This document shows, one piece after another, positions 1 to 64,000 of a DNA stretch of 64,000 bases. The DNA is from Brevundimonas sp. G8 (lineage in GTDB: Bacteria > Pseudomonadota > Alphaproteobacteria > Caulobacterales > Caulobacteraceae): the NCBI RefSeq assembly GCF_902506205.1, contig NZ_LR732816.1, positions 124,001-188,000 of the forward strand, in the 5' to 3' direction. Every line of letters begins with the position of its first letter. Within the stretch, counting starts at the first letter, position 1. Under the pieces are notes generated by a model. It was not told where the DNA came from, did not search any database, and was given only the letters and a program-made list of their open reading frames with translations. Position numbers and translations under genes: made by a program.

Positions 1-472
1 TGCCGCATCCGCCGTTGTTCAGCTCGACGGACCGCGCGCCGCGCCCGACCGAGCCGAACACGGCGCCGCTGGCGCTGACATCCACGTCGCGCGGCGTGCG
101 CAGCACGATCAGCGGCGCATCCTCCAGGCGGACCCGCCCCAGGTCGCGCACCTCGACCGTCGCGCCCTGCCCCGGCTGGGCGGCGTCCGACCGTCCCGAG
201 TTGCAGCTGCGGATGCCGTCATTGCTTCCCAACATACCGCTACGGCGCAGACCCCCGTCGATCTTCACGTCTCCGCCTTCGCGACGGACCTGGACCGCCG
301 GCAGACGCGAACCACCTTGCGTCACCTCCACGCCGACGTCCTGACGGTCCTCGACGATGACGACCACGCGCGCGACGGCGTTGCGGATCTCGACCTCTGC
401 GGCCGATGCCGGCGCGGCGGCCAGCCCCGACAGTGCGGCGACAGCGGCGGCGGCGATCAGTGCGGTTTTCAT
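1..472 (-). CDS. secreted protein, DUF2807/DUF4097-like, truncated by window edge
   Basis: The open frame runs off the left edge without a stop, so only the first 157 codons are visible. It begins with a classic Sec signal peptide (MKTALIAAAAVAALSGLAAA, then PASA just before AEVEIRN), so the product is exported. The mature part is rich in short Val/Gly beta-strands and ends with alternating segments (DVDVSASGAVFGSVGRGARS) that resemble the GIN/DUF2807 or DUF4097 putative adhesin fold, a stacked beta-solenoid of unknown role. Two cysteines are visible (SCNSG and GGCG). The start was chosen because the signal peptide begins there, with a purine-rich GGGAAG stretch upstream. It is separated by 98 bases from the next gene on the same strand. 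The family assignment is an inference from the repeat pattern. Confidence 0.72.
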   Translation of the reverse strand, partial: MKTALIAAAAVAALSGLAAAPASAAEVEIRNAVARVVVIVEDRQDVGVEVTQGGSRLPAVQVRREGGDVKIDGGLRRSGMLGSNDGIRSCNSGRSDAAQPGQGATVEVRDLGRVRLEDAPLIVLRTPRDVDVSASGAVFGSVGRGARSVELNNGGCG

Positions 473-570
473 GTGCGGCTTCCCTTTCCCGAATGTGAGG
501 AGAAGGTGCGCGCCGCCCGCGCCGAAGTCATTTTAACTCGGGGTCATGAACTCGAATTAACGCGCCTAGT

Positions 571-1485
571 TCAGGATGGGCGGCCAATGGCGCCCGCCCC
601 ATCAGCCGCCCCGACCTCGGGTTCAAAATCGCGTTCGAAGTTGGCGATCTTGCTCCGCATCGCCCCCGCCTTCTTCAAGGCCAGCGAGGCGGCCCAGCGC
701 GCAGCCAGCTCCGGCGTCGTCATGCCGTCAGTGAAGCGCGGCCGCCCGCCCCGGCTGCGGATCACCGCATTGGTGAACAGCGCCCCATTCCTGAACCGCG
801 ACGGCCAGGTCTGGAAATCCATCGACAGGCTGACGCAGAACCGATCCAGATTCTCCACCCGGTGCGGCGCATACAGCGGCCAGGTCAGCGCCCGCCCCGG
901 CTCCAGATCCATGACCTGAGCCTCGTTCTCGAACGCCAGCGTATAGGGCAGTTCTTCCGTCGTCTGGCGCGCCACGACCTGTTCCATGTTGCGCTCGGGC
1001 AGATGCCCCTCGTCGCCCGGATAGACGAACAGCCGCTTGCGCCCGCGCAGGTGGAACAGCACCACCCCCGCCGCGTCGAAATGATAGGGCACCCGCGCCT
1101 TGGGCGACGACAGGATCAGCTGCCCGGCATTCCGCACCGCCCGCATCCCCGGATAGGTCGCCTGGATCGCGGCGAAATCCTTCATCGCCGCCGCCCACAG
1201 CTCGGGCCAGCCGGTCTCGACCCCGCGCAGATTGACCCACAGCCGACCCTGCTTGATCGCCTCCAGCAGTTCCCCGCCCGACAGCCGCCCGCGCGCGCCG
1301 GTGCGCAAGCTGACTTGGCCCTCGTCGTCGTAGTCATACAGGTTGATGTCGAACAGCTCGGCCGGATAGCGATCCAGCACGGCGGCCAGGGCCGCATCCT
1401 CGGCGAACCCCTGATCGATCAGCGTATGGGCATGCGTCTTCGCCTCGGCGATCGGTCCCGGATAGCGGGTGCGGCGTTCGGTCAT
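571..1485 (-). CDS. JmjC/cupin-like Fe(II)/2-oxoglutarate-type oxygenase
   Basis: A 304-residue cytoplasmic protein without signal peptide. Residues 130-225 look like a cupin/JmjC core: YHFD gives an H135-x-D137 pair, a conserved basic FHLRGRKRLFVYP strand follows, and YAPHRVEN gives the distal H208. This His-x-Asp...His triad is the usual iron ligand set of JmjC and related 2-oxoglutarate oxygenases; the Arg/Lys near 148-151 could bind the co-substrate. The substrate is unknown. An AGAGAGG ribosome site precedes the ATG. It lies 13 bases after the acyltransferase gene on the same strand, so the two are almost certainly co-transcribed and probably modify the same molecule. Catalytic residues are intact, so I regard it as an active enzyme; the exact family (Cupin_8 or JmjC) cannot be settled by eye. 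Confidence 0.75.
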   Translation of the reverse strand: MTERRTRYPGPIAEAKTHAHTLIDQGFAEDAALAAVLDRYPAELFDINLYDYDDEGQVSLRTGARGRLSGGELLEAIKQGRLWVNLRGVETGWPELWAAAMKDFAAIQATYPGMRAVRNAGQLILSSPKARVPYHFDAAGVVLFHLRGRKRLFVYPGDEGHLPERNMEQVVARQTTEELPYTLAFENEAQVMDLEPGRALTWPLYAPHRVENLDRFCVSLSMDFQTWPSRFRNGALFTNAVIRSRGGRPRFTDGMTTPELAARWAASLALKKAGAMRSKIANFERDFEPEVGAADGAGAIGRPS

Positions 1486-1498
1486 GGCAGCCTCTCTT

Positions 1499-2659
1499 TC
1501 AGACGTGGGCGACGCGCGCCGGCGTCTTCTTCTTGGCGGCGGCCTTCTGGACGGCGGATCGCGCCGCGACCGCCGCGCCCCTCAGACGACCGACTGGCGT
1601 CGCCTCGCAGGCTTCGATGGTGGCCCAGCGCCGACGCAACGACGACCTGACCGCCTCACCCCGTCCGCCCGCGCGGTTCAGCGCCGCCACCGTCATGTCG
1701 CCCAAAACCTGGGTCACGCCGGGACGCATCACCACGGCCTCTCGCACCGTCTGGCGGGCGTTGACGAAATACTTCTTGTAGGTCTCGCCCTCGAACCCGA
1801 AGTCGAACACCCGGAACCCCTCGGCCGCCGCCAGCCGCATCGTGTCCATGCTCAGCAGTATGCCCGGCGAACAGCGCGCCAGCGCCGGCTCATAGACCGG
1901 GAACCAGAAATGGTAGTGCCGCCCGGCGTGCAGCGAGAACTCCACCGCCACCAGCTTGTCGCCCGCATGCATCGACGCCATCGAGGCGCCGAAGTCCGCG
2001 CGCGGCTCGATCATCAGCGCGTGCAACAGATCCCGCGTCCAGCCGCAGGCGAAGATGTCGTGCAGACCCGACCGCCGATACTGCGCCGCCTTCAACGCGA
2101 TCAAATGATCCAATAGCGCCGGATCGCGCAGCCCGCGCTCCACCCGGATCGGCCCCAGTTCGGCCTCCAGACTGCGGCGCGCTCGTTCCTTGTCCTTGAA
2201 ATATTTGCCGAAGGTCGAGCGCCTCTCGGCATACCAGGCGTCGTATCCAGGCTCGGGCATGACGACCTGCACCGTCTCGCGCGCCTGCCCCGTCTCGGCG
2301 GCGCCGATCCAGCCGGGCACGTTCAGCCGCTTGGCCTTCAACAGCCGCGCCACCTCTTCCAGCGTGATTGTCTCGCCCACCGGCGCAATGACGCCGTGAT
2401 AGTCGTTCATCGGCGCGCCCAGAGGCTGCACCGCTCCGCCCCGCCGCTGATGCGGGAAGAAGCCGACGATCTCGCCGTCGCGCCGGAACACCGCGATCGC
2501 CGCGCCCGGACAGACCCGCGAAGCGATCTCGGCATATTCCCAGCGGAAATAGGGGCTGGCCAAGTCAGGATTGCCGCCCGTCCACGCACGCCACAGGGCG
2601 ACGGCGGCGGCGTCCATCGCCCCCGCGTCCATGATCTCGACCTGCAACATTCCGGCCAT
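1499..2659 (-). CDS. GNAT acyltransferase of the CelD/BioF2 (Acetyltransf_6) type
   Basis: A 386-residue protein with a two-lobed GNAT layout: an N-terminal lobe (GEIVGFFPHQRRGGAVQPLG, about 60-85) and a C-terminal lobe containing HAGRHYHFWFPVYEPALA and FRVFDFGFEGETYKKYF, the hallmark of BioF2/CelD-like proteins. Relatives of this type are found in polysaccharide clusters, and FemX-like relatives transfer aminoacyl groups; the actual donor and acceptor here are unknown. The frame is open upstream to 2728, but the ATG at 2659 was chosen because GAGGA lies about six bases before it and the domain starts soon after. The C-terminus is Lys/Ala rich (KKAAAKKK). It is the first gene of a two-gene operon with the cupin-like oxygenase. 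Confidence 0.72.
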   Translation of the reverse strand: MAGMLQVEIMDAGAMDAAAVALWRAWTGGNPDLASPYFRWEYAEIASRVCPGAAIAVFRRDGEIVGFFPHQRRGGAVQPLGAPMNDYHGVIAPVGETITLEEVARLLKAKRLNVPGWIGAAETGQARETVQVVMPEPGYDAWYAERRSTFGKYFKDKERARRSLEAELGPIRVERGLRDPALLDHLIALKAAQYRRSGLHDIFACGWTRDLLHALMIEPRADFGASMASMHAGDKLVAVEFSLHAGRHYHFWFPVYEPALARCSPGILLSMDTMRLAAAEGFRVFDFGFEGETYKKYFVNARQTVREAVVMRPGVTQVLGDMTVAALNRAGGRGEAVRSSLRRRWATIEACEATPVGRLRGAAVAARSAVQKAAAKKKTPARVAHV

Positions 2660-2810
2660 ACGCATCCTCATCGAACCTCGTCCAGCAAGGTCCATTCCAG
2701 ACCGCACCTTGCCCGATCCGCGTTTCATCAGGGTTCACCGGCATGGTGAACGCGCGTTGACGGAGCCGCCCCGCATCCTGCGCGTTGCCTTGATCCAAAG
2801 GGAGACGACC

Positions 2811-2972
2811 ATGACCGATCCACGCCCCGACAGCAAAAGCGTCGAAAACGAAAACCTGCGCCCGGACGCAGACGGCGAACCCCCGCGCCCCGCCACCGAA
2901 CCCAAGGGCTCGGAAGGCTCGTCCAACTCCGGCGAGACCGAGACCGATCCCGCCACCGGCGAACAGAACTGA
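2811..2972 (+). CDS. 53-residue acidic, intrinsically disordered protein
   Basis: A short reading frame with a good GGGAG ribosome site seven bases before its ATG. The product is 53 residues, has almost no hydrophobic residues, and is dominated by Pro, Glu, Asp, Ser, Gly and Thr (for example SEGSSNSGETETDP), so it is probably fully disordered. It has no signal peptide, cysteine or recognisable domain. It is divergent from the acyltransferase gene and lies about 50 bases before the L,D-transpeptidase gene on the same strand, so it may be the first cistron of that unit. Comparable small disordered hypothetical proteins occur in related genomes, but I do not recognise a named family. A longer frame upstream exists but overlaps the divergent gene and lacks a ribosome site. 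Confidence 0.6.
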   Translation: MTDPRPDSKSVENENLRPDADGEPPRPATEPKGSEGSSNSGETETDPATGEQN

Positions 2973-3022
2973 TCTCGCCCGCCCATTCTGCCCGTCTGGC
3001 CCGCCTGCCTCGAAAGTCCGCA

Positions 3023-4084
3023 ATGAACCGATCCGCCTGCCTCGCCGCCCTCGCCGTCCTGTCCCTGTCCGCCTGCTCGCCCAGAGAGGAACAGGCCCCG
3101 GCCTCGGCTCCGGCGGTCGAGGCGGGCGCGACTGGCCCCCTCTCGCGCGACGCCATCGAGAACACCGCCTATACGCCGCCCGTCCAGTCGACGCCCCAGG
3201 CCGGTCAGTCGCCTCAGCCCGGCGCCGCTCAGGCCCAGGCTGAACCCGCCCTGATCCGCGCCCAGGTCCTGCTTGAACGCGCCCGCTTCTCGCCCGGCGC
3301 AATCGACGGTCTGGCGGGCTCGAACATGCGTCAGGCCATCTCAGCCTTCCAGGAGGCCAACGCCATGACCGTGACCGGGGAACTCGACGCCGATGTGATG
3401 GGCCGACTGCGCGCCGCCGCCGGCCCAGGCGCGATCACCACCACCTACGCCATCACCCAGCAGGACATCGCCGGCCCCTATCTCGGCGTCGTCCCCACGA
3501 ACTTGGAGGCTCAGGGCCAAGCCGCGCACATGGGTTACGCCAATATCGTCGAGGCTCTGGCCGAACGTTTCCACGTTACCGAGGCGCTGCTGCGCGCGAT
3601 GAACCCCGGCGCCGACTTCAACCGCGTCGGCCAGTCGCTGCTGGTCCCCGCCGTCAACACCACGCCCCTGCCCGCCGAAGTGGACCACATCGACGTCGAC
3701 AAGAGCGAAGGCTCGGTCAAGGCCTTCGACGCCGACGGCAAGCTGATCGCCTACTTCCCCGCCACCATCGGCAGCGGCGACAACCCGACCCCGACCGGCA
3801 CGGTCAAGGTCAACGGCGTCGCCCGGAACCCCGATTACACCTATGACCCGTCAAAGCTCAGCTATGGCGACAGCAAGGAAAAGGTCATCGTCAAACCCGG
3901 GCCCAACAATCCGGTCGGCGTCGTCTGGATCGACCTGAACAAGCCCAGCTACGGCATCCACGGCACGCCCGACCCGCACCTGGTCGGCAAGACCGCCTCG
4001 CACGGCTGCGTCCGCCTGACCAACTGGGACGCCTGGATGCTGGCCGACAAGGTCAAGCCCGGCGTCACGGTCCGCTTCATCTAG
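3023..4084 (+). CDS. L,D-transpeptidase lipoprotein (YkuD) with peptidoglycan-binding domain
   Basis: A 353-residue envelope enzyme. The N-terminus is a lipoprotein signal ending in LSLSAC at Cys18. A peptidoglycan_binding_1 helical repeat follows (about 75-130, QVLLERARFSPGAIDGLAGS), then a LysM-like segment (about 150-215, with FHVTEALLRAMNPGADF and VGQSLLVPA). The C-terminal YkuD catalytic domain carries H313 in YGIHGT and the SHGC motif with catalytic C329. Such enzymes form 3-3 peptidoglycan cross-links or attach proteins to peptidoglycan in the periplasm, using a tetrapeptide donor. It is complete in all catalytic residues. Its stop codon lies only three bases from the end of the convergent esterase gene. 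Confidence 0.93.
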   Translation: MNRSACLAALAVLSLSACSPREEQAPASAPAVEAGATGPLSRDAIENTAYTPPVQSTPQAGQSPQPGAAQAQAEPALIRAQVLLERARFSPGAIDGLAGSNMRQAISAFQEANAMTVTGELDADVMGRLRAAAGPGAITTTYAITQQDIAGPYLGVVPTNLEAQGQAAHMGYANIVEALAERFHVTEALLRAMNPGADFNRVGQSLLVPAVNTTPLPAEVDHIDVDKSEGSVKAFDADGKLIAYFPATIGSGDNPTPTGTVKVNGVARNPDYTYDPSKLSYGDSKEKVIVKPGPNNPVGVVWIDLNKPSYGIHGTPDPHLVGKTASHGCVRLTNWDAWMLADKVKPGVTVRFI

Positions 4085-4087
4085 GGA

Positions 4088-5683
4088 TCAGTGGACGGCG
4101 CCGAACGGCGTCCCGTCCCAAAAGTCGCAGTGGTGGCGCGCGAAGAAGTCGTCGTCCATCGCATCGCCCTCTGGCTTGAACACCCGAACCGGCCCCGCAC
4201 CCTCGATGCGGGGCCATTCGGCGGCGAAGTCCGCCGTTCCGAACGTCGCCCACAGCCGCTGCATCCGTTCCGACAACGCCTTCTGCTCCGGCGTGAATTT
4301 CTTTACGTCCGCAAACACCCAACTGGTCCCGAACACATAGGCCAGTTCGCTGGCGTGATAGGCCCCAAGGTCCAGACCGACGATCCAGTCCGGCAGCACG
4401 AACGGCGCCTCTCGGTCCGCGAACTCATAAGCCCACACCGGAACATGCTGCGCCAACAGTCGCCTCAGCGCCTGTGACGGACAGGCGAACCTCTGATCCG
4501 TGAAGTTGGTCGCGATGGCGTAGGCCGGGCCATCCTCTCCGACCGGATAGCGCGCCAGCACCCGCTCGCCCTGGTCGCCGTACATCCAGATCGTCTCCTT
4601 GCGATAGCGATCCATGTCCTGCACCTCGTTGGCGAACAGACGCCCCTCGTCCAGGTTCGTCCCCACGATCACAGGCACGCGCGTGAACCGCCCCTCACGG
4701 ATCGCTGCCGCCGGGTTTTCCGGCACGGTCGCATCCGTATGCACCGGCCCCCACGACCCCGGCCCATTGATGCCGGCTCTCAGCGACGCTGCACGCGACA
4801 GCCGCCACGCCGGCAAACCCTTCAGACAGGCGATCTGATCCTCGCCCGTGCAGCCCAGCCGCTCAGCGAACATCGGCCCCGACTGGGCCGCATCCTGCGC
4901 GCTGACCAGCGACGACGGCTCCAGGCAGCCACCGCTCTGCATGATGACCCGCTGATACAGCCCTTCGGATTGCGGCGAGGTCATCAGATAGCAAGCCGTC
5001 CACGCCCCCGCGCTCTCGGCGAAAAGGGTCACGTTGCTGGGATCCCCGCCGAAGGCCGCGATGTTGCGATGCACCCACTGCAGCGCCGCCTGCTGGTCCA
5101 TCAAGCCGAAGTTGCCGCCGAAGCCTTCGCCCGTCGCCTGGAACTGCGGATGGGCCAACCAGCCCAGCGCGCCCAGCCGATAATTCATCGTGACGACCAC
5201 CCGCCCCTGGTCGCGCGCAAGTTTCGACGGGTCATAGTTGGCGCCCGACCCCACGGTGAAGGCTCCGCCAGGGATATAGACCATGACCGGCAGGGCCTCG
5301 GCCGCCTGCCCGCCCGGCGCATAGATGTTCAGGTAAAGACAGTCCTCGGACCCCACCACGATCCCGCCGCCACCACCCAGGATCGAGCGTCGCCCAATGG
5401 CCTGGGTGCAGTCCTTGGCGATCCGCGTCGCATCCCGAACACCGCTCCACGCCTCCACCGGCTGCGGCGCGCGCCAACGCAAATCACCGACCGGCGGCGC
5501 AGCGAACGGCACGCCCAGAAACACCCTCGCCCCCGCGCCATCCACGCCGCGCAGCACGCCATCCTCGGTCGTCGCCAGCACCGTCTTCGCATCGCTGGCG
5601 AATCGGACATGATCGACCTTGCCGGGATGGGTCGCGCAGGCCGAAAGGGCCACAAGGCAGGCAAGCAACGAGATCAGACGCAT
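4088..5683 (-). CDS. type-B carboxylesterase lipoprotein
   Basis: A 531-residue alpha/beta hydrolase of the carboxylesterase/cholinesterase family. It has a lipoprotein signal (MRLISLLACLVALSAC), so the start was placed at that ATG rather than 45 bases upstream. Typical blocks are VFLGVPFAAPPVGDLRW near the N-terminus, EDCLYLNIYAP, and the nucleophile elbow FAESAG with Ser224. Most family members have FGESAG, so the Gly-to-Ala change before Glu is slightly unusual but tolerated in some homologues. The triad is completed by Glu346 (GTNLDEGRLF) and His443 (GAYHASELAYVFG). It probably cleaves short-chain esters at the outer membrane or in the periplasm; the substrate is unknown. It is separated from tuf by a terminator, so it is its own transcription unit. 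Confidence 0.9.
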   Translation of the reverse strand: MRLISLLACLVALSACATHPGKVDHVRFASDAKTVLATTEDGVLRGVDGAGARVFLGVPFAAPPVGDLRWRAPQPVEAWSGVRDATRIAKDCTQAIGRRSILGGGGGIVVGSEDCLYLNIYAPGGQAAEALPVMVYIPGGAFTVGSGANYDPSKLARDQGRVVVTMNYRLGALGWLAHPQFQATGEGFGGNFGLMDQQAALQWVHRNIAAFGGDPSNVTLFAESAGAWTACYLMTSPQSEGLYQRVIMQSGGCLEPSSLVSAQDAAQSGPMFAERLGCTGEDQIACLKGLPAWRLSRAASLRAGINGPGSWGPVHTDATVPENPAAAIREGRFTRVPVIVGTNLDEGRLFANEVQDMDRYRKETIWMYGDQGERVLARYPVGEDGPAYAIATNFTDQRFACPSQALRRLLAQHVPVWAYEFADREAPFVLPDWIVGLDLGAYHASELAYVFGTSWVFADVKKFTPEQKALSERMQRLWATFGTADFAAEWPRIEGAGPVRVFKPEGDAMDDDFFARHHCDFWDGTPFGAVH

Positions 5684-5761
5684 CGGAAACCTTGGCTTTT
5701 CGGCAGACGATCCTAACGCCTGAAGCAAGGCCGCGTTGCCGACATCCGCCGCGCCTCAAAG

Positions 5762-5792
5762 CAAAACGGCCCCCGGATTTCTCCGGGGGCCG
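5762..5792 (-). terminator. intrinsic terminator after tuf
   Basis: A perfect 10-bp stem (CGGCCCCCGG, loop ATTTCT, CCGGGGGCCG at 5767-5792) is followed on the minus strand by TTTTGCTTTG. It lies about 70 bases past the tuf stop and before the esterase gene, so it closes the rpsL-rpsG-fusA-tuf unit. Confidence 0.85.
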
Positions 5793-5817
5793 CTCTGTTA
5801 CGCTTACTGTGTCTCTT

Positions 5818-5848
5818 GGCCTCAAGCAGCGCGTGAGCGCGTTAGGCC
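5818..5848. repeat. palindromic interspersed element, copy 1
   Basis: A 31-base element beginning GGCCTCAAGCAGCGCG and ending GCGCGTTAGGCC, with GGCCT/AGGCC outer arms and a CGCG...CGCG core. A close copy lies at 29785-29814 next to rplL. Both sit just past the stop of a highly expressed ribosomal or translation gene, on the terminator side. Confidence 0.65.
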
Positions 5849-5863
5849 AAAAGGATGTGTCGA

Positions 5864-7054
<1,191 letters not shown>

Positions 7055-7108
7055 TTTCTAGCTCCTAAGGTCCCCGAACCGGGGTTCCTGCAGTTTGGGG
7101 GTTAAGGA

Positions 7109-7163
7109 CGCCCGGTCCTTACGGTCCGGGCGCATATAGGTCCGCTTTCCGAAAAGGGAAAGC
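7109..7163 (-). other. fusA-tuf intergenic hairpins
   Basis: Two short stems occur between the fusA stop and tuf: GCTTTCC/GGAAAGC (7144-7163), which abuts the fusA stop codon, and CGCCCGG/CCGGGCG (7109-7132). Neither is followed by a T-tract, so they look like processing or stabilising structures rather than terminators. Confidence 0.4.
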
Positions 7164-9242
<2,079 letters not shown>

Positions 9243-9346
9243 GAAAGCGTGCCTTGCCAAGAATTTCGGGCGCCGCCGGCGCCCTTTGGGAATGTTTTCA
9301 GGACGCGGACGGCGCCCTCAGGAAGTCTGTCTGTGCGGATAAGCGA

Positions 9347-9377
9347 GCGCGGGCGATTTAGCTCAAACCGCCCGCGC
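9347..9377 (-). other. hairpin in the rpsG-fusA gap
   Basis: A perfect 9-bp stem (GCGCGGGCG / CGCCCGCGC) with a 13-base loop lies between rpsG and fusA. There is no following T-tract on the minus strand, so it may be an mRNA processing or stability element within the str transcript rather than a terminator. Confidence 0.4.
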
Positions 9378-9421
9378 CGGATAGTCTTAGATAGTGACCG
9401 CAGTTGGCGGTTTTAAGACGC

Positions 9422-9895
9422 TTACCAGCGATAGTGGCTGAAGGCGCGGTTGGCTTCGGCCATCTTGTGGGTGTCTTCGCGCTTCTTGACCGCGGTGCCG
9501 CGGTTGTTCGAGGCGTCCAGCAGCTCGGCGGCCAGCTTTTCCGTCATGGTGTTCTCGCCACGCTTGCGCGCAGCATTGACCAGCCAGCGGATCGCCAGGG
9601 CGCGACGGCGCTCGGGGCGGACTTCGACGGGCACCTGGTAGGTGGCGCCGCCGACGCGACGCGAACGGACTTCGACCGACGGAGCGACATTGTCCAGAGC
9701 GGCGTGGAAGGTCGCGACGGGCTCTTGGTCTTTCTTCTTGTCGGCCAGGATATCGAAGGCGCCATAGACGATATTCTCGGCGACGGCCTTCTTACCTTCG
9801 TACATGACGTAGTTCATGAACTTGGTGACGATCAGGTCCCCGAACTTGGGATCCGGCAGAACTTCACGCTTCTGGGCGCGGTGACGACGCGACAT
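9422..9895 (-). CDS. rpsG: 30S ribosomal protein S7
   Basis: A 157-residue S7, the usual length. It nucleates assembly of the 16S rRNA 3' major domain (head) and contacts tRNA in the E site. Recognisable blocks are [20 protein letters not shown] at the N-terminus, [34 protein letters not shown] and the C-terminal [20 protein letters not shown] precedes the ATG. It follows rpsL by 81 bases and precedes fusA, the conserved str order. In enterobacteria S7 represses its own operon; no equivalent binding site was identified here. Confidence 0.98.
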
Positions 9896-9976
9896 AGGTT
9901 ATTCCTTGCAGTGCCCGGCGCTCGCCGGGAGGATCTCGAAAAGGTCTCCGGGCGCGACGGCCCGGAGAGGAATGGC

Positions 9977-10351
9977 TTACTTCGGACGCTTGGCGCCGTA
10001 GTGCGAACGACGCTGCTTGCGGTCCTTGACGCCTTGCGTATCGAGCACGCCGCGCAGGATGTGGTAGCGAACGCCGGGAAGGTCCTTCACGCGGCCGCCG
10101 CGGATCAGAACAACCGAGTGTTCCTGAAGGTTGTGGCCTTCACCGGGGATGTAGCAAACGGCTTCATAGCCGTTCTTGGCCAGACGGACCTTGGCGACCT
10201 TACGCAGAGCCGAGTTCGGCTTCTTCGGGGTCGTGGTGTAGACGCGGGTGCAGACGCCGCGACGCTGGGGCGAACCCTCCAGAGCCGGCACCTTGTTACG
10301 GGTGGGCTTGGGCTTGCGCGGCTTGCGGATCAGTTGGTTGATCGTAGGCAT
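9977..10351 (-). CDS. rpsL: 30S ribosomal protein S12
   Basis: A 124-residue S12, decoding-centre protein. The start is set at [15 protein letters not shown], the family N-terminus; the frame is open 27 codons upstream but that extension has no homology to S12. The streptomycin-relevant loops [14 protein letters not shown] and [13 protein letters not shown] carry the wild-type lysines (K42/K43 and K87/K88 in E. coli numbering), so no S12-based resistance is predicted. It is the first gene of the rpsL-rpsG-fusA-tuf unit and has a long untranslated leader with a promoter-like sequence and a hairpin. Confidence 0.98.
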
Positions 10352-10504
10352 TCGAAACTTATCTCGACTTCTGATGGAGGCGTGTGTCTTTCGACCGAAG
10401 CGCCTCTCGCCTTCTTGTGAACGGGGGACCATCCCCTCGCCCGGGTGTCATCGAGACTGAGTGCGTGACGCCCAAACAGCCCCCGGTCCGCCCCGGCGAA
10501 CCGG

Positions 10505-10545
10505 AAAACACAAAGGGCCGGAACGCGCGCTTTGGGCGTTCCGGC
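10505..10545 (-). promoter_or_regulatory. attenuator-like hairpin in the rpsL leader
   Basis: A perfect 10-bp stem (GCCGGAACGC / GCGTTCCGGC, loop of nine bases, 10517-10545) is followed on the minus strand by CCTTTGTGTTTTCC. No minus-strand gene lies upstream that it could terminate; it sits between the predicted rpsL promoter and the rpsL start, which suggests conditional termination of the str transcript. The remainder of the 418-base gap 10352-10769 holds no convincing gene. Confidence 0.5.
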
Positions 10546-10617
10546 GGGCACAGCCCGTCCGTTAGATTGTCACGATCTCAGCAACCGGCGAACCGGCCAC
10601 GCCTCGAAAGTGGGCGG

Positions 10618-10646
10618 CTTCTACGCGCGATAGGGGCCAAGGTCAA
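10618..10646 (-). promoter_or_regulatory. predicted promoter of the str unit
   Basis: On the minus strand TTGACC (10646-10641) is followed after exactly 17 bases by TAGAAG (10623-10618), a good -35 and a fair -10 match to the housekeeping sigma consensus. Transcription would start about 260 bases before the rpsL ATG. Confidence 0.5.
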
Positions 10647-10769
10647 GAAGGCGGCGTTAACACCTCGCCCTCGCCGACTTTCCGCGTAAAGCTTGGCCGT
10701 CTCCAATAGAACCGGAAGTTGCCTGAAACCCGCCACGCTTCGCGCCCAGCTTGATCCAACGGAGGGGCG

Positions 10770-11477
10770 ATGACCGCAACGGCGATCAGTCGAACGGGAC
10801 AGGTGCGGCTGGACTGGCGCAAGGCCGGGCTGGCGGCGACAGCCGTGGGCCTGAATGCCGGCGCGATCGCCCTGCTGTCCCTGACCGACCTCGGTCCGCG
10901 CAATACGCCGCTGCGAAGTGAGCCGATGATCGTCTATCTGGACGAGGCTTGGCCAAGGCTGACGCGCGCGCCGCAAGCGGTTGTCGACGCCGAGCGAGGA
11001 CCACCCGCCTTGGTAGATCGCGAAACGACATCCTCAGCGCCAAACGATTCGCTCAGGCCGCACATCCCCACGACGGCGTCTGTCTCGCCCTCGCCCAGCG
11101 ATCCCCAAGATGACACCATCGACCCACGATGGCAGGTCGGCCGGGCCGCTTCGGCTTCGGGAGGCCCGGTCCTGTCGTGTGACGGTCCTCATCTGCTGTC
11201 GCTGGAGGCGCGACGCCATTGCGACGAACGCTGGGCCGGGCGCGAGAACGTGCGCGCCATCGTCGGGACGGGCAATGCGGAACGCGATGCGACCTTCGCC
11301 CGGCACGGCGCGCGCCGTCTGGCCGCGTGGGAGGCGCAGCGCGCCATGCCAACCCGAGGCGATCCGCCGTGCGAACGCCCGAACCCGGTCTCCGGTTGTG
11401 AAGACGTAAACGTGCAAGTCGAGCTATTCTCCTCGCGGGACGGCTTCCTGCCCAATCTCAGAAAGCGCCGCGAATGA
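10770..11477 (+). CDS. membrane-anchored four-cysteine protein, paralogue A
   Basis: A 235-residue protein I cannot assign to a named family. Residues 16-40 (DWRKAGLAATAVGLNAGAIA onward) form one membrane segment preceded by a basic stretch, giving an inner-membrane anchor with a periplasmic body, reminiscent of TonB-like N-termini. A Pro/Ser/Thr-rich linker (about 50-125) leads to a C-terminal domain with four cysteines (137, 151, 201, 210) and the motif GTGNAERDATFARHGARRLA. The same motif and identical cysteine spacing (14 and 9 residues) occur in the next gene, which overlaps this one by four bases (ATGA). GGAGG lies five bases before the ATG. The pair is divergent from rpsL. Role unknown; the four cysteines probably form two disulfides in the periplasm. 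Confidence 0.72.
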   Translation: MTATAISRTGQVRLDWRKAGLAATAVGLNAGAIALLSLTDLGPRNTPLRSEPMIVYLDEAWPRLTRAPQAVVDAERGPPALVDRETTSSAPNDSLRPHIPTTASVSPSPSDPQDDTIDPRWQVGRAASASGGPVLSCDGPHLLSLEARRHCDERWAGRENVRAIVGTGNAERDATFARHGARRLAAWEAQRAMPTRGDPPCERPNPVSGCEDVNVQVELFSSRDGFLPNLRKRRE

Positions 11478-12298
11478 CCGCCCTGCCCCTGCCCCGCCCC
11501 AGACGGCCCGACTGGCGCAAGGCTGGGCTGGCGACCGCCTCGGTCGCCATCAACACAGCCCTGATCGCCTTCCTGTCTTTCACGGCCCCCGGCATCAAGA
11601 GACCCACCGTGGTCGCGGAACCGCCGCCGATCTATGTCGAGATCACCCCGCGCCCCCTCCTGCCCGACGAGCAGCCGCGCATCCCGGTCCAGACGCCCCC
11701 CGCCAGCGACGCCACGACGACGCCTCGCAACGCCCGCGAAATCGTCTCCGCCCCCTCTGCACGACAGGAGACGCCCCAGGACGTCCGCCCCGCCCCGCTT
11801 CGACCACGGATCGCCGCGCCGTCACCCCAGGGCGTCCCCGCCCCGCCCGACGCCTGGACGGTCAATCCGAACGACCGTTCGAACGCCATGGCCCGCACCC
11901 TGCGTCAGGGCCTGATAGGCTGCTCCACGCCGCAACAACTCAGCGCTGCCGAGCGCGCAAACTGTCGCGAAGACGCCATGCGGCGCGGCTTGAACGCCGC
12001 CCCGATTACGGGCACCGGAAATCCCGAACGCGACGCCGCCTTCGCCCGTGAGGGTGCGCGCCGTCTGGCGGAATGGGAGCAACGCCGCCGCCCGTTGTCC
12101 GGCGGCGTGGGCGTGGTCGGCCCGGCGGACTGCGTCGGCTCGAACTTCGGCACCGGCTGCGCAGGCGCTCAACTGCCTGACGTTCCCGGCGTGGACATGC
12201 GCCAAGGTGCGGAAACGACGATCAATCGAGGCGAACGTCGGCGTCAGGGCTTCTCGGCCAATATCGGGGGACTGCGTGTAGGCGGCGAGGAAGACTGA
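11474..12298 (+). CDS. membrane-anchored four-cysteine protein, paralogue B
   Basis: A 274-residue paralogue of the preceding gene, overlapping it by four bases and so translationally coupled. It shares DWRKAGLAT before a single membrane segment (about 13-36), a Pro-rich linker (45-125) and a C-terminal domain with cysteines 150, 164, 220 and 229. The spacing C-x13-C and C-x8-C is identical to the partner, as is the core GTGNPERDAAFAREGARRLA followed by WE. Between the first two cysteines both have LS-x3-R-x2-C (LSAAERANC here, LSLEARRHC in the partner). It also carries a Gly-rich tail ending NIGGLRVGGEED. The arrangement points to tandem duplication and possible hetero-oligomers. Function is unknown; a TonB-like or envelope structural role is only a guess. 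Confidence 0.75.
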   Translation: MTALPLPRPRRPDWRKAGLATASVAINTALIAFLSFTAPGIKRPTVVAEPPPIYVEITPRPLLPDEQPRIPVQTPPASDATTTPRNAREIVSAPSARQETPQDVRPAPLRPRIAAPSPQGVPAPPDAWTVNPNDRSNAMARTLRQGLIGCSTPQQLSAAERANCREDAMRRGLNAAPITGTGNPERDAAFAREGARRLAEWEQRRRPLSGGVGVVGPADCVGSNFGTGCAGAQLPDVPGVDMRQGAETTINRGERRRQGFSANIGGLRVGGEED

Positions 12299-12367
12299 AC
12301 GAAAACGGTGACGCCACAACAGCCACCGGTCGGGCGCGCCGCTGGAGCGCTGGAAAGGACTTAGCCG

Positions 12368-12505
12368 TCAGTGGTCCTGACAGTGGATGTCGTGCATGAC
12401 CTCGCCCAGGTGCATGGCGGCGGTGGCAAGGCTGAAGTAGCCCACGCCGCACCAGAGGACCACGTTCATCGTAATCACAACGACCGACGTCCGTTTCTTG
12501 GGCAT
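12368..12505 (-). CDS. 45-residue single-span membrane peptide
   Basis: A small gene of 45 codons with an AGGAG ribosome site seven bases before its ATG. The product begins MPKKRTSV, continues into a hydrophobic span (about 8-30, VVVITMNVVLWCGVGYFSLA), and ends in a His/Met/Asp-rich tail with MHDIHCQDH. Positive residues before the span and the polar tail after it suggest N-in topology with the tail in the periplasm; two cysteines and three histidines are present, so metal or haem contact is conceivable but unproven. It lies just past the rpoC terminator on the same strand, so it needs its own promoter in 12506-12570. I do not recognise the family. Confidence 0.65.
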   Translation of the reverse strand: MPKKRTSVVVITMNVVLWCGVGYFSLATAAMHLGEVMHDIHCQDH

Positions 12506-12573
12506 GGCGCTCACTCCTCTCCACAATCTGAGAAGAATGTCCCTCACAATCTCGGGGCGGTCAACCGCCCATG

Positions 12574-12604
12574 AAAAAGGGCGGCGCCGTCGCCGGCGCC
12601 GCCC
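12574..12604 (-). terminator. intrinsic terminator after rpoC
   Basis: A perfect 10-bp stem (GGGCGGCGCC / GGCGCCGCCC) with a six-base loop is followed on the minus strand by TTTTT. It lies 30 bases past the rpoC stop codon and closes the rpoBC unit. Confidence 0.88.
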
Positions 12605-12634
12605 TCTTCATGTCTTCGCTTCCGAAACGGAAGA

Positions 12635-16831
<4,197 letters not shown>

Positions 16832-16895
16832 CTTGATTCCTTCTGCGGGGTAGACCCGCGAAAATTATTTAGAACGGAGAGAAGCGGAGGGATCG

Positions 16896-16921
16896 CCCTC
16901 CCCCGCCTTGGCGGGAGAGGG
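16896..16921. repeat. short inverted repeat in the rpoB-rpoC gap
   Basis: CCCTCCCCCGCC-TT-GGCGGGAGAGGG forms an imperfect hairpin with a six-pair perfect core (CCCGCC/GGCGGG). It resembles the CTCCCC/GGGGAG elements found elsewhere in the window and may be a degenerate copy. No T-tract follows, so read-through into rpoC is expected. Confidence 0.5.
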
Positions 16922-16934
16922 TTCGTGATCCGGC

Positions 16935-21050
<4,116 letters not shown>

Positions 21051-21393
21051 TCAGTGTTTCCCATGACGCGCGATCCGGGAAAACCGCGCGTGAAATGCAG
21101 CAGCCACGGCGCGCGTCTCCGCGTCCGCAGCCAGGGGTTCGGCATCCACCCTCGGCCCGCTGCCGGGCCAGGATGCCTGAAATGTACCGGCTCCCTGGGG
21201 AAGGAGCCGCGCCTTCGCACGGTCGGAGGGCGACGGACCGGGCCTCGGCGCTTGCGCGCAGACTCATATGGAGTGTTGCGGGAACGTGCACATATACGCG
21301 CATTCGCGACGAAATAAAGGCCCTGCGGAACCTTTTCGTTCTAGCTTCCCAATCCCGTTGCCGCCGGGTCTTAAGGCCTGATAGCGTCGTCAT
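21051..21393. promoter_or_regulatory. divergent rpoB / FKBP intergenic region
   Basis: This 343-base gap holds no convincing gene. On the minus strand GCTAGAAC (21345-21338) exactly fits the Caulobacter housekeeping -10 pattern GCTANAWC, with GGCAACG about ten bases upstream as a weak -35. It would give rpoB an untranslated leader near 280 bases. The leader also contains a GGCTCC/GGAGCC stem (about 21189-21207). Confidence 0.42.
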
Positions 21394-21948
21394 ATGACAC
21401 GCATCGCCCTGCCCCTGCTCGCCCTTCTTACATTGTCCGCCTGCGCCACACGCGGCGAACCCGTCACCTACGCCGAGACCGCCTCGGCCGCCGCCCATGC
21501 GGCCGCCGCCGTCGCCGGCCAGGGCGGCCAGACCCCGCAACAGGCGTGGGACGCCGGCAACACCGCCTATCTGGCCTGGAACGGCGCCCGTCGCGGCTGG
21601 ACGACCACCGAAAGCGGCCTGCAATACCGCCGCGTCGGCAAGGCTCATCCCAACGGCGCCCAGCCCTCCGGGTCCGACACGGTCAAGGTCCACTATCGCG
21701 GCACCTTCATCGACGGGCGCGAGTTCGACAGCTCCTATTCCCGCAACGAACCGGCCGAGTTCCCCCTGAACCGCGTCATCAAGGGCTGGACCGAGGGCGT
21801 CGCCCTGATGCGCGTCGGCGAGATCTATGAGTTCGTCATCCCCGCCTCGCTCGGCTACGGCTCGCGCTGGGTCGGCGGCGACGAGCTTCCGCCCAACTCG
21901 ACCCTGCGCTTCTCGGTCGAACTGCTTGAGGTCAAACCGGCGGGCTGA
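21394..21948 (+). CDS. FKBP-type peptidyl-prolyl isomerase lipoprotein
   Basis: A 184-residue lipoprotein: the signal ends in LTLSAC, so the mature protein is lipidated at Cys16. After an Ala-rich segment comes a complete FKBP domain (about 75-182) with [19 protein letters not shown], the active-site loop [20 protein letters not shown] and [10 protein letters not shown]. FKBPs catalyse cis/trans isomerisation of prolyl bonds; an envelope-anchored one is expected to help fold outer-membrane or periplasmic proteins, like FkpA. It lacks the N-terminal dimerisation helices of FkpA. It is divergent from rpoB and precedes a secreted hydrolase gene by 53 bases. The ribosome site is weak, but the signal peptide fixes the start. 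Confidence 0.9.
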
Positions 21949-22001
21949 CCGGACAACGGGTCGCGGGGCGGAACGGCGACGGGACTTGGAGGGTTCGCCC
22001 C

Positions 22002-23021
22002 GTGATGATCCGCACCCTCCTCTCCGCCTCGCTCGCCGCGCTCCTCGCCGTCGCCGCCCCGGCATCGGCCCAGGAAAGTCGGCCTGACCGCCCCACCTAC
22101 GGTCCTCGGCTGGAGCGGTACGACTACCCCTTCCCGGTCCGAACCTACGGCTTCACCTCCCAGCGCCAGCCGCTGGAGATGACCTATATGGACGTGGCCC
22201 CGACCGGCTCGGCCAACGGCCGTACGGCGGTCTTGCTGCATGGCAAGAACTTCTGCGCCGCCACCTGGGCCCCGACCATCCGCGTCCTGGCCGACGCCGG
22301 TTTCCGCGTCGTCGCCATCGATCAGATCGGCTTCTGCAAAGCCTCCAAACCCGACGCTTACCAGTTCAGCCTGCCGCAACTGGCGACCAACACCAGGGGC
22401 CTGCTCGACAGCCTGAACATCGACCGCGCCGTGGTGATCGGCCATTCGATGGGCGGCATGCTGGCCAGCCGGTTCGCCATCATGCACCCCGACGCCGTCG
22501 AACATCTGGTCCTGGTCAATCCCATCGGTCTTGAGGACTGGCAGGCCGAGGGCGTCCCCTACGCCTCGCTGGACGCCGCCTACGCCAATGAGCGCCGCAC
22601 CAACTTCGACAGCATCAAGGCCTATCAGCAGAAGGTCTATTACGACGGCCAGTGGCGGCCCGAATACGACGAGCCCGTCGCCATGCTCGCGGGCATGTAC
22701 ACCGGCCCCGGCGGCGACGCCGTCGCCTGGAACCAGGCCCAGACCTCGGACATGATCTTCACCCAGCCCATCGCGCACGAGTTCGCCCGCATCGCCGCCC
22801 CGACCACATTGATCATCGGCGGCACCGACCGCACCGCCCCCGGCGCCAACCGCGCCTCGACCGAGGTTCAGGCCCGCCTCGGCCAGTATCCCGCCCTTGG
22901 CCGCCGCACCGCCGAGGCCATTCCCGACGCGACCCTGATTGAGTTTTCAGACCTGGGCCACGCCCCCCAGACCCAGGATCCCGACCGCTTCCACGAAGCC
23001 CTGCTGAAGGCCCTGAACTGA
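22002..23021 (+). CDS. secreted alpha/beta hydrolase
   Basis: A 339-residue exported hydrolase with a cleavable signal (MMIRTLLSASLAALLAVAAP, then ASAQ). The fold is clear: oxyanion-loop LLHGKNFCAATW, nucleophile elbow GHSMGG (Ser149), and a late catalytic His in FSDLGHAPQTQD. The lid region carries KAYQQKVYYDGQWRPEYD. It resembles epoxide-hydrolase/proline-iminopeptidase-like enzymes of unknown substrate. The frame starts at a GTG placed nine bases after GGAGG; an ATG one codon later is possible. It follows the FKBP gene on the same strand and may be co-transcribed. Confidence 0.85.
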   Translation: MMIRTLLSASLAALLAVAAPASAQESRPDRPTYGPRLERYDYPFPVRTYGFTSQRQPLEMTYMDVAPTGSANGRTAVLLHGKNFCAATWAPTIRVLADAGFRVVAIDQIGFCKASKPDAYQFSLPQLATNTRGLLDSLNIDRAVVIGHSMGGMLASRFAIMHPDAVEHLVLVNPIGLEDWQAEGVPYASLDAAYANERRTNFDSIKAYQQKVYYDGQWRPEYDEPVAMLAGMYTGPGGDAVAWNQAQTSDMIFTQPIAHEFARIAAPTTLIIGGTDRTAPGANRASTEVQARLGQYPALGRRTAEAIPDATLIEFSDLGHAPQTQDPDRFHEALLKALN

Positions 23022-23140
23022 CCCACTATGCGGGCTGGAAGGGGCTTTTCATCCTAATGCCGAACACAAACCCCGGGCCTTTCAGCAGCTTGGAACTTTG
23101 AACCGACTTTCTTCCGGCCATAGGTAGCGCCGCCCGCATC

Positions 23141-23635
23141 ATGGGTGCCATGACCGATGACAACTCCGATACTCAACCGAACTCCCCCGACTGGACCCGT
23201 CGCTCCGCCGCGACCTGGGCCGCCGCCCGCAAGGACTATCTCGCCGGCGGTTTCGCCGTCGAGGTGTGCGAGCGTCATGGCCTCAGCCTCTCGACCTTCC
23301 GCTGGCGCGCCCGCACCGAGGGTTGGCGCCGATCGGATCAGCCGCATGGCGCCGTGTTCGAGCCGCTCGACACTTACGAACTGGCCTTCATCGACCAACG
23401 CCTGCCCTGCAACGCCGCCGACATGGCGCGACTGGCCTGGGCCAATGCCTCCAAGGCGATGATCGACGGAAAGCTGATCGAGGCGCGGGGCTGGTCCCGC
23501 CTTCACCAGGATCTCGCCGCCGTCGCCAAGACCGACGATCACGCCGTGCGCTACTATCGCGGCATGGCGAACGACCCGAAACGGCAGCACAATCTACCCA
23601 CCACCCCGCCGCTGCGCCCGATGGAGGAAGACTGA
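23141..23635 (+). CDS. helix-turn-helix protein, terminase-small-subunit-like N-terminus
   Basis: A 164-residue soluble protein. Residues 26-64 (ARKDYLAGGFAVEVCERHGL, then SLSTFRWRARTEGWRRSD) form a predicted helix-turn-helix of the kind found in phage terminase small subunits and some transposase N-termini, so DNA binding is likely. The C-terminal half (about 80-150) is helical, with an ARLAWANASKAMIDGKLIEA stretch, perhaps for oligomerisation. No phage genes surround it, and it has no signal peptide or metal motif. An alternative start three codons later (23150) is equally possible because neither has a good ribosome site. A cluster of TTGCA repeats lies just downstream. I infer a host regulatory role but do not recognise a named family. 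Confidence 0.68.
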   Translation: MGAMTDDNSDTQPNSPDWTRRSAATWAAARKDYLAGGFAVEVCERHGLSLSTFRWRARTEGWRRSDQPHGAVFEPLDTYELAFIDQRLPCNAADMARLAWANASKAMIDGKLIEARGWSRLHQDLAAVAKTDDHAVRYYRGMANDPKRQHNLPTTPPLRPMEED

Positions 23636-23641
23636 TCGAAT

Positions 23642-23686
23642 TTGCACTTTCTTGCATTTTGCACGCGTTTTCGGGGTGCAGTGCAA
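23642..23686. promoter_or_regulatory. cluster of TTGCA repeats before the first M61 gene
   Basis: TTGCA occurs at 23642, 23652 and 23659 as direct repeats and again inverted (TGCAA) at 23682, with GTGCA at 23676. The first two are exactly one helical turn apart. The stretch is AT-rich for this genome and lies between the HTH gene and the M61 start, so it may be an operator or promoter. Confidence 0.35.
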
Positions 23687-23771
23687 TTTGGGATCGGCGC
23701 TGAAGCTTGACGCCCCGCCCCCTGCGGCGGACTGTCGCGGCTACCCGCATGTCGCCTCCCAAGAGTTCTCG

Positions 23772-25739
23772 ATGATCCGTCCCTGCCTGCGCGCCGCTCC
23801 CTTTGGTCTTGGCCTCGCCTTCCTGCTCATCTCGACCGCCCCCGCCGCCCTGGCGCAGCAGGCCTCCACCTATCCGCCCGCCCTGCGTTCAGCCCTGCCA
23901 CCGATCCCCGACGCCCAGGACATCGCCTATCCCGGCGTCATCACGCTCGACATCGACGCCACCAACCTGGCCCAGCACATCTTCGCCGTGACCGAGACCA
24001 TCCCCGTCGCCAACGCCGGCCCGATGACCCTGTTCTTCCCTGAATGGCTGCCCGGCAACCACGGCCCCGTCGGCCCCATCGCCCAGTTGGCGGGCATCGA
24101 GATCACCACCAACGGCCAGCGCGTCGAGTGGGTGCGCGACCCCCTGCATCCCTTCGCCTATCACGTCGTCGTCCCGGCCGGCGCGACCGCGCTGAACATC
24201 ACCATGCAGCACCTGTCGCCGACGACCGGCGCCCAGGGCCGCATCACCATGACGCCCGAGATGCTGAACATTCAGTGGGAGAAGATGCTGCTCTATCCCG
24301 CCGGCCACTGGTCGCGGAACATCACGGTTCAGCCCACGGTCAAGTTCCCGACCGGCTGGCAGTTCGGCACGGCGCTGGAGCCCGAAACCAAGACCGGCGA
24401 CGTCCAGACCTTCAAGCCCGTCAATCTGGAAGTCCTGATCGACAGCCCGGTCTTCGCCGGCGTCCACTATCGCCAGATCGACCTGAACCCCGGCGGCCGT
24501 TCGCCCGTCCGCGCCAACTTCGTCGCCGACAAGGCCGACAGCCTGAACGCCACCGACGACCAGATCCAGATCCTGCGCAACCTGGTCGACCAGATGGACC
24601 GCCTGTATGGCGCGCGCCACTTCGACCATTACGACTTCCTGATCGCCATGACCGACAAGCTGGGCGGCATCGGGCTGGAACATCACCGCAGTTCGGAGAA
24701 CTCCGTCGATCCCGCCTTCTTCACCGGCTGGGATACGCATCTGGGCGACCGCGACCTGCTCAGCCACGAGATGAACCACTCGTGGGACGGCAAATGGCGC
24801 CGCCCCGCCGACCAGTATGTGCCCAACTTCAACTCGCCCCTGCAGAACAGCCTGCTGTGGGTCTATGAGGGCCAGACCCAATACTATGGTCAGGTCATCG
24901 CCGCCCGGTCGGGCCTGCTGACCAAACAGCAGGCGATGGACTCTCTGGCCATGACCGCCGCCACCTATGACACCCGCGTCGGCCGCGAATGGCGCGCGAT
25001 GCAGGACACCACCAACGACCCGATCATCAGCCAGCGCCAGCCCAAGGGCTGGCTGTCGTGGCAGCGTGACGAGGACTACTATTCCGAGGGCCAACTGATC
25101 TGGCTCGACGTCGATACGACGATCCGCGAGAAGACAGGCGGTCGCAAATCGCTCGACGACTTCGCCCGCGCCTTCTACGGCGTCCGCGACGGCGACTACG
25201 CCCCCGCCCCCTATACGTTCGAGGATGTGGTCGCGGCCTTGAACGGCGTCGTCGCCAACGACTGGGCGACCTTCCTGCGCACCCGCCTGGACGCCGACGG
25301 CCCCGACGCCCGCGCCCCGCTGGACGGCCTGGCGCGCGGCGGCTGGCGCCTGGCCTTCACCGACAAGCCCACCGACTACATGAAGACGCTCTATGCCGAG
25401 CTGAAGCGCAACGACTTCACCTATTCCCTGGGCTTCCAGACCGGCGAGGCCAACAAGATCCGCAGCGTCCAGTGGGACAGCCTGGCCTTCAAGTCGGGTC
25501 TCGCCGCAGGCATGGAGATCGTCGCCGTCAACGGCCAGGCCGCCACCCCCGATCGCCTGACCGAAGCCGTCACCGCCGCCAAGGACCCCGCGACGCCCAT
25601 CACCCTGATCGTCAAGGATGACGACCAATACCGCACCGTCGTCTTCGACTACCACGACGGCCTGCGCTACCCCCGCTTGGAACGCATCGAGGGAACCCCC
25701 GACCGCCTCGGCGACATCCTGACGGCGCGCCGGCGCTGA
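23772..25739 (+). CDS. M61 family glycyl-aminopeptidase-like metalloprotease A
   Basis: A 655-residue secreted peptidase. The start is set at the ATG opening a signal peptide (MIRPCLRAAPFGLGLAFLLI... ALAQ); the longer open frame upstream has no signal. Zinc motif HEMNH lies at 332-336, followed by SWDGKWRRP; the upstream GLEHHRSSEN and downstream WVYEGQTQYYG, with the third ligand Glu in YEG, match M61. A C-terminal PDZ-like domain (about 545-640) contains SGLAAGMEIVAVNGQAA. These enzymes release N-terminal Gly/Ala from peptides in the periplasm. The next gene is a full-length paralogue, so this is a tandem duplication, and both end in the same ERIEGTPDRL motif. Confidence 0.92.
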   Translation: MIRPCLRAAPFGLGLAFLLISTAPAALAQQASTYPPALRSALPPIPDAQDIAYPGVITLDIDATNLAQHIFAVTETIPVANAGPMTLFFPEWLPGNHGPVGPIAQLAGIEITTNGQRVEWVRDPLHPFAYHVVVPAGATALNITMQHLSPTTGAQGRITMTPEMLNIQWEKMLLYPAGHWSRNITVQPTVKFPTGWQFGTALEPETKTGDVQTFKPVNLEVLIDSPVFAGVHYRQIDLNPGGRSPVRANFVADKADSLNATDDQIQILRNLVDQMDRLYGARHFDHYDFLIAMTDKLGGIGLEHHRSSENSVDPAFFTGWDTHLGDRDLLSHEMNHSWDGKWRRPADQYVPNFNSPLQNSLLWVYEGQTQYYGQVIAARSGLLTKQQAMDSLAMTAATYDTRVGREWRAMQDTTNDPIISQRQPKGWLSWQRDEDYYSEGQLIWLDVDTTIREKTGGRKSLDDFARAFYGVRDGDYAPAPYTFEDVVAALNGVVANDWATFLRTRLDADGPDARAPLDGLARGGWRLAFTDKPTDYMKTLYAELKRNDFTYSLGFQTGEANKIRSVQWDSLAFKSGLAAGMEIVAVNGQAATPDRLTEAVTAAKDPATPITLIVKDDDQYRTVVFDYHDGLRYPRLERIEGTPDRLGDILTARRR

Positions 25740-25754
25740 GCAGCACACTCACCC

Positions 25755-25785
25755 GTCTCCTCCCCATCTGCGATGGGGAGGAGAC
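25755..25785. repeat. palindromic repeat, GTCTCCTCCCCAT family
   Basis: A perfect inverted repeat with 13-bp arms (GTCTCCTCCCCAT / ATGGGGAGGAGAC) and a CTGCG loop, in the gap between the two M61 genes. Near-identical elements occur at 27953-27987 and 48105-48133. There is no T-tract, so it is a REP-like repeat that could still stabilise mRNA 3' ends. Confidence 0.8.
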
Positions 25786-25856
25786 ACAACGCCACGCTTG
25801 ACGCATCGCATCGCGCCCCCGACGGTGCGGCTTCCCTTGCCGACCCGGATGACCTG

Positions 25857-27911
25857 ATGCCGCGTACCCGCCTGACCGCCGCCTGCCTCGCCGTCCTGAT
25901 GACGACCGCCGCCGCGCCAGCGATGGCCCAGACCTTCCAGTCCACTCCCGTCATCACCGATGCGACACAGGCGCCGCTGGCCCTGCCCCGCGCCCAGCCG
26001 GCCATCCCCGCGCCCCAGGACAAGCCCTATCCCGGCGTCATCCAGTACCGCGCCGACATCACCGATCTGGACCGCCGGATCATCAACGTCAGCCAGACCA
26101 TCCCCGTCGCCGGTCCCGGCCCGCTGACCCTGCTCTATCCCAAGTTCCTGCCCGGCAACCACGCCGCCACCGGCCCGATTCAGCTCATCTCCGGCCTGAC
26201 CGTGACCGCCAATGGTCAGCGGATCGAGTGGCTGCGCGACACCCTCGACCCCTACGCCTTCCACCTCGACATCCCGGCCGGCGTCACCAGCATCGACATC
26301 GCCTTCCAGCAACTGACCCAGCCCGACAGCTCGAACTGGCGCGTGCTGATGACCCCGGCGATGGTCAATCTTCAGTGGGAGAAGGCCATTCTCTATCCGG
26401 CCGGCTATTTCAGCCGCCAGATTCAGGTCGCCCCGAGCGTCGTCCTGCCCGCCGGCTGGAAATATGGCACGGCCCTGAGCACGGCCTCGCAAGACGGCGA
26501 CGTGGCGACCTTTGCGACGACCGACCTCTACACCCTGATCGACAGCCCCATCTTCGCCGGCGCCCACTATCGCCGCGTGGACATCGACCCCAGCGGCGAC
26601 CGCGTCCACCTGAACATCCTGGCCGACGAGGCCAAGGGCCTGGCCGCCACGGACGACCAACTCAAGCTGTTCGAAAACATGGTCCAGCAGGCCGACCGCC
26701 TGTTCGGCGCCCGCCACTTCGACAACTACCAGTTCCTGTTCGCCCTGACCGATCAGATGGGCGGCATCGGCCTGGAGCATCACCGCAGTTCGGAAAACAC
26801 AGGCGCCCCCGACTTCTTCACCAACTGGGCCAAGAGCGCCGGCGACCGGGGCCTATTGCCCCACGAATACACCCACTCCTGGAACGGCAAGTTCATGCGC
26901 CCCGCGGACGAGCTGACCGCCAACCACAACGTCCCGACCCAGAACACCCTGCTGTGGGTCTATGAGGGCCAGACAGAATACTGGGGCGACGTCCTCGCCG
27001 CCCGCTCAGGCCTGCATTCCAGGGACGTGGCGCTGGCCACCCTGGCCACTGTCGCCGCCTTCTATGACGAACAGCCGGGCCGTCAGTGGCGCGCGCTACA
27101 GGACACCAACAACCACAATCTGCTGGGCTACCGCGTGCCGGGCCAGTTCACCTCGTGGATGCGCGGCACCGGCGACTATTACCGCGAGAGCCTGCTGGTC
27201 TGGCTGGACGCCGACACCCTGATCCGCGAGGGCACGAATGGGCGCAAGTCCCTCGATGATTTCGCCCGGGGCTTCTTCGGCCACAACGACGGCGAATGGG
27301 CGCCCCAGGGCTATCGGTTCGAGGATGTGGTCGCCGCCCTGAACGCCGTCTATCCGCACGACTGGGCCGAGTTCCTGCGCAGCCGTCTGGACGCCGTCGG
27401 GCCGGACGCCAAGGCGCCCCTGGCCGGGATCGAACGTGGCGGCTGGCGCCTGACCTACACCGACACGCCGTCGGCGGCGGAAAAGTCGGTCCAGACCGGC
27501 TGGGCCAACGACTTCCAGTATTCGCTGGGCTTCACCCTGACGGCGGAAAAGCTGACCAACATCCGTTGGGGCGGCCCCGCCTTCGAACAGGGCATCGGCG
27601 CCGGCTGGAGCCTGGTCGCCGTCAACGGCAAGACCGGCTCGGCCGAAGTTTTGCGCGACGCCGTCACCGCCGCGAAAGGGACCGACGCCCCCATCGAACT
27701 GCTGCTGAAATCCGGCGACCGTTTCCGCACCGTGGCCTTCGCCTACCACGACGGCCTGCGCTATCCGCGCCTGGAACGGATCGAGGGCACGCCCGACCGC
27801 CTGTCGGACATCCTCGCGCCCAGGCGGCGCCAAACACGCCTCCTCCCCACGCGTGGGGAGGGGGACCGCGTAGCGGTGGAGGGGCTCTTGAAGTCCCACA
27901 GGCGTCTGTGA
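25857..27911 (+). CDS. M61 family glycyl-aminopeptidase-like metalloprotease B
   Basis: A 684-residue paralogue of the previous gene, with its own signal peptide (MPRTRLTAACLAVLMTTAAA, PAMAQ). Zinc motif HEYTH lies at 336-340 followed by SWNGKFMRP; GLEHHRSSEN and WVYEGQTEYWG are conserved, and the PDZ-like domain includes GIGAGWSLVAVNGKTG. The start follows the repeat in the intergenic gap; the open frame upstream runs through that repeat and is ignored. The family core ends at DRLSDILAPRRR, but the frame continues 26 codons (QTRLLPTRGEGDRVAVEGLL and beyond) that are encoded by a palindromic repeat at 27841-27884. The extra tail is therefore probably an accident of repeat insertion at the original stop. 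Confidence 0.92.
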   Translation: MPRTRLTAACLAVLMTTAAAPAMAQTFQSTPVITDATQAPLALPRAQPAIPAPQDKPYPGVIQYRADITDLDRRIINVSQTIPVAGPGPLTLLYPKFLPGNHAATGPIQLISGLTVTANGQRIEWLRDTLDPYAFHLDIPAGVTSIDIAFQQLTQPDSSNWRVLMTPAMVNLQWEKAILYPAGYFSRQIQVAPSVVLPAGWKYGTALSTASQDGDVATFATTDLYTLIDSPIFAGAHYRRVDIDPSGDRVHLNILADEAKGLAATDDQLKLFENMVQQADRLFGARHFDNYQFLFALTDQMGGIGLEHHRSSENTGAPDFFTNWAKSAGDRGLLPHEYTHSWNGKFMRPADELTANHNVPTQNTLLWVYEGQTEYWGDVLAARSGLHSRDVALATLATVAAFYDEQPGRQWRALQDTNNHNLLGYRVPGQFTSWMRGTGDYYRESLLVWLDADTLIREGTNGRKSLDDFARGFFGHNDGEWAPQGYRFEDVVAALNAVYPHDWAEFLRSRLDAVGPDAKAPLAGIERGGWRLTYTDTPSAAEKSVQTGWANDFQYSLGFTLTAEKLTNIRWGGPAFEQGIGAGWSLVAVNGKTGSAEVLRDAVTAAKGTDAPIELLLKSGDRFRTVAFAYHDGLRYPRLERIEGTPDRLSDILAPRRRQTRLLPTRGEGDRVAVEGLLKSHRRL
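27841..27884. repeat. palindromic repeat overlapping the end of the second M61 gene
   Basis: A perfect 20-base palindrome (CCTCCCCACG / CGTGGGGAGG, 27842-27861) is followed by a second small stem (ACCGC GTA GCGGT) and GGAGGGG. The element lies inside the reading frame, where it encodes the C-terminal tail that the paralogue lacks. Confidence 0.75.
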
Positions 27912-27952
27912 CGACCCAAAGAACCCCTCCGTCACGGCGCAAGGGGCGCCGC

Positions 27953-27987
27953 GTCTCCTCCCCATCGCTTCGCGACGGGGAGGAGAC
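27953..27987. repeat. palindromic repeat, GTCTCCTCCCCAT family
   Basis: Arms GTCTCCTCCCC / GGGGAGGAGAC extend through ATCGC...GCGAC with one mismatch around a TTC loop. It lies between the convergent M61 and DJ-1-like genes. No T-tract is present on either side. Confidence 0.78.
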
Positions 27988-27998
27988 GGTCGTCGTCC

Positions 27999-28679
27999 TT
28001 AGGCCTTCAACAGCCCCAGCAGCGCCTCTGCCGCTTCACGCGACGAGCCTGGGTTCTGGCCGGTCACCAGCTTGCCGTCGGTCAGCACATACGACCCCCA
28101 GTCCGGCCCCTTGGAATAGTCGGCGCCATTGGCGATCAGCACGTTCTCGACCAGGAACGGCACCACGTCCGTCAGGCCCACCGCATCCTCTTCGGAGTTG
28201 GTGAAGCCCGTCACCTTGCGGCCGTTGACCAGCGGTTTGCCGTCCGCGCCGTTCACGGACTTCAGCACGCCGGGCGCATGGCAGACGAAGCCGGTCGGCT
28301 TGTCCGCCTTGGTGAAGGCCTCGATCAGGGCGATGGAATCCGCATCATTGGCCAGGTCCCACAGCGGCCCGTGACCGCCGGGATAGAAGACGGCGTCGAA
28401 ATCATCGGCCTTCACCGACGACAGGACGACCGTGGAGGCCAGGGCGGCCTGGGCTTCGGCATCGGCCTTGAAGCGGCGCGTGTCGTCGGTCTGGGCGTCG
28501 GCGTCGTCGCTCTTGGGATCCAGCGGCGGCTGTCCGCCCTTGGGCGAGGCCAGCACGACCTCAGCGCCCGCATCCTTCAGCGCATAATAGGGGGCCGCCA
28601 GCTCTTCCAGCCAGAAGCCGGTCTTCTTGCCCGTGTCGCCGAGTTGATCGTGCGACGTCAGCACCAGCAGGATTTTCAT
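27999..28679 (-). CDS. DJ-1/PfpI-like class I glutamine-amidotransferase-fold protein
   Basis: A 226-residue ThiJ/PfpI (HchA-like) protein. It begins MKILLVLTSHDQLGDTGKKT with GFWLEE, supplying the acidic residue near the nucleophile, and has FYPGGHGPLWDLA and the elbow GFVCHAPGVL with Cys133-His134. A lid insertion (about 50-75) resembles Hsp31/HchA-type glyoxalase III or protein deglycase members. Expected role: detoxification of methylglyoxal or holdase activity in the cytoplasm. The start is set at the ATG that opens the first beta strand; an in-frame extension upstream has no family similarity. It ends close to a palindromic repeat and is divergent from a secreted esterase. Confidence 0.9.
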   Translation of the reverse strand: MKILLVLTSHDQLGDTGKKTGFWLEELAAPYYALKDAGAEVVLASPKGGQPPLDPKSDDADAQTDDTRRFKADAEAQAALASTVVLSSVKADDFDAVFYPGGHGPLWDLANDADSIALIEAFTKADKPTGFVCHAPGVLKSVNGADGKPLVNGRKVTGFTNSEEDAVGLTDVVPFLVENVLIANGADYSKGPDWGSYVLTDGKLVTGQNPGSSREAAEALLGLLKA

Positions 28680-28800
28680 AGGGGGAGGCTCCGTCTCTTG
28701 GGGTATCCACAGATGGGAAGCCCCACGCCGCCCCTCAAGGCTGGCCTCCACGGCGAAATCCCCCCACCCTGCCGGCTTCGTTCACGAGAGGTGAAATCGC

Positions 28801-29715
28801 ATGAAGCGCTGGATCGGCCTGTTCGCCGCCCTGCTGGGCCTGATGACCTTCAGTCAGACCGCGCAGGCTGCGCCCTGCGGCATCGGCCAGGCGGGCGCGA
28901 CCCAAACCCTCACCATCGGCCGGACCGGCCGCACGATGCTGCTGCACCTGCCCACCGGCTTCGATCTGAACAAGCCCGCACCCTTGGTCTTCCTGCTGCA
29001 CGGCAGCGGCGGCACGGGCGAGAAGATGCTGGCCTCGTCTCGACTGGCGGAAACGGCGGACCGGCACGGCTTCATCGTCGCCGCGCCTGACGCCGGCATT
29101 CCGGTCGAGCGGGGCTTCGTCTGGAACATTCCCGGTGTCCCGACCATCACCGGCGCGGTTCCCGGCCCCAACGACGCCGACGACGTCGCCTATCTGACGA
29201 CCGCCATCCGCTATCTGGCGGACCAGGGCTGTGTCGACAACAGCCGCGTCTATGCCACGGGCCTGTCGGGGGGCGGTCGGATGACGTCCTGGCTGGGATG
29301 TGTCGCCGCCGACCGGTTCGCCGCCATCGCCCCGGTCGTGGGCCTGCGCGCCGGCAATCCGAAGAAGGACCGGCCGGAAGAGCCCGATCCCGCCACCTGC
29401 CGCCCTTCGCGCCCCATGCCGGTGATCGCCTTCGCCGGCGACGCCGACACGACCAATCCGATCCAGGGCGGCGGCGCAGGCTACTGGCATTACACCATGC
29501 ACGCCGCCGAACAGCGCTGGGCCCAGATCAACGGGTGCACCCAGGTGCGCGACACCCGCTGGGTCGCCGACAAAGTATATGAGGAAGGCTACGCCGCATG
29601 CCGCGACGGCGCGGACGTGGTGGGCCGCATCACCGCCGGCGGCGGCCACAGCTGGGTCGCCGACAACGACGCCCTCTGGGCCTTCTTCGCCGCGCGCACC
29701 CGACCGCAAAACTGA
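28801..29715 (+). CDS. secreted PHB-depolymerase/feruloyl-esterase-like hydrolase (LpqC type)
   Basis: A 304-residue exported alpha/beta hydrolase with signal peptide MKRWIGLFAALLGLMTFSQT. The mature protein starts near APCGIGQ. The oxyanion segment FLLHGSGGTGEKM, the nucleophile elbow GLSGGG (Ser156) and the C-terminal GGGHSW with the catalytic His define the esterase PHB/LpqC family, which includes poly-hydroxybutyrate depolymerases and feruloyl or acetyl-xylan esterases. Several cysteines (for example GCVDN, LGCVAA) likely form disulfides. GAGAGGTGA lies before the ATG. It is followed by the repeat and terminator region of rplL in convergent orientation. Confidence 0.88.
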   Translation: MKRWIGLFAALLGLMTFSQTAQAAPCGIGQAGATQTLTIGRTGRTMLLHLPTGFDLNKPAPLVFLLHGSGGTGEKMLASSRLAETADRHGFIVAAPDAGIPVERGFVWNIPGVPTITGAVPGPNDADDVAYLTTAIRYLADQGCVDNSRVYATGLSGGGRMTSWLGCVAADRFAAIAPVVGLRAGNPKKDRPEEPDPATCRPSRPMPVIAFAGDADTTNPIQGGGAGYWHYTMHAAEQRWAQINGCTQVRDTRWVADKVYEEGYAACRDGADVVGRITAGGGHSWVADNDALWAFFAARTRPQN

Positions 29716-29767
29716 GCTGAAGCAAGGGGCGGCGCCTCACTCCCCGCCAACCGACCAGACACCGATC

Positions 29768-29815
29768 GGCCTCAAGTAGCGCCGGGCCTCAAGTAGCGCG
29801 GAGCGCGATAGGCCC
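29768..29815. repeat. palindromic interspersed element, copy 2 with a partial tandem
   Basis: The full copy (29785-29814) begins GGCCTCAAGTAGCGCG and ends GCGCGATAGGCC; a partial copy GGCCTCAAGTAGCGCC lies immediately before it at 29768, and another fragment with GCGGTAGGCCC follows near 29828. It matches the element at 5818-5848 at most positions, with GGCCT/AGGCC arms. Confidence 0.65.
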
Positions 29816-29840
29816 AGCAAAAACTTGCGGTAGGCCCCAC

Positions 29841-29872
29841 AAACAAAAAGACCCGGCGGTTTCCCGCCGGGC
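29841..29872 (-). terminator. intrinsic terminator after rplL
   Basis: An 8-bp perfect stem (CCCGGCGG, loop TTTC, CCGCCGGG at 29853-29872) is followed on the minus strand by TCTTTTTGTTTG. It lies about 35 bases past the rplL stop and separates rplJL from the distant rpoB. Confidence 0.85.
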
Positions 29873-29907
29873 CTTTCCGATATTCAGCAAATGCCGAAAG
29901 TCAGATC

Positions 29908-30291
29908 TTACTTGATCTGGACCTTGGCGCCGGCTTCCGTCAGCTTCTTGGCGACTTCGTCGGCGTTCTGCTTGGAGACGTTCTCGACGACGTTCTGCGG
30001 AGCGCCTTCGACCAGGTCCTTGGCTTCCTTCAGACCCAGGTCCGAACGCACGCCACGGACTTCCTTGATCACGTTGATCTTCTTGTCGCCACCGTCCAGC
30101 AGGACGACGGTGAATTCGGTTTGCTCTTCGGCAGCTTCAGCCGGAGCACCGCCACCGGCAGCCGGAGCAGCCATGGCGACGGGAGCAGCGGCGCTGACGC
30201 CCCACTTTTCTTCAAGCAGCTTGGACAGTTCAGCGGCTTCGAGAACGGTCAGAGCGGACAGGTCTTCGACGATCTTGGCGAGGTCAGCCAT
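29908..30291 (-). CDS. rplL: 50S ribosomal protein L7/L12
   Basis: A 127-residue L7/L12 stalk protein. The N-terminal dimerisation domain ([20 protein letters not shown]) is followed by an Ala/Gly hinge ([20 protein letters not shown]) and the factor-binding C-terminal domain ([20 protein letters not shown], then [14 protein letters not shown]). It recruits elongation factors to the ribosome as dimers on L10. AAGGAA precedes the ATG. It follows rplJ by 62 bases and is the last gene of the unit. Confidence 0.98.
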
Positions 30292-30353
30292 TGTCAGTGT
30301 TCCTTCGGAGGATTGGTTTTAGAGAGTGATGCAGAGATGAAAGGCTGGGCCGC

Positions 30354-30869
30354 TTACGCGGCTTCCTTGGTGGCGTAGGCGTTGAACACGCGAGCCAGCT
30401 GACCGGCGGGTGCTTGCAACACGCCAGCGATACGAGTCGCAGGCGCGTTGAGCAGGCCGATGAGTTGGCTGCGGACTTCGTCGAGCGTCGGGAGCTTGGA
30501 AAGAACTTCCACGCCCTTTTGGTCGACGACGGTGTCGCCCATGAAGCCGCCGATGATCTTGAAGCGATCATTGGCCTTGGCGAACTCGGTGGCGACCTTG
30601 GCGGCCGTACCGGGGTTCTCGGAATAGGCGATGCCCACGGGACCCTTGAACAGGCCGTGGAATTCGCTGCCTTCTTCGGCTTCGAGCGCCTTCAGCGCCA
30701 GGCGGTTCTTGACCACCTTGAACGCGCCGCCTTCTTTACGAAGACGACCACGCAGATCTTCCATTTCCGCAACGGTCAGACCCAGGTTTTGGGTCACGAC
30801 CACGGAGCCGGCGTCGGCGAATACGCCCTTGAGCGTTTCGATCGACTCGGCTTTTTGAGCGCGGTCCAT
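30354..30869 (-). CDS. rplJ: 50S ribosomal protein L10
   Basis: A 171-residue L10, the base of the L7/L12 stalk. Family features are the N-terminal RNA-binding region (MDRAQKAESIETLKGVFADA, LRGRLRKEGGAFKVVKNRLA), the GPVGIAYSE segment, and the C-terminal helix that holds L12 dimers (PATRIAGVLQAPAGQLARVF). GGAGA precedes the ATG. In many bacteria the L10-L12 complex represses this operon through a structured leader; the 318-base region upstream could contain such a site. The rplKA genes are 4.5 kb away, so this unit has its own promoter. Confidence 0.98.
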   Translation of the reverse strand: MDRAQKAESIETLKGVFADAGSVVVTQNLGLTVAEMEDLRGRLRKEGGAFKVVKNRLALKALEAEEGSEFHGLFKGPVGIAYSENPGTAAKVATEFAKANDRFKIIGGFMGDTVVDQKGVEVLSKLPTLDEVRSQLIGLLNAPATRIAGVLQAPAGQLARVFNAYATKEAA

Positions 30870-31187
30870 TGCGGTCTCCAGTCTTGGTATTCGCCGCCGG
30901 GCTTATTCCCGACGACGGATTGGCCAAAGCGCCATGCATCGCTGCAAAGCGTTCGGGCCGGTCGTATTGTCCGAAGGATGCGTCTGACGGCGTCCGTCCC
31001 GGAATGCGGGCTGACAGCGCAGGGTCGCGTCCCCATCTCCCCACGGCGTCAGAGGGCTCTCTGACAGTTATGGCCTGGGTGACCCCCACGCCCCGAAGTT
31101 CTCGGACAGGACCGTCAAGGGAATGAACCAGTGACGGGAAGCGGCGCTCTTACAGGGACGGATCACGGAAATCAAGGCAGGGATCGC
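30870..31187. promoter_or_regulatory. divergent rplJ / GST intergenic region
   Basis: This 318-base gap has no convincing gene. It must contain the rplJL promoter and probably an L10-binding leader. On the minus strand TTGACGG occurs at 31119-31113, matching a Caulobacter -35, but no clear -10 follows. I cannot draw the L10 leader fold with confidence by eye. Confidence 0.35.
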
Positions 31188-31895
31188 ATGGCCTATGAAC
31201 TCTACTACTGGCCGACCATCCAGGGCCGGGGCGAATTCGTCCGTCTGGCGCTGGAGGCGGCCGGCGCCGACTATGTCGATGTCTCGCGCCAGGACGACGG
31301 CGAGGCGATGATGAAGTTGATGGCCGACGCCATTACGCCGCCCTTCGCCCCGCCTTTCCTGCGCCTGGGCGACCGAACCATCGGACAGGTCGCCGCCATC
31401 CTGGCCTGGCTGGGTCCGCAACTCGGCCTCAGCCCCAATGGCGACAGCGACCGCGCCTGGCTGAACCAGATCCAGTTGACCCTGGCAGACCTGGTCGCCG
31501 AGGCGCATGACACCCACCATCCGGTCGATCTGATGGCCTATTACGACGACCAGAAACTCGAGGCCGCCCGACGCGCCGAGGGCTTTCGCAAGGAGCGGAT
31601 CGCCAAATTCCTGGGCTGGGCCGAACAGGTGCTGGACCGAAACCCGCACGGCTCCGACTGGATGGTGGGCGACCGCCTGACCTATGCCGACCTGTCGCTG
31701 TTTCAGGTGGTCGAAGGCATGACCTACGCCTTTCCCAAGGCGTCGGCGCGCGTCCTGAAGACCACGCCCCACGTCGTCGCCGTGCGCGACCGCGTCGCCG
31801 CCCTGCCCCGCATCGCCGCCTATCTGGCCAGCCCGCGCCGCATCCCCTTCAACGAAGACGGCATCTTCCGCCGCTATCCCGAACTCGACGGCTAG
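31188..31895 (+). CDS. glutathione S-transferase
   Basis: A 235-residue GST-family protein. The thioredoxin-fold half starts MAYELYYWPTIQGRGEFVRL with an early Tyr that may activate glutathione, like Sigma/Mu-type enzymes; the helical C-terminal half has the N-capping signature DWMVGDRLTYADLSLFQVV. It probably conjugates or reduces electrophiles in the cytoplasm; the natural substrate is unknown. AAGGCAGGG lies close before the chosen ATG; an upstream GTG in frame (31131) is less likely. Its stop codon overlaps that of the convergent DUF2059 gene (shared CTAG). Confidence 0.88.
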   Translation: MAYELYYWPTIQGRGEFVRLALEAAGADYVDVSRQDDGEAMMKLMADAITPPFAPPFLRLGDRTIGQVAAILAWLGPQLGLSPNGDSDRAWLNQIQLTLADLVAEAHDTHHPVDLMAYYDDQKLEAARRAEGFRKERIAKFLGWAEQVLDRNPHGSDWMVGDRLTYADLSLFQVVEGMTYAFPKASARVLKTTPHVVAVRDRVAALPRIAAYLASPRRIPFNEDGIFRRYPELDG

Positions 31896-32446
31896 CGGGT
31901 GGACTTGGCGGCCGTCTGGCCTTCGTCGCCACAGTCGAACCGGGCGCAGTATTTGGCCTCGAACTCCGTGTATAGACTGGTCATGGCCTCGGTCTGGGAC
32001 TCTTGCGAGGCGACGCCCAGCGATATGGCCTTGGCCGCTACCGACCGACCGACGGGACTGCGATAGAAATCGATCTGACCGCGAAGCTCCTCCTCGGTGA
32101 AAATCTCCGCATAGATCGGCGCCAGATCGTCCATCAGCCGCGCGATCATTCTGGTCAGCATCGGCGGCATATTGGTGCGGACCCAAATAGCTTCCTCGCC
32201 GCCCTTCTCGTCCAGCTTGCTCATCTGGTCGCCCATGGCCCGCTCGAACTCCTTGGCGAAGTTGGGGCCTGTCGACAGGTCGATGAGTTCGCGCGCCAAG
32301 GCGCTGCGCCTTGCGAGCCCCTCGTCAGGCCGCACGACGACCACCAGCCGATCGTCACGTGACGTGTCCGTGTTGCTCTGTGCCTGCGCCGCAGTCGCGG
32401 CCGCGCCGAGCGCCAACCCAAGCGCAAGAATTCGAATGATGGTCAT
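31892..32446 (-). CDS. secreted DUF2059 protein
   Basis: A 184-residue exported protein with signal peptide MTIIRILALGLALGAAATAA ending at QAQ. The mature part is helical with a DUF2059 core: IYAEIFTEEELRGQIDFYRS, PVGRSVAAKAISLG. DUF2059 proteins are small periplasmic proteins of unknown function. Cysteines in KYCARFDCGDEG could form a disulfide. The reading frame is open far upstream across the Nudix gene, but GGGAGG lies six bases before the chosen ATG and the signal begins there. It overlaps the GST stop by four bases. Confidence 0.85.
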   Translation of the reverse strand: MTIIRILALGLALGAAATAAQAQSNTDTSRDDRLVVVVRPDEGLARRSALARELIDLSTGPNFAKEFERAMGDQMSKLDEKGGEEAIWVRTNMPPMLTRMIARLMDDLAPIYAEIFTEEELRGQIDFYRSPVGRSVAAKAISLGVASQESQTEAMTSLYTEFEAKYCARFDCGDEGQTAAKSTR

Positions 32447-32517
32447 GAACAGCCTCCCCACGTCCTTTATCGACAAGCCACGGACTGCCTGACCAGCGAA
32501 AATCGCCCTGGGGTTGT

Positions 32518-32967
32518 TCAATCTTTCAGGGGCGTGGCGTCGAAGTCGCGGATCAAGGTGGCCAGATCGGGTTCGTGCACCAAATCCGCCGCCTCGCTCA
32601 GGCTCATCCAGCGGCGCTCGCGCTGGTGCGCCTCGGGCCAGGCGCCCAGTTGGACCAGCACCTGAAGCGGATAGACCGAAACCACGCACTGGCGCGCGCC
32701 GCCGTCCTTCAGACCCTTGGCGTAGCGGAAGACGCCGATGGAGGTCTGGTCCATCTCGCCACGCACTCCGGCTTCTTCCATGGCCTCCTGGGCCGCCGCT
32801 TCGGGATCGGTCTTGCCGACCATCCGGCCGCCCTTGGGGATGACCCAGCGGCGGGTCTCCCGCGAAGTTATCATCAGGATCTGACGACCGTCTTCCGTCT
32901 GGCGCCACGGCAGGGCCGCGACCTGACGGGTCTCGGACCGCGCCGTGCGTTTGGTGCCGGACGGCAT
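32518..32967 (-). CDS. Nudix hydrolase
   Basis: A 149-residue Nudix protein similar to diphosphoinositol-polyphosphate phosphohydrolase-like enzymes of alphaproteobacteria. It has WVIPKGGRMVGKTDPEAAAQ followed by EAMEEAGVRGE, the Nudix box with QEAMEEAGV providing the metal-binding glutamates; the usual early Glu of the box is Lys and the usual Arg is Gln, as occurs in this subfamily. Expected to hydrolyse a nucleoside-diphosphate-linked or similar pyrophosphate in the cytoplasm. It is upstream of the DUF2059 gene on the same strand with a 71-base gap. Confidence 0.88.
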   Translation of the reverse strand: MPSGTKRTARSETRQVAALPWRQTEDGRQILMITSRETRRWVIPKGGRMVGKTDPEAAAQEAMEEAGVRGEMDQTSIGVFRYAKGLKDGGARQCVVSVYPLQVLVQLGAWPEAHQRERRWMSLSEAADLVHEPDLATLIRDFDATPLKD

Positions 32968-33090
32968 CAGGCGCGGTTCCGCGAGGATCGGGTCTTGGGA
33001 CAGGCCATGCGACGTTTTGCACCAGCGAAGGGATCAGCCCGTTCCAAAGGTGATCGCGCCGCCTGCGTCAAGCGAACTGACGCATACCCC

Positions 33091-34173
33091 CTATTTTTCG
33101 CCGGGCGCCTTCGCATCGGGATCCCCCAGCACATCCTGCCGATAGAGCATGGTGATCAGGGTGTGCAGCACCAATGCCAGCGGTGTGGCGAACAGCACGC
33201 CTAGCGGTCCGAACAGGGTGCCGATGCCCACCACGGCGAAGATGCCCAGAACGACCGGCAGGTTGGCCACGTTCTTCTGCACCATCGGCGTGATGAAGTT
33301 GCTCTCCAGCTGGGAGATGATGACGTGAACCAGCACGGCCAGCAGCGCCGTGTGCCAGCCCTGCGTCGCCGCCACCAGAACTGAGGGAATGGTCGAGACG
33401 ATCGGCCCCACGATGGGCACGAACTGCGCAAGACCCGTCAGCAGCCCCAGGCCCAGGGCCGACGGCACGCCGATGATCGCCAGACCGATCCCGGTCAGCG
33501 TCCCCACCAGCACCATCGAGAACAGTTGCGCCTTCAGCCAGCCCTTCAGCGCCTTGCCGCAACTATTCAGCACCTGGCGCATGCGTGGACGGCGATCCAT
33601 CGGCAACATGGACAGCAGCCCCTCGCGCGACTTGGCGGGCTCAATGGCCAGGAAGACGCCCGCCACGATGACCAGCACCATGGTGGTGACGCCGGCGGCG
33701 AACGAGATGGCGAACTGCTGCGCGACCTGCAGCGCCTGCCCTGCCCGGCTGCCCAGGTTCTGAAGCTGTTCCAGCACCTGCGCAGCATAGGGTTGGGCCT
33801 GGATCCAGCTCTGCACCTGCGCCCAGCCCTGGGGCAGGACGGCGATCAGACTGTTCACCTGATCGGCGATCTGGGTTCCGAACAGGGTCAATATCCCCGC
33901 CAGCACGGCCACCACAATCACCATGGACAGGAAGACCGCCAGCGGATCGGGAAGCCGAAGCCAGCGGACGATGGGATCGGCCAGCGCCCGCAGGATCACC
34001 GCCACCACGATGGCGCCGAAGATCAGCAGCCACAGCGTCTGCAACGTCACGATCAGCTGGACTGCGAAATAGGCCGAGACCAGCACGATGGCGCCGAACG
34101 CCAGCCGCCCCTTCCACGGGTCATGGCCACCCACGCCAGGCTTGTCGCCCATCAATTTTCCCAGTCCGAACAT
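33091..34173 (-). CDS. AI-2E family transporter (PerM-like)
   Basis: A 360-residue polytopic membrane protein with about seven or eight spans. The pattern is typical of the AI-2E/PerM family: an N-terminal hairpin (FGAIVLVSAYFAVQLIVTLQ), a soluble amphipathic middle (about 130-175, WAQVQSWIQAQPYAAQVLEQ), and the C-terminal block with GLAQFVPIVGPIVSTIPSVL and ESNFITPMVQKNVANLPVVL. Members include exporters of autoinducer-2 and Na+/H+ antiporters; the substrate here is unknown. The start is at MFGLGKLMGDKPG, preceded by AAGGGGG. It does not overlap its neighbours. Confidence 0.9.
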   Translation of the reverse strand: MFGLGKLMGDKPGVGGHDPWKGRLAFGAIVLVSAYFAVQLIVTLQTLWLLIFGAIVVAVILRALADPIVRWLRLPDPLAVFLSMVIVVAVLAGILTLFGTQIADQVNSLIAVLPQGWAQVQSWIQAQPYAAQVLEQLQNLGSRAGQALQVAQQFAISFAAGVTTMVLVIVAGVFLAIEPAKSREGLLSMLPMDRRPRMRQVLNSCGKALKGWLKAQLFSMVLVGTLTGIGLAIIGVPSALGLGLLTGLAQFVPIVGPIVSTIPSVLVAATQGWHTALLAVLVHVIISQLESNFITPMVQKNVANLPVVLGIFAVVGIGTLFGPLGVLFATPLALVLHTLITMLYRQDVLGDPDAKAPGEK

Positions 34174-34242
34174 GTCGCCCCCTTCAAGGTCGCGACAGGA
34201 ACGCAGGTCGAGCGTGGCCGTTCGCCGCACCCGATAAAAAAG

Positions 34243-34659
34243 TCAGTGGGCGTCGGACGATCGCGCGTCATAGGCCGTCTGGGCCGCCGCGACCTGGGGC
34301 ATCTGGGTCTCGGCCCAGTCGATCATCGACTGCATGGCGGCCATCAGCGTGCAACCCAGCGGCGTCACCGCATAGGTCACGGAAACCGGCACGGTCGCCA
34401 CGACGGACCGCGACACCAGGCCGTCGCGCTCCAGCGACTTCAGCGTCTGGCTCAGCATCTTCTGCGACACCCCATCGACCCGCTGCTTCAGGGCGTTGAA
34501 CCGGATCGGCCCCTCGCCCAGCACGATCAGGATCAGGGTGCTCCACTTGTCCGCGATCCGGTCCAGCAACTGCCGCGTCGGACAGTTGGCCGCGAACACG
34601 TCGCCGCGCGTCCAGGTTTCCTGAAGGTGACCAGGTGTGTGAAAGGTGCCGTCTTGCAT
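34243..34659 (-). CDS. HxlR-family winged-helix regulator
   Basis: A 138-residue HxlR-type regulator. The wHTH spans about 27-110: CPTRQLLDRIADKWSTLILI, then FNALKQRVDGVSQKMLSQTL and LERDGLVSR. Cys25 in the typical NCPT motif is the residue that HxlR sensors such as YodB and HypR use for redox or electrophile sensing. The start is set at MQDGTFHTPG; the longer frame to 34701 would run through the operator-like palindrome. It is divergent from an NAD(P)-binding oxidoreductase, a common pairing in which the regulator represses the reductase and itself. Confidence 0.92.
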   Translation of the reverse strand: MQDGTFHTPGHLQETWTRGDVFAANCPTRQLLDRIADKWSTLILIVLGEGPIRFNALKQRVDGVSQKMLSQTLKSLERDGLVSRSVVATVPVSVTYAVTPLGCTLMAAMQSMIDWAETQMPQVAAAQTAYDARSSDAH

Positions 34660-34681
34660 GGCTGCATCCCATAGCGCACCT

Positions 34682-34698
34682 GGTATCCATTGGATACC
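34682..34698. promoter_or_regulatory. likely HxlR operator
   Basis: A perfect palindrome, GGTATCC-ATT-GGATACC, lies in the 53-base gap between the divergent regulator and reductase genes, 14 bases before the reductase ATG. Its symmetry and position match operators of HxlR-type dimers. Confidence 0.7.
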
Positions 34699-34712
34699 CA
34701 AAGGAGCCTTCC

Positions 34713-35321
34713 ATGAAAATCGCAGTCCTCGGCGCCAGCGGTCGCGCCGGCTCGGAAATCACTAAGGAACTCGCAGCGCGCGGCCATTCCGTCACCGCCA
34801 TCGCCCGCAAACCCGACGCCATCCCCGCCGCCGACGGCGTCACGCCCGTCGCGGGCGACGCCTCGGACGCCGCCGCCCTCGCTGACCTGATCAAGGGTTC
34901 GGACGCCGTCATCAGCGCCCTGCATTTCGACGTGCCCGCCGAGACCGTGCTGACCGCGCTCAAGACCGCAGGCGTGCCTCGCCTGCTCGTCACGGGCGGC
35001 GCCGCCAGCCTGGAGGTCGCGCCCGGCGTCCGCCTGATCGACACGCCCGAATTCCCCGAGGAATGGAAGGCCTTCGCCCAGGGCGGCATCGTCTTCCTGG
35101 ACGCCCTGGGCCAAGAGACGGACATCGACTGGACCTTCTTCTCGCCCGCCGCCGTAATCGAGGAAACGCCTCGCCTGGGCCATTTCCGCACCGGAACCGA
35201 CCAACTGGTCGTGGACGACAAGGGCGAGAGCAGGATCGGCTTTTCCGACTACGCCATCGCCATGGTGGACGAGCTGGAAAACCCCCAACACAGCCGCGCC
35301 CGCTTCACCGCGGCCTACTGA
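34713..35321 (+). CDS. NmrA/SDR-like NAD(P)-binding oxidoreductase
   Basis: A 202-residue atypical short-chain dehydrogenase. The Rossmann motif MKIAVLGASGRAGSEITKEL (GASGRAG) binds NAD(P)H, followed by VTAIARKPDAI and VTPVAGDASDAAAL typical of the NAD(P)H-binding/NmrA-like family, with DTPEFPEEWKAFAQ near the C-terminus. The Tyr-x3-Lys pair of classical SDRs is absent. Such proteins act as quinone- or flavin-type reductases or redox sensors. AGGAG lies six bases before the ATG, just after the operator. It is followed by a hairpin that terminates rplA from the other side. Confidence 0.88.
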   Translation: MKIAVLGASGRAGSEITKELAARGHSVTAIARKPDAIPAADGVTPVAGDASDAAALADLIKGSDAVISALHFDVPAETVLTALKTAGVPRLLVTGGAASLEVAPGVRLIDTPEFPEEWKAFAQGGIVFLDALGQETDIDWTFFSPAAVIEETPRLGHFRTGTDQLVVDDKGESRIGFSDYAIAMVDELENPQHSRARFTAAY

Positions 35322-35341
35322 GGACTGCGTAACCGGCAAAG

Positions 35342-35372
35342 AAAAAGGCCCCGGAGATCGCTCTCCGGGGCC
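35342..35372 (-). terminator. intrinsic terminator after rplA (possibly bidirectional)
   Basis: A perfect 10-bp stem (GGCCCCGGAG / CTCCGGGGCC, loop of six) is followed on the minus strand by TTTTTC. On the plus strand only TTCGTCG follows. It separates rplKA from the convergent oxidoreductase gene. Confidence 0.86.
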
Positions 35373-35395
35373 TTCGTCGTTCTAGCGTTGAGCGT

Positions 35396-36085
35396 TTATG
35401 CGCCCAGCGAGGACGGGTCGACCTTGAAGCCCGGGCCCATCGTCGAAGACAGGCTGATGCGCTTTACATAGGTGCCCTTGGCGCCCGACGGCTTGGAACG
35501 CACCAGAGCGTCCACGATGGCCTTCACGTTGGCTTCCAGGGCGTCCTGGGTGAACGAGACCTTGCCGATGCCGGCGTGGACGATGCCCGCCTTCTCGACG
35601 CGGAACTCGACGGCGCCGCCCTTGGCGTCCTTGACGGCCTGGGCCACGTTCGGGGTCACGGTGCCGACCTTGGGGTTCGGCATCAGGCCGCGCGGGCCCA
35701 GCACCTTACCCAGACGACCGACCAGGGCCATCATGTCCGGCGACGCGATCACGCGGTCGAACTCCATGAAGCCGCCGGCGATCTTTTCATACAGATCTTC
35801 GGCGCCGACGTGTTCGGCGCCGGCTGCGGTGGCTTCGGCGGCCTTGGCGTCCTTGGCGAAGACGGCGACGCGAACGTCACGGCCCGTACCCGACGGCAGG
35901 TTCACCACGCCACGGACCTGTTGGTCGGCGTGACGCGGATCGACGCCCAAATTGACGGCGATCTCAAGGGATTCGTCGAACTTCGACTTGGCGTTTTCCT
36001 TGGCCAGCTTGATGGCGTCGGAGAACGGCAGCAGGTCTTGGCTGACGCCGGTGCGGGCTTTTTGAGCCTTGGTTTGCTTGGCCAT
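35396..36085 (-). CDS. rplA: 50S ribosomal protein L1
   Basis: A 229-residue L1, the mobile stalk protein near the E site and translational repressor of its own operon in other bacteria. Landmarks are [32 protein letters not shown] and the C-terminal [26 protein letters not shown] within the end of rplK serves as its ribosome site. It is followed by a terminator, so the rplKA unit ends here rather than running into rplJL. Confidence 0.98.
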
Positions 36086-36088
36086 GGT

Positions 36089-36520
36089 TTAGCCCTCCAC
36101 CACTTCGAGGCCCATCGCGCGGGCGGAGCCTTCGATGATCTTGGTCGCGGCGTCGAGGTCGTTCGCGTTCAGATCTTTCATCTTCTTTTCAGCGATCTCG
36201 CGCAGTTGCGAAACCTTGACCGTACCGGCCGTTTCACGACCGACCAGCTTGGAACCTGATTTCAGGCCCGTGGCCTGCTTCAGGTACCAGGTCGCCGGCG
36301 GCGTCTTGGTCAGGAAGGTGAACGACTTGTCCTGATAGACGGTGATCACGGTCGGAAGCGGGGTGCCCTTGGCTTCCTTCTCGGTGCGCGCGTTGAACTC
36401 CTTGCAGAAGCCCATGATGTTCACGCCGCGTTGACCCAGAGCCGGGCCGATCGGGGGCGAAGGCGTGGCCGAACCGGCCGGCACTTGCAGTTTGATATAG
36501 CCGAGAATCTTCTTGGCCAT
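36089..36520 (-). CDS. rplK: 50S ribosomal protein L11
   Basis: A 143-residue L11 of the GTPase-associated centre. It has [40 protein letters not shown] and the C-terminal RNA-binding domain with [21 protein letters not shown]11 supports factor-dependent GTP hydrolysis and RelA activation. GGAGAG precedes the ATG. Three bases separate it from rplA. The gap to nusG contains a terminator, so rplKA is a separate unit. Confidence 0.98.
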
Positions 36521-36639
36521 TGGTCTCTCCTATGAATGACCCGACGAACGAACGCAGGGCCGGTGAGCCGTGGTGCGGCATGGCTGCCTCCCACGGATTT
36601 GTCGCCCCGCGAGCCGAGGCCCGCCGAGCGAAGGCGCGC

Positions 36640-36667
36640 GTGTAACAGAGGGGGGCGATAAAGGCAA
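36640..36667 (-). promoter_or_regulatory. possible rplK promoter
   Basis: On the minus strand TTGCCT (36667-36662) and TTACAC (36645-36640) are separated by 16 bases, about 120 bases before the rplK ATG and downstream of the nusG terminator. Both boxes are only partial matches. Confidence 0.35.
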
Positions 36668-36691
36668 CGCGCCGGTGTCCCCACGACGCCG

Positions 36692-36725
36692 AAACGAAAA
36701 AGCCGCGCCCTTTCGGACGCGGCTT
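36692..36725 (-). terminator. intrinsic terminator after nusG
   Basis: An 8-bp stem (AAGCCGCG / CGCGGCTT, 36700-36725) is followed on the minus strand by TTTTTCGTTTC. It lies 24 bases past the nusG stop and separates tRNA-Trp/secE/nusG from rplKA. Confidence 0.8.
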
Positions 36726-36748
36726 CAAATCTGCGAGGTGCGTAGGCC

Positions 36749-37324
36749 TTAGCCCGAAACCTTCTCCACCTGGGCGTATTCCAGCTCGACCGGCGTGGCG
36801 CGGCCGAAGATGGACACGGCGACGCGCAGGCGAGCGTGTTCTTCGTCCACGCTTTCGACCGAACCGTCGAAGCTGGCGAACGGGCCGTCGATGACCTTGA
36901 CCTTCTCGCCGATGTCGAAGCGGATGGTGGGCTTCGGACGTTCGACGCCCTCTTCCACCTGGCCGATGATGTTCTGAACTTCACGTTCCGAGACCGGCAG
37001 AGGCTTGGTGCCGCCCGCGGCGCCCAGGAAGCCCGTGACCTTCGGCGTGTTCTTGACCAGGTGATAGGCCTGGTCGGTCATTTCCATCTTCACCAGCACA
37101 TAGCCGGGGAAGAATTTGCGTTCCGAGTTCACCTTGCGACCGCGACGGATCTCGACGACGTCCTCGGTCGGAACCAGGATTTCGGAGAAGGCGTCTTCCA
37201 GGCCCTGCTGCTTGGCCTGGTCGCGGATCTGCTCGGCGACCTTCTTCTCGAAGTTCGAGTAGGCGTTGACGATGTACCACTTGTGGCGCGGATTGGCGGG
37301 CTTTGCGGGCGCTGCATCGGTCAT
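36749..37324 (-). CDS. nusG: transcription termination/antitermination factor NusG
   Basis: A 191-residue NusG. The NGN domain begins KWYIVNAYSNFEKKVAEQI and contains RKVNSERKFFPGYVLVKMEM; the C-terminal KOW domain has FDIGEKVKVIDGPFASFDGS and ends VELEYAQVEKVSG. It binds the RNA polymerase clamp and links it to Rho or ribosomal S10. It follows secE by 13 bases, the conserved order, and is closed by its own terminator. Confidence 0.98.
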   Translation of the reverse strand: MTDAAPAKPANPRHKWYIVNAYSNFEKKVAEQIRDQAKQQGLEDAFSEILVPTEDVVEIRRGRKVNSERKFFPGYVLVKMEMTDQAYHLVKNTPKVTGFLGAAGGTKPLPVSEREVQNIIGQVEEGVERPKPTIRFDIGEKVKVIDGPFASFDGSVESVDEEHARLRVAVSIFGRATPVELEYAQVEKVSG

Positions 37325-37337
37325 GGGCGCGTCTTTC

Positions 37338-37652
37338 TCAGGATCCGAGAGCGATGATGTAGCGGAAGGCGAAGCCCAGGCCGGTGTCCACGATCCAGAA
37401 GAAGATCGCGGCGATGATCACCATGATGAAGACCATCACCGAGGTGATCCAGGTCTCCTTGCGGCTGGGCCAGACGATCTTGCGGCCCTCGGCGCGAACC
37501 TGGCTGAGGAACTGGCCAGGGCTGGTGCGGGGCTTCTTGGGCTCGGGCGAATCGACCGTGATGGCGGCGGCGCCCGCGGCTTGCGGCTTGGCGCCGATCT
37601 GCGGCTTTGCGTTGCCCTGAGGCCGCTTGCCGGGAGTTTTGGCCTTGGCCAT
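37338..37652 (-). CDS. secE: preprotein translocase subunit SecE
   Basis: A 104-residue SecE with the typical alphaproteobacterial layout: a long hydrophilic N-terminal tail (KRPQGNAKPQIGAKPQAAGA), the conserved amphipathic helix with RAEGRKIVWPSRKETW, and one membrane span (SVMVFIMVIIAAIFFWIVDT). It clamps the SecY channel. The ATG at 37652 was preferred because MAKAKTPGK is the expected N-terminus and AAGAG lies upstream. It lies between tRNA-Trp and nusG, as in most proteobacteria. Confidence 0.94.
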   Translation of the reverse strand: MAKAKTPGKRPQGNAKPQIGAKPQAAGAAAITVDSPEPKKPRTSPGQFLSQVRAEGRKIVWPSRKETWITSVMVFIMVIIAAIFFWIVDTGLGFAFRYIIALGS

Positions 37653-37675
37653 CAGTTGCTCTTCACACAATTGTT

Positions 37676-37716
37676 CCTGTCGCCCCAGATGGGAAGTCCC
37701 ATCCGGAAGCGACAGG
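37676..37716 (-). other. two-tier hairpin between tRNA-Trp and secE
   Basis: An outer stem CCTGTCGC/GCGACAGG (37676-37716) encloses an inner stem GATGGGA/TCCCATC (37688-37703). It lies between the tRNA 3' end and secE with no T-tract, so it probably helps processing of a tRNA-mRNA co-transcript or protects the secE mRNA 5' end. Confidence 0.55.
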
Positions 37717-37722
37717 GGGGAT

Positions 37723-37798
37723 TGGCAGGAGTTGGGGGACTCGAACCCACGACCCCCGGTTTTGGAGACCGGTGCTCTACCAGCTGAGCTAAACTCCT
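37723..37798 (-). tRNA. tRNA-Trp (anticodon CCA)
   Basis: A 76-base tRNA with 7-bp acceptor arms AGGAGTT/AACTCCT, D-loop AGCTGGTA, anticodon stem CCGGT/ACCGG around CTCCAAA giving CCA, T-loop TTCGAGT, and an encoded GCCA 3' end. One U-C mismatch is seen in the T stem (GTGGG/CCCCC). It lies directly before secE-nusG, the usual neighbourhood. Confidence 0.96.
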
Positions 37799-37844
37799 AG
37801 ACAACCGCTCGAACCCAGAGGTCCGTGCGTTCGCCAGAGGGGGG

Positions 37845-37873
37845 CGTATGCCCGACACCGCCCTGCATTTCAA
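37845..37873 (-). promoter_or_regulatory. predicted promoter of tRNA-Trp/secE/nusG
   Basis: On the minus strand TTGAAA (37873-37868) is followed after 17 bases by CATACG (37850-37845), 47 bases before the mature tRNA 5' end. The -35 is good and the -10 moderate. Confidence 0.5.
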
Positions 37874-37893
37874 GGGCGATGTGACACTTGCGA

Positions 37894-39228
37894 CTAGTCT
37901 TCCAGATGCGCGGCGATGGCGGCCCGCTCGTCCTGGGCTTTCACCAGTTCCTTGAAGATCAGCTTGTCGATGCGGCGGTCGTCCATGTCCACGACCTCGA
38001 CCTCGAATCGTCCGACCTGCAGCACTTCGCCCTCGTCCGGCACGCGCGAGATCTGATGAAGAATCAGGCCCGCGACGGTGTGATAGCCCTCGTGCTCGCC
38101 GAAGTTCTCGCCCAGCTTGTCGGCCAGTTCGTCCAGATCAGTCTGGCCGTCGACCAGCCAGCTGCCGTCGGCGCGCTGATGGATCCAGGCCTGTTCCTCG
38201 TCGTGACCCTCGTTGAAGTCGCCGGCGATCATTTCCAGGATGTCGGTGGCCGTCACAACGCCTTCGAAGGCGCCGTATTCATCGACGATGAAGGCCATGT
38301 GGACCTTGGAACCCTTCAGGATCTCCAGCGCCTTCAACACCGATGTCGACTGGGGAATGAAGGCCGGTTCGGCGACCAGCGGCTCGATGTCGAACTTGCC
38401 GTGCGTCAGCAGGCTGTCCAGCAGGTCCTTCTTGTGGACCACGCCCAGCGGATTATCGACGTCGCTCTCGCGCGCCACCACGATCCGCGAATAGGGGCAG
38501 GTGCGAATCTCTTCGCGCAGCATCTCTTCGGGGTCGTCCAGCGCGATCCAGAACACGTCGTGGCGCGGCGTCATGGCCACCCGCACCGGACGGTCGCCCA
38601 GGCGCAAGATCTCTTCGATCATCACCTGTTCTTCGGGTTCGATCAGGCCGGCCGAGGTGCCTTCCGCCAGGATGGTCGCCACCTCTTCCTGGGTCACGTC
38701 CGAGCCGTCGCGGTCCTTGACGCCCAAGAGCTTGAGGATGCCCGAGGTCGAGGCTGTCAGCAGCAGGACGAACGGTTTCAGCACGATCGCCAGCTTGGAG
38801 ATCGGCGCCGCCATCTTTGACGCCACCGCCTCCGGGAAGATCAGGGCGATACGTTTGGGCACCAGTTCGCCGATGATCAGCGACACATAGGTGATGCACA
38901 CGACCACCAGGGCCGTGGCGAAGAATTCGGTGTAGGCGGTCAGCGCCGGGAAGGCGACTTCCAGAATGCGGTCCAACTCGCCGGCGATGGTCGCCTGGCC
39001 GTAGGCGCCCGCCAGAATGCCGATCAGGGTGATGCCCACCTGGACGGCGGACAGGAACTGAGTCGGTTCTTCGGACAGCTTCAACGCCGCCCTGGCCCCC
39101 CGGTCTCCCCGTTCCGCCCTCGCCTGGAGTTTGGATTTCCGCGAGGAGACGACCGCCAATTCAGTCATGGCGAACAAGCCGTTGAGCACCACCAGGAGCA
39201 GAACGACGACAATAGCGATGAGTAACAT
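37894..39228 (-). CDS. CNNM/CorC-family membrane protein with CBS pair
   Basis: A 444-residue HlyC/CorC-type protein. The N-terminal DUF21/CNNM region has about four membrane segments (MLLIAIVVVLLLVVLNGLFA; FFATALVVVCITYVSLIIGE). A Bateman module of two CBS repeats follows (VAMTPRHDVFWIALDDPEEM; PLVAEPAFIPQSTSVLKALE, VDEYGAFEGVVTATDILEMI), then the CorC_HlyC domain ending IDKLIFKELV. Members mediate or regulate Mg2+/Co2+ efflux; the name hemolysin used for the family is misleading. It is a single-gene unit next to the tRNA. Confidence 0.93.
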   Translation of the reverse strand: MLLIAIVVVLLLVVLNGLFAMTELAVVSSRKSKLQARAERGDRGARAALKLSEEPTQFLSAVQVGITLIGILAGAYGQATIAGELDRILEVAFPALTAYTEFFATALVVVCITYVSLIIGELVPKRIALIFPEAVASKMAAPISKLAIVLKPFVLLLTASTSGILKLLGVKDRDGSDVTQEEVATILAEGTSAGLIEPEEQVMIEEILRLGDRPVRVAMTPRHDVFWIALDDPEEMLREEIRTCPYSRIVVARESDVDNPLGVVHKKDLLDSLLTHGKFDIEPLVAEPAFIPQSTSVLKALEILKGSKVHMAFIVDEYGAFEGVVTATDILEMIAGDFNEGHDEEQAWIHQRADGSWLVDGQTDLDELADKLGENFGEHEGYHTVAGLILHQISRVPDEGEVLQVGRFEVEVVDMDDRRIDKLIFKELVKAQDERAAIAAHLED

Positions 39229-39324
39229 CTAGGGGGGTGTGGGGACCGACGCGGCGCAACATTCGGCGTCCGCAGCGCTACAATAGGGCAGGATCGCGAC
39301 CAGCGCCACGTTTTCCTTTGCGCC

Positions 39325-39459
39325 TCAGCCCGCCCGCCCCGCATCGACCGAGCCGTAAGCCCCCGAGACCGGCCGCCCGGCCGCATCATACTGTGTCGCG
39401 CAGGCGCTCATGCCCAGGACAGTGCCGATGAAAAGACCCAGGCGGATGGCGCGTCGCAT
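39325..39459 (-). CDS. 44-residue small lipoprotein
   Basis: A very short frame encoding MRRAIRLGLFIGTVLGMSAC then ATQYDAAGRPVSGAYGSV. The first twenty residues form a lipoprotein signal with a basic start and LGMSAC lipobox, leaving a 25-residue lipidated peptide. Such micro-lipoproteins with Tyr/Gly-rich tails are frequent in related genomes but have no known role. The ribosome site is weak (no clear GGAG), so confidence is limited. It lies between the CNNM gene and the aspS terminator, and is on the same strand as both. Confidence 0.6.
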   Translation of the reverse strand: MRRAIRLGLFIGTVLGMSACATQYDAAGRPVSGAYGSVDAGRAG

Positions 39460-39555
39460 TTGGTTACCGAAAGATTAACGTCCGATCCGAACGTAAACCC
39501 CGGTTTCCGGTTGCAGGCAACAACGCTCGCCCTGAACGCGAATGACGCGTGCAGC

Positions 39556-39585
39556 AAAAAGGGGACGACTCGCGGCGTCCCCTTT
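39556..39585 (-). terminator. intrinsic terminator after aspS
   Basis: A perfect 10-bp stem (AAAGGGGACG / CGTCCCCTTT, loop of eight) is followed on the minus strand by TTGCTGC after a five-T run that overlaps the stem base. It lies 23 bases past the aspS stop. Confidence 0.8.
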
Positions 39586-39607
39586 GTCGTATTTGGTGCT
39601 GCCCCGA

Positions 39608-41440
39608 TCAGACCTTGATCGGCAGGGCCGTGCGGATGTGAACGTCCTTGAGCTGGCGTTCTTCCGCCTCGGTCGGGGCGTTCATCAGCAGGTCTTCGCC
39701 CTGCTGGTTCAGCGGGAAGGCGATGACCTCGCGGATGGCCGTTTCGCCGGCCAGCAGCATGACGATGCGGTCGATGCCAGGGGCCAGGCCGCCGTGGGGC
39801 GGCGCGCCGTAGCGGAAGGCGTTCAGCATGCCGCCGAACTGCTCCTCGACCACCGAGGCGTCGTAGCCGGCGATCTCGAACGCCTTCAGCATGATCTCGG
39901 CCTTGTGGTTCCGGATCGCGCCCGAGCACAGCTCATAGCCGTTGCAGACGATGTCGTACTGATAGGCGCGGATGGTCAGCGGATCCTGACCTTCCAAGGC
40001 ATCCAGCCCCCCTTGCGGCATCGAGAAGGGGTTGTGGCTGAAATCGACCTTCTTCTCTTCTTCCGACCATTCGAACATGGGGAAGTCGACGATCCAGCAG
40101 AATTTGAACTGGTTCTCGTCGATCAGCTTCAGCTCCGTGCCCACGCGAGTGCGGGCCAGACCGGCGAACTTGGCGAAGACCGACGGCAGACCGGCGGTGA
40201 AGAAGGCGGCGTCGCCCTGGCCCAGGCCCAGCGAGGCCATCAGGGTCTCGGTCGGTTCCTGACCCAGGTTCTTGGCGATGGGACCGCCCCAGGCGCCCTG
40301 GTCTTCCGACCAGAAGATATAGCCCAGGCCCGGCTGGCCTTCGCCTTGCGCCCAGCTGTTCATGCGGTCGCAGAAGGCGCGCGATCCGCCGGTCGGCGCC
40401 GGAATGGCCCAGACGGCGTTCTTGTCGTCCGCGCCCAGAATCTTGGCGAACAGACCGAAGCCGCCGTCTCGGAAGTGGTCGGACACCACCTGCATCTTGA
40501 TCGGGTTGCGCAGGTCCGGCTTGTCCGAACCGTACCAGGCCATCGACTGGGCATAGGTCAGACGCTCGAAGCCCTTGTGCTCGAACGTCTCGCCGAAATC
40601 GTTGGTGAAGGTGTGGGCGCCGTCGATGGGCGAGACCGGCTTGCCCTCGCCGAACTCCTCGAACACGCCGTGCATCAGCGGCTCGATGGCGGCGAAGACG
40701 TCTTCCTGGGTCACGAAGCTCATCTCGACGTCGAGTTGGTAGAATTCCAGCGAACGGTCGGCGCGCAGGTCTTCATCGCGGAAGCAGGGGGCGATCTGGA
40801 AATAACGGTCGAAGCCCGAGACCATCAGCAGCTGTTTGAACTGCTGCGGCGCCTGCGGCAGCGCATAGAACTTGCCCGGATGCAGACGCGACGGCACCAG
40901 GAAGTCGCGCGCGCCTTCCGGCGACGAGGCGGTCAGGATCGGGGTCTGGTACTCCAGGAAGCCTTGGGCGACCATGCGCTGACGGATCGAGGAGATGACC
41001 CTGGAGCGCAGGACGATGTTCTTGTGCAGACGCTCACGACGCAGGTCCAGGAAGCGGTTGGCCAGGCGGATATCCTCGGGATACTCCTGATCGCCGAAAA
41101 CCGGCATCGGCAGTTCTGCGGCTTCCGACAGGACCTCGACGCCCTGGACGCGGACTTCGATCTCGCCGGTCGGCAGGTTGGGGTTCACGACGCCGGCCTC
41201 GCGGGCCACGACCTCGCCGTCGATCTTGATCACGCTCTCGGCGCGCAGACGCTCGACGGCGGCGAAGCCGGGCGTTTCAGGGTGCAGCACCAGTTGCGTC
41301 AGGCCGTAGTGGTCGCGCAGATCGATAAACAGCAGGCCGCCATGATCGCGCTTCCTGTGCACCCAGCCGGACAGGCGAACAGCGGAACCGGCGTCGGAAG
41401 CGCGCAGGGCGCCGCAGGTGTGAGAGCGATAGGCGTGCAT
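39608..41440 (-). CDS. aspS: aspartyl-tRNA synthetase
   Basis: A 610-residue class II synthetase of bacterial type. The OB-fold anticodon domain begins [18 protein letters not shown] and has [20 protein letters not shown]; motif 2 is [20 protein letters not shown], and motif 3 is [13 protein letters not shown], with the bacterial GAD insertion between. The start is at the MHAYRSH methionine; an open frame upstream continues for 87 codons without family similarity. In alphaproteobacteria lacking AsnRS this enzyme is often non-discriminating, but that cannot be decided here. A terminator follows. Confidence 0.97.
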
Positions 41441-41608
41441 GAAACGAACCGTCTGGAGTATCTGGCGGTGGAATCCGACGCCGTCGGCGCCCGAAATCGA
41501 AGCGGCGTAGGGCGCATCATCGCCCCGGAAAGTCAAGGTTTCAGCCTTGCAGACGCACAGCGGAACTGCACATCCTGAGATCGCACCATACACCTTCAAG
41601 GTTGAGCC

Positions 41609-42583
41609 ATGTTCCCCCGCGCGCTTGCTTCGCTGATGATGGCCGTCATCTTTGCCTGCTCTGATGGTTCCGCCGCTGCGGCTTTGGAGAAGATTCCACA
41701 AGGATTCGTCGGCCGCTGGGTCTGGACCGTAGAGGGTCGGCCGACCTTCCTCCTCGACATCGCCCGTGACCTCGCGGGCGAAACATCCATAACCCGCCCC
41801 GACAGGGTGAGCTTCTTTCGAGACGGCACGATCAGCGGAGCGGAAGGCGCGGTTTCAGTTCAGCCGTTATCGGTCGATATGGAAAGCCCTGACCGTTTGA
41901 AACTGGTGCGCAGGGAAGACGGATCGACCTATGAACTCGAACTGGTCGCTACTGGCGCTGCACGTCTGAGCTTGGCTGAGGGCATTCCATCCTTGACCCT
42001 CTACCGCCCCTATGACCCGACGAAGGTGATGACGGATTGGGGTGGAGATCGAACTTACCGACGCGAGTTGATCGTCGATCAACCGGCATCCAACCCTGAA
42101 CTCGCAGCCTTGTACGAAGCGGATCAGGCGGCGCGACAATCTTCCGGCTCTTTGGGAGTTGAAGTCGCCACACGGGATCGAACACGGCGCGCCCGCGTCC
42201 ACGAGCTTATGGCACAAGGCGATCTCGCCAGCGGCCGAGACTACTTCCACGCCGCCCTGATCTTCCAGCATGGAGATGAGGCGAACGATTACCTGCTGGC
42301 CCACGCCCTGGCCACGACCGCTATAGCCATGGGTGAGCCGATGGCCGGCGAACTCGCCGCCGCCTCGCTGGATCGCTATCTGCAGAGCATTGGGCAGAGC
42401 CAAATCTACGGCACCCAGTTTAAGGTGCCCAATGACGGTAGCGAGGTGACCCAAGGGGCTTATGATCGAGACCTGTTGCCGGACGCCGTGAGAACGGCCG
42501 TCGGCGTGCCTGGCCTTGCTGCACAGGAAGAACAGCGCCAAGCGTATGCGCGAGAGAGAGACGCTTCCGTCGCTGGCAAATAA
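41609..42583 (+). CDS. secreted DUF6624-like protein
   Basis: A 324-residue protein with a signal peptide ([20 protein letters not shown]). The N-terminal half (about 30-150) is a beta-rich domain with [20 protein letters not shown] that I do not recognise. The C-terminal half (about 165-275) matches DUF6624: [27 protein letters not shown], then [20 protein letters not shown] and [22 protein letters not shown]6624 is widespread but uncharacterised. Codon use is somewhat less GC-biased than neighbours, suggesting a more recent acquisition. It is divergent from aspS, and the YciI gene follows eight bases later, so the two may be co-transcribed. Confidence 0.82.
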
Positions 42584-42591
42584 GGATCGCC

Positions 42592-42879
42592 ATGTTCATC
42601 GTCACCATCACCTACACCCAGCCGATCGAAGCCATCGAGGCGCGGACGGTCGAGCATCGCGAATGGCTGGACGTCCATGTCGCAAGCGGCCTGATCATCG
42701 CCGCCGGGCCGATGGTTCCGCGCACCGGCGGCATCCTGGTGGTGCGCAGCGGGGGGACGAAAGAGGAGCTGGAGGCCCTGCTGAAGGCCGATCCGTTCCA
42801 GATCCACGGCCTGGCCGACTATGCGGTCACCGAGTTCAAGGCGGGCAAGTTGAACCCCGCCCTGGCCGAATTCGCCTGA
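42592..42879 (+). CDS. YciI-family protein
   Basis: A 95-residue YciI-like protein, the usual length of this ferredoxin-like fold. It has MFIVTITYTQPIEAIEARTV, EHREWLDVHVASGLIIAAGP with the conserved His near the active-site position, TGGILVVRSG and the C-terminal DPFQIHGLADYAVTEF with the Asp that completes the usual His/Asp pair. Some members are dehydrochlorinases or lyases, but most are uncharacterised. It starts eight bases after the DUF6624 stop. Confidence 0.9.
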   Translation: MFIVTITYTQPIEAIEARTVEHREWLDVHVASGLIIAAGPMVPRTGGILVVRSGGTKEELEALLKADPFQIHGLADYAVTEFKAGKLNPALAEFA

Positions 42880-42965
42880 TTCCATCCACAGGGGCGAGGT
42901 TCGCTCCCCGGAACCAACAGAGCGGGCCTGACGCGATTAACCCTGGCCTCTGCTAAGACGGGCTC

Positions 42966-43655
42966 ATGACCGCGCTGAGCGCCCTGCCCCGTCCGACCGC
43001 CGAACAGCTGCGTCTGCCGCTGGAGCGTCATGTCGTGGGCGAGGCCTTCGTGACCTCGGACAGCAACGCCGAAGCCGTGCGCGTGCTAGCGCGCTGGCCC
43101 GACGGCGCGGGGGCGGTGCTGGCCCTGCATGGCCCGGCGGGATCAGGTAAGAGCCGCCTCGCCGCCGACTGGGCCGAACGGGTCGGGGCCGTGCCGCTGA
43201 ACGGCGCCGAGGCCGCCCTGATCGATCCGCTGGATCTGGAAGGCCGGCCCGTGCTGCTGGACCGGGCGGCCGATGCGGACGACGAGAGCCTGTTTCACCT
43301 GATCAACCTGGCCAACTCGGGAGGCGGCGCGCTGTTGCTGGTGTCGCGGTCGGCGCCGCGTCAGTGGTCGGTAAACCTGCCGGACCTGCGCTCGCGCCTG
43401 GACGCTGTGCGCGCCGTCTCCATCGCCGCGCCCGACGACGCCGTTCTGTCGGCTATCCTGCGCGCCCGGTTCGCCGAGCGCAGCATCACCCCAGCCGACG
43501 ACGTGATCGACTATCTTGTGCGCCGCCTGGACCGGTCGGCCGACACCGCCGCCGCCGTGGTGGAGCAACTGGACGCCCTGCACCGCCCGGTCACGCGCGT
43601 CCTGGCCCGCCAGGTCCTTGATGCGATGGATGGCGCGCTCGAACCCGACGTCTGA
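42966..43655 (+). CDS. hdaA: DnaA-inactivation ATPase HdaA/Hda
   Basis: A 229-residue DnaA-related AAA+ protein. The N-terminal QLRLPL (14-19) is a beta-clamp binding motif, as in Hda. The P-loop is GPAGSGKS (56-63); the Walker B segment is degenerate (RPVLLDRAAD); the sensor-like block RSRLDAVRAVSIAAPDDAVL follows, and no DNA-binding domain IV is present. Together with the sliding clamp it stimulates ATP hydrolysis by DnaA after initiation, preventing over-replication; in Caulobacter the homologue is HdaA. A location close to ppk is also consistent with Caulobacterales. The gene starts at an ATG without strong ribosome site. Confidence 0.88.
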   Translation: MTALSALPRPTAEQLRLPLERHVVGEAFVTSDSNAEAVRVLARWPDGAGAVLALHGPAGSGKSRLAADWAERVGAVPLNGAEAALIDPLDLEGRPVLLDRAADADDESLFHLINLANSGGGALLLVSRSAPRQWSVNLPDLRSRLDAVRAVSIAAPDDAVLSAILRARFAERSITPADDVIDYLVRRLDRSADTAAAVVEQLDALHRPVTRVLARQVLDAMDGALEPDV

Positions 43656-43788
43656 GCGCCCTGAAAGCCCACATATCGGGATATGCACAGCTTTGCCGTG
43701 AAATCGCGCGTGGATTTTGAACGCACAGCTTGGCCTTGTCGTTGAGCCTGCGGAGCGGCAAAGCGCTCCACAAACAGGAAACGTCCAA

Positions 43789-44292
43789 ATGCGTGTTCAG
43801 CTTGTCCTGATTTCCGCCGTCGCCCTGCTCGCGGCCTGTTCCAACTCAGAAGAAACCAAGACCGCCGCCAATGGTGAGCCTGCTGCGGCCACGCCCGCCG
43901 CCCTCGCCGCGCCCGAACCGGGCCTGTGGCAACAGACGGTGTCCGGCGCCCAGATGCCCCAACCGATGACGGTGAAGATCTGTGTCGGCGAAACGGCGCC
44001 GGGATCAAACCCCTTCAACGCCCCGCAAGCCGGCGTGACCTGTAGCGAGAACACCGTCAAATCCACGCCCGGCGGCGCCGAGTTTCATGCCGTCTGTAAC
44101 GCCCAGGGCATGACCGTCACCTCGGACGGCAAGGTCACCGGTGACATGCGCACGGCCTACAAGGTGGACATCACCACCAAGACCAGCGGCCCCAACGTTC
44201 CGCCGACGATGGCCGAAATGAAGATGAGCGTGGCCGCCAAACGCCTGGGCGACTGCCCCGCCGGCGTCGCGCCGAACGCCGTGGTTCAGTAA
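43789..44292 (+). CDS. DUF3617 lipoprotein
   Basis: A 167-residue lipoprotein with signal MRVQLVLISAVALLAACSNS and lipid attachment at Cys17. The mature part fits DUF3617: EPGLWQQTVSGAQMP, VKICVGE, a middle CSENTVKS, HAVCNAQGMTVTSDGKVTGD, a later TKTSGP and the C-terminal LGDCPAG. Four mature cysteines probably pair. The function of DUF3617 is unknown. The start was moved 24 codons into the frame to the lipoprotein signal. It is followed by a hairpin that may terminate transcription before ppk. Confidence 0.85.
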   Translation: MRVQLVLISAVALLAACSNSEETKTAANGEPAAATPAALAAPEPGLWQQTVSGAQMPQPMTVKICVGETAPGSNPFNAPQAGVTCSENTVKSTPGGAEFHAVCNAQGMTVTSDGKVTGDMRTAYKVDITTKTSGPNVPPTMAEMKMSVAAKRLGDCPAGVAPNAVVQ

Positions 44293-44298
44293 TCGAAG

Positions 44299-44341
44299 GG
44301 ATCGGGGCGACATCGCGTCGCCCCGATCCTCTCACGATTTT
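44299..44341 (+). terminator. terminator-like hairpin before ppk
   Basis: A perfect 12-bp stem (GGATCGGGGCGA / TCGCCCCGATCC, loop of seven) is followed by TCTCACGATTTTC on the plus strand. The T-run is delayed by eight bases, so termination may be partial. It separates the DUF3617 gene from ppk. Confidence 0.55.
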
Positions 44342-44388
44342 CAACGCACCCGCTTGCGGCCGTCACAGACGCGCGCGAGAACCGGGTC

Positions 44389-46605
44389 ATGACCGACGCC
44401 GCGATCCATGACGACACCCGAGGCGAGGAGGTTCCCGCCTCTCGCGCCCCCCAACTGGCGCTGAGCGAAGAGCTGATGGCCTCGCCGACCCGGTTCTTCA
44501 ATCGGGAAATCTCGTGGCTGGCGTTCAACGAACGCGTGCTGGAAGAGGCGGCCAACCCCAATCACCCGCTGCTGGAGCGGCTGCGGTTCCTGTCCATTTC
44601 GGCCAATAATTTGGACGAGTTCTTCATGACCCGCGTCGCCGGCCTGAAGGGCCAGTTGCGTGAGCGCATCCGCGTCCTGTCCGCCGACGGCCTGACTCCC
44701 GCCGAGCAACTGGACCAGATCAACGTCTCGGCCGGCGAGCTGATGGCCGAGCAGCAGCTGCGCTGGCGTCAGTTGAAGAAGGAGCTGACCACAGCCGGCA
44801 TCGAGGTGGTCGACCGCCAGAAGATTACAAAGACCGAGCGTGAGAGGCTGGAGCCCGAGTTCCTGAACCAGCTCTTCGCCGTCCTGACGCCGCTGGCCAT
44901 CGACCCGGCGCACCCCTTTCCCTTCCTGCCCAACCTGGGCTTCTCGCTGGCGCTGAAGCTGAAGCGCAAGGGCGAGACCAAGACCTTCTACGCCCTGGTG
45001 CCGGTGCCGACCCAGGTTCAGCGGTTCTGGCAACTGCCCACCGACGGCCGGTCCACGCCGGGGCATAAGCGGTTCATCACGCTGGAAAACGTGCTGCTGC
45101 TGTTCATCGACCACCTGTTCCCCGGCTGTGACGTCATGGAGAAGGGCGTGCTGCGCCTGATCCGCGATTCGGACATCGAGATCGAGGAAGAGGCCGAGGA
45201 TCTGGTGCTGGAGTTCGAGGAGGCGCTGAAGCAGCGTCGCCTGGGTTCGGTGGTGCGGGTCAAGATCGAGGCGTCCATGCCGTCCGACCTGCGCGACTTC
45301 ATCGTCGGCGAACTGGAGGCCGCGCCCCAGGACGTGGTGCTGGTCGACGGCATGCTGGGCCTGGCCCAGCTGTCGGACCTGATCGGCGGCGGCCACCCGG
45401 ACCTGAAGTTCAAGGGCTATGAGCCCCGCTACCCCGAACGCGTGCGCGATAACGGCGGCGACGTCTTCGCGGCCATCCGCGAAAAGGATCTGCTGATCCA
45501 CCACCCGTTCGAGAGCTTCGACGTTGTGGTGCAGTTCCTGCGTCAAGCGGCGCGCGACCCCAACGTCATCGCCATCAAACAGACGCTGTACCGCACCTCC
45601 AAGGACAGTCCCATCGTCGCCGCCCTGATCGAGGCGGCCGAGAACGGCAAGAACGTCACCGCCCTGGTCGAGCTGAAGGCGCGGTTCGACGAGGAGGCTA
45701 ACCTGCGCTGGGCGAGAGCGATGGAGCGGGCCGGCGTCCACGTCGTCTTCGGCTTTGTCGAATACAAGACCCACGCCAAGCTGAGCGTCGTCGTGCGGCG
45801 CGAGGGCGAGGCCCTGAAGACCTATTGCCACTTCGGCACCGGCAACTATCACCCGGTCACGGCCAAGGTTTACACCGATCTGTCGCTGTTTTCCTGCGAC
45901 CCCGTGCTGGGACGCGATGCGACCAAGGTGTTCAACTACATCACCGGCTACGCCACGCCGGATCACCTGGAGGCGGTGGTCGTCTCGCCGCTGAACATGA
46001 AGTCCACGCTGATCGAACTGATCGGCAAGGAGATGTCGGCCGCCGCCATGGGCAAGCCGGCGGCTATCTGGGTCAAGCTGAACTCGCTGGTGGATGTCGA
46101 GATCATCGACGCCCTGTACCGCGCCAGCCAGTGGGGCGTGCGCATCGACCTGGTGGTGCGCGGCATCTGCTGCCTGCGGCCCGGCGTGACGGGCCTGTCG
46201 GAGAACATCCGGGTCAAGTCCATCGTCGGCCGTTTCCTGGAACACAGCCGCATCGTCTGTTTCGCCAACGGCAAGGATCTGCCGCACGACAAGGCCAAGG
46301 TCTTCATCTCCTCGGCCGACTGGATGACGCGCAACCTGGATCGCCGGGTCGAGCTGATGACGCCGATCCGCAACGCCACCGTCCACGACCAGGTGCTGGA
46401 CCAGATCATGGTCGCCAACCTCAAGGACGACGCGCAAAGCTGGGTTCTGGATGCCGAAGGGCGCTATACACGCGTCACCCCTGCGGACCCGGAGCGGCCT
46501 TTCTCGGCCCACAAATACTTCATGACCAATCCCAGCCTGTCGGGACGCGGCCGCAAGGCCAAGAGCCTGCCTGCCGTCCTGCGTTATGAGCGTCCGGGCC
46601 GCTGA
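44389..46605 (+). CDS. ppk: polyphosphate kinase 1
   Basis: A 738-residue PPK1. The N-terminal domain starts [19 protein letters not shown] with [20 protein letters not shown]; the catalytic domains carry [20 protein letters not shown] (active-site histidine), [18 protein letters not shown] and [29 protein letters not shown]. It transfers the terminal phosphate of ATP onto polyphosphate. The start may instead be codon 30 ([13 protein letters not shown]), but the upstream ATG is kept. The stop TGA shares its A with the ATG of ppx (TGATG), so translation of the two is coupled. Confidence 0.97.
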
Positions 46606-48092
46606 TGCCCACCGACACGCTTACCGACCGCGACATCGCCGCGATCGACATCGGTTCGAACTCGGTGCGCCTGGTGCTGTACCGCCTCGAAGGCCGGGCG
46701 ATCTGGACCGTCTATAACGAGAAGGTTCTGGCCGGCCTGGGTCGCGACCTGCCGACGACGCGCAAGCTGTCGCCCGAGGGCGTCGTCATGGCGATGACGG
46801 CGTTGCGCCGATTCGCCGCCGTGCTGGAGGGGGTTCGCCCCGACACCACCCTGATCGCCGCCACCGCCGCCGTGCGCGAGGCCATCGACGGGCCGGAGTT
46901 CTGCGAGCGTGTGGCGGCCGAGACGGGGTTGAACATCCGCGTCCTGACTGGCGAGGAAGAGGCGAAATACGCCGCCATGGGCGTGCTGGCCGGCGCGCCG
47001 ATGGCGCACGGCGTTTCGGCTGACATGGGCGGCGCCAGCCTGGAGCTGACGCGGTTGAACGGAAATGGGGTCGAACACGGGCTGACCCTGCCGCTGGGTC
47101 CCTTCGCCCTTGCCGAGGGCAAGGGGTTCGACGCCGAACGCATCAAGGCCCGCATCGACCAGACGCTGAAACCCGTCGCGGCCCAGTTCCAGAGCGACCG
47201 CCTCTACGCCGTCGGCGGCGCCTGGCGCACCCTGGCCCAGGTGCAGATGGCGCTGAAATCCTATCCGCTGAAGGTGGTGCATCAGTACCAGATGTCGGCC
47301 GAGGACGCGCTGGAGACCGCACGTCTGGTCGCGCAGCAGTCGGCCGCCGGCCTGGCGAAACTGCCCGGCGTGTCCAAGAAGCGGGCCGAGACCCTGCCCT
47401 ATGCCGGCCTGGTGCTGGAGGGGTTGATCAAGCACCTGGGCCTGAAACAGATCGAGATGTCCGCCTGGGGCGTGCGCGAGGGCCTGTTGTTCGAGACGCT
47501 GGACGAGGCGACGCGCACGGCCGATCCGCTGCTGGCGGGCTGCACGGCTCTGGGCGGCCGGCAAGGCGTGGCACCGGCTCTGCCCGGCGCGCTGAACGGC
47601 TGGATTTCCGAGATCGTCGCCGCCCTGCCCGAGGTCTTTGGCGAGGAACGCGACGCGGTTCTGGTCGCCGCAGCCTGTCGCCTGGCGGACCTGGGCGCGC
47701 GACTGCATCCCGATCACCGGCTGGAACTGGTGTTCGATCAGGTGCTGCGCGCGCCGGTCGCCGGCATCAGCCATATGGAGCGGGCCTTCCTGGCCAGCGC
47801 CATGAACGCCCGCTACGGCGGCGGCCCCGCCACGCCTCAGCCCGAGATCATCGACCGGCTGCTGAACGGCGACGCCGCCAAACGCGCCCGCGCCATCGGC
47901 CTGGCCATCCGCCTGGCCTGCGACCTGTCCGGCCGCTCGCCACAACTGCTGGCCAACGCCACCGCCAAGGTCAAAGGCGGCGACCTGCGCCTGACCGCGA
48001 CCGAAGGCTATGCCGACGTCCTGCTGGGCGAACAGACTCGCAAACGCGCCAAGGCCCTGGCCGAAGCGATGGACCTGGGATTGAAGATATAG
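46605..48092 (+). CDS. ppx: exopolyphosphatase/guanosine pentaphosphate phosphatase family
   Basis: A 495-residue Ppx/GppA protein of the actin/Hsp70 ATPase fold. The phosphate loop AAIDIGSNSVRLVLYRLEGR opens the protein, and the second loop ADMGGASLELTRL with the upstream Glu in VLTGEEEAKYAAMG are typical; a C-terminal HD-like helical domain (about 310-495) follows. It hydrolyses polyphosphate from the end or pppGpp. It overlaps ppk by one base, so synthesis and breakdown enzymes are made together. A palindromic repeat lies just past its stop. Confidence 0.94.
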   Translation: MPTDTLTDRDIAAIDIGSNSVRLVLYRLEGRAIWTVYNEKVLAGLGRDLPTTRKLSPEGVVMAMTALRRFAAVLEGVRPDTTLIAATAAVREAIDGPEFCERVAAETGLNIRVLTGEEEAKYAAMGVLAGAPMAHGVSADMGGASLELTRLNGNGVEHGLTLPLGPFALAEGKGFDAERIKARIDQTLKPVAAQFQSDRLYAVGGAWRTLAQVQMALKSYPLKVVHQYQMSAEDALETARLVAQQSAAGLAKLPGVSKKRAETLPYAGLVLEGLIKHLGLKQIEMSAWGVREGLLFETLDEATRTADPLLAGCTALGGRQGVAPALPGALNGWISEIVAALPEVFGEERDAVLVAAACRLADLGARLHPDHRLELVFDQVLRAPVAGISHMERAFLASAMNARYGGGPATPQPEIIDRLLNGDAAKRARAIGLAIRLACDLSGRSPQLLANATAKVKGGDLRLTATEGYADVLLGEQTRKRAKALAEAMDLGLKI

Positions 48093-48104
48093 GCTGATCG
48101 ATAC

Positions 48105-48133
48105 GTCTCCTCCCCATTTCATGGGGAGGAGAC
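48105..48133. repeat. palindromic repeat, GTCTCCTCCCCAT family
   Basis: A perfect inverted repeat with 13-bp arms identical to those at 25755-25785 (GTCTCCTCCCCAT / ATGGGGAGGAGAC) and a TTC loop, between the convergent ppx and rnd genes, where it may also act as a transcription end. Confidence 0.82.
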
Positions 48134-48141
48134 TCTGACCC

Positions 48142-49290
48142 TTACTCGATCTCGACGACCTCGACTCGCGCGCCGTTCAGCACCAGAGCGATCTCGCCGC
48201 GTTTCAGCTTCAGCGCGTCCTCGCCGAAGATCTCGCGGCGCCAGCCCTTCAGCGCGTCGATGTCGGCGTCGTCGCTGATGGCGATCTTTTCAAGGTCGGA
48301 CACGGTGGCGATCAGCTTTGAGGCCACGCCGGCGTTGTCGCTCTTGGCTTTCAGCAGCACCTTCAGCAGTTCCACCACCGACGGCGGGGCCGGCTGGCGG
48401 TGGGCGGGGCGCTCCATCTCCGGCGCGTGCGATTCGGGATCGGCCAGAACCCGCTTCAGTTCATCGGCCAGTTCCAGGCCAAGCCGCGAGCCGCCAAAGC
48501 CCTTGGGCACGGAGCGCAGGCGGTTGAACGCCTCCACGTCCGTGGGGGTCTGCTGGGCGATCTCGTCAATGCCCTCGTCCTTCAGGATGCGGCCGCGCGG
48601 CTGGTCGCGCTCCTGCGCCGCCCGCTCGCGCCACACGGCGACGGCCTTGAAGGCGGCTAAGTATTTGGCCGAGAACTTCTTGGGCTTCAGCCGCTTCCAG
48701 GCGTTTTCGGGATTGGTGTCATAGATGGCAGGATCGGTCAGGGCCGCCATTTCCGACATGACCCAGTCCAGCCGCCCTTCCTTCTCCAGCCGGTCGCGCA
48801 GCTTGGGATACAGGGCCGCCAGGTGGGTCACGTCGCCCAGGGCATAGACCAGCTGGTTCTCCGACAACGGCCGGCGCGCCCAGTCGGTGAAGCGGCTGCC
48901 CTTGTCCACCTCGATGCGCAGCGTCTGTCGCACCAGCGAATCATAGGCGACCTGTTCGCCGAATCCGGCGGCCATGGCGGCGACTTGGGTGTCGAACATC
49001 GGCTTGGGCATGGCCCCCAGGCGCACGAAGATTTCCACGTCCTGGCGACAGGCGTGGAAGACCTTGACGATCTTCTCGTCGCGCAACAGGTCCAGGAACG
49101 GCTCCAGGTCCAGGCCTTCCGCCATCGGATCGATGATGGCGGCGTGTTCGGCCGAGGCTGCCTGGATCAGGCACAGCCTGGGCCAGTAGGTCGTTTCCCG
49201 CATGAATTCGGTATCGACCGTGATGAAGGGTGCTGTGGCTACGCGGGCGCAGAATTCGGCCAGCGCCTCGGTGGTGGTGATCGGCGTCAT
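48142..49290 (-). CDS. rnd: ribonuclease D
   Basis: A 382-residue RNase D. The DEDDy exonuclease domain shows FITVDTEFMRE (D26, E28), an ASAEHAAIIDPMAEGLDLEP segment, VFHACRQDVEIFVRLG with the second Asp, and the YALGDVTHLAALYPKL motif containing the final Tyr-x3-Asp. An HRDC domain follows (about 210-290, RDQPRGRILKDEGIDEIAQQ). It trims tRNA 3' ends. The gene is convergent to ppx and divergent from purM. Confidence 0.95.
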   Translation of the reverse strand: MTPITTTEALAEFCARVATAPFITVDTEFMRETTYWPRLCLIQAASAEHAAIIDPMAEGLDLEPFLDLLRDEKIVKVFHACRQDVEIFVRLGAMPKPMFDTQVAAMAAGFGEQVAYDSLVRQTLRIEVDKGSRFTDWARRPLSENQLVYALGDVTHLAALYPKLRDRLEKEGRLDWVMSEMAALTDPAIYDTNPENAWKRLKPKKFSAKYLAAFKAVAVWRERAAQERDQPRGRILKDEGIDEIAQQTPTDVEAFNRLRSVPKGFGGSRLGLELADELKRVLADPESHAPEMERPAHRQPAPPSVVELLKVLLKAKSDNAGVASKLIATVSDLEKIAISDDADIDALKGWRREIFGEDALKLKRGEIALVLNGARVEVVEIE

Positions 49291-49369
49291 TCCGATGCTA
49301 TAGCCCCCCGCATCCTACCTGTGGCAAGAGCCGCGCTGCATTTCCGCCCCGATTCAGGCCCGAGATCCC

Positions 49370-50407
49370 ATGAGCGACACCCAAAAGCCTCTCGAAAACG
49401 GCCTGACCTACGCCGATGCGGGCGTGGACATCGACGCAGGCGAGTTGCTGGTCGAACACATTAAGCCCCTGGCCAAGTCCACGGCCCGCCCCGGATCGGA
49501 GCCGTCGCTGGGCGGTTTCGGCGCCCTGTTCGACCTCAAGGCCGCCGGGTTCGAGGATCCGCTGATCGTCACCACCACCGACGGCGTGGGCACCAAGCTG
49601 AAGATCGCCATCGAGACCGGCCGTCATGACGGCGTTGGCGTCGATCTGGTCGCCATGTGCGTCAACGACCTGCTGGCCCAGGGCGCCGAGCCCCTGCTGT
49701 TCCTCGATTACTACGCCACCGGCCGTCTTGAGATCGACGCCGCCCGCCGCGTCGTCGCCGGCATCGCCGAGGGCTGTCGCCAGGCCGGCTGCGCCCTGGT
49801 CGGCGGCGAGACCGCCGAAATGCCGGGCATGTACACCGACGGCGACTATGACTTGGCCGGCTTCAGCCTGGGCGCCGTCGAACGCGGCCACGCCCTGCCC
49901 TATCTGGATCGCCAGGCGGCCGGCGACATCATCATCGGCCTGGCCTCCACCGGCCCCCACTCAAACGGCTATTCGCTGGTGCGCAAGGTGGTCGAGAAGT
50001 CGGGCCTGGCCTGGGGCGACGACGCCCCCTTCGCCAAGGACCGCTCGCTGGCCCAGGCCCTGATGGAGCCGACCCGCATCTATGTGAAGCCGGTCCTGCC
50101 GCTGATGAAGGCGGGCCTGATCAAGGGCGCGGCCCACATCACCGGCGGCGGCCTGATCGAAAACCCGCCCCGCTGCATCGCCGAAGGCCTTCAGGCCAGC
50201 TTCGACTGGAACGCCTGGCCCATGCCCGCCGTCTTCCAGTGGCTGGCCGAGACCGGCGGCATCAGCGACCACGAGATGCGCCGCACCTTCAACTGCGGCG
50301 TCGGCTTCATCCTGATCGTCGCGCCCGAGAACGCCGAGCCGGTCCTGGCCGCCCTGCTCAACGCCGGCGAAGTCGCCTTCGTCTGCGGACAGCTGGAAGC
50401 GGCCTGA
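49370..50407 (+). CDS. purM: phosphoribosylformylglycinamidine cyclo-ligase
   Basis: A 345-residue AIR synthetase of the PurM/PurL fold. Blocks include [49 protein letters not shown] with ATP/substrate ligands, [31 protein letters not shown] and [20 protein letters not shown]. It closes the imidazole ring in purine synthesis. purN follows after four bases, so the two successive-step genes form an operon. The ribosome site is weak. Confidence 0.97.
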
Positions 50408-50411
50408 TCTC

Positions 50412-50996
50412 GTGAAGACGCGCGTCGCCGTCCTGATCTCCGGGGCCGGCTCGAATATGGCCGCCCTGATTGATGCGGGTCAGGCGCCGGACAGCGGTTA
50501 TGAGGTCGTGCTAGTCCTGTCGAACGTCGAGGGCGCGGGCGGTCTGGCTATTGCGGCGGCCAAGGGGGTTGCGACCCTCGCCATCCCCCACAAGCCGTTC
50601 GGCAAGGATCGCGAGGCGCATGAGCGCGTCGTGGACGAGGCTTTGCGCGCCGCCGGGGTCGAGGTCGTGGCCCTCGCCGGCTATATGCGCGTGCTGACGC
50701 CCTGGCTGGTCGGCGGCTGGCGCGAGCGGATGCTGAACATCCACCCCAGCCTGCTGCCCCTCTATCCCGGTCTCGACACCCACGCCCGCGCCATCGCCGC
50801 CGGCGACGCCGAGGCCGGCTGCACCGTCCATCTGGTGACCGAGGGCGTGGATGAAGGCCCCATCCTGGGTCAGGCCCGCGTGCCGATCGTTCAGGGCGAT
50901 ACGCCAGAGGCCCTGGCCGAACGGGTCAAGACGGCGGAGCATGGGCTGTATCCGGAGGTGCTGAGTGCGTTTTGCCGGGGTTTGGAACGGGGCTGA
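50412..50996 (+). CDS. purN: phosphoribosylglycinamide formyltransferase
   Basis: A 194-residue GAR transformylase using 10-formyl-THF. It has VLISGAGSNMAALIDAG for the phosphoribosyl loop and the catalytic set N109/H111/D147 in MLNIHPSLLPLYPGLDTHAR and VTEGVDEGPILGQ. The frame begins with GTG four bases after the purM stop. It overlaps nothing downstream; the next gene starts 86 bases later. Confidence 0.96.
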   Translation: MKTRVAVLISGAGSNMAALIDAGQAPDSGYEVVLVLSNVEGAGGLAIAAAKGVATLAIPHKPFGKDREAHERVVDEALRAAGVEVVALAGYMRVLTPWLVGGWRERMLNIHPSLLPLYPGLDTHARAIAAGDAEAGCTVHLVTEGVDEGPILGQARVPIVQGDTPEALAERVKTAEHGLYPEVLSAFCRGLERG

Positions 50997-51082
50997 CGGT
51001 CCGAAGATTACAAAAACGTCATGCGACAGACCGCCGCACCGGCGCGATGGTGCCGCCGATCAAAATCGGGACCCAGTCTTCC

Positions 51083-53140
51083 ATGAATCGTATTCGTCTG
51101 ATGGCCGCCTGTTCGGCCTGTATCGTCGTCGCCCTGACCGGCGGAGCGGCCTCAGCTCAGGACCATTCGCCCCAAGGTCATTCCCACGGCGCGCCGGGCG
51201 TTACGCCCTGGGGCTTCGACCTCGCGGGTCGCGACACGGCGGTCAAGCCGGGCGACGACTTCAATGAATATGCCAATGGCGCCTACCTGCGCACGACCGA
51301 GATCCCGGCCGACAAGGCCCGCTTCGGCCCGTTCGACGTCCTGTATGAGAACGCCCAGTCCCAGTTGAAATCGATCATCGAGACCAGCGCCGCCAATCCG
51401 ACCAACGCCAACGCCCAGAAGGTCGGCGCCCTGTACGCCAGCTTCATGGACGAGGCGAAGATCGAGCAGTTGGGCGCCACGCCGCTGGCCGCCGACCTCG
51501 CCGCCGTCAAGGCCGTGAGCGACCATGCCGGCATGGCCCGACTGATGGGCGAAAGCCACTCTGGCTTCGGCGCCTCGCTGTTCGGCATCGACGTGTTCGA
51601 GGACCTGCAGAAGCCCGACGTGAACTCGGCCTATCTGGGGCAGGGATCGCTGGGCCTGCCGGACCGCGACTATTATCTGAAGCCCGACTTCGCGGCCCAG
51701 CGCGAGGCCTATCTCGCCTATCTGACCACCACCCTGACCGCCATCGGCTGGTCCGATCCGGCCAAGACCGCCGCCGACATCCTGGCCTTCGAGACCAAGG
51801 TCGCGGACAAGCAGTGGACCACGGTCGAGCGTCGCCAAATCGACAAGCTCTACAACCCCACCAAGGTCGCGGACTTGACGACCCTGGCTCCCGGCTTCGA
51901 CTGGTCCGGCTTCCTGGCCGGCGCCCAGGTCTCGGACGTCGACACCCTGGTGCTGATGGAAAACACCGCCATCCCCGGCATCGCTCAGGTGTTCGCCGAC
52001 ACCCCCATCGAGACGCTGAAGGCCTGGCAGGCGTTCAATGTGGTCGATCAGGCCAGCCCCTATCTGTCCAAGGCCTTCGTCGACGCCCGCTTCGACTTCC
52101 GCGGCAAGACCCTGCGTGGTCAGCCCGAGAACCGGCCGCGCTGGAACCGGAGCGTGGCTCTGGTCGACGGCCAGCTGGGCGAGGTCTTGGCCCAGGAATA
52201 TGTCCGCCTGCACTTCCCCGCCTCGTCCAAGGCCCAGATGGAGACCCTGGTCGGCAATATCCGCGCGGCCATGACCGAGCGTCTGAAGACCCTGGACTGG
52301 ATGAGCGAGCCCACGCGCGAGCAGGCCCTCTACAAGATGTCCAAGTTCGGGGTGAAGATCGGCTATCCCGATAAGTGGCGGTCCTATGACGGGCTGGAGC
52401 TGACGGCGGACGACCTTTACGGCAACGTCGAGCGCTCATCGGCCTTCGAATGGGCCTACAAGCGCGGCAAGATCGGCCAGCCGGTCGATCCGCTGGAATG
52501 GGGCATGACGCCCCAGACGGTGAACGCCTACTACAACCCGCCGCGCAACGAGATCGTGTTCCCGGCCGCCATCCTTCAGGCCCCCTTCTTCGATCCGAAC
52601 GCAGACCCGGCCGTCAACTACGGCGGCATCGGCGCGGTCATCGGCCACGAGATCACCCACGGCTTCGACGACCAGGGCCGCAAGTCCGACGGCGACGGCG
52701 TGCTGCGCGACTGGTGGACGGCCGAGGACGCCGCTCGTTTCGAGGCGCGCGCCAAGGTGCTGGGCAACATCTATGACGGTCTGGAACCCCTGCCCGGCGT
52801 GCACGTCAACGGCGACCTGACCATGGGCGAGAACATCGCCGACTTGGGCGGCCTGCTGCTGGCGCTGGACGCCTATCACAAGTCGCTGAACGGTCAGCCG
52901 GCCCCGGTGATCGACGGCCTGTCGGGCGATCAGCGCGTCTTCCTGGGCTGGGCGCAGGTCTGGCGCGAGAAGTCGCGCGAGGCGGCGCTGAAGGAGCAGT
53001 TGACCACCGATCCGCACTCGCCCGGTTCGGTCCGCGCCGCCACCTCGCCGCGCAATATCGACGCCTGGTATGCGGCCTTCGGCGTCTCGCCGGACCAGAA
53101 GGAATATATCGCCCCCGAGGCCCGCGCCCGCATCTGGTAA
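51083..53140 (+). CDS. secreted M13 (neprilysin/PepO-like) metallopeptidase
   Basis: A 685-residue periplasmic zinc peptidase. A signal peptide (MNRIRLMAACSACIVVALTG) ends near ASAQ, followed by a His-rich stretch (DHSPQGHSHGAPG). Family markers are NAYYNPPRNEIVFPAAILQ, VIGHEITHGFDDQG with zinc ligands H522 and H526, and ENIADLGG with E583 as third ligand; the C-terminal IDAWYAAFGV and end RARIW resemble the usual CxxW end without the cysteine. It hydrolyses oligopeptides. The start was placed at the signal peptide; an open frame upstream overlaps purN. Confidence 0.95.
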   Translation: MNRIRLMAACSACIVVALTGGAASAQDHSPQGHSHGAPGVTPWGFDLAGRDTAVKPGDDFNEYANGAYLRTTEIPADKARFGPFDVLYENAQSQLKSIIETSAANPTNANAQKVGALYASFMDEAKIEQLGATPLAADLAAVKAVSDHAGMARLMGESHSGFGASLFGIDVFEDLQKPDVNSAYLGQGSLGLPDRDYYLKPDFAAQREAYLAYLTTTLTAIGWSDPAKTAADILAFETKVADKQWTTVERRQIDKLYNPTKVADLTTLAPGFDWSGFLAGAQVSDVDTLVLMENTAIPGIAQVFADTPIETLKAWQAFNVVDQASPYLSKAFVDARFDFRGKTLRGQPENRPRWNRSVALVDGQLGEVLAQEYVRLHFPASSKAQMETLVGNIRAAMTERLKTLDWMSEPTREQALYKMSKFGVKIGYPDKWRSYDGLELTADDLYGNVERSSAFEWAYKRGKIGQPVDPLEWGMTPQTVNAYYNPPRNEIVFPAAILQAPFFDPNADPAVNYGGIGAVIGHEITHGFDDQGRKSDGDGVLRDWWTAEDAARFEARAKVLGNIYDGLEPLPGVHVNGDLTMGENIADLGGLLLALDAYHKSLNGQPAPVIDGLSGDQRVFLGWAQVWREKSREAALKEQLTTDPHSPGSVRAATSPRNIDAWYAAFGVSPDQKEYIAPEARARIW

Positions 53141-53162
53141 GCGCGCCGGACCTCAAACACAG

Positions 53163-53194
53163 AAAAGGCCCGGAGCGCACGCTCCGGGCCTTTT
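53163..53194. terminator. bidirectional intrinsic terminator
   Basis: An 11-bp perfect stem (GGCCCGGAGCG / CGCTCCGGGCC) has TTTTCC on its plus side and TTTTCTG on its minus side, so it can stop transcription from the M13 gene and from the convergent small lipoprotein gene. Confidence 0.88.
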
Positions 53195-53217
53195 CCTTAT
53201 CCAGGTTTAAGCTGGAT

Positions 53218-53418
53218 TTAGCGCGGCGTGGTCGCCGCGCCGCCGACAGCGCCGATGGCGGCGCCGGCCACGGTCGAACCCGTGTTGCCGCCGAGGACCT
53301 GACCGGCGACAGCGCCGCCCAAGGCGCCGGTGGCGGCGCGCTGTTCCATCGTATTACCGCAGGCGGCCAGCAGGGCGACAACGCCGATGACGGGGGCCAG
53401 TTTGATCATGGTCTTCAT
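53218..53418 (-). CDS. small glycine-zipper lipoprotein
   Basis: A 66-residue lipoprotein. Signal MKTMIKLAPVIGVVALLAAC ends at the lipidated cysteine, followed by GNTMEQRAATGALGGAVAGQ and LGGNTGSTVAGAAIGAVGGA, regular Gly-x3-Gly patterns of a glycine-zipper membrane-associated segment. Similar proteins (entericidin-, osmB- or YMGG-like) are envelope components linked to stress. GGAGAAG precedes the ATG. Its mRNA ends at the shared terminator. Confidence 0.85.
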   Translation of the reverse strand: MKTMIKLAPVIGVVALLAACGNTMEQRAATGALGGAVAGQVLGGNTGSTVAGAAIGAVGGAATTPR

Positions 53419-53463
53419 GGGTCTTCTCCGGGAGGGGGATGAATCGATGAAGATCAAACGACA

Positions 53464-53493
53464 AGGCCCGCGTCCGGTTCCGGACGCGGGCCT
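53464..53493 (-). terminator. hairpin terminator after ndk
   Basis: A perfect 14-bp palindromic stem (AGGCCCGCGTCCGG-TT-CCGGACGCGGGCCT) lies 46 bases past the ndk stop, followed on the minus strand by TGTCGTTTG, a weak T-tract. Confidence 0.7.
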
Positions 53494-53539
53494 ATATAGT
53501 CACGCTATGCGAAGGATAAATCCCTCGCGACCTGAGCGC

Positions 53540-53959
53540 TTAGCCGACGATCTGGTCGTCGGTGAAGAACTGGGCGATCTCGATTTTGGCGTTGTCCTGG
53601 CTGTCCGAACCGTGGACCGAGTTTTCACCGATCGAGAGGGCGAACTGCTTGCGGATCGTGCCGTCGGCGGCGTCCTTGGGGTTGGTGGCGCCCATGACTT
53701 CGCGATAGGCGGCGACGGCGTTGTCGCCTTCCAGCACCTGAACCACGACCGGCTCGGCGGTCATCTGCTCGACCAGCTCGCCATAGAACGGGCGTTCGGC
53801 ATGGACTTCGTAGAATTTCTGGGCTTGTTCGGTCGTCAGCTTGACGCGGCGTTGCGCAACGATGCGCAGGCCTGCGCCCTCGATCACGGCGTTGATCGCG
53901 CCGGTCAGGTTGCGGCGCGTGGCGTCGGGCTTGATGATCGAGAAGGTGCGTTCGGTCAT
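53540..53959 (-). CDS. ndk: nucleoside diphosphate kinase
   Basis: A 139-residue NDK of standard length. It starts [20 protein letters not shown], with the nucleotide-binding [19 protein letters not shown] and the active-site histidine in ENSVHGSDS (H116) that is phosphorylated during transfer between nucleoside triphosphates and diphosphates. The gene is divergent from the ABC-F gene with about 150 bases between. Nothing unusual is seen. Confidence 0.98.
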
Positions 53960-54109
53960 GGAAAGTGACTTCTTGTTGGGAGTTTGAGTGTCGCGGGCTT
54001 ATAGCGACGACCTCCCGAGTTTCCAACTGTCCCTTTTGCATCCCTGACGCACGTCGCACGCCGACTTGCCGATTGAGGGATGTCGCACAATCGAAGAACC
54101 TTCGTCGCA

Positions 54110-55999
54110 ATGCTCCAGATCACCGACCTGACCTTCAACGCCTGGGGCCGCAAATTCCTCGTGGACGCCTCCGTGAGCCTGCCGCCCGGCGCCAAGGTCG
54201 GTCTGGTCGGCCGCAACGGCATCGGCAAGTCCACCCTGTTCAAGCTGATCCTGGGCGAGCTTCATGCCGCCGGCGACGAGATCAGCCTGCCCAAGACCGC
54301 CCGCATCGGCTCGGTCGATCAGGAACACCCCGCGACGCCGGTCAGCGTCATCGACACCATCCTGGAAGCCGACGTCGAACGCCACACCCTGCTTGGCCGG
54401 CTGGAAACGGCGCCCCCTGAAGAGATGGGCGAGATCTGGGCCCGTCTGATCGAGATCGACGCCGACGCCGCCCCTGCGCGCGCCGCCGAAATCCTGGTCG
54501 GCCTGGGCTTCGACCAGGAGAACCAGGCCCGGCCGATGTCCGAGTTTTCGGGCGGCTGGCGCATGCGCGTGGCGCTGGCGGCGGCCCTGTTCGCCGAGCC
54601 GGACATGCTGCTGCTCGACGAACCGACCAACTACCTCGACCTGGAAGGCGCACTATGGCTTGAGGCGCGGCTGAAGAAATATCCGCACACGGCCCTGATC
54701 ATCTCCCACGACCGCGAGATGCTGAACGAGGTCTGCACCCATATCCTGCACCTCGCGAACCACACGCTGACGCTCTACACCGGCAACTACGACGCCTTCG
54801 AAAAGGCCCGCGCCGAGAAGGCCCGTCTTCAGTTGTCGGCCAAGGCCAAGCAGGACGCCGAACGCGCCCACCTTCAGTCCTTCGTCGACCGCTTCAAGGC
54901 CAAGGCCTCCAAGGCTGCCCAGGCCCAGTCGCGCATGAAGCGGCTGGAAAAGATGCAGCCCGTCGCCACCACGATCGAGGAGCGGGTCGCCCCCTTCACC
55001 CTGCCCTCCCCGCCGCGCCCCCTGGCGCCGCCGCTGATCCGGCTGGAGCGGGCCAATGTCGGCTACGACACCGGCAAGCCGATCCTGCGCAATCTGAACC
55101 TGCGCATGGACCTGGACGACCGGATCGGCCTGCTGGGCGTCAACGGCGCCGGCAAGTCCACCTTCGCCAAGATGATCGCCGGCGCCCTGAACGTGTCCGA
55201 GGGCGAGCTGCACCGCGACAAGAAGATGCGGGTGGGCTGGTTCCATCAGCACCAGATCGAGGCGATGGACCCGACCGACACGCCGCTGGAGATCATCCGT
55301 CGCGCCATGCCGGATGCGCCCGAAAGCGCCCGGCGGTCCAAACTGGCCCAGTTCGGCCTGGGCTACGAAAAGCAGGAGACCACGGTCGACAGCCTGTCGG
55401 GCGGCGAACGCGCCCGCCTGCTGCTAAACATGGTGGCGATGGATGCGCCCCACGTCCTGATCCTGGACGAACCGACCAACCACCTGGACATCGACAGTCG
55501 CCGGGCGTTGCTCGACGCGCTGAACGACTACACTGGCGCCGTCATCCTGATCACCCACGACCGCTCGCTGATGGAGATGGTGGCGGACAGGCTGTGGCTG
55601 GCCGCCGACGGCACGGTGAAGCCCTATGATGGCGACATGGAGGACTACGCCAAGTTCGTTCTGGATCGCGCGAAGGCCGCCATATCCAAGCCCAGCCAGA
55701 TCAAGAAGGAAGAGGCAGCCGCCGCCCCCGCGCAGAACAACAAGGGCAAAAAGAACGACAAGAAATCAGGCCCTTCCCCGTCGACCCTGCGTCACGCGGT
55801 CAAGAAGGCCGAGGAAAACATGACCCGCCTGACCGCCGAGATTTCCCGCATCGACGACGACATGGCCACCGCCTCGGTCAACAATCCCAAGGCCCTGGAG
55901 GGCCTGACCCGCGCCCGCGCCAAGACCGAGGCCGACCTCGCGACGGCCGAAGCCGCCTGGGTGGCAGCGGAGGAAGCCCTGGCCGAGGTCGCCGGGTGA
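54110..55999 (+). CDS. ABC-F family ATPase
   Basis: A 629-residue protein with two ABC ATPase domains and no membrane segments. NBD1 has VGRNGIGKSTLFKLILGE, signature FSGGWRMRVALAAALF and LLLDEPTNYLDL; NBD2 has GVNGAGKSTFAKM, LSGGERARLLLNMV and LDEPTNHLDI. A charged linker joins them, and the C-terminus (about 545-629) is a lysine-rich then coiled-coil extension (RHAVKKAEENMTRLTAEISR). This is the Uup/YheS-like branch acting on ribosomes. The start at MLQITDLTFNAWGRKF aligns with family N-termini; the codon at 54080 is an alternative. Its stop TGA is overlapped by the GTG of the next gene. Confidence 0.94.
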   Translation: MLQITDLTFNAWGRKFLVDASVSLPPGAKVGLVGRNGIGKSTLFKLILGELHAAGDEISLPKTARIGSVDQEHPATPVSVIDTILEADVERHTLLGRLETAPPEEMGEIWARLIEIDADAAPARAAEILVGLGFDQENQARPMSEFSGGWRMRVALAAALFAEPDMLLLDEPTNYLDLEGALWLEARLKKYPHTALIISHDREMLNEVCTHILHLANHTLTLYTGNYDAFEKARAEKARLQLSAKAKQDAERAHLQSFVDRFKAKASKAAQAQSRMKRLEKMQPVATTIEERVAPFTLPSPPRPLAPPLIRLERANVGYDTGKPILRNLNLRMDLDDRIGLLGVNGAGKSTFAKMIAGALNVSEGELHRDKKMRVGWFHQHQIEAMDPTDTPLEIIRRAMPDAPESARRSKLAQFGLGYEKQETTVDSLSGGERARLLLNMVAMDAPHVLILDEPTNHLDIDSRRALLDALNDYTGAVILITHDRSLMEMVADRLWLAADGTVKPYDGDMEDYAKFVLDRAKAAISKPSQIKKEEAAAAPAQNNKGKKNDKKSGPSPSTLRHAVKKAEENMTRLTAEISRIDDDMATASVNNPKALEGLTRARAKTEADLATAEAAWVAAEEALAEVAG

Positions 56000-56238
56000 A
56001 GCCGATCGAATTCTCCAAGGACGAACGCGCCGCCGCGACCGGCAAGCTGCGCGACTATTTCGCCCGCGAACTGGACCAGGAACTAGGCCTGCTTCCGGCC
56101 GAGATGCTGCTGGACTTCATCGGCAAGGAGATCGGCGGCGCCTTCTACAATCGCGGCGTCCACGACGCCCAGCAATTGGTCCAGCAGAAGGCCGAAGACA
56201 TCGTCGAGGCCCTCTATGGGCTGGAGCGGTCCCGGTAA
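55996..56238 (+). CDS. DUF2164 protein
   Basis: An 80-residue cytoplasmic protein of the DUF2164 family: KPIEFSKDERAAATGKLRDY, then FARELDQELGLLPAEMLLDF and NRGVHDAQQLV. The family is uncharacterised. It starts at a GTG inside the end of the ABC-F gene (GTGA overlap), so it is translated with it, hinting at a shared role. All residues are helical by eye. Confidence 0.88.
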   Translation: MKPIEFSKDERAAATGKLRDYFARELDQELGLLPAEMLLDFIGKEIGGAFYNRGVHDAQQLVQQKAEDIVEALYGLERSR

Positions 56239-56263
56239 CGATCATCACCTTAGGCGATGCGCG

Positions 56264-56298
56264 GGAGCGGACGGGGCGACACGCACCCCGTCCGCTCC
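56264..56298. terminator. strong hairpin between convergent genes
   Basis: A perfect 13-bp stem (GGAGCGGACGGGG / CCCCGTCCGCTCC, loop of nine) lies between DUF2164 and the convergent AIM24 gene. The T-tract is weak on both sides (GTCTT on plus), so it may terminate only in part. Confidence 0.5.
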
Positions 56299-56302
56299 GT
56301 CT

Positions 56303-57001
56303 TCAGCCGCTGGCGGCCTGCATGTAGGTTTCCTCATAGGGCTGGACGACGACCCAGCCCTCCCCCTGGAATTTCATCTGGATGCTCTCGCCCGAGCCTC
56401 GGCCCACCAGAGTCTTGAACGAAATGTCGGTGGCGATCTCGGGCGACAGGCTTCCCGACCAGGCCACGGTGGCGTTCGGATCGGTAAAGACCGGGCCGGT
56501 CGCCGCGCTGACCTTGAGGATCAGCGGGTCATAGTGGGAGGTGATGGCGACGATGCCGCTGCCGCTCAGCTTCACGTTGAACAGGCCGCCGGACATCATG
56601 CCCGCGACACGCTTCATCATGGTGATCTGGTTGCTGATCCCGGTTTCCAGCGCCAGCACATCATTGCCGTTGACGAAGATGGTCTCGTTGTCGAGCCGCA
56701 GCAGGGTGATCTTCTTTCCCGTGTCGGCCAGATAGACGCGCCCCTGCCCCTCCACCTTCATCAGCACCATGCCCTCGCCGCTGACCGCCTTCTTCAGCAG
56801 GTTGCCGAGGCCCTGCTCCATTAGACCCTGGCGCGTGAACTTCACCTGCCCCGTCCGCGCCACCATGGCTCCGGACTTGGCCCAGACCGACCCGTTCAGC
56901 CGCACCTCCAGCAGATACTGGTTCTCCAGCTCGAACGCTTCGGTGCTGACGTCCTTCTCCTTGTAGGCGGCGACGAACTCGGCGACGGTTTTCACGGGCA
57001 T
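56303..57001 (-). CDS. AIM24 family protein
   Basis: A 232-residue protein of the AIM24/TIGR00266 type, made of repeated beta-strands in a double-stranded helix. It has ELENQYLLEVRLNGSVWAKS, VNGNDVLALETGISNQITM, GGLFNVKLSGSGIVAITSHY and the C-terminal GSGESIQMKFQGEGWVVVQP. Bacterial members are uncharacterised; the yeast protein affects mitochondrial inner-membrane organisation. GGAG-like sequence (ATGGAGACC reversed) is near the ATG. No signal peptide is seen. Confidence 0.87.
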   Translation of the reverse strand: MPVKTVAEFVAAYKEKDVSTEAFELENQYLLEVRLNGSVWAKSGAMVARTGQVKFTRQGLMEQGLGNLLKKAVSGEGMVLMKVEGQGRVYLADTGKKITLLRLDNETIFVNGNDVLALETGISNQITMMKRVAGMMSGGLFNVKLSGSGIVAITSHYDPLILKVSAATGPVFTDPNATVAWSGSLSPEIATDISFKTLVGRGSGESIQMKFQGEGWVVVQPYEETYMQAASG

Positions 57002-57213
57002 GGAGACCTCAAACAGTGATTTCTGGAAAGCTTAGCCTGGGCGATCAACCCTCGGTCGCGCAAGTCCATAATATCGCTAACGCCTCGCAATCTTACGGGC
57101 TGTAACGCGGCCACGCCGAGGTTGCCGATCCTTAAGGTGACGCTTGGCAGGCGTTGCGGCAGACAACGTTCTCCTTCTGTCACAGCGTGGCGGACCCGCC
57201 GTGGAGATAGACA

Positions 57214-58563
57214 GTGTTCAAGCCCCTCAGCCGCTGTGGCGCGCCTTTCGCACTTGCAAGCCTGATTGCCCTCGTCGCCATCGCCGGCCCGGTTCAGGCT
57301 CAAGACACCGCGCGCATGGATCGGCTCGTGCAGGCGTCCGCCGCCGCGGACGAATTCTCGGGGTCGGTTCTGGTCGCGCGCGACGGCCAGATCCTGCTGG
57401 ATCGGGGCTATGGCCTGGCCAATCGGGAGTGGCGGATCCCCAACGACGGCGACACCAAATTCCGCCTGGGATCGCTCACCAAGCAGTTCACGGCCGTCGC
57501 CATCATGATCCTGAACGAACGCGGCCTGGTGGATATGGACGCGCCGGTGAAGACCTGGGTGCCGGACGCGCCGCCCGCGTGGGATCAGGTGACGGTGCGA
57601 CGCCTGCTCGCCCACACCGCCGGCGTCCCGAACTTCACCAGCTTCGACGATTTTCAATCACAGAAGACCCTGCCGGTCACGGTGGACGGCCTGATCGCGC
57701 GCTTCCGCGATCACCCCCTGGATTTCCAGCCTGGCGAAGGGCGGAGATATTCGAACTCGGGCTATGTCCTGCTGACCGCCGTCATCGAGAAGGCCAGCGG
57801 CGAATCCTACGCCGAATTCCTCAGCGAGGCCCTCTTCACCCCGCTGGGCATGAGCGACAGCGGCTACGACAGCAACGCCGCCGTCTTGCCGCGCCGCGCC
57901 TCGGGGTATGCGCCGTCGGCCAAGGGCGTGGTCAATGCCGACTATTGGGACATGAGCATTCCTCAGGGCGCCGGCGGGCTCTACTCCACGACCCACGATC
58001 TGCTGAAGTGGGAACAGGGGCTGTTCGGCGGCCGCCTGCTGAGCCCCGCTTCGCTCGCGCTGCTGACGACGCCCGTGCGCGATCAATATGCTTTCGGCGT
58101 TTTCGTGGCGAAGGCGCAAGGTCAGACGACCATCGCCCACTCGGGCGGGCTCGACGGCTTCAACACCTATATGGCCTATGACCCGAATCGCCGCATGACG
58201 GTGGTCGTGCTGGGCAATCTGAACGGTGCAGCCCCGGACCTGCTGGGCGCATCCCTTCTGGCCTTCGCTCGGGATGAAGCGGACGTGAGCGGAACCACCG
58301 CCGTGGCACCCGACACCCTGCAGGCCTATTCCGGCGTCTACGCCCTGACGCCGACATCTTCGATCACCGTCTCGGTCGAGAACGACCAGCTGACGAGCCA
58401 GGCGACCGGCCAGGACGCCATGGCGTTAATCCCGCAATCCGCCGACGTCTTCCGTCAGTCCGAAGCGGGCGCCGAGACGACCTTCCTGCGCAGCGCCTCC
58501 GGTGTGGTCACGGGCCTGATCCTCAGCCACGACGGTCGCGACAGCATCGCTCAAAAGGAGTAG
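57214..58563 (+). CDS. secreted serine hydrolase, class C beta-lactamase-like
   Basis: A 449-residue exported protein with signal MFKPLSRCGAPFALASLIAL ending near PVQAQ. The beta-lactamase/transpeptidase-like fold shows SxxK at 87-90 (GSLTKQF), Tyr-x-Asn at 179-181 (RRYSNSGYVLL) and HSGGLDGF as the KTG equivalent. A C-terminal lipocalin-like domain (about 360-449, LQAYSGVYALTPTSSITVSV) follows. Such enzymes are mostly esterases or D-aminopeptidases; beta-lactamase activity cannot be assumed. GTG start with GGAGA seven bases before. Confidence 0.9.
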   Translation: MFKPLSRCGAPFALASLIALVAIAGPVQAQDTARMDRLVQASAAADEFSGSVLVARDGQILLDRGYGLANREWRIPNDGDTKFRLGSLTKQFTAVAIMILNERGLVDMDAPVKTWVPDAPPAWDQVTVRRLLAHTAGVPNFTSFDDFQSQKTLPVTVDGLIARFRDHPLDFQPGEGRRYSNSGYVLLTAVIEKASGESYAEFLSEALFTPLGMSDSGYDSNAAVLPRRASGYAPSAKGVVNADYWDMSIPQGAGGLYSTTHDLLKWEQGLFGGRLLSPASLALLTTPVRDQYAFGVFVAKAQGQTTIAHSGGLDGFNTYMAYDPNRRMTVVVLGNLNGAAPDLLGASLLAFARDEADVSGTTAVAPDTLQAYSGVYALTPTSSITVSVENDQLTSQATGQDAMALIPQSADVFRQSEAGAETTFLRSASGVVTGLILSHDGRDSIAQKE

Positions 58564-58582
58564 CCCGCCGAACGCGCCTATT

Positions 58583-58597
58583 TGCAAACGCTTCGCA
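58583..58597. promoter_or_regulatory. possible Fur-type operator before the DUF4198 gene
   Basis: TGCAAACGCTTCGCA has symmetric TGC-x-AA ... TT-x-GCA halves like alphaproteobacterial Fur boxes. It lies 40 bases before the DUF4198 start, directly followed by an AT-rich TATTATAG that could be a -10. Confidence 0.4.
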
Positions 58598-58636
58598 ATA
58601 TTATAGATAGCCGCGACGATCGAACGGAGCGCGGCC

Positions 58637-59437
58637 ATGACCAGAACCACCATCCACGCTGGCCTGCTGGCCAGCCTGCTCGCGGTCTGGAGCGCCGGCG
58701 CGGCCCAGGCCCACTCGCCCTATCTTCGGCCCAATGTCTTCGACGCCACCAACCGCGATCATGTGACGGTCGAGGCCGCTTTCACAGAGGATGTGTTCAA
58801 CGCGGAGGTGGTCATGCGCTCCGACCACTTCCACATCATCGGCCCCAACGGCGATACGCCGATCACCGCCGTGACCTATCTGCGTGACCTGGCGGTGTTC
58901 GAGGCCCCGACGCCGGTGGACGGCCTGTATCGCCTGTCGTCGGGCGCGCGCGAGGGGCGCGCGGCCAAGATGTACGAAACCCCGTCCGGCTGGAAGATGG
59001 TCGGCGAGGAGGACGAGGCGCCCCCGCCCGGCGCCGAGCTGGTCGATGTTCAGAGCATCACCACCGCCGACGTCTATGTGGTGCGCGGCGGTCCCGACGA
59101 TGCTGCGCTCAAACCCTTGGGCCAGGGGCTTGAGCTTCAGCCCCTGATCCAGCCCAACGACATCGTCGCGGGCGAGGACGCACCCTTCCGCCTGCTGTTC
59201 GACGGTCAGCCGGTCGCCAATGCCGCCGTCACCGTCTTTCGCGAAGCCGGCCAATATGACGGCAGGAAGATCGAGGCGGAGCTGACCACCGACGCCTCGG
59301 GCCTGGTGACGCTGAAGGTCGCCGAACCAGGCGCCTACATGACCCAGGTCCGCCACCGCGTCGCCTCCCCCGCCGGCGCCCCGACGCCCTACCGCAGCTA
59401 TACCCATACCCTGACCTTCATCGCCCACGCGGGCTAG
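58637..59437 (+). CDS. periplasmic DUF4198 protein
   Basis: A 266-residue exported protein, signal MTRTTIHAGLLASLLAVWSA ending near AQA, then HSPYLRPNVF with the N-terminal His found in the family (mature N-terminal His and internal histidines may bind metal). A beta-sandwich with RSDHFHIIGPNG and a C-terminal GLVTLKVAEPGAYMTQVRHR domain follow. DUF4198 members are linked to Ni/Co or iron uptake with TonB receptors. A Fur-like palindrome lies upstream. Its end overlaps the convergent hydrolase by 20 bases. Confidence 0.85.
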   Translation: MTRTTIHAGLLASLLAVWSAGAAQAHSPYLRPNVFDATNRDHVTVEAAFTEDVFNAEVVMRSDHFHIIGPNGDTPITAVTYLRDLAVFEAPTPVDGLYRLSSGAREGRAAKMYETPSGWKMVGEEDEAPPPGAELVDVQSITTADVYVVRGGPDDAALKPLGQGLELQPLIQPNDIVAGEDAPFRLLFDGQPVANAAVTVFREAGQYDGRKIEAELTTDASGLVTLKVAEPGAYMTQVRHRVASPAGAPTPYRSYTHTLTFIAHAG

Positions 59438-60833
59438 GCGTGGCGAGCAGACGCCCGTCGCCATACCGGCCGTCCAACCGCCCGGTCTTCGCCCAGTCCA
59501 GCACGGCCTGATAATAGCCGGGCGCATAGCCGATCGAGGTGCGCTTGCCGTCCGGCGCGGTCTCGAACCGGACGATGCCGTGGTCGGTGTCGGGGTATTC
59601 CAGCAGGGTGATCGGCCGCCCCTGGGCCGCCAGGTCGATCAGCCGCTGGCGCGTGGCCTCGGGCGGCGCGCCCAGGTCGTCCTCAGCCTGGATCCACAAC
59701 ATGGGCGTGTCCAGCCCGCTCAGGACCGGCAGGGGGTCGTAGTCCCACGAGGTTCCTGCGTCGAGCGCAGGGGCCATGGCGATGATCTGTTCATTCGGCG
59801 TGGTCAGCAGCAAGCCGGTGAACTCGCCCTTGATGTCGGCGAACCAAGGCTGGGCGCGATATTTGGTCCGCACGGCCTCCAGACCTGCGAACCCGACTTC
59901 GCCGTGCGAGGCGATGAAGGCGCCGGTCACGTCGGTGATCTCGCGCGCCTGGGACAGAACATCCGGGCCCCAACCCTTGCCCTTGAGGTCCAGCATCACC
60001 TGGTCGCTGTCTTCCGCCAGCGCGCCATAGGCCAAGCCGAAACCGACGATGACGAAATCCACCGGCGTCTGGCTGGCGGCCAGCGGCGCGACCCAGCCGC
60101 CCTGGCTGCCTCCATGCAGGCCCACGCGGCCCGCCCGACTTCCGGCCAGCCGACGGGCCTCGACCACGGCGGCGGCGGCGTCCTCTGCCAGGACGTGGAA
60201 GTCCTGGGTATAGCGCCCCTCCGACCCGCCCGAGCCCCGCTTGGCATAGACGAAGACGCCCACGCCCTCGGCCGGGGCGAACCGTTGGAAGGCGTTGAAG
60301 GCCAGCGCATTGGCGCCCTCCGACCCGTGCACCTCGACCATGATGGGGACGGGCCCCTCGCCGGGCGGCAGGATCAGCCGCCCGTTCAGGTGCGTTCCGC
60401 CTTCGCCGACGAAGGTCGTCTCGCGCACGTCCTGGGTCAGGCGGTGGCCGTTTTGTCCCTCGAAGACCATCCGGCCTTCGTCGCAGGATCCGAGTTGCGG
60501 CTGTGGGCCTTCGACGCGCGTGGTGGACCCCAGGGTGCTGATCCAATGCCCCTGGGCGTCCAGCATCATCCTGGCCGTGGACCCGTCCAAACGACGCCAC
60601 CGCAGGCCCTTGCTCGCCAGCGGCGCGACATCCACCCAACTGCCGTCGTCCAGCCGATAGACGCCCACATGACAGACCACAGCCGGATCGGGTCGCGCAT
60701 CCACATCGCCCCCCGCGATCTGGGACGTTGCGGGCAAGGCGACAACGGAAACGATTAGGGTCAGGGCGGCGGCGAGCCAGGTTTGCGACACGGTTTTTCC
60801 GATCGGCTGGGTTGAACGATGGGGCGTGATCAT
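59418..60833 (-). CDS. secreted alpha/beta hydrolase (acyl-thioesterase/S9-like)
   Basis: A 471-residue exported hydrolase. After MITPHRSTQPIGKTVSQTWL, a long signal (AAALTLIVSVVALPATSQ) precedes the mature part. An N-terminal beta-domain leads into the hydrolase: oxyanion VEVHGSEGANALAF, nucleophile elbow GLHGGSQGGWVAPL, Asp in MLWIQAEDDLGAP and His in EYPDTDHGIVRF. GGGAGAGG lies six bases before the ATG, which overlaps the DUF2306 stop (ATGA), so the two are co-translated. The open frame upstream is overlap with DUF2306 and ignored. Substrate unknown. Confidence 0.85.
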   Translation of the reverse strand: MITPHRSTQPIGKTVSQTWLAAALTLIVSVVALPATSQIAGGDVDARPDPAVVCHVGVYRLDDGSWVDVAPLASKGLRWRRLDGSTARMMLDAQGHWISTLGSTTRVEGPQPQLGSCDEGRMVFEGQNGHRLTQDVRETTFVGEGGTHLNGRLILPPGEGPVPIMVEVHGSEGANALAFNAFQRFAPAEGVGVFVYAKRGSGGSEGRYTQDFHVLAEDAAAAVVEARRLAGSRAGRVGLHGGSQGGWVAPLAASQTPVDFVIVGFGLAYGALAEDSDQVMLDLKGKGWGPDVLSQAREITDVTGAFIASHGEVGFAGLEAVRTKYRAQPWFADIKGEFTGLLLTTPNEQIIAMAPALDAGTSWDYDPLPVLSGLDTPMLWIQAEDDLGAPPEATRQRLIDLAAQGRPITLLEYPDTDHGIVRFETAPDGKRTSIGYAPGYYQAVLDWAKTGRLDGRYGDGRLLATPSPRGR

Positions 60834-61474
60834 CGGACCTCTCCCTTGGACGCAGTGCGCCTCAGCCAGAACTCCGCCGCGATCAGGTTGGGAACCCAGG
60901 CCAGAAAGGAGATGGCGCGATACCAGGGCAGAAACGGCAGATCCAGGATCATGACCAGCGGCAGGTAGAGCCGCAAGGTCACGGCGGCCAGGGTCAACGC
61001 CCAGGATCGGATCATCCAGCGGCGATGGTCTGCGAAACGCCCCTGAACCGCCGCGCGCCAGCCCAGGACGGTCACGCCGATCCAGGTGACCGCCAGAGCG
61101 CCGAACCCGACCGAGGCGATCGGCCCCGCGAAGGATCCCGGCGCCAGAACCAGGCCCGCGGCGCCCCCCACCAGACATCCGACGACATAGGCTCGGCCGG
61201 TCCAGCGATGTGGCGGACGGGCGCTGTGACGCAGGCGCGGCAGGAACTGCACCGACCCCACCACCAGCGCCGTGACGGCGCCGGCGACATGGATGACCAG
61301 CCACGGAACGCCCAGTGGATTGCCCAGCGCCTGGGCCGGCGTCCTGGGCGGGTCCAGCAGATAGCGTGCGGAATAGGCGGCGACGCCCAAGCAGAGCAGG
61401 GTCAGCACCAGCCAGCCGACACGGGCGGGCCATTCGGTCCGGCGGCCTGGCGGCATTGCGTTGAATAGGGACAT
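60830..61474 (-). CDS. DUF2306 membrane protein
   Basis: A 214-residue polytopic protein with about six membrane spans (VGWLVLTLLCLGVAAYSARY; WLVIHVAGAVTALVVGSVQF; AYVVGCLVGGAAGLVLAPGS; and later ones). The DUF2306 signature is HRWTGRAYV and FADHRRWMIRSWALTLAAVT, then LRLYLPL; conserved histidines in such cytochrome-b561-like arrangements may bind haem. The frame could also start at 61510 (12 codons longer); neither start has a strong ribosome site. It is the first gene of an operon with the hydrolase and is divergent from the LytTR regulator. Confidence 0.85.
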   Translation of the reverse strand: MSLFNAMPPGRRTEWPARVGWLVLTLLCLGVAAYSARYLLDPPRTPAQALGNPLGVPWLVIHVAGAVTALVVGSVQFLPRLRHSARPPHRWTGRAYVVGCLVGGAAGLVLAPGSFAGPIASVGFGALAVTWIGVTVLGWRAAVQGRFADHRRWMIRSWALTLAAVTLRLYLPLVMILDLPFLPWYRAISFLAWVPNLIAAEFWLRRTASKGEVR

Positions 61475-61579
61475 GCGAAGGGTCTCGTCGGCTGTTTCGC
61501 CGAACGCCATTGCCGCACGGCCGGCGGCTCGCTAGGCCCTGCTTCGCGAACGGCGCCAGGGTTACGTGAACGGGACGGC

Positions 61580-62356
61580 ATGGACGGCAAGGCCACAGCG
61601 TTGCGGCGAACGACGACGGCGCGGCGGTGGGCGATCGACCTTGCTATCCTGGTCGCCATCGGTCTGCTGATGGGGTTTCTGGGCCCCTTCTCCTCCGAAC
61701 ATGTGCCGATCGTCGGCCGCTACATCTACTGGATGATCTGCATGGTCGGCGGCGGGCTGATCGGCATCGTCGCAGATGAGGGGCTACGCCGTCGCATCCC
61801 AAGTCTGTGGATACGGACTCTGCTCGTTGTGGTGCTGGTGACGCCAGTCGTGACCATGCACGTCTTCTGGACAGAGCGTCTCATGTTCGGCGGCCACGCG
61901 GACTGGGCTGTGTTTCGTCACCTGCTCTTGCAGGTGTGTCCGATCCTGCTGGCCGTCATGGCGGTCAGGGCTCTGGTCTGGCGCCAGCTGCCCGCGCGGA
62001 TCGAGACTCGCACCCTCGTCGTCCCACCCCTGCCCGAAGCCGAGGCGGCGTTCAGGCGCAGGCTGTCGGCCAAACGACGCAGCGCCCGGCTGATCGCCAT
62101 CGAGGCGCACGACCATTATCTGAGGGTTCATACCGATGCGGGCGCGGAACTGATCACCCTGCGGTTCGCCGATGCGCTGGACGAACTGGCGCGGGCGCAC
62201 GGGTGGCGTGTCCATCGCTCGTGGTGGGTGGCGGCCGATGCGGTGGAAGAGGTGCGCTGGCGGCGCGGAACGGGCGAAATCCGCCTCGTCGGCGGCCTGA
62301 CGGCGCCGGTCAGCCGGACCCATGGCCCTGTGCTGAAAGCGGCGGGCTGGCTCTAG
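61580..62356 (+). CDS. membrane-bound LytTR-family transcriptional regulator
   Basis: A 258-residue protein with four predicted membrane spans (about 15-35, 45-62, 75-95, 110-130) followed by a LytTR DNA-binding domain (about 160-255): RLIAIEAHDHYLRVHTDAGA, ELITLRFADALDELARAHGW, RVHRSWWVAADAVEEV and GLTAPVSRTH. It has no receiver domain, so signalling would come from the membrane part. It is divergent from the DUF2306/hydrolase operon and is likely to regulate it; the 105-base gap must hold both promoters. Confidence 0.9.
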   Translation: MDGKATALRRTTTARRWAIDLAILVAIGLLMGFLGPFSSEHVPIVGRYIYWMICMVGGGLIGIVADEGLRRRIPSLWIRTLLVVVLVTPVVTMHVFWTERLMFGGHADWAVFRHLLLQVCPILLAVMAVRALVWRQLPARIETRTLVVPPLPEAEAAFRRRLSAKRRSARLIAIEAHDHYLRVHTDAGAELITLRFADALDELARAHGWRVHRSWWVAADAVEEVRWRRGTGEIRLVGGLTAPVSRTHGPVLKAAGWL

Positions 62357-62377
62357 AGGCCCGCCCGCCAGTCGCGC

Positions 62378-62415
62378 CGTGATCGCCCCACGCCGGTCGA
62401 GGCCGGGCGATCACG
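62378..62415. terminator. hairpin between LytTR and DUF3126 genes
   Basis: A perfect 11-bp stem (CGTGATCGCCC / GGGCGATCACG) with a 16-base loop lies between the convergent genes. Only TCTTGG follows on the plus strand and no T-run on the minus strand. Confidence 0.45.
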
Positions 62416-62430
62416 TCTTGGTACGAAAGC

Positions 62431-62652
62431 CTATTCCGGCAGGTCTTCGGCCAGGATCGCCATTTCGAACATGAACGAGCCTTCCTCGTCCTCGTCCTCG
62501 AAGACGATGCCGATGAACTCGTCGCCGACATAGACTTCGGCCGAGTCGTTCTGCTTGGGGCGGGCCTTCAGGATGATGCCGCCGGTGTTGAAGGTGCGCT
62601 TGAGGTGGGCCTCGATGCGCTTCAGGTCGGTGTCTTTCACGGGGGGCCTCAT
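62431..62652 (-). CDS. DUF3126 protein
   Basis: A 73-residue cytoplasmic protein matching DUF3126: MRPPVKDTDLKRIEAHLKRT, FNTGGIILKARPKQNDSAEV, YVGDEFIGIVFEDEDEEGSF and FEMAILAEDL. The family is small, acidic and uncharacterised, almost confined to alphaproteobacteria. The start was chosen for family length; codons at 62685 or 62715 are alternatives, none having a good ribosome site. Confidence 0.85.
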   Translation of the reverse strand: MRPPVKDTDLKRIEAHLKRTFNTGGIILKARPKQNDSAEVYVGDEFIGIVFEDEDEEGSFMFEMAILAEDLPE

Positions 62653-62736
62653 GGTCTGAACGTTGGCGGCGGACCCTAGAGACATCGGCCGTTCAGGGAA
62701 ACCGGCGATGCGCATTTTCCCGTTTCAGAGCCCGTT

Positions 62737-63939
62737 TCAAAGATAGCGCATCCACCATTGCGAACTGCGCCGCTTCACCCCGCCGAACCAGCGGCAGGCG
62801 AACCAGCACGGCACGGCGAGGAAGGCCGCCACCCCCCATAGCCAAGCTACCCCTGGAACCGCGAACCCGTCGCCCTGATTGGGACCGAAGGCGGTCAGAG
62901 CCGCCAGATTCAACAGGTGCAGCGCATAGATGTGTAGGATGTAGAAGAAAAGCGGCGCTGCGCCGAACACAGCCAGCAAGCCGACCAACCGATCCGGCGC
63001 CTTCTCCAAGCCCGCCAGGATCATCGCCCCGACGCCCAGTGTCAGCAGCAGGTAGTCGGCCGACGGCGGATATTTGGTCAGGTTCAGCACGCTCATCACC
63101 GTCTGCACCGGCGTCGCCTGCACCGCCCATGGCGCATCGCCATAGAGATTGATCGCCCTCAGCACGGCGAACAAGGCCAGCGCGCCCAGGCCCGTCAACA
63201 CCAGCCGCCGCAGTCGTGTCCTCTGCTCGCCCACGAACCACGGCCCGATGGCATATCCCAGCGCCGCCACCCCGATCCAGGGCAGCAGGGGATATGAGGT
63301 GCGCACCTGCCCGCCCCACGGCAGGTCCAGCAGACTGCGATCGTGCAGCACGGCCCAGATCACATGGCCCGGCTGGCCCGCCGCGATGGTGATCGGGTCC
63401 AGCAGGTTGTGACCCAGCACGATCACCAGCCCCACGACGATCAGCGCCGGACGCGGCAGATGCACCAGGGCGGCAAGCGCGATCATCGACAGGCCGATGG
63501 CCCAGATGACCTGCAGATAGATGATCTGCGGCGTGAACGAGAAGCTCCAGCCGAAACCGATCACCGTCAGTTCCAGAGCCACCAGGAACAGGCCGCGCTT
63601 CCACAGGAAGTCGGACGCCGACCTGGCCCCGTTTGCGCCCTGGGCCTGCTTGTTCCCGTACAGCCAGGCCCCCACCCCCGTCAGCGCAAGGAAGATGGGC
63701 GCACAAAGGTGGGCAGACAGCCGCGTGAAGAACAGGGCAGGCGACGTCGTCTCCAGGTTCATCGGGTCCGAGACCTGGGCATGGATGAAGAAGGCCTCTC
63801 GCGCGTGATCGACCAGCATCAGCAGGATGACCAGCCCGCGCAGGGCGTCGATGGATCGGATCCGACCCACCGCCCGGGTGGGGGCAGCGGTCGAAGAGGC
63901 GGAGGCGGGAACAAGCGTTGCAGCGGTTGACATCGTCAT
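62737..63939 (-). CDS. DUF1624/HGSNAT-like membrane acyltransferase family protein
   Basis: A 400-residue polytopic protein with about ten membrane segments. The N-terminal GRIRSIDALRGLVILLMLVD followed by HAREAFF carries the conserved Asp and His of DUF1624/heparan-alpha-glucosaminide N-acetyltransferase-like proteins, which are proposed to pass acetyl groups across the membrane; the role here is unknown. TPQIIYLQVIWAIGLSMIAL and GAAPLFFYILHIYALHLLNL are typical. An Ala/Ser-rich head (about 1-24) precedes it. Start could be codon 3. An operator-like palindrome lies about 25 bases upstream. Confidence 0.85.
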   Translation of the reverse strand: MTMSTAATLVPASASSTAAPTRAVGRIRSIDALRGLVILLMLVDHAREAFFIHAQVSDPMNLETTSPALFFTRLSAHLCAPIFLALTGVGAWLYGNKQAQGANGARSASDFLWKRGLFLVALELTVIGFGWSFSFTPQIIYLQVIWAIGLSMIALAALVHLPRPALIVVGLVIVLGHNLLDPITIAAGQPGHVIWAVLHDRSLLDLPWGGQVRTSYPLLPWIGVAALGYAIGPWFVGEQRTRLRRLVLTGLGALALFAVLRAINLYGDAPWAVQATPVQTVMSVLNLTKYPPSADYLLLTLGVGAMILAGLEKAPDRLVGLLAVFGAAPLFFYILHIYALHLLNLAALTAFGPNQGDGFAVPGVAWLWGVAAFLAVPCWFACRWFGGVKRRSSQWWMRYL

Positions 63940-63962
63940 GCCGGAGCGGATAGCCGATATAG

Positions 63963-63974
63963 TATAACGTTACA
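63963..63974. promoter_or_regulatory. TetR-like operator upstream of the DUF1624 gene
   Basis: TATAACGTTACA is a near-perfect palindrome around AACGTT. On the minus strand it overlaps TTATACT, a good -10 candidate, so a repressor bound here would block transcription. A cognate regulator gene would lie beyond the right edge. Confidence 0.4.
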
Positions 63975-64000
63975 AACGGAGTTTGATTTGTCCCTCCTCA

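Follow-up and report, generated by a model that had tools for sequence, protein, structure and literature searches.

A protein family beside rpsL and rpoC in the Caulobacteraceae with a TonB/TolA-like N-terminal half, a different C-terminal end, and a tail in two forms

Two overlapping genes of Brevundimonas sp. G8, here called A and B, belong to a real, uncharacterized, and locus-conserved protein family that combines a TonB/TolA-like front half with a different C-terminal end and is not a member of the TonB family; its function is something that we infer. The genes lie in a 64,000-nucleotide stretch of DNA (the window), to which coordinates given without a locus or contig label refer. The most unusual feature of the family is the tail of B, which exists in two forms and which lies beyond the reach of a single-sequence reading.

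Results

Genes A and B are paralogues between the str operon and rpoC

Gene A (10770 to 11477, forward strand) is an open reading frame (ORF) whose product, of 235 amino acids, has an N-terminal span, a variable linker, a Cys hairpin, and the end VELFSSRDGFLPNLRKRRE. Gene B (11474 to 12298, forward strand) encodes 274 amino acids, with an N-terminal span, a Pro-rich linker, a Cys hairpin, a GSNFGTGC motif, and the two-form tail. The stop codon of A overlaps the start codon of B as ATGA (11474 to 11477, forward strand), and both the two reading frames and the overlap are present as the preliminary description had them. The str operon (rpsL, rpsG, fusA, and tuf), which had been named as the neighbor, does adjoin the pair, on the left and on the opposite strand, and rpoC lies to the right, likewise on the opposite strand. 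A and B are paralogues (36% identity, E 1e-22 by BLASTP) that follow the same plan, a single span near the N terminus and, after it, four cysteines, and they have in common the LS-x3-R-x2-C motif and the GTGNxERDAxFAxxGARRLA block that had been attributed to both. Because other genomes carry homologues at this locus and because the core of B is under purifying selection (dN/dS of 0.03 to 0.35 in 13 pairs), the pattern exceeds what chance would give. The best named relative of B is from Brevundimonas intermedia B-10 (97% over the best segment), as found with a tool that may omit the nearest records.

The family in other genomes

The family had been called unknown, and we found no significant match for it in Pfam, NCBIfam, PHROGs, PADLOC, or the PDB, profile searches included. 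In Pfam and NCBIfam, nothing came near the cutoff for A, B, or 10 diverse relatives, and 21 aligned cores gave a single chance match in Pfam (E 0.37). Two family profiles matched no PDB sequence, and A and B matched none of the phage and antiphage families of PHROGs and PADLOC. Carriage by phages or plasmids was considered and set aside, there being no match in collections of phages, plasmids, and viral contigs. Among the papers listed by literature searches, none showed the family; papers that use other wording could have escaped them.

The distribution searches covered samples of genomes rather than all genomes. With B as the query, 23 of 149 genomes of the taxonomic family matched, 22 of them from the same genus, the source genome included. 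Across the order, a core profile matched 76 of 398 genomes, distributed over 5 of 59 genera, the matches outside the genus being weak (E 1e-7 to 0.008). A wider profile, run on 385 genomes of the class, matched 15, 4 of them from the same genus or family and the other 11 at E values of 0.0006 to 0.006. Larger stretches were taken around 40 chosen matches and one more. Two weak profile matches (L091 and L092) were dropped, since by eye the plan was absent from both. Among 10 loci from the class-level and own-genome searches that were inspected, L120 and L133 (one same-family genome) are members and L123 has a similar plan; the others appeared to be chance matches or wrong-frame ORFs or had no family ORF.

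The family occurs through the Caulobacteraceae, mostly between rpsL and rpoC. We examined 53 loci and counted 45, leaving out a duplicate (L165, from the genome of L038), the false L091 and L092, and five loci situated elsewhere in their genomes (L078, L086, L093, L095, and L106). At 39 of the 45, the family gene and rpsL are divergently oriented; the remaining 6 show rpoC, with rpsL falling outside the fetched stretch. Wherever rpoC is in view (38 loci), the family gene is convergent with it, at a distance of up to about 4.7 kb in other genera.

The N-terminal span and the motor side

The membrane helix of A comprises residues 16 to 39 (10815 to 10886, forward strand; an AlphaFold2 helix), in which Asn29 (10854 to 10856) sits at a position like that of the TonB His, with Ala four residues earlier. 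The span of B, residues 18 to 36 (11525 to 11581, forward strand; from the sequence and the span alignment), carries Ser23 and Asn27 (11552 to 11554) in an S-x3-N pattern. Across the 77 aligned spans, two proteins with a cut-off N terminus having been excluded, this one position is His in 47, Asn in 30, and no other residue in any. The residue four places before it is Ser (57 spans), Ala (13), or Val (7), and Leu stands six places after it in 65. Exact S-x3-H is found in 38 of the 77 spans and S-x3-N in 19; in the 35 nonredundant spans, there are 19 with exact S-x3-H versus 1.57 expected by shuffling. At least 4 exchanges between His and Asn were counted on a tree of poor resolution, against a shuffle mean of 24, and the Asn variant is found in A, in B, and in a third paralogue.

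The consulted portions of PMC12215075, PMC8928145, and PMC12204202 describe the SHLS motif (Ser-x3-His-x6-Leu-x3-Ser) and how it contacts ExbB/TolQ, as well as the motor box of TonB and TolA. Neither A nor B has the full motif: B has its Ser and Leu and A its Leu, and the His and the last Ser are absent from both. Just 5 of the 35 nonredundant spans have SHLS with Ser or Thr at the last place. After the span, the B segment PIYVEITP (residues 52 to 59; 11627 to 11650, forward strand) would, by the N-terminal alignment, correspond to the motor-box strand of TonB/TolA, and a Pro follows a short hydrophobic conserved stretch in 33 of 35 rows (by eye). The motor-box stretch of A forms no strand in its AlphaFold2 model.

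When the family N terminus (35 rows) was aligned with hhalign to 10 TonB N termini, the probability was 83.9 and the score 30.5, and controls gave 18.2 and 18.2 (reversed) and 14.1 (the N termini of 10 other TonB_C ORFs). Related genomes supplied the TonB set, whose members are ORFs that overlie TonB_C matches; they were selected by eye for having His in the span, and 7 of the 10 have S-x3-H. The match takes in 28 columns of the span only, the motor-box stretch lying outside it. To call the TonB-like N terminus only a resemblance, as had been done, was too cautious, given a His or Asn in 77 of 77 spans and an N-terminal profile that beats its reversed controls. The likeness ends with the front half: Pfam scans found no TonB_C domain in A, B, or 10 relatives, and where a TonB_C/TolA domain would stand, the models predict helices only.

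The genome has four ExbD-type and four MotA/ExbB-type matches, and no motor genes were seen at the A/B locus. The Ser-x3-Trp stretch of the TolQ-like and ExbB-like proteins is kept, by eye, in six Asn-type and six His-type genomes, and the fixed differences between the two genome types lie outside it, in 11 of 239 columns (TolQ-like) and 21 of 310 columns (ExbB-like). Motor-side covariation with the His/Asn position was thus not seen at the Ser-x3-Trp site in these 6 + 6 genomes. Because this region looks the same in both genome types, docking gains no support from compensatory change; the comparison neither supports nor refutes docking. A TonB_C protein at L144 (G000:C1, about 2851635) lies beside exbB- and exbD-type genes and has a span without Ser-x3-His, so Ser-x3-His does not mark every TonB here. 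A further TonB_C match, with one in-frame stop, is found elsewhere in the same genome (G000:C1:275-463).

Tentatively, we favor the reading that A and B are TonB-like, possibly motor-coupled periplasmic arms with a non-TonB end and that the tail forms of B are exchanged binding specificities. It is only slightly less likely that A and B are static inner-membrane scaffolds or adaptors whose TonB-like helix, inherited or convergent, makes structural contacts only, with no coupling to a motor. The lack of any motor gene seen at the locus, the restriction of the full SHLS to 5 of the 35 spans, the absence of His from both window proteins, and a C-terminal end other than TonB_C would all suit a static scaffold, but a plain anchor has no need of a His or Asn that is fixed in all 77 spans compared across genera.

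Cysteines and the predicted hairpin

The cysteines of A stand at residues 137, 151, 201, and 210 (gaps of 14, 50, and 9) and those of B at 150, 164, 220, and 229 (gaps of 14, 56, and 9). The identical spacing that had been claimed for the two proteins therefore holds within each pair (14 and 9) and fails between the pairs (50 versus 56), a difference of 6 that makes the claim slightly overstated. In A, the first pair, C137 to C151, lies at 11178 to 11222 (placed by Cys positions and alignment) and the second, C201 to C210, at 11370 to 11399 (by Cys positions), both on the forward strand. The core of B (11849 to 12175, forward strand), delimited by the alignment, the model, and its low dN/dS, has three predicted helices and C150/C164, followed by GVGVVGPADCVGSNFGTGCAGAQL with C220/C229.

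The first two cysteines (C1/C2) are invariant in two alignments, A3 (53 rows) and A4 (36 rows). The last two (C3/C4) were counted in 51 B-type rows carrying the GSN-F/L-G motif: 40 have both, 11 have neither, and none has only one. Their presence changes only twice on the core tree (shuffle mean, 10), so their joint keeping or loss amounts to about two events. Outside the genus, most relatives have C1/C2 only; the exceptions, L107 and L120, retain a GSNLGxGC stretch. Two disulfides per protein, which the preliminary description had proposed, might be read into these patterns, which support them only indirectly, and the C-terminal part is probably a small helical hairpin stapled by C1-C2.

AlphaFold2 gave the core of B helices at model residues 9 to 22, 35 to 51, and 61 to 82 and a doubtful one at 119 to 134 (mean pLDDT, 66.2; pTM, 0.34; mostly low confidence beyond residue 88). 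In the model of A, the span helix is accompanied by helices at 145 to 160 and 170 to 191 (mean pLDDT, 64.4; pTM, 0.27). The C-terminal end of both proteins is thus predicted, with modest confidence, to be a small helical hairpin. Foldseek with the B core model returned no match in the PDB better than E 5.3.

The two-form tail of B

The last ~40 residues of B occur in two main forms, the split following GSNFGTGCAGAxL. Tail comparisons and dN/dS place the tail of the window B at 12176 to 12298 (forward strand); it is of form T1 (PDVPGVDMRQGAETTINRGERRRQGFSANIGGLRVGGEED), and T2 comprises forms such as NPSLAPDSTRNVQTRRDGHRAGGAPITPGASAPMERWKD. Among 51 distinct B rows, 17 are T1, 31 are T2, and 3 are neither, L171 having been scored as T1 by eye and T2 having been scored with a loose pattern that admits some divergent tails. 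In 101-genome samples of the genus, T1 matched 15 genomes and T2 matched 38 at E values of ≤0.001 (44 at ≤0.01), and no genome in these samples was on both lists at ≤0.001. Some tails were left unscored, for example the one in L069 (DPSMRQGATTNVQ); they combine features of both forms, so T1 and T2 may be alleles of a single element that diverged long ago.

Tail form hardly follows the core tree, on which it changes at least 12 times compared with a mean of 14.2 in 500 shuffles (63 of them at or below 12); the count is rough, as 17 of the 48 forks of the tree are open. Different forms occur in 13 pairs whose cores share at least 93% identity; the tails of these pairs are 21 to 28% identical, whereas the tails of 20 same-form pairs at matched core identity average 93%. 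The 13 pairs fall into three clusters of closely related sequences, one around L040, one around L055/L057, and one made up of L038 and L169. At the DNA level, six different-form pairs are 79 to 93% alike in the body and 41 to 60% alike in the tail; past the stop codon, they are again 87 to 94% alike over the first 100 bases, 86 to 98% over the next 200, and 96 to 99% over the next 500.

Three other accounts of the two forms were rejected. A switch by frameshift is ruled out by tail DNA that is only 41 to 60% alike while both flanks align. For a silent second tail, a T2 search of the source genome matched only B itself and, weakly (E 0.39), one other place. Tail form has no clear link to A, whose signature accompanies 6 of 16 T1, 8 of 31 T2, and 0 of 4 other rows, some of the loci being short.

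Each tail form is under strong purifying selection. Within forms, the dN/dS of the tail is 0.02 to 0.17 except in one of the 13 pairs, where it is 0.37; the tail value is below that of the core in 10 of the 13 and below that of the N-terminal half plus linker (0.11 to 0.51) in 11, in pairs that share sequences and whose synonymous changes are often near saturation. We consider it unlikely that the tail difference is neutral, a 3′-end island swapped by recombination between conserved flanks (the B core and the rpoC side): exchange would be easy, since the DNA past the stop codon is alike between forms, but neutrality sits badly with this constraint within forms and with the gap between 21 to 28% identity across forms and 93% within them.

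Gene arrangements and further paralogues

By hand counts on loci picked by family match rather than synteny, the 24 Brevundimonas loci with rpsL comprise 11 with A and B, 9 in which one B-type gene stands without A, and 4 others (L075, L099, L100, and L105). The 4-nucleotide overlap is listed at 7 of the 11 A+B loci, the window included; at the remaining 4, the listed B ORF starts upstream and the overlap is not readable there. The obligate A-B hetero-oligomer first proposed, with two disulfides in each protein, would suit the shared architecture and the ATGA overlap of the window and six other loci, but it is very improbable and not a general requirement, because a single B-type gene serves at 9 of the 24 loci, and in two genomes (L093 and L095) A-type genes without an adjoining B lie away from rpsL.

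At 4 of the 11 Brevundimonas A+B loci, a third paralogue of about 198 to 200 amino acids lies upstream of A (L032:4647-5243, L033:4263-4859, L034:4635-5231, and L035:3659-4261); it has C1/C2 only and a different end (YPGLRSLFGMN in L033 to L035). A longer paralogue of about 400 amino acids, with S-x3-H and C1/C2 only, stands beside the B-type gene or replaces it (L099:5437-6627, L100:5486-6736, and L105:4778-6043).

Other small genes share the locus. Between B and rpoC, on the rpoC strand, is a 45-amino-acid single-span ORF ending in MHDIHCQDH (12368 to 12505, reverse strand), and ORFs ending in MHDxxCxDH stand at the same place in several relatives, though not in all. A small lipoprotein-like TonB_C gene lies on the reverse strand between rpsL and the family gene at L037 (3598-4107), L038 (5576-5884), and L039 (4275-4595), with Pfam TonB_C scores of 32.0, 31.3, and 22.3 bits, respectively, the last below the cutoff of 24.6. 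L111 and L004 match our own profile only, L111 having no Pfam match. Overall, such a gene is present at 4 of the 24 Brevundimonas rpsL loci, 3 of them with some Pfam support, and none is in the window.

Discussion

In the motor-coupled reading that we tentatively favor, A and B would be anchored in the inner membrane and built in their front half like TonB/TolA. A short basic cytoplasmic N terminus would be followed by one membrane helix with a Ser-x3-His-type contact pattern (Ser-x3-Asn in B and Ala-x3-Asn in A). Then would come a conserved stretch placed like the motor box and a linker, rich in Pro in the case of B. At the C terminus, a small helical hairpin would follow, continued in B by a GSNFGxGC loop and the short tail. 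The helix would dock on an ExbB/TolQ-type motor, and the linker would extend into the periplasm, where the hairpin and tail could engage a partner; the alternative tails of B would then be two binding specificities exchanged by recombination. Motor docking, the transfer of force or signal, topology, the partner, recognition by the tail, and the disulfides are the parts of this scheme that we infer. In a bolder version, the proteins would form a family of periplasmic transducers coupled to the proton motive force (PMF) and separate from TonB, TolA, and the vWA type. Their tail would be a specificity module with two alleles that differ in function, that persist throughout Brevundimonas, and that recombination exchanges, with phages, bacteriocins, or a polymorphic envelope partner perhaps as the selecting agents. 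This version strikes us as improbable.

Should the front end really dock on a motor of the ExbB/TolQ kind, motor-driven envelope proteins would extend beyond TonB, TolA, and the vWA transducers, and the natural His/Asn variation would offer a test of the role of the conserved residue. A short constrained tail whose form differs between near-identical proteins suggests partner-specificity switching in a gene that adjoins rpsL and rpoC.

Among known systems, GltJ (NCBIfam NF033761) matched two relatives weakly over their span and linker (E values, 0.011 and 0.013; 14.6 to 14.8 bits versus a cutoff of 450), a similarity that probably reflects composition. As far as the consulted portions of PMC12215075 and PMC12204202 describe TonB and TolA, A and B resemble them in having a single span, near the N terminus, whose pattern recalls Ser-x3-His, followed by a conserved stretch, by a linker (Pro-rich in B), and by a C-terminal part that is presumably periplasmic. 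They differ in having a predicted helical Cys hairpin where TonB_C would be expected and was not found, in lacking adjoining motor genes as far as seen, and, in the window proteins, in having Asn for His. The genes of the vWA-type motor-driven transducers adjoin motor genes, according to the portions of PMC12204202 consulted, whereas none was seen at the A/B locus. The end of A and B is predicted to be a small Cys hairpin rather than a vWA fold; Pfam showed no match to such a fold in either protein or in 10 relatives, and the B core model had no match in the PDB. What A and B would have in common with these transducers, as that source presents them, is the combination of a proposed role in transmitting force, a TonB-like front, and a non-TonB end.
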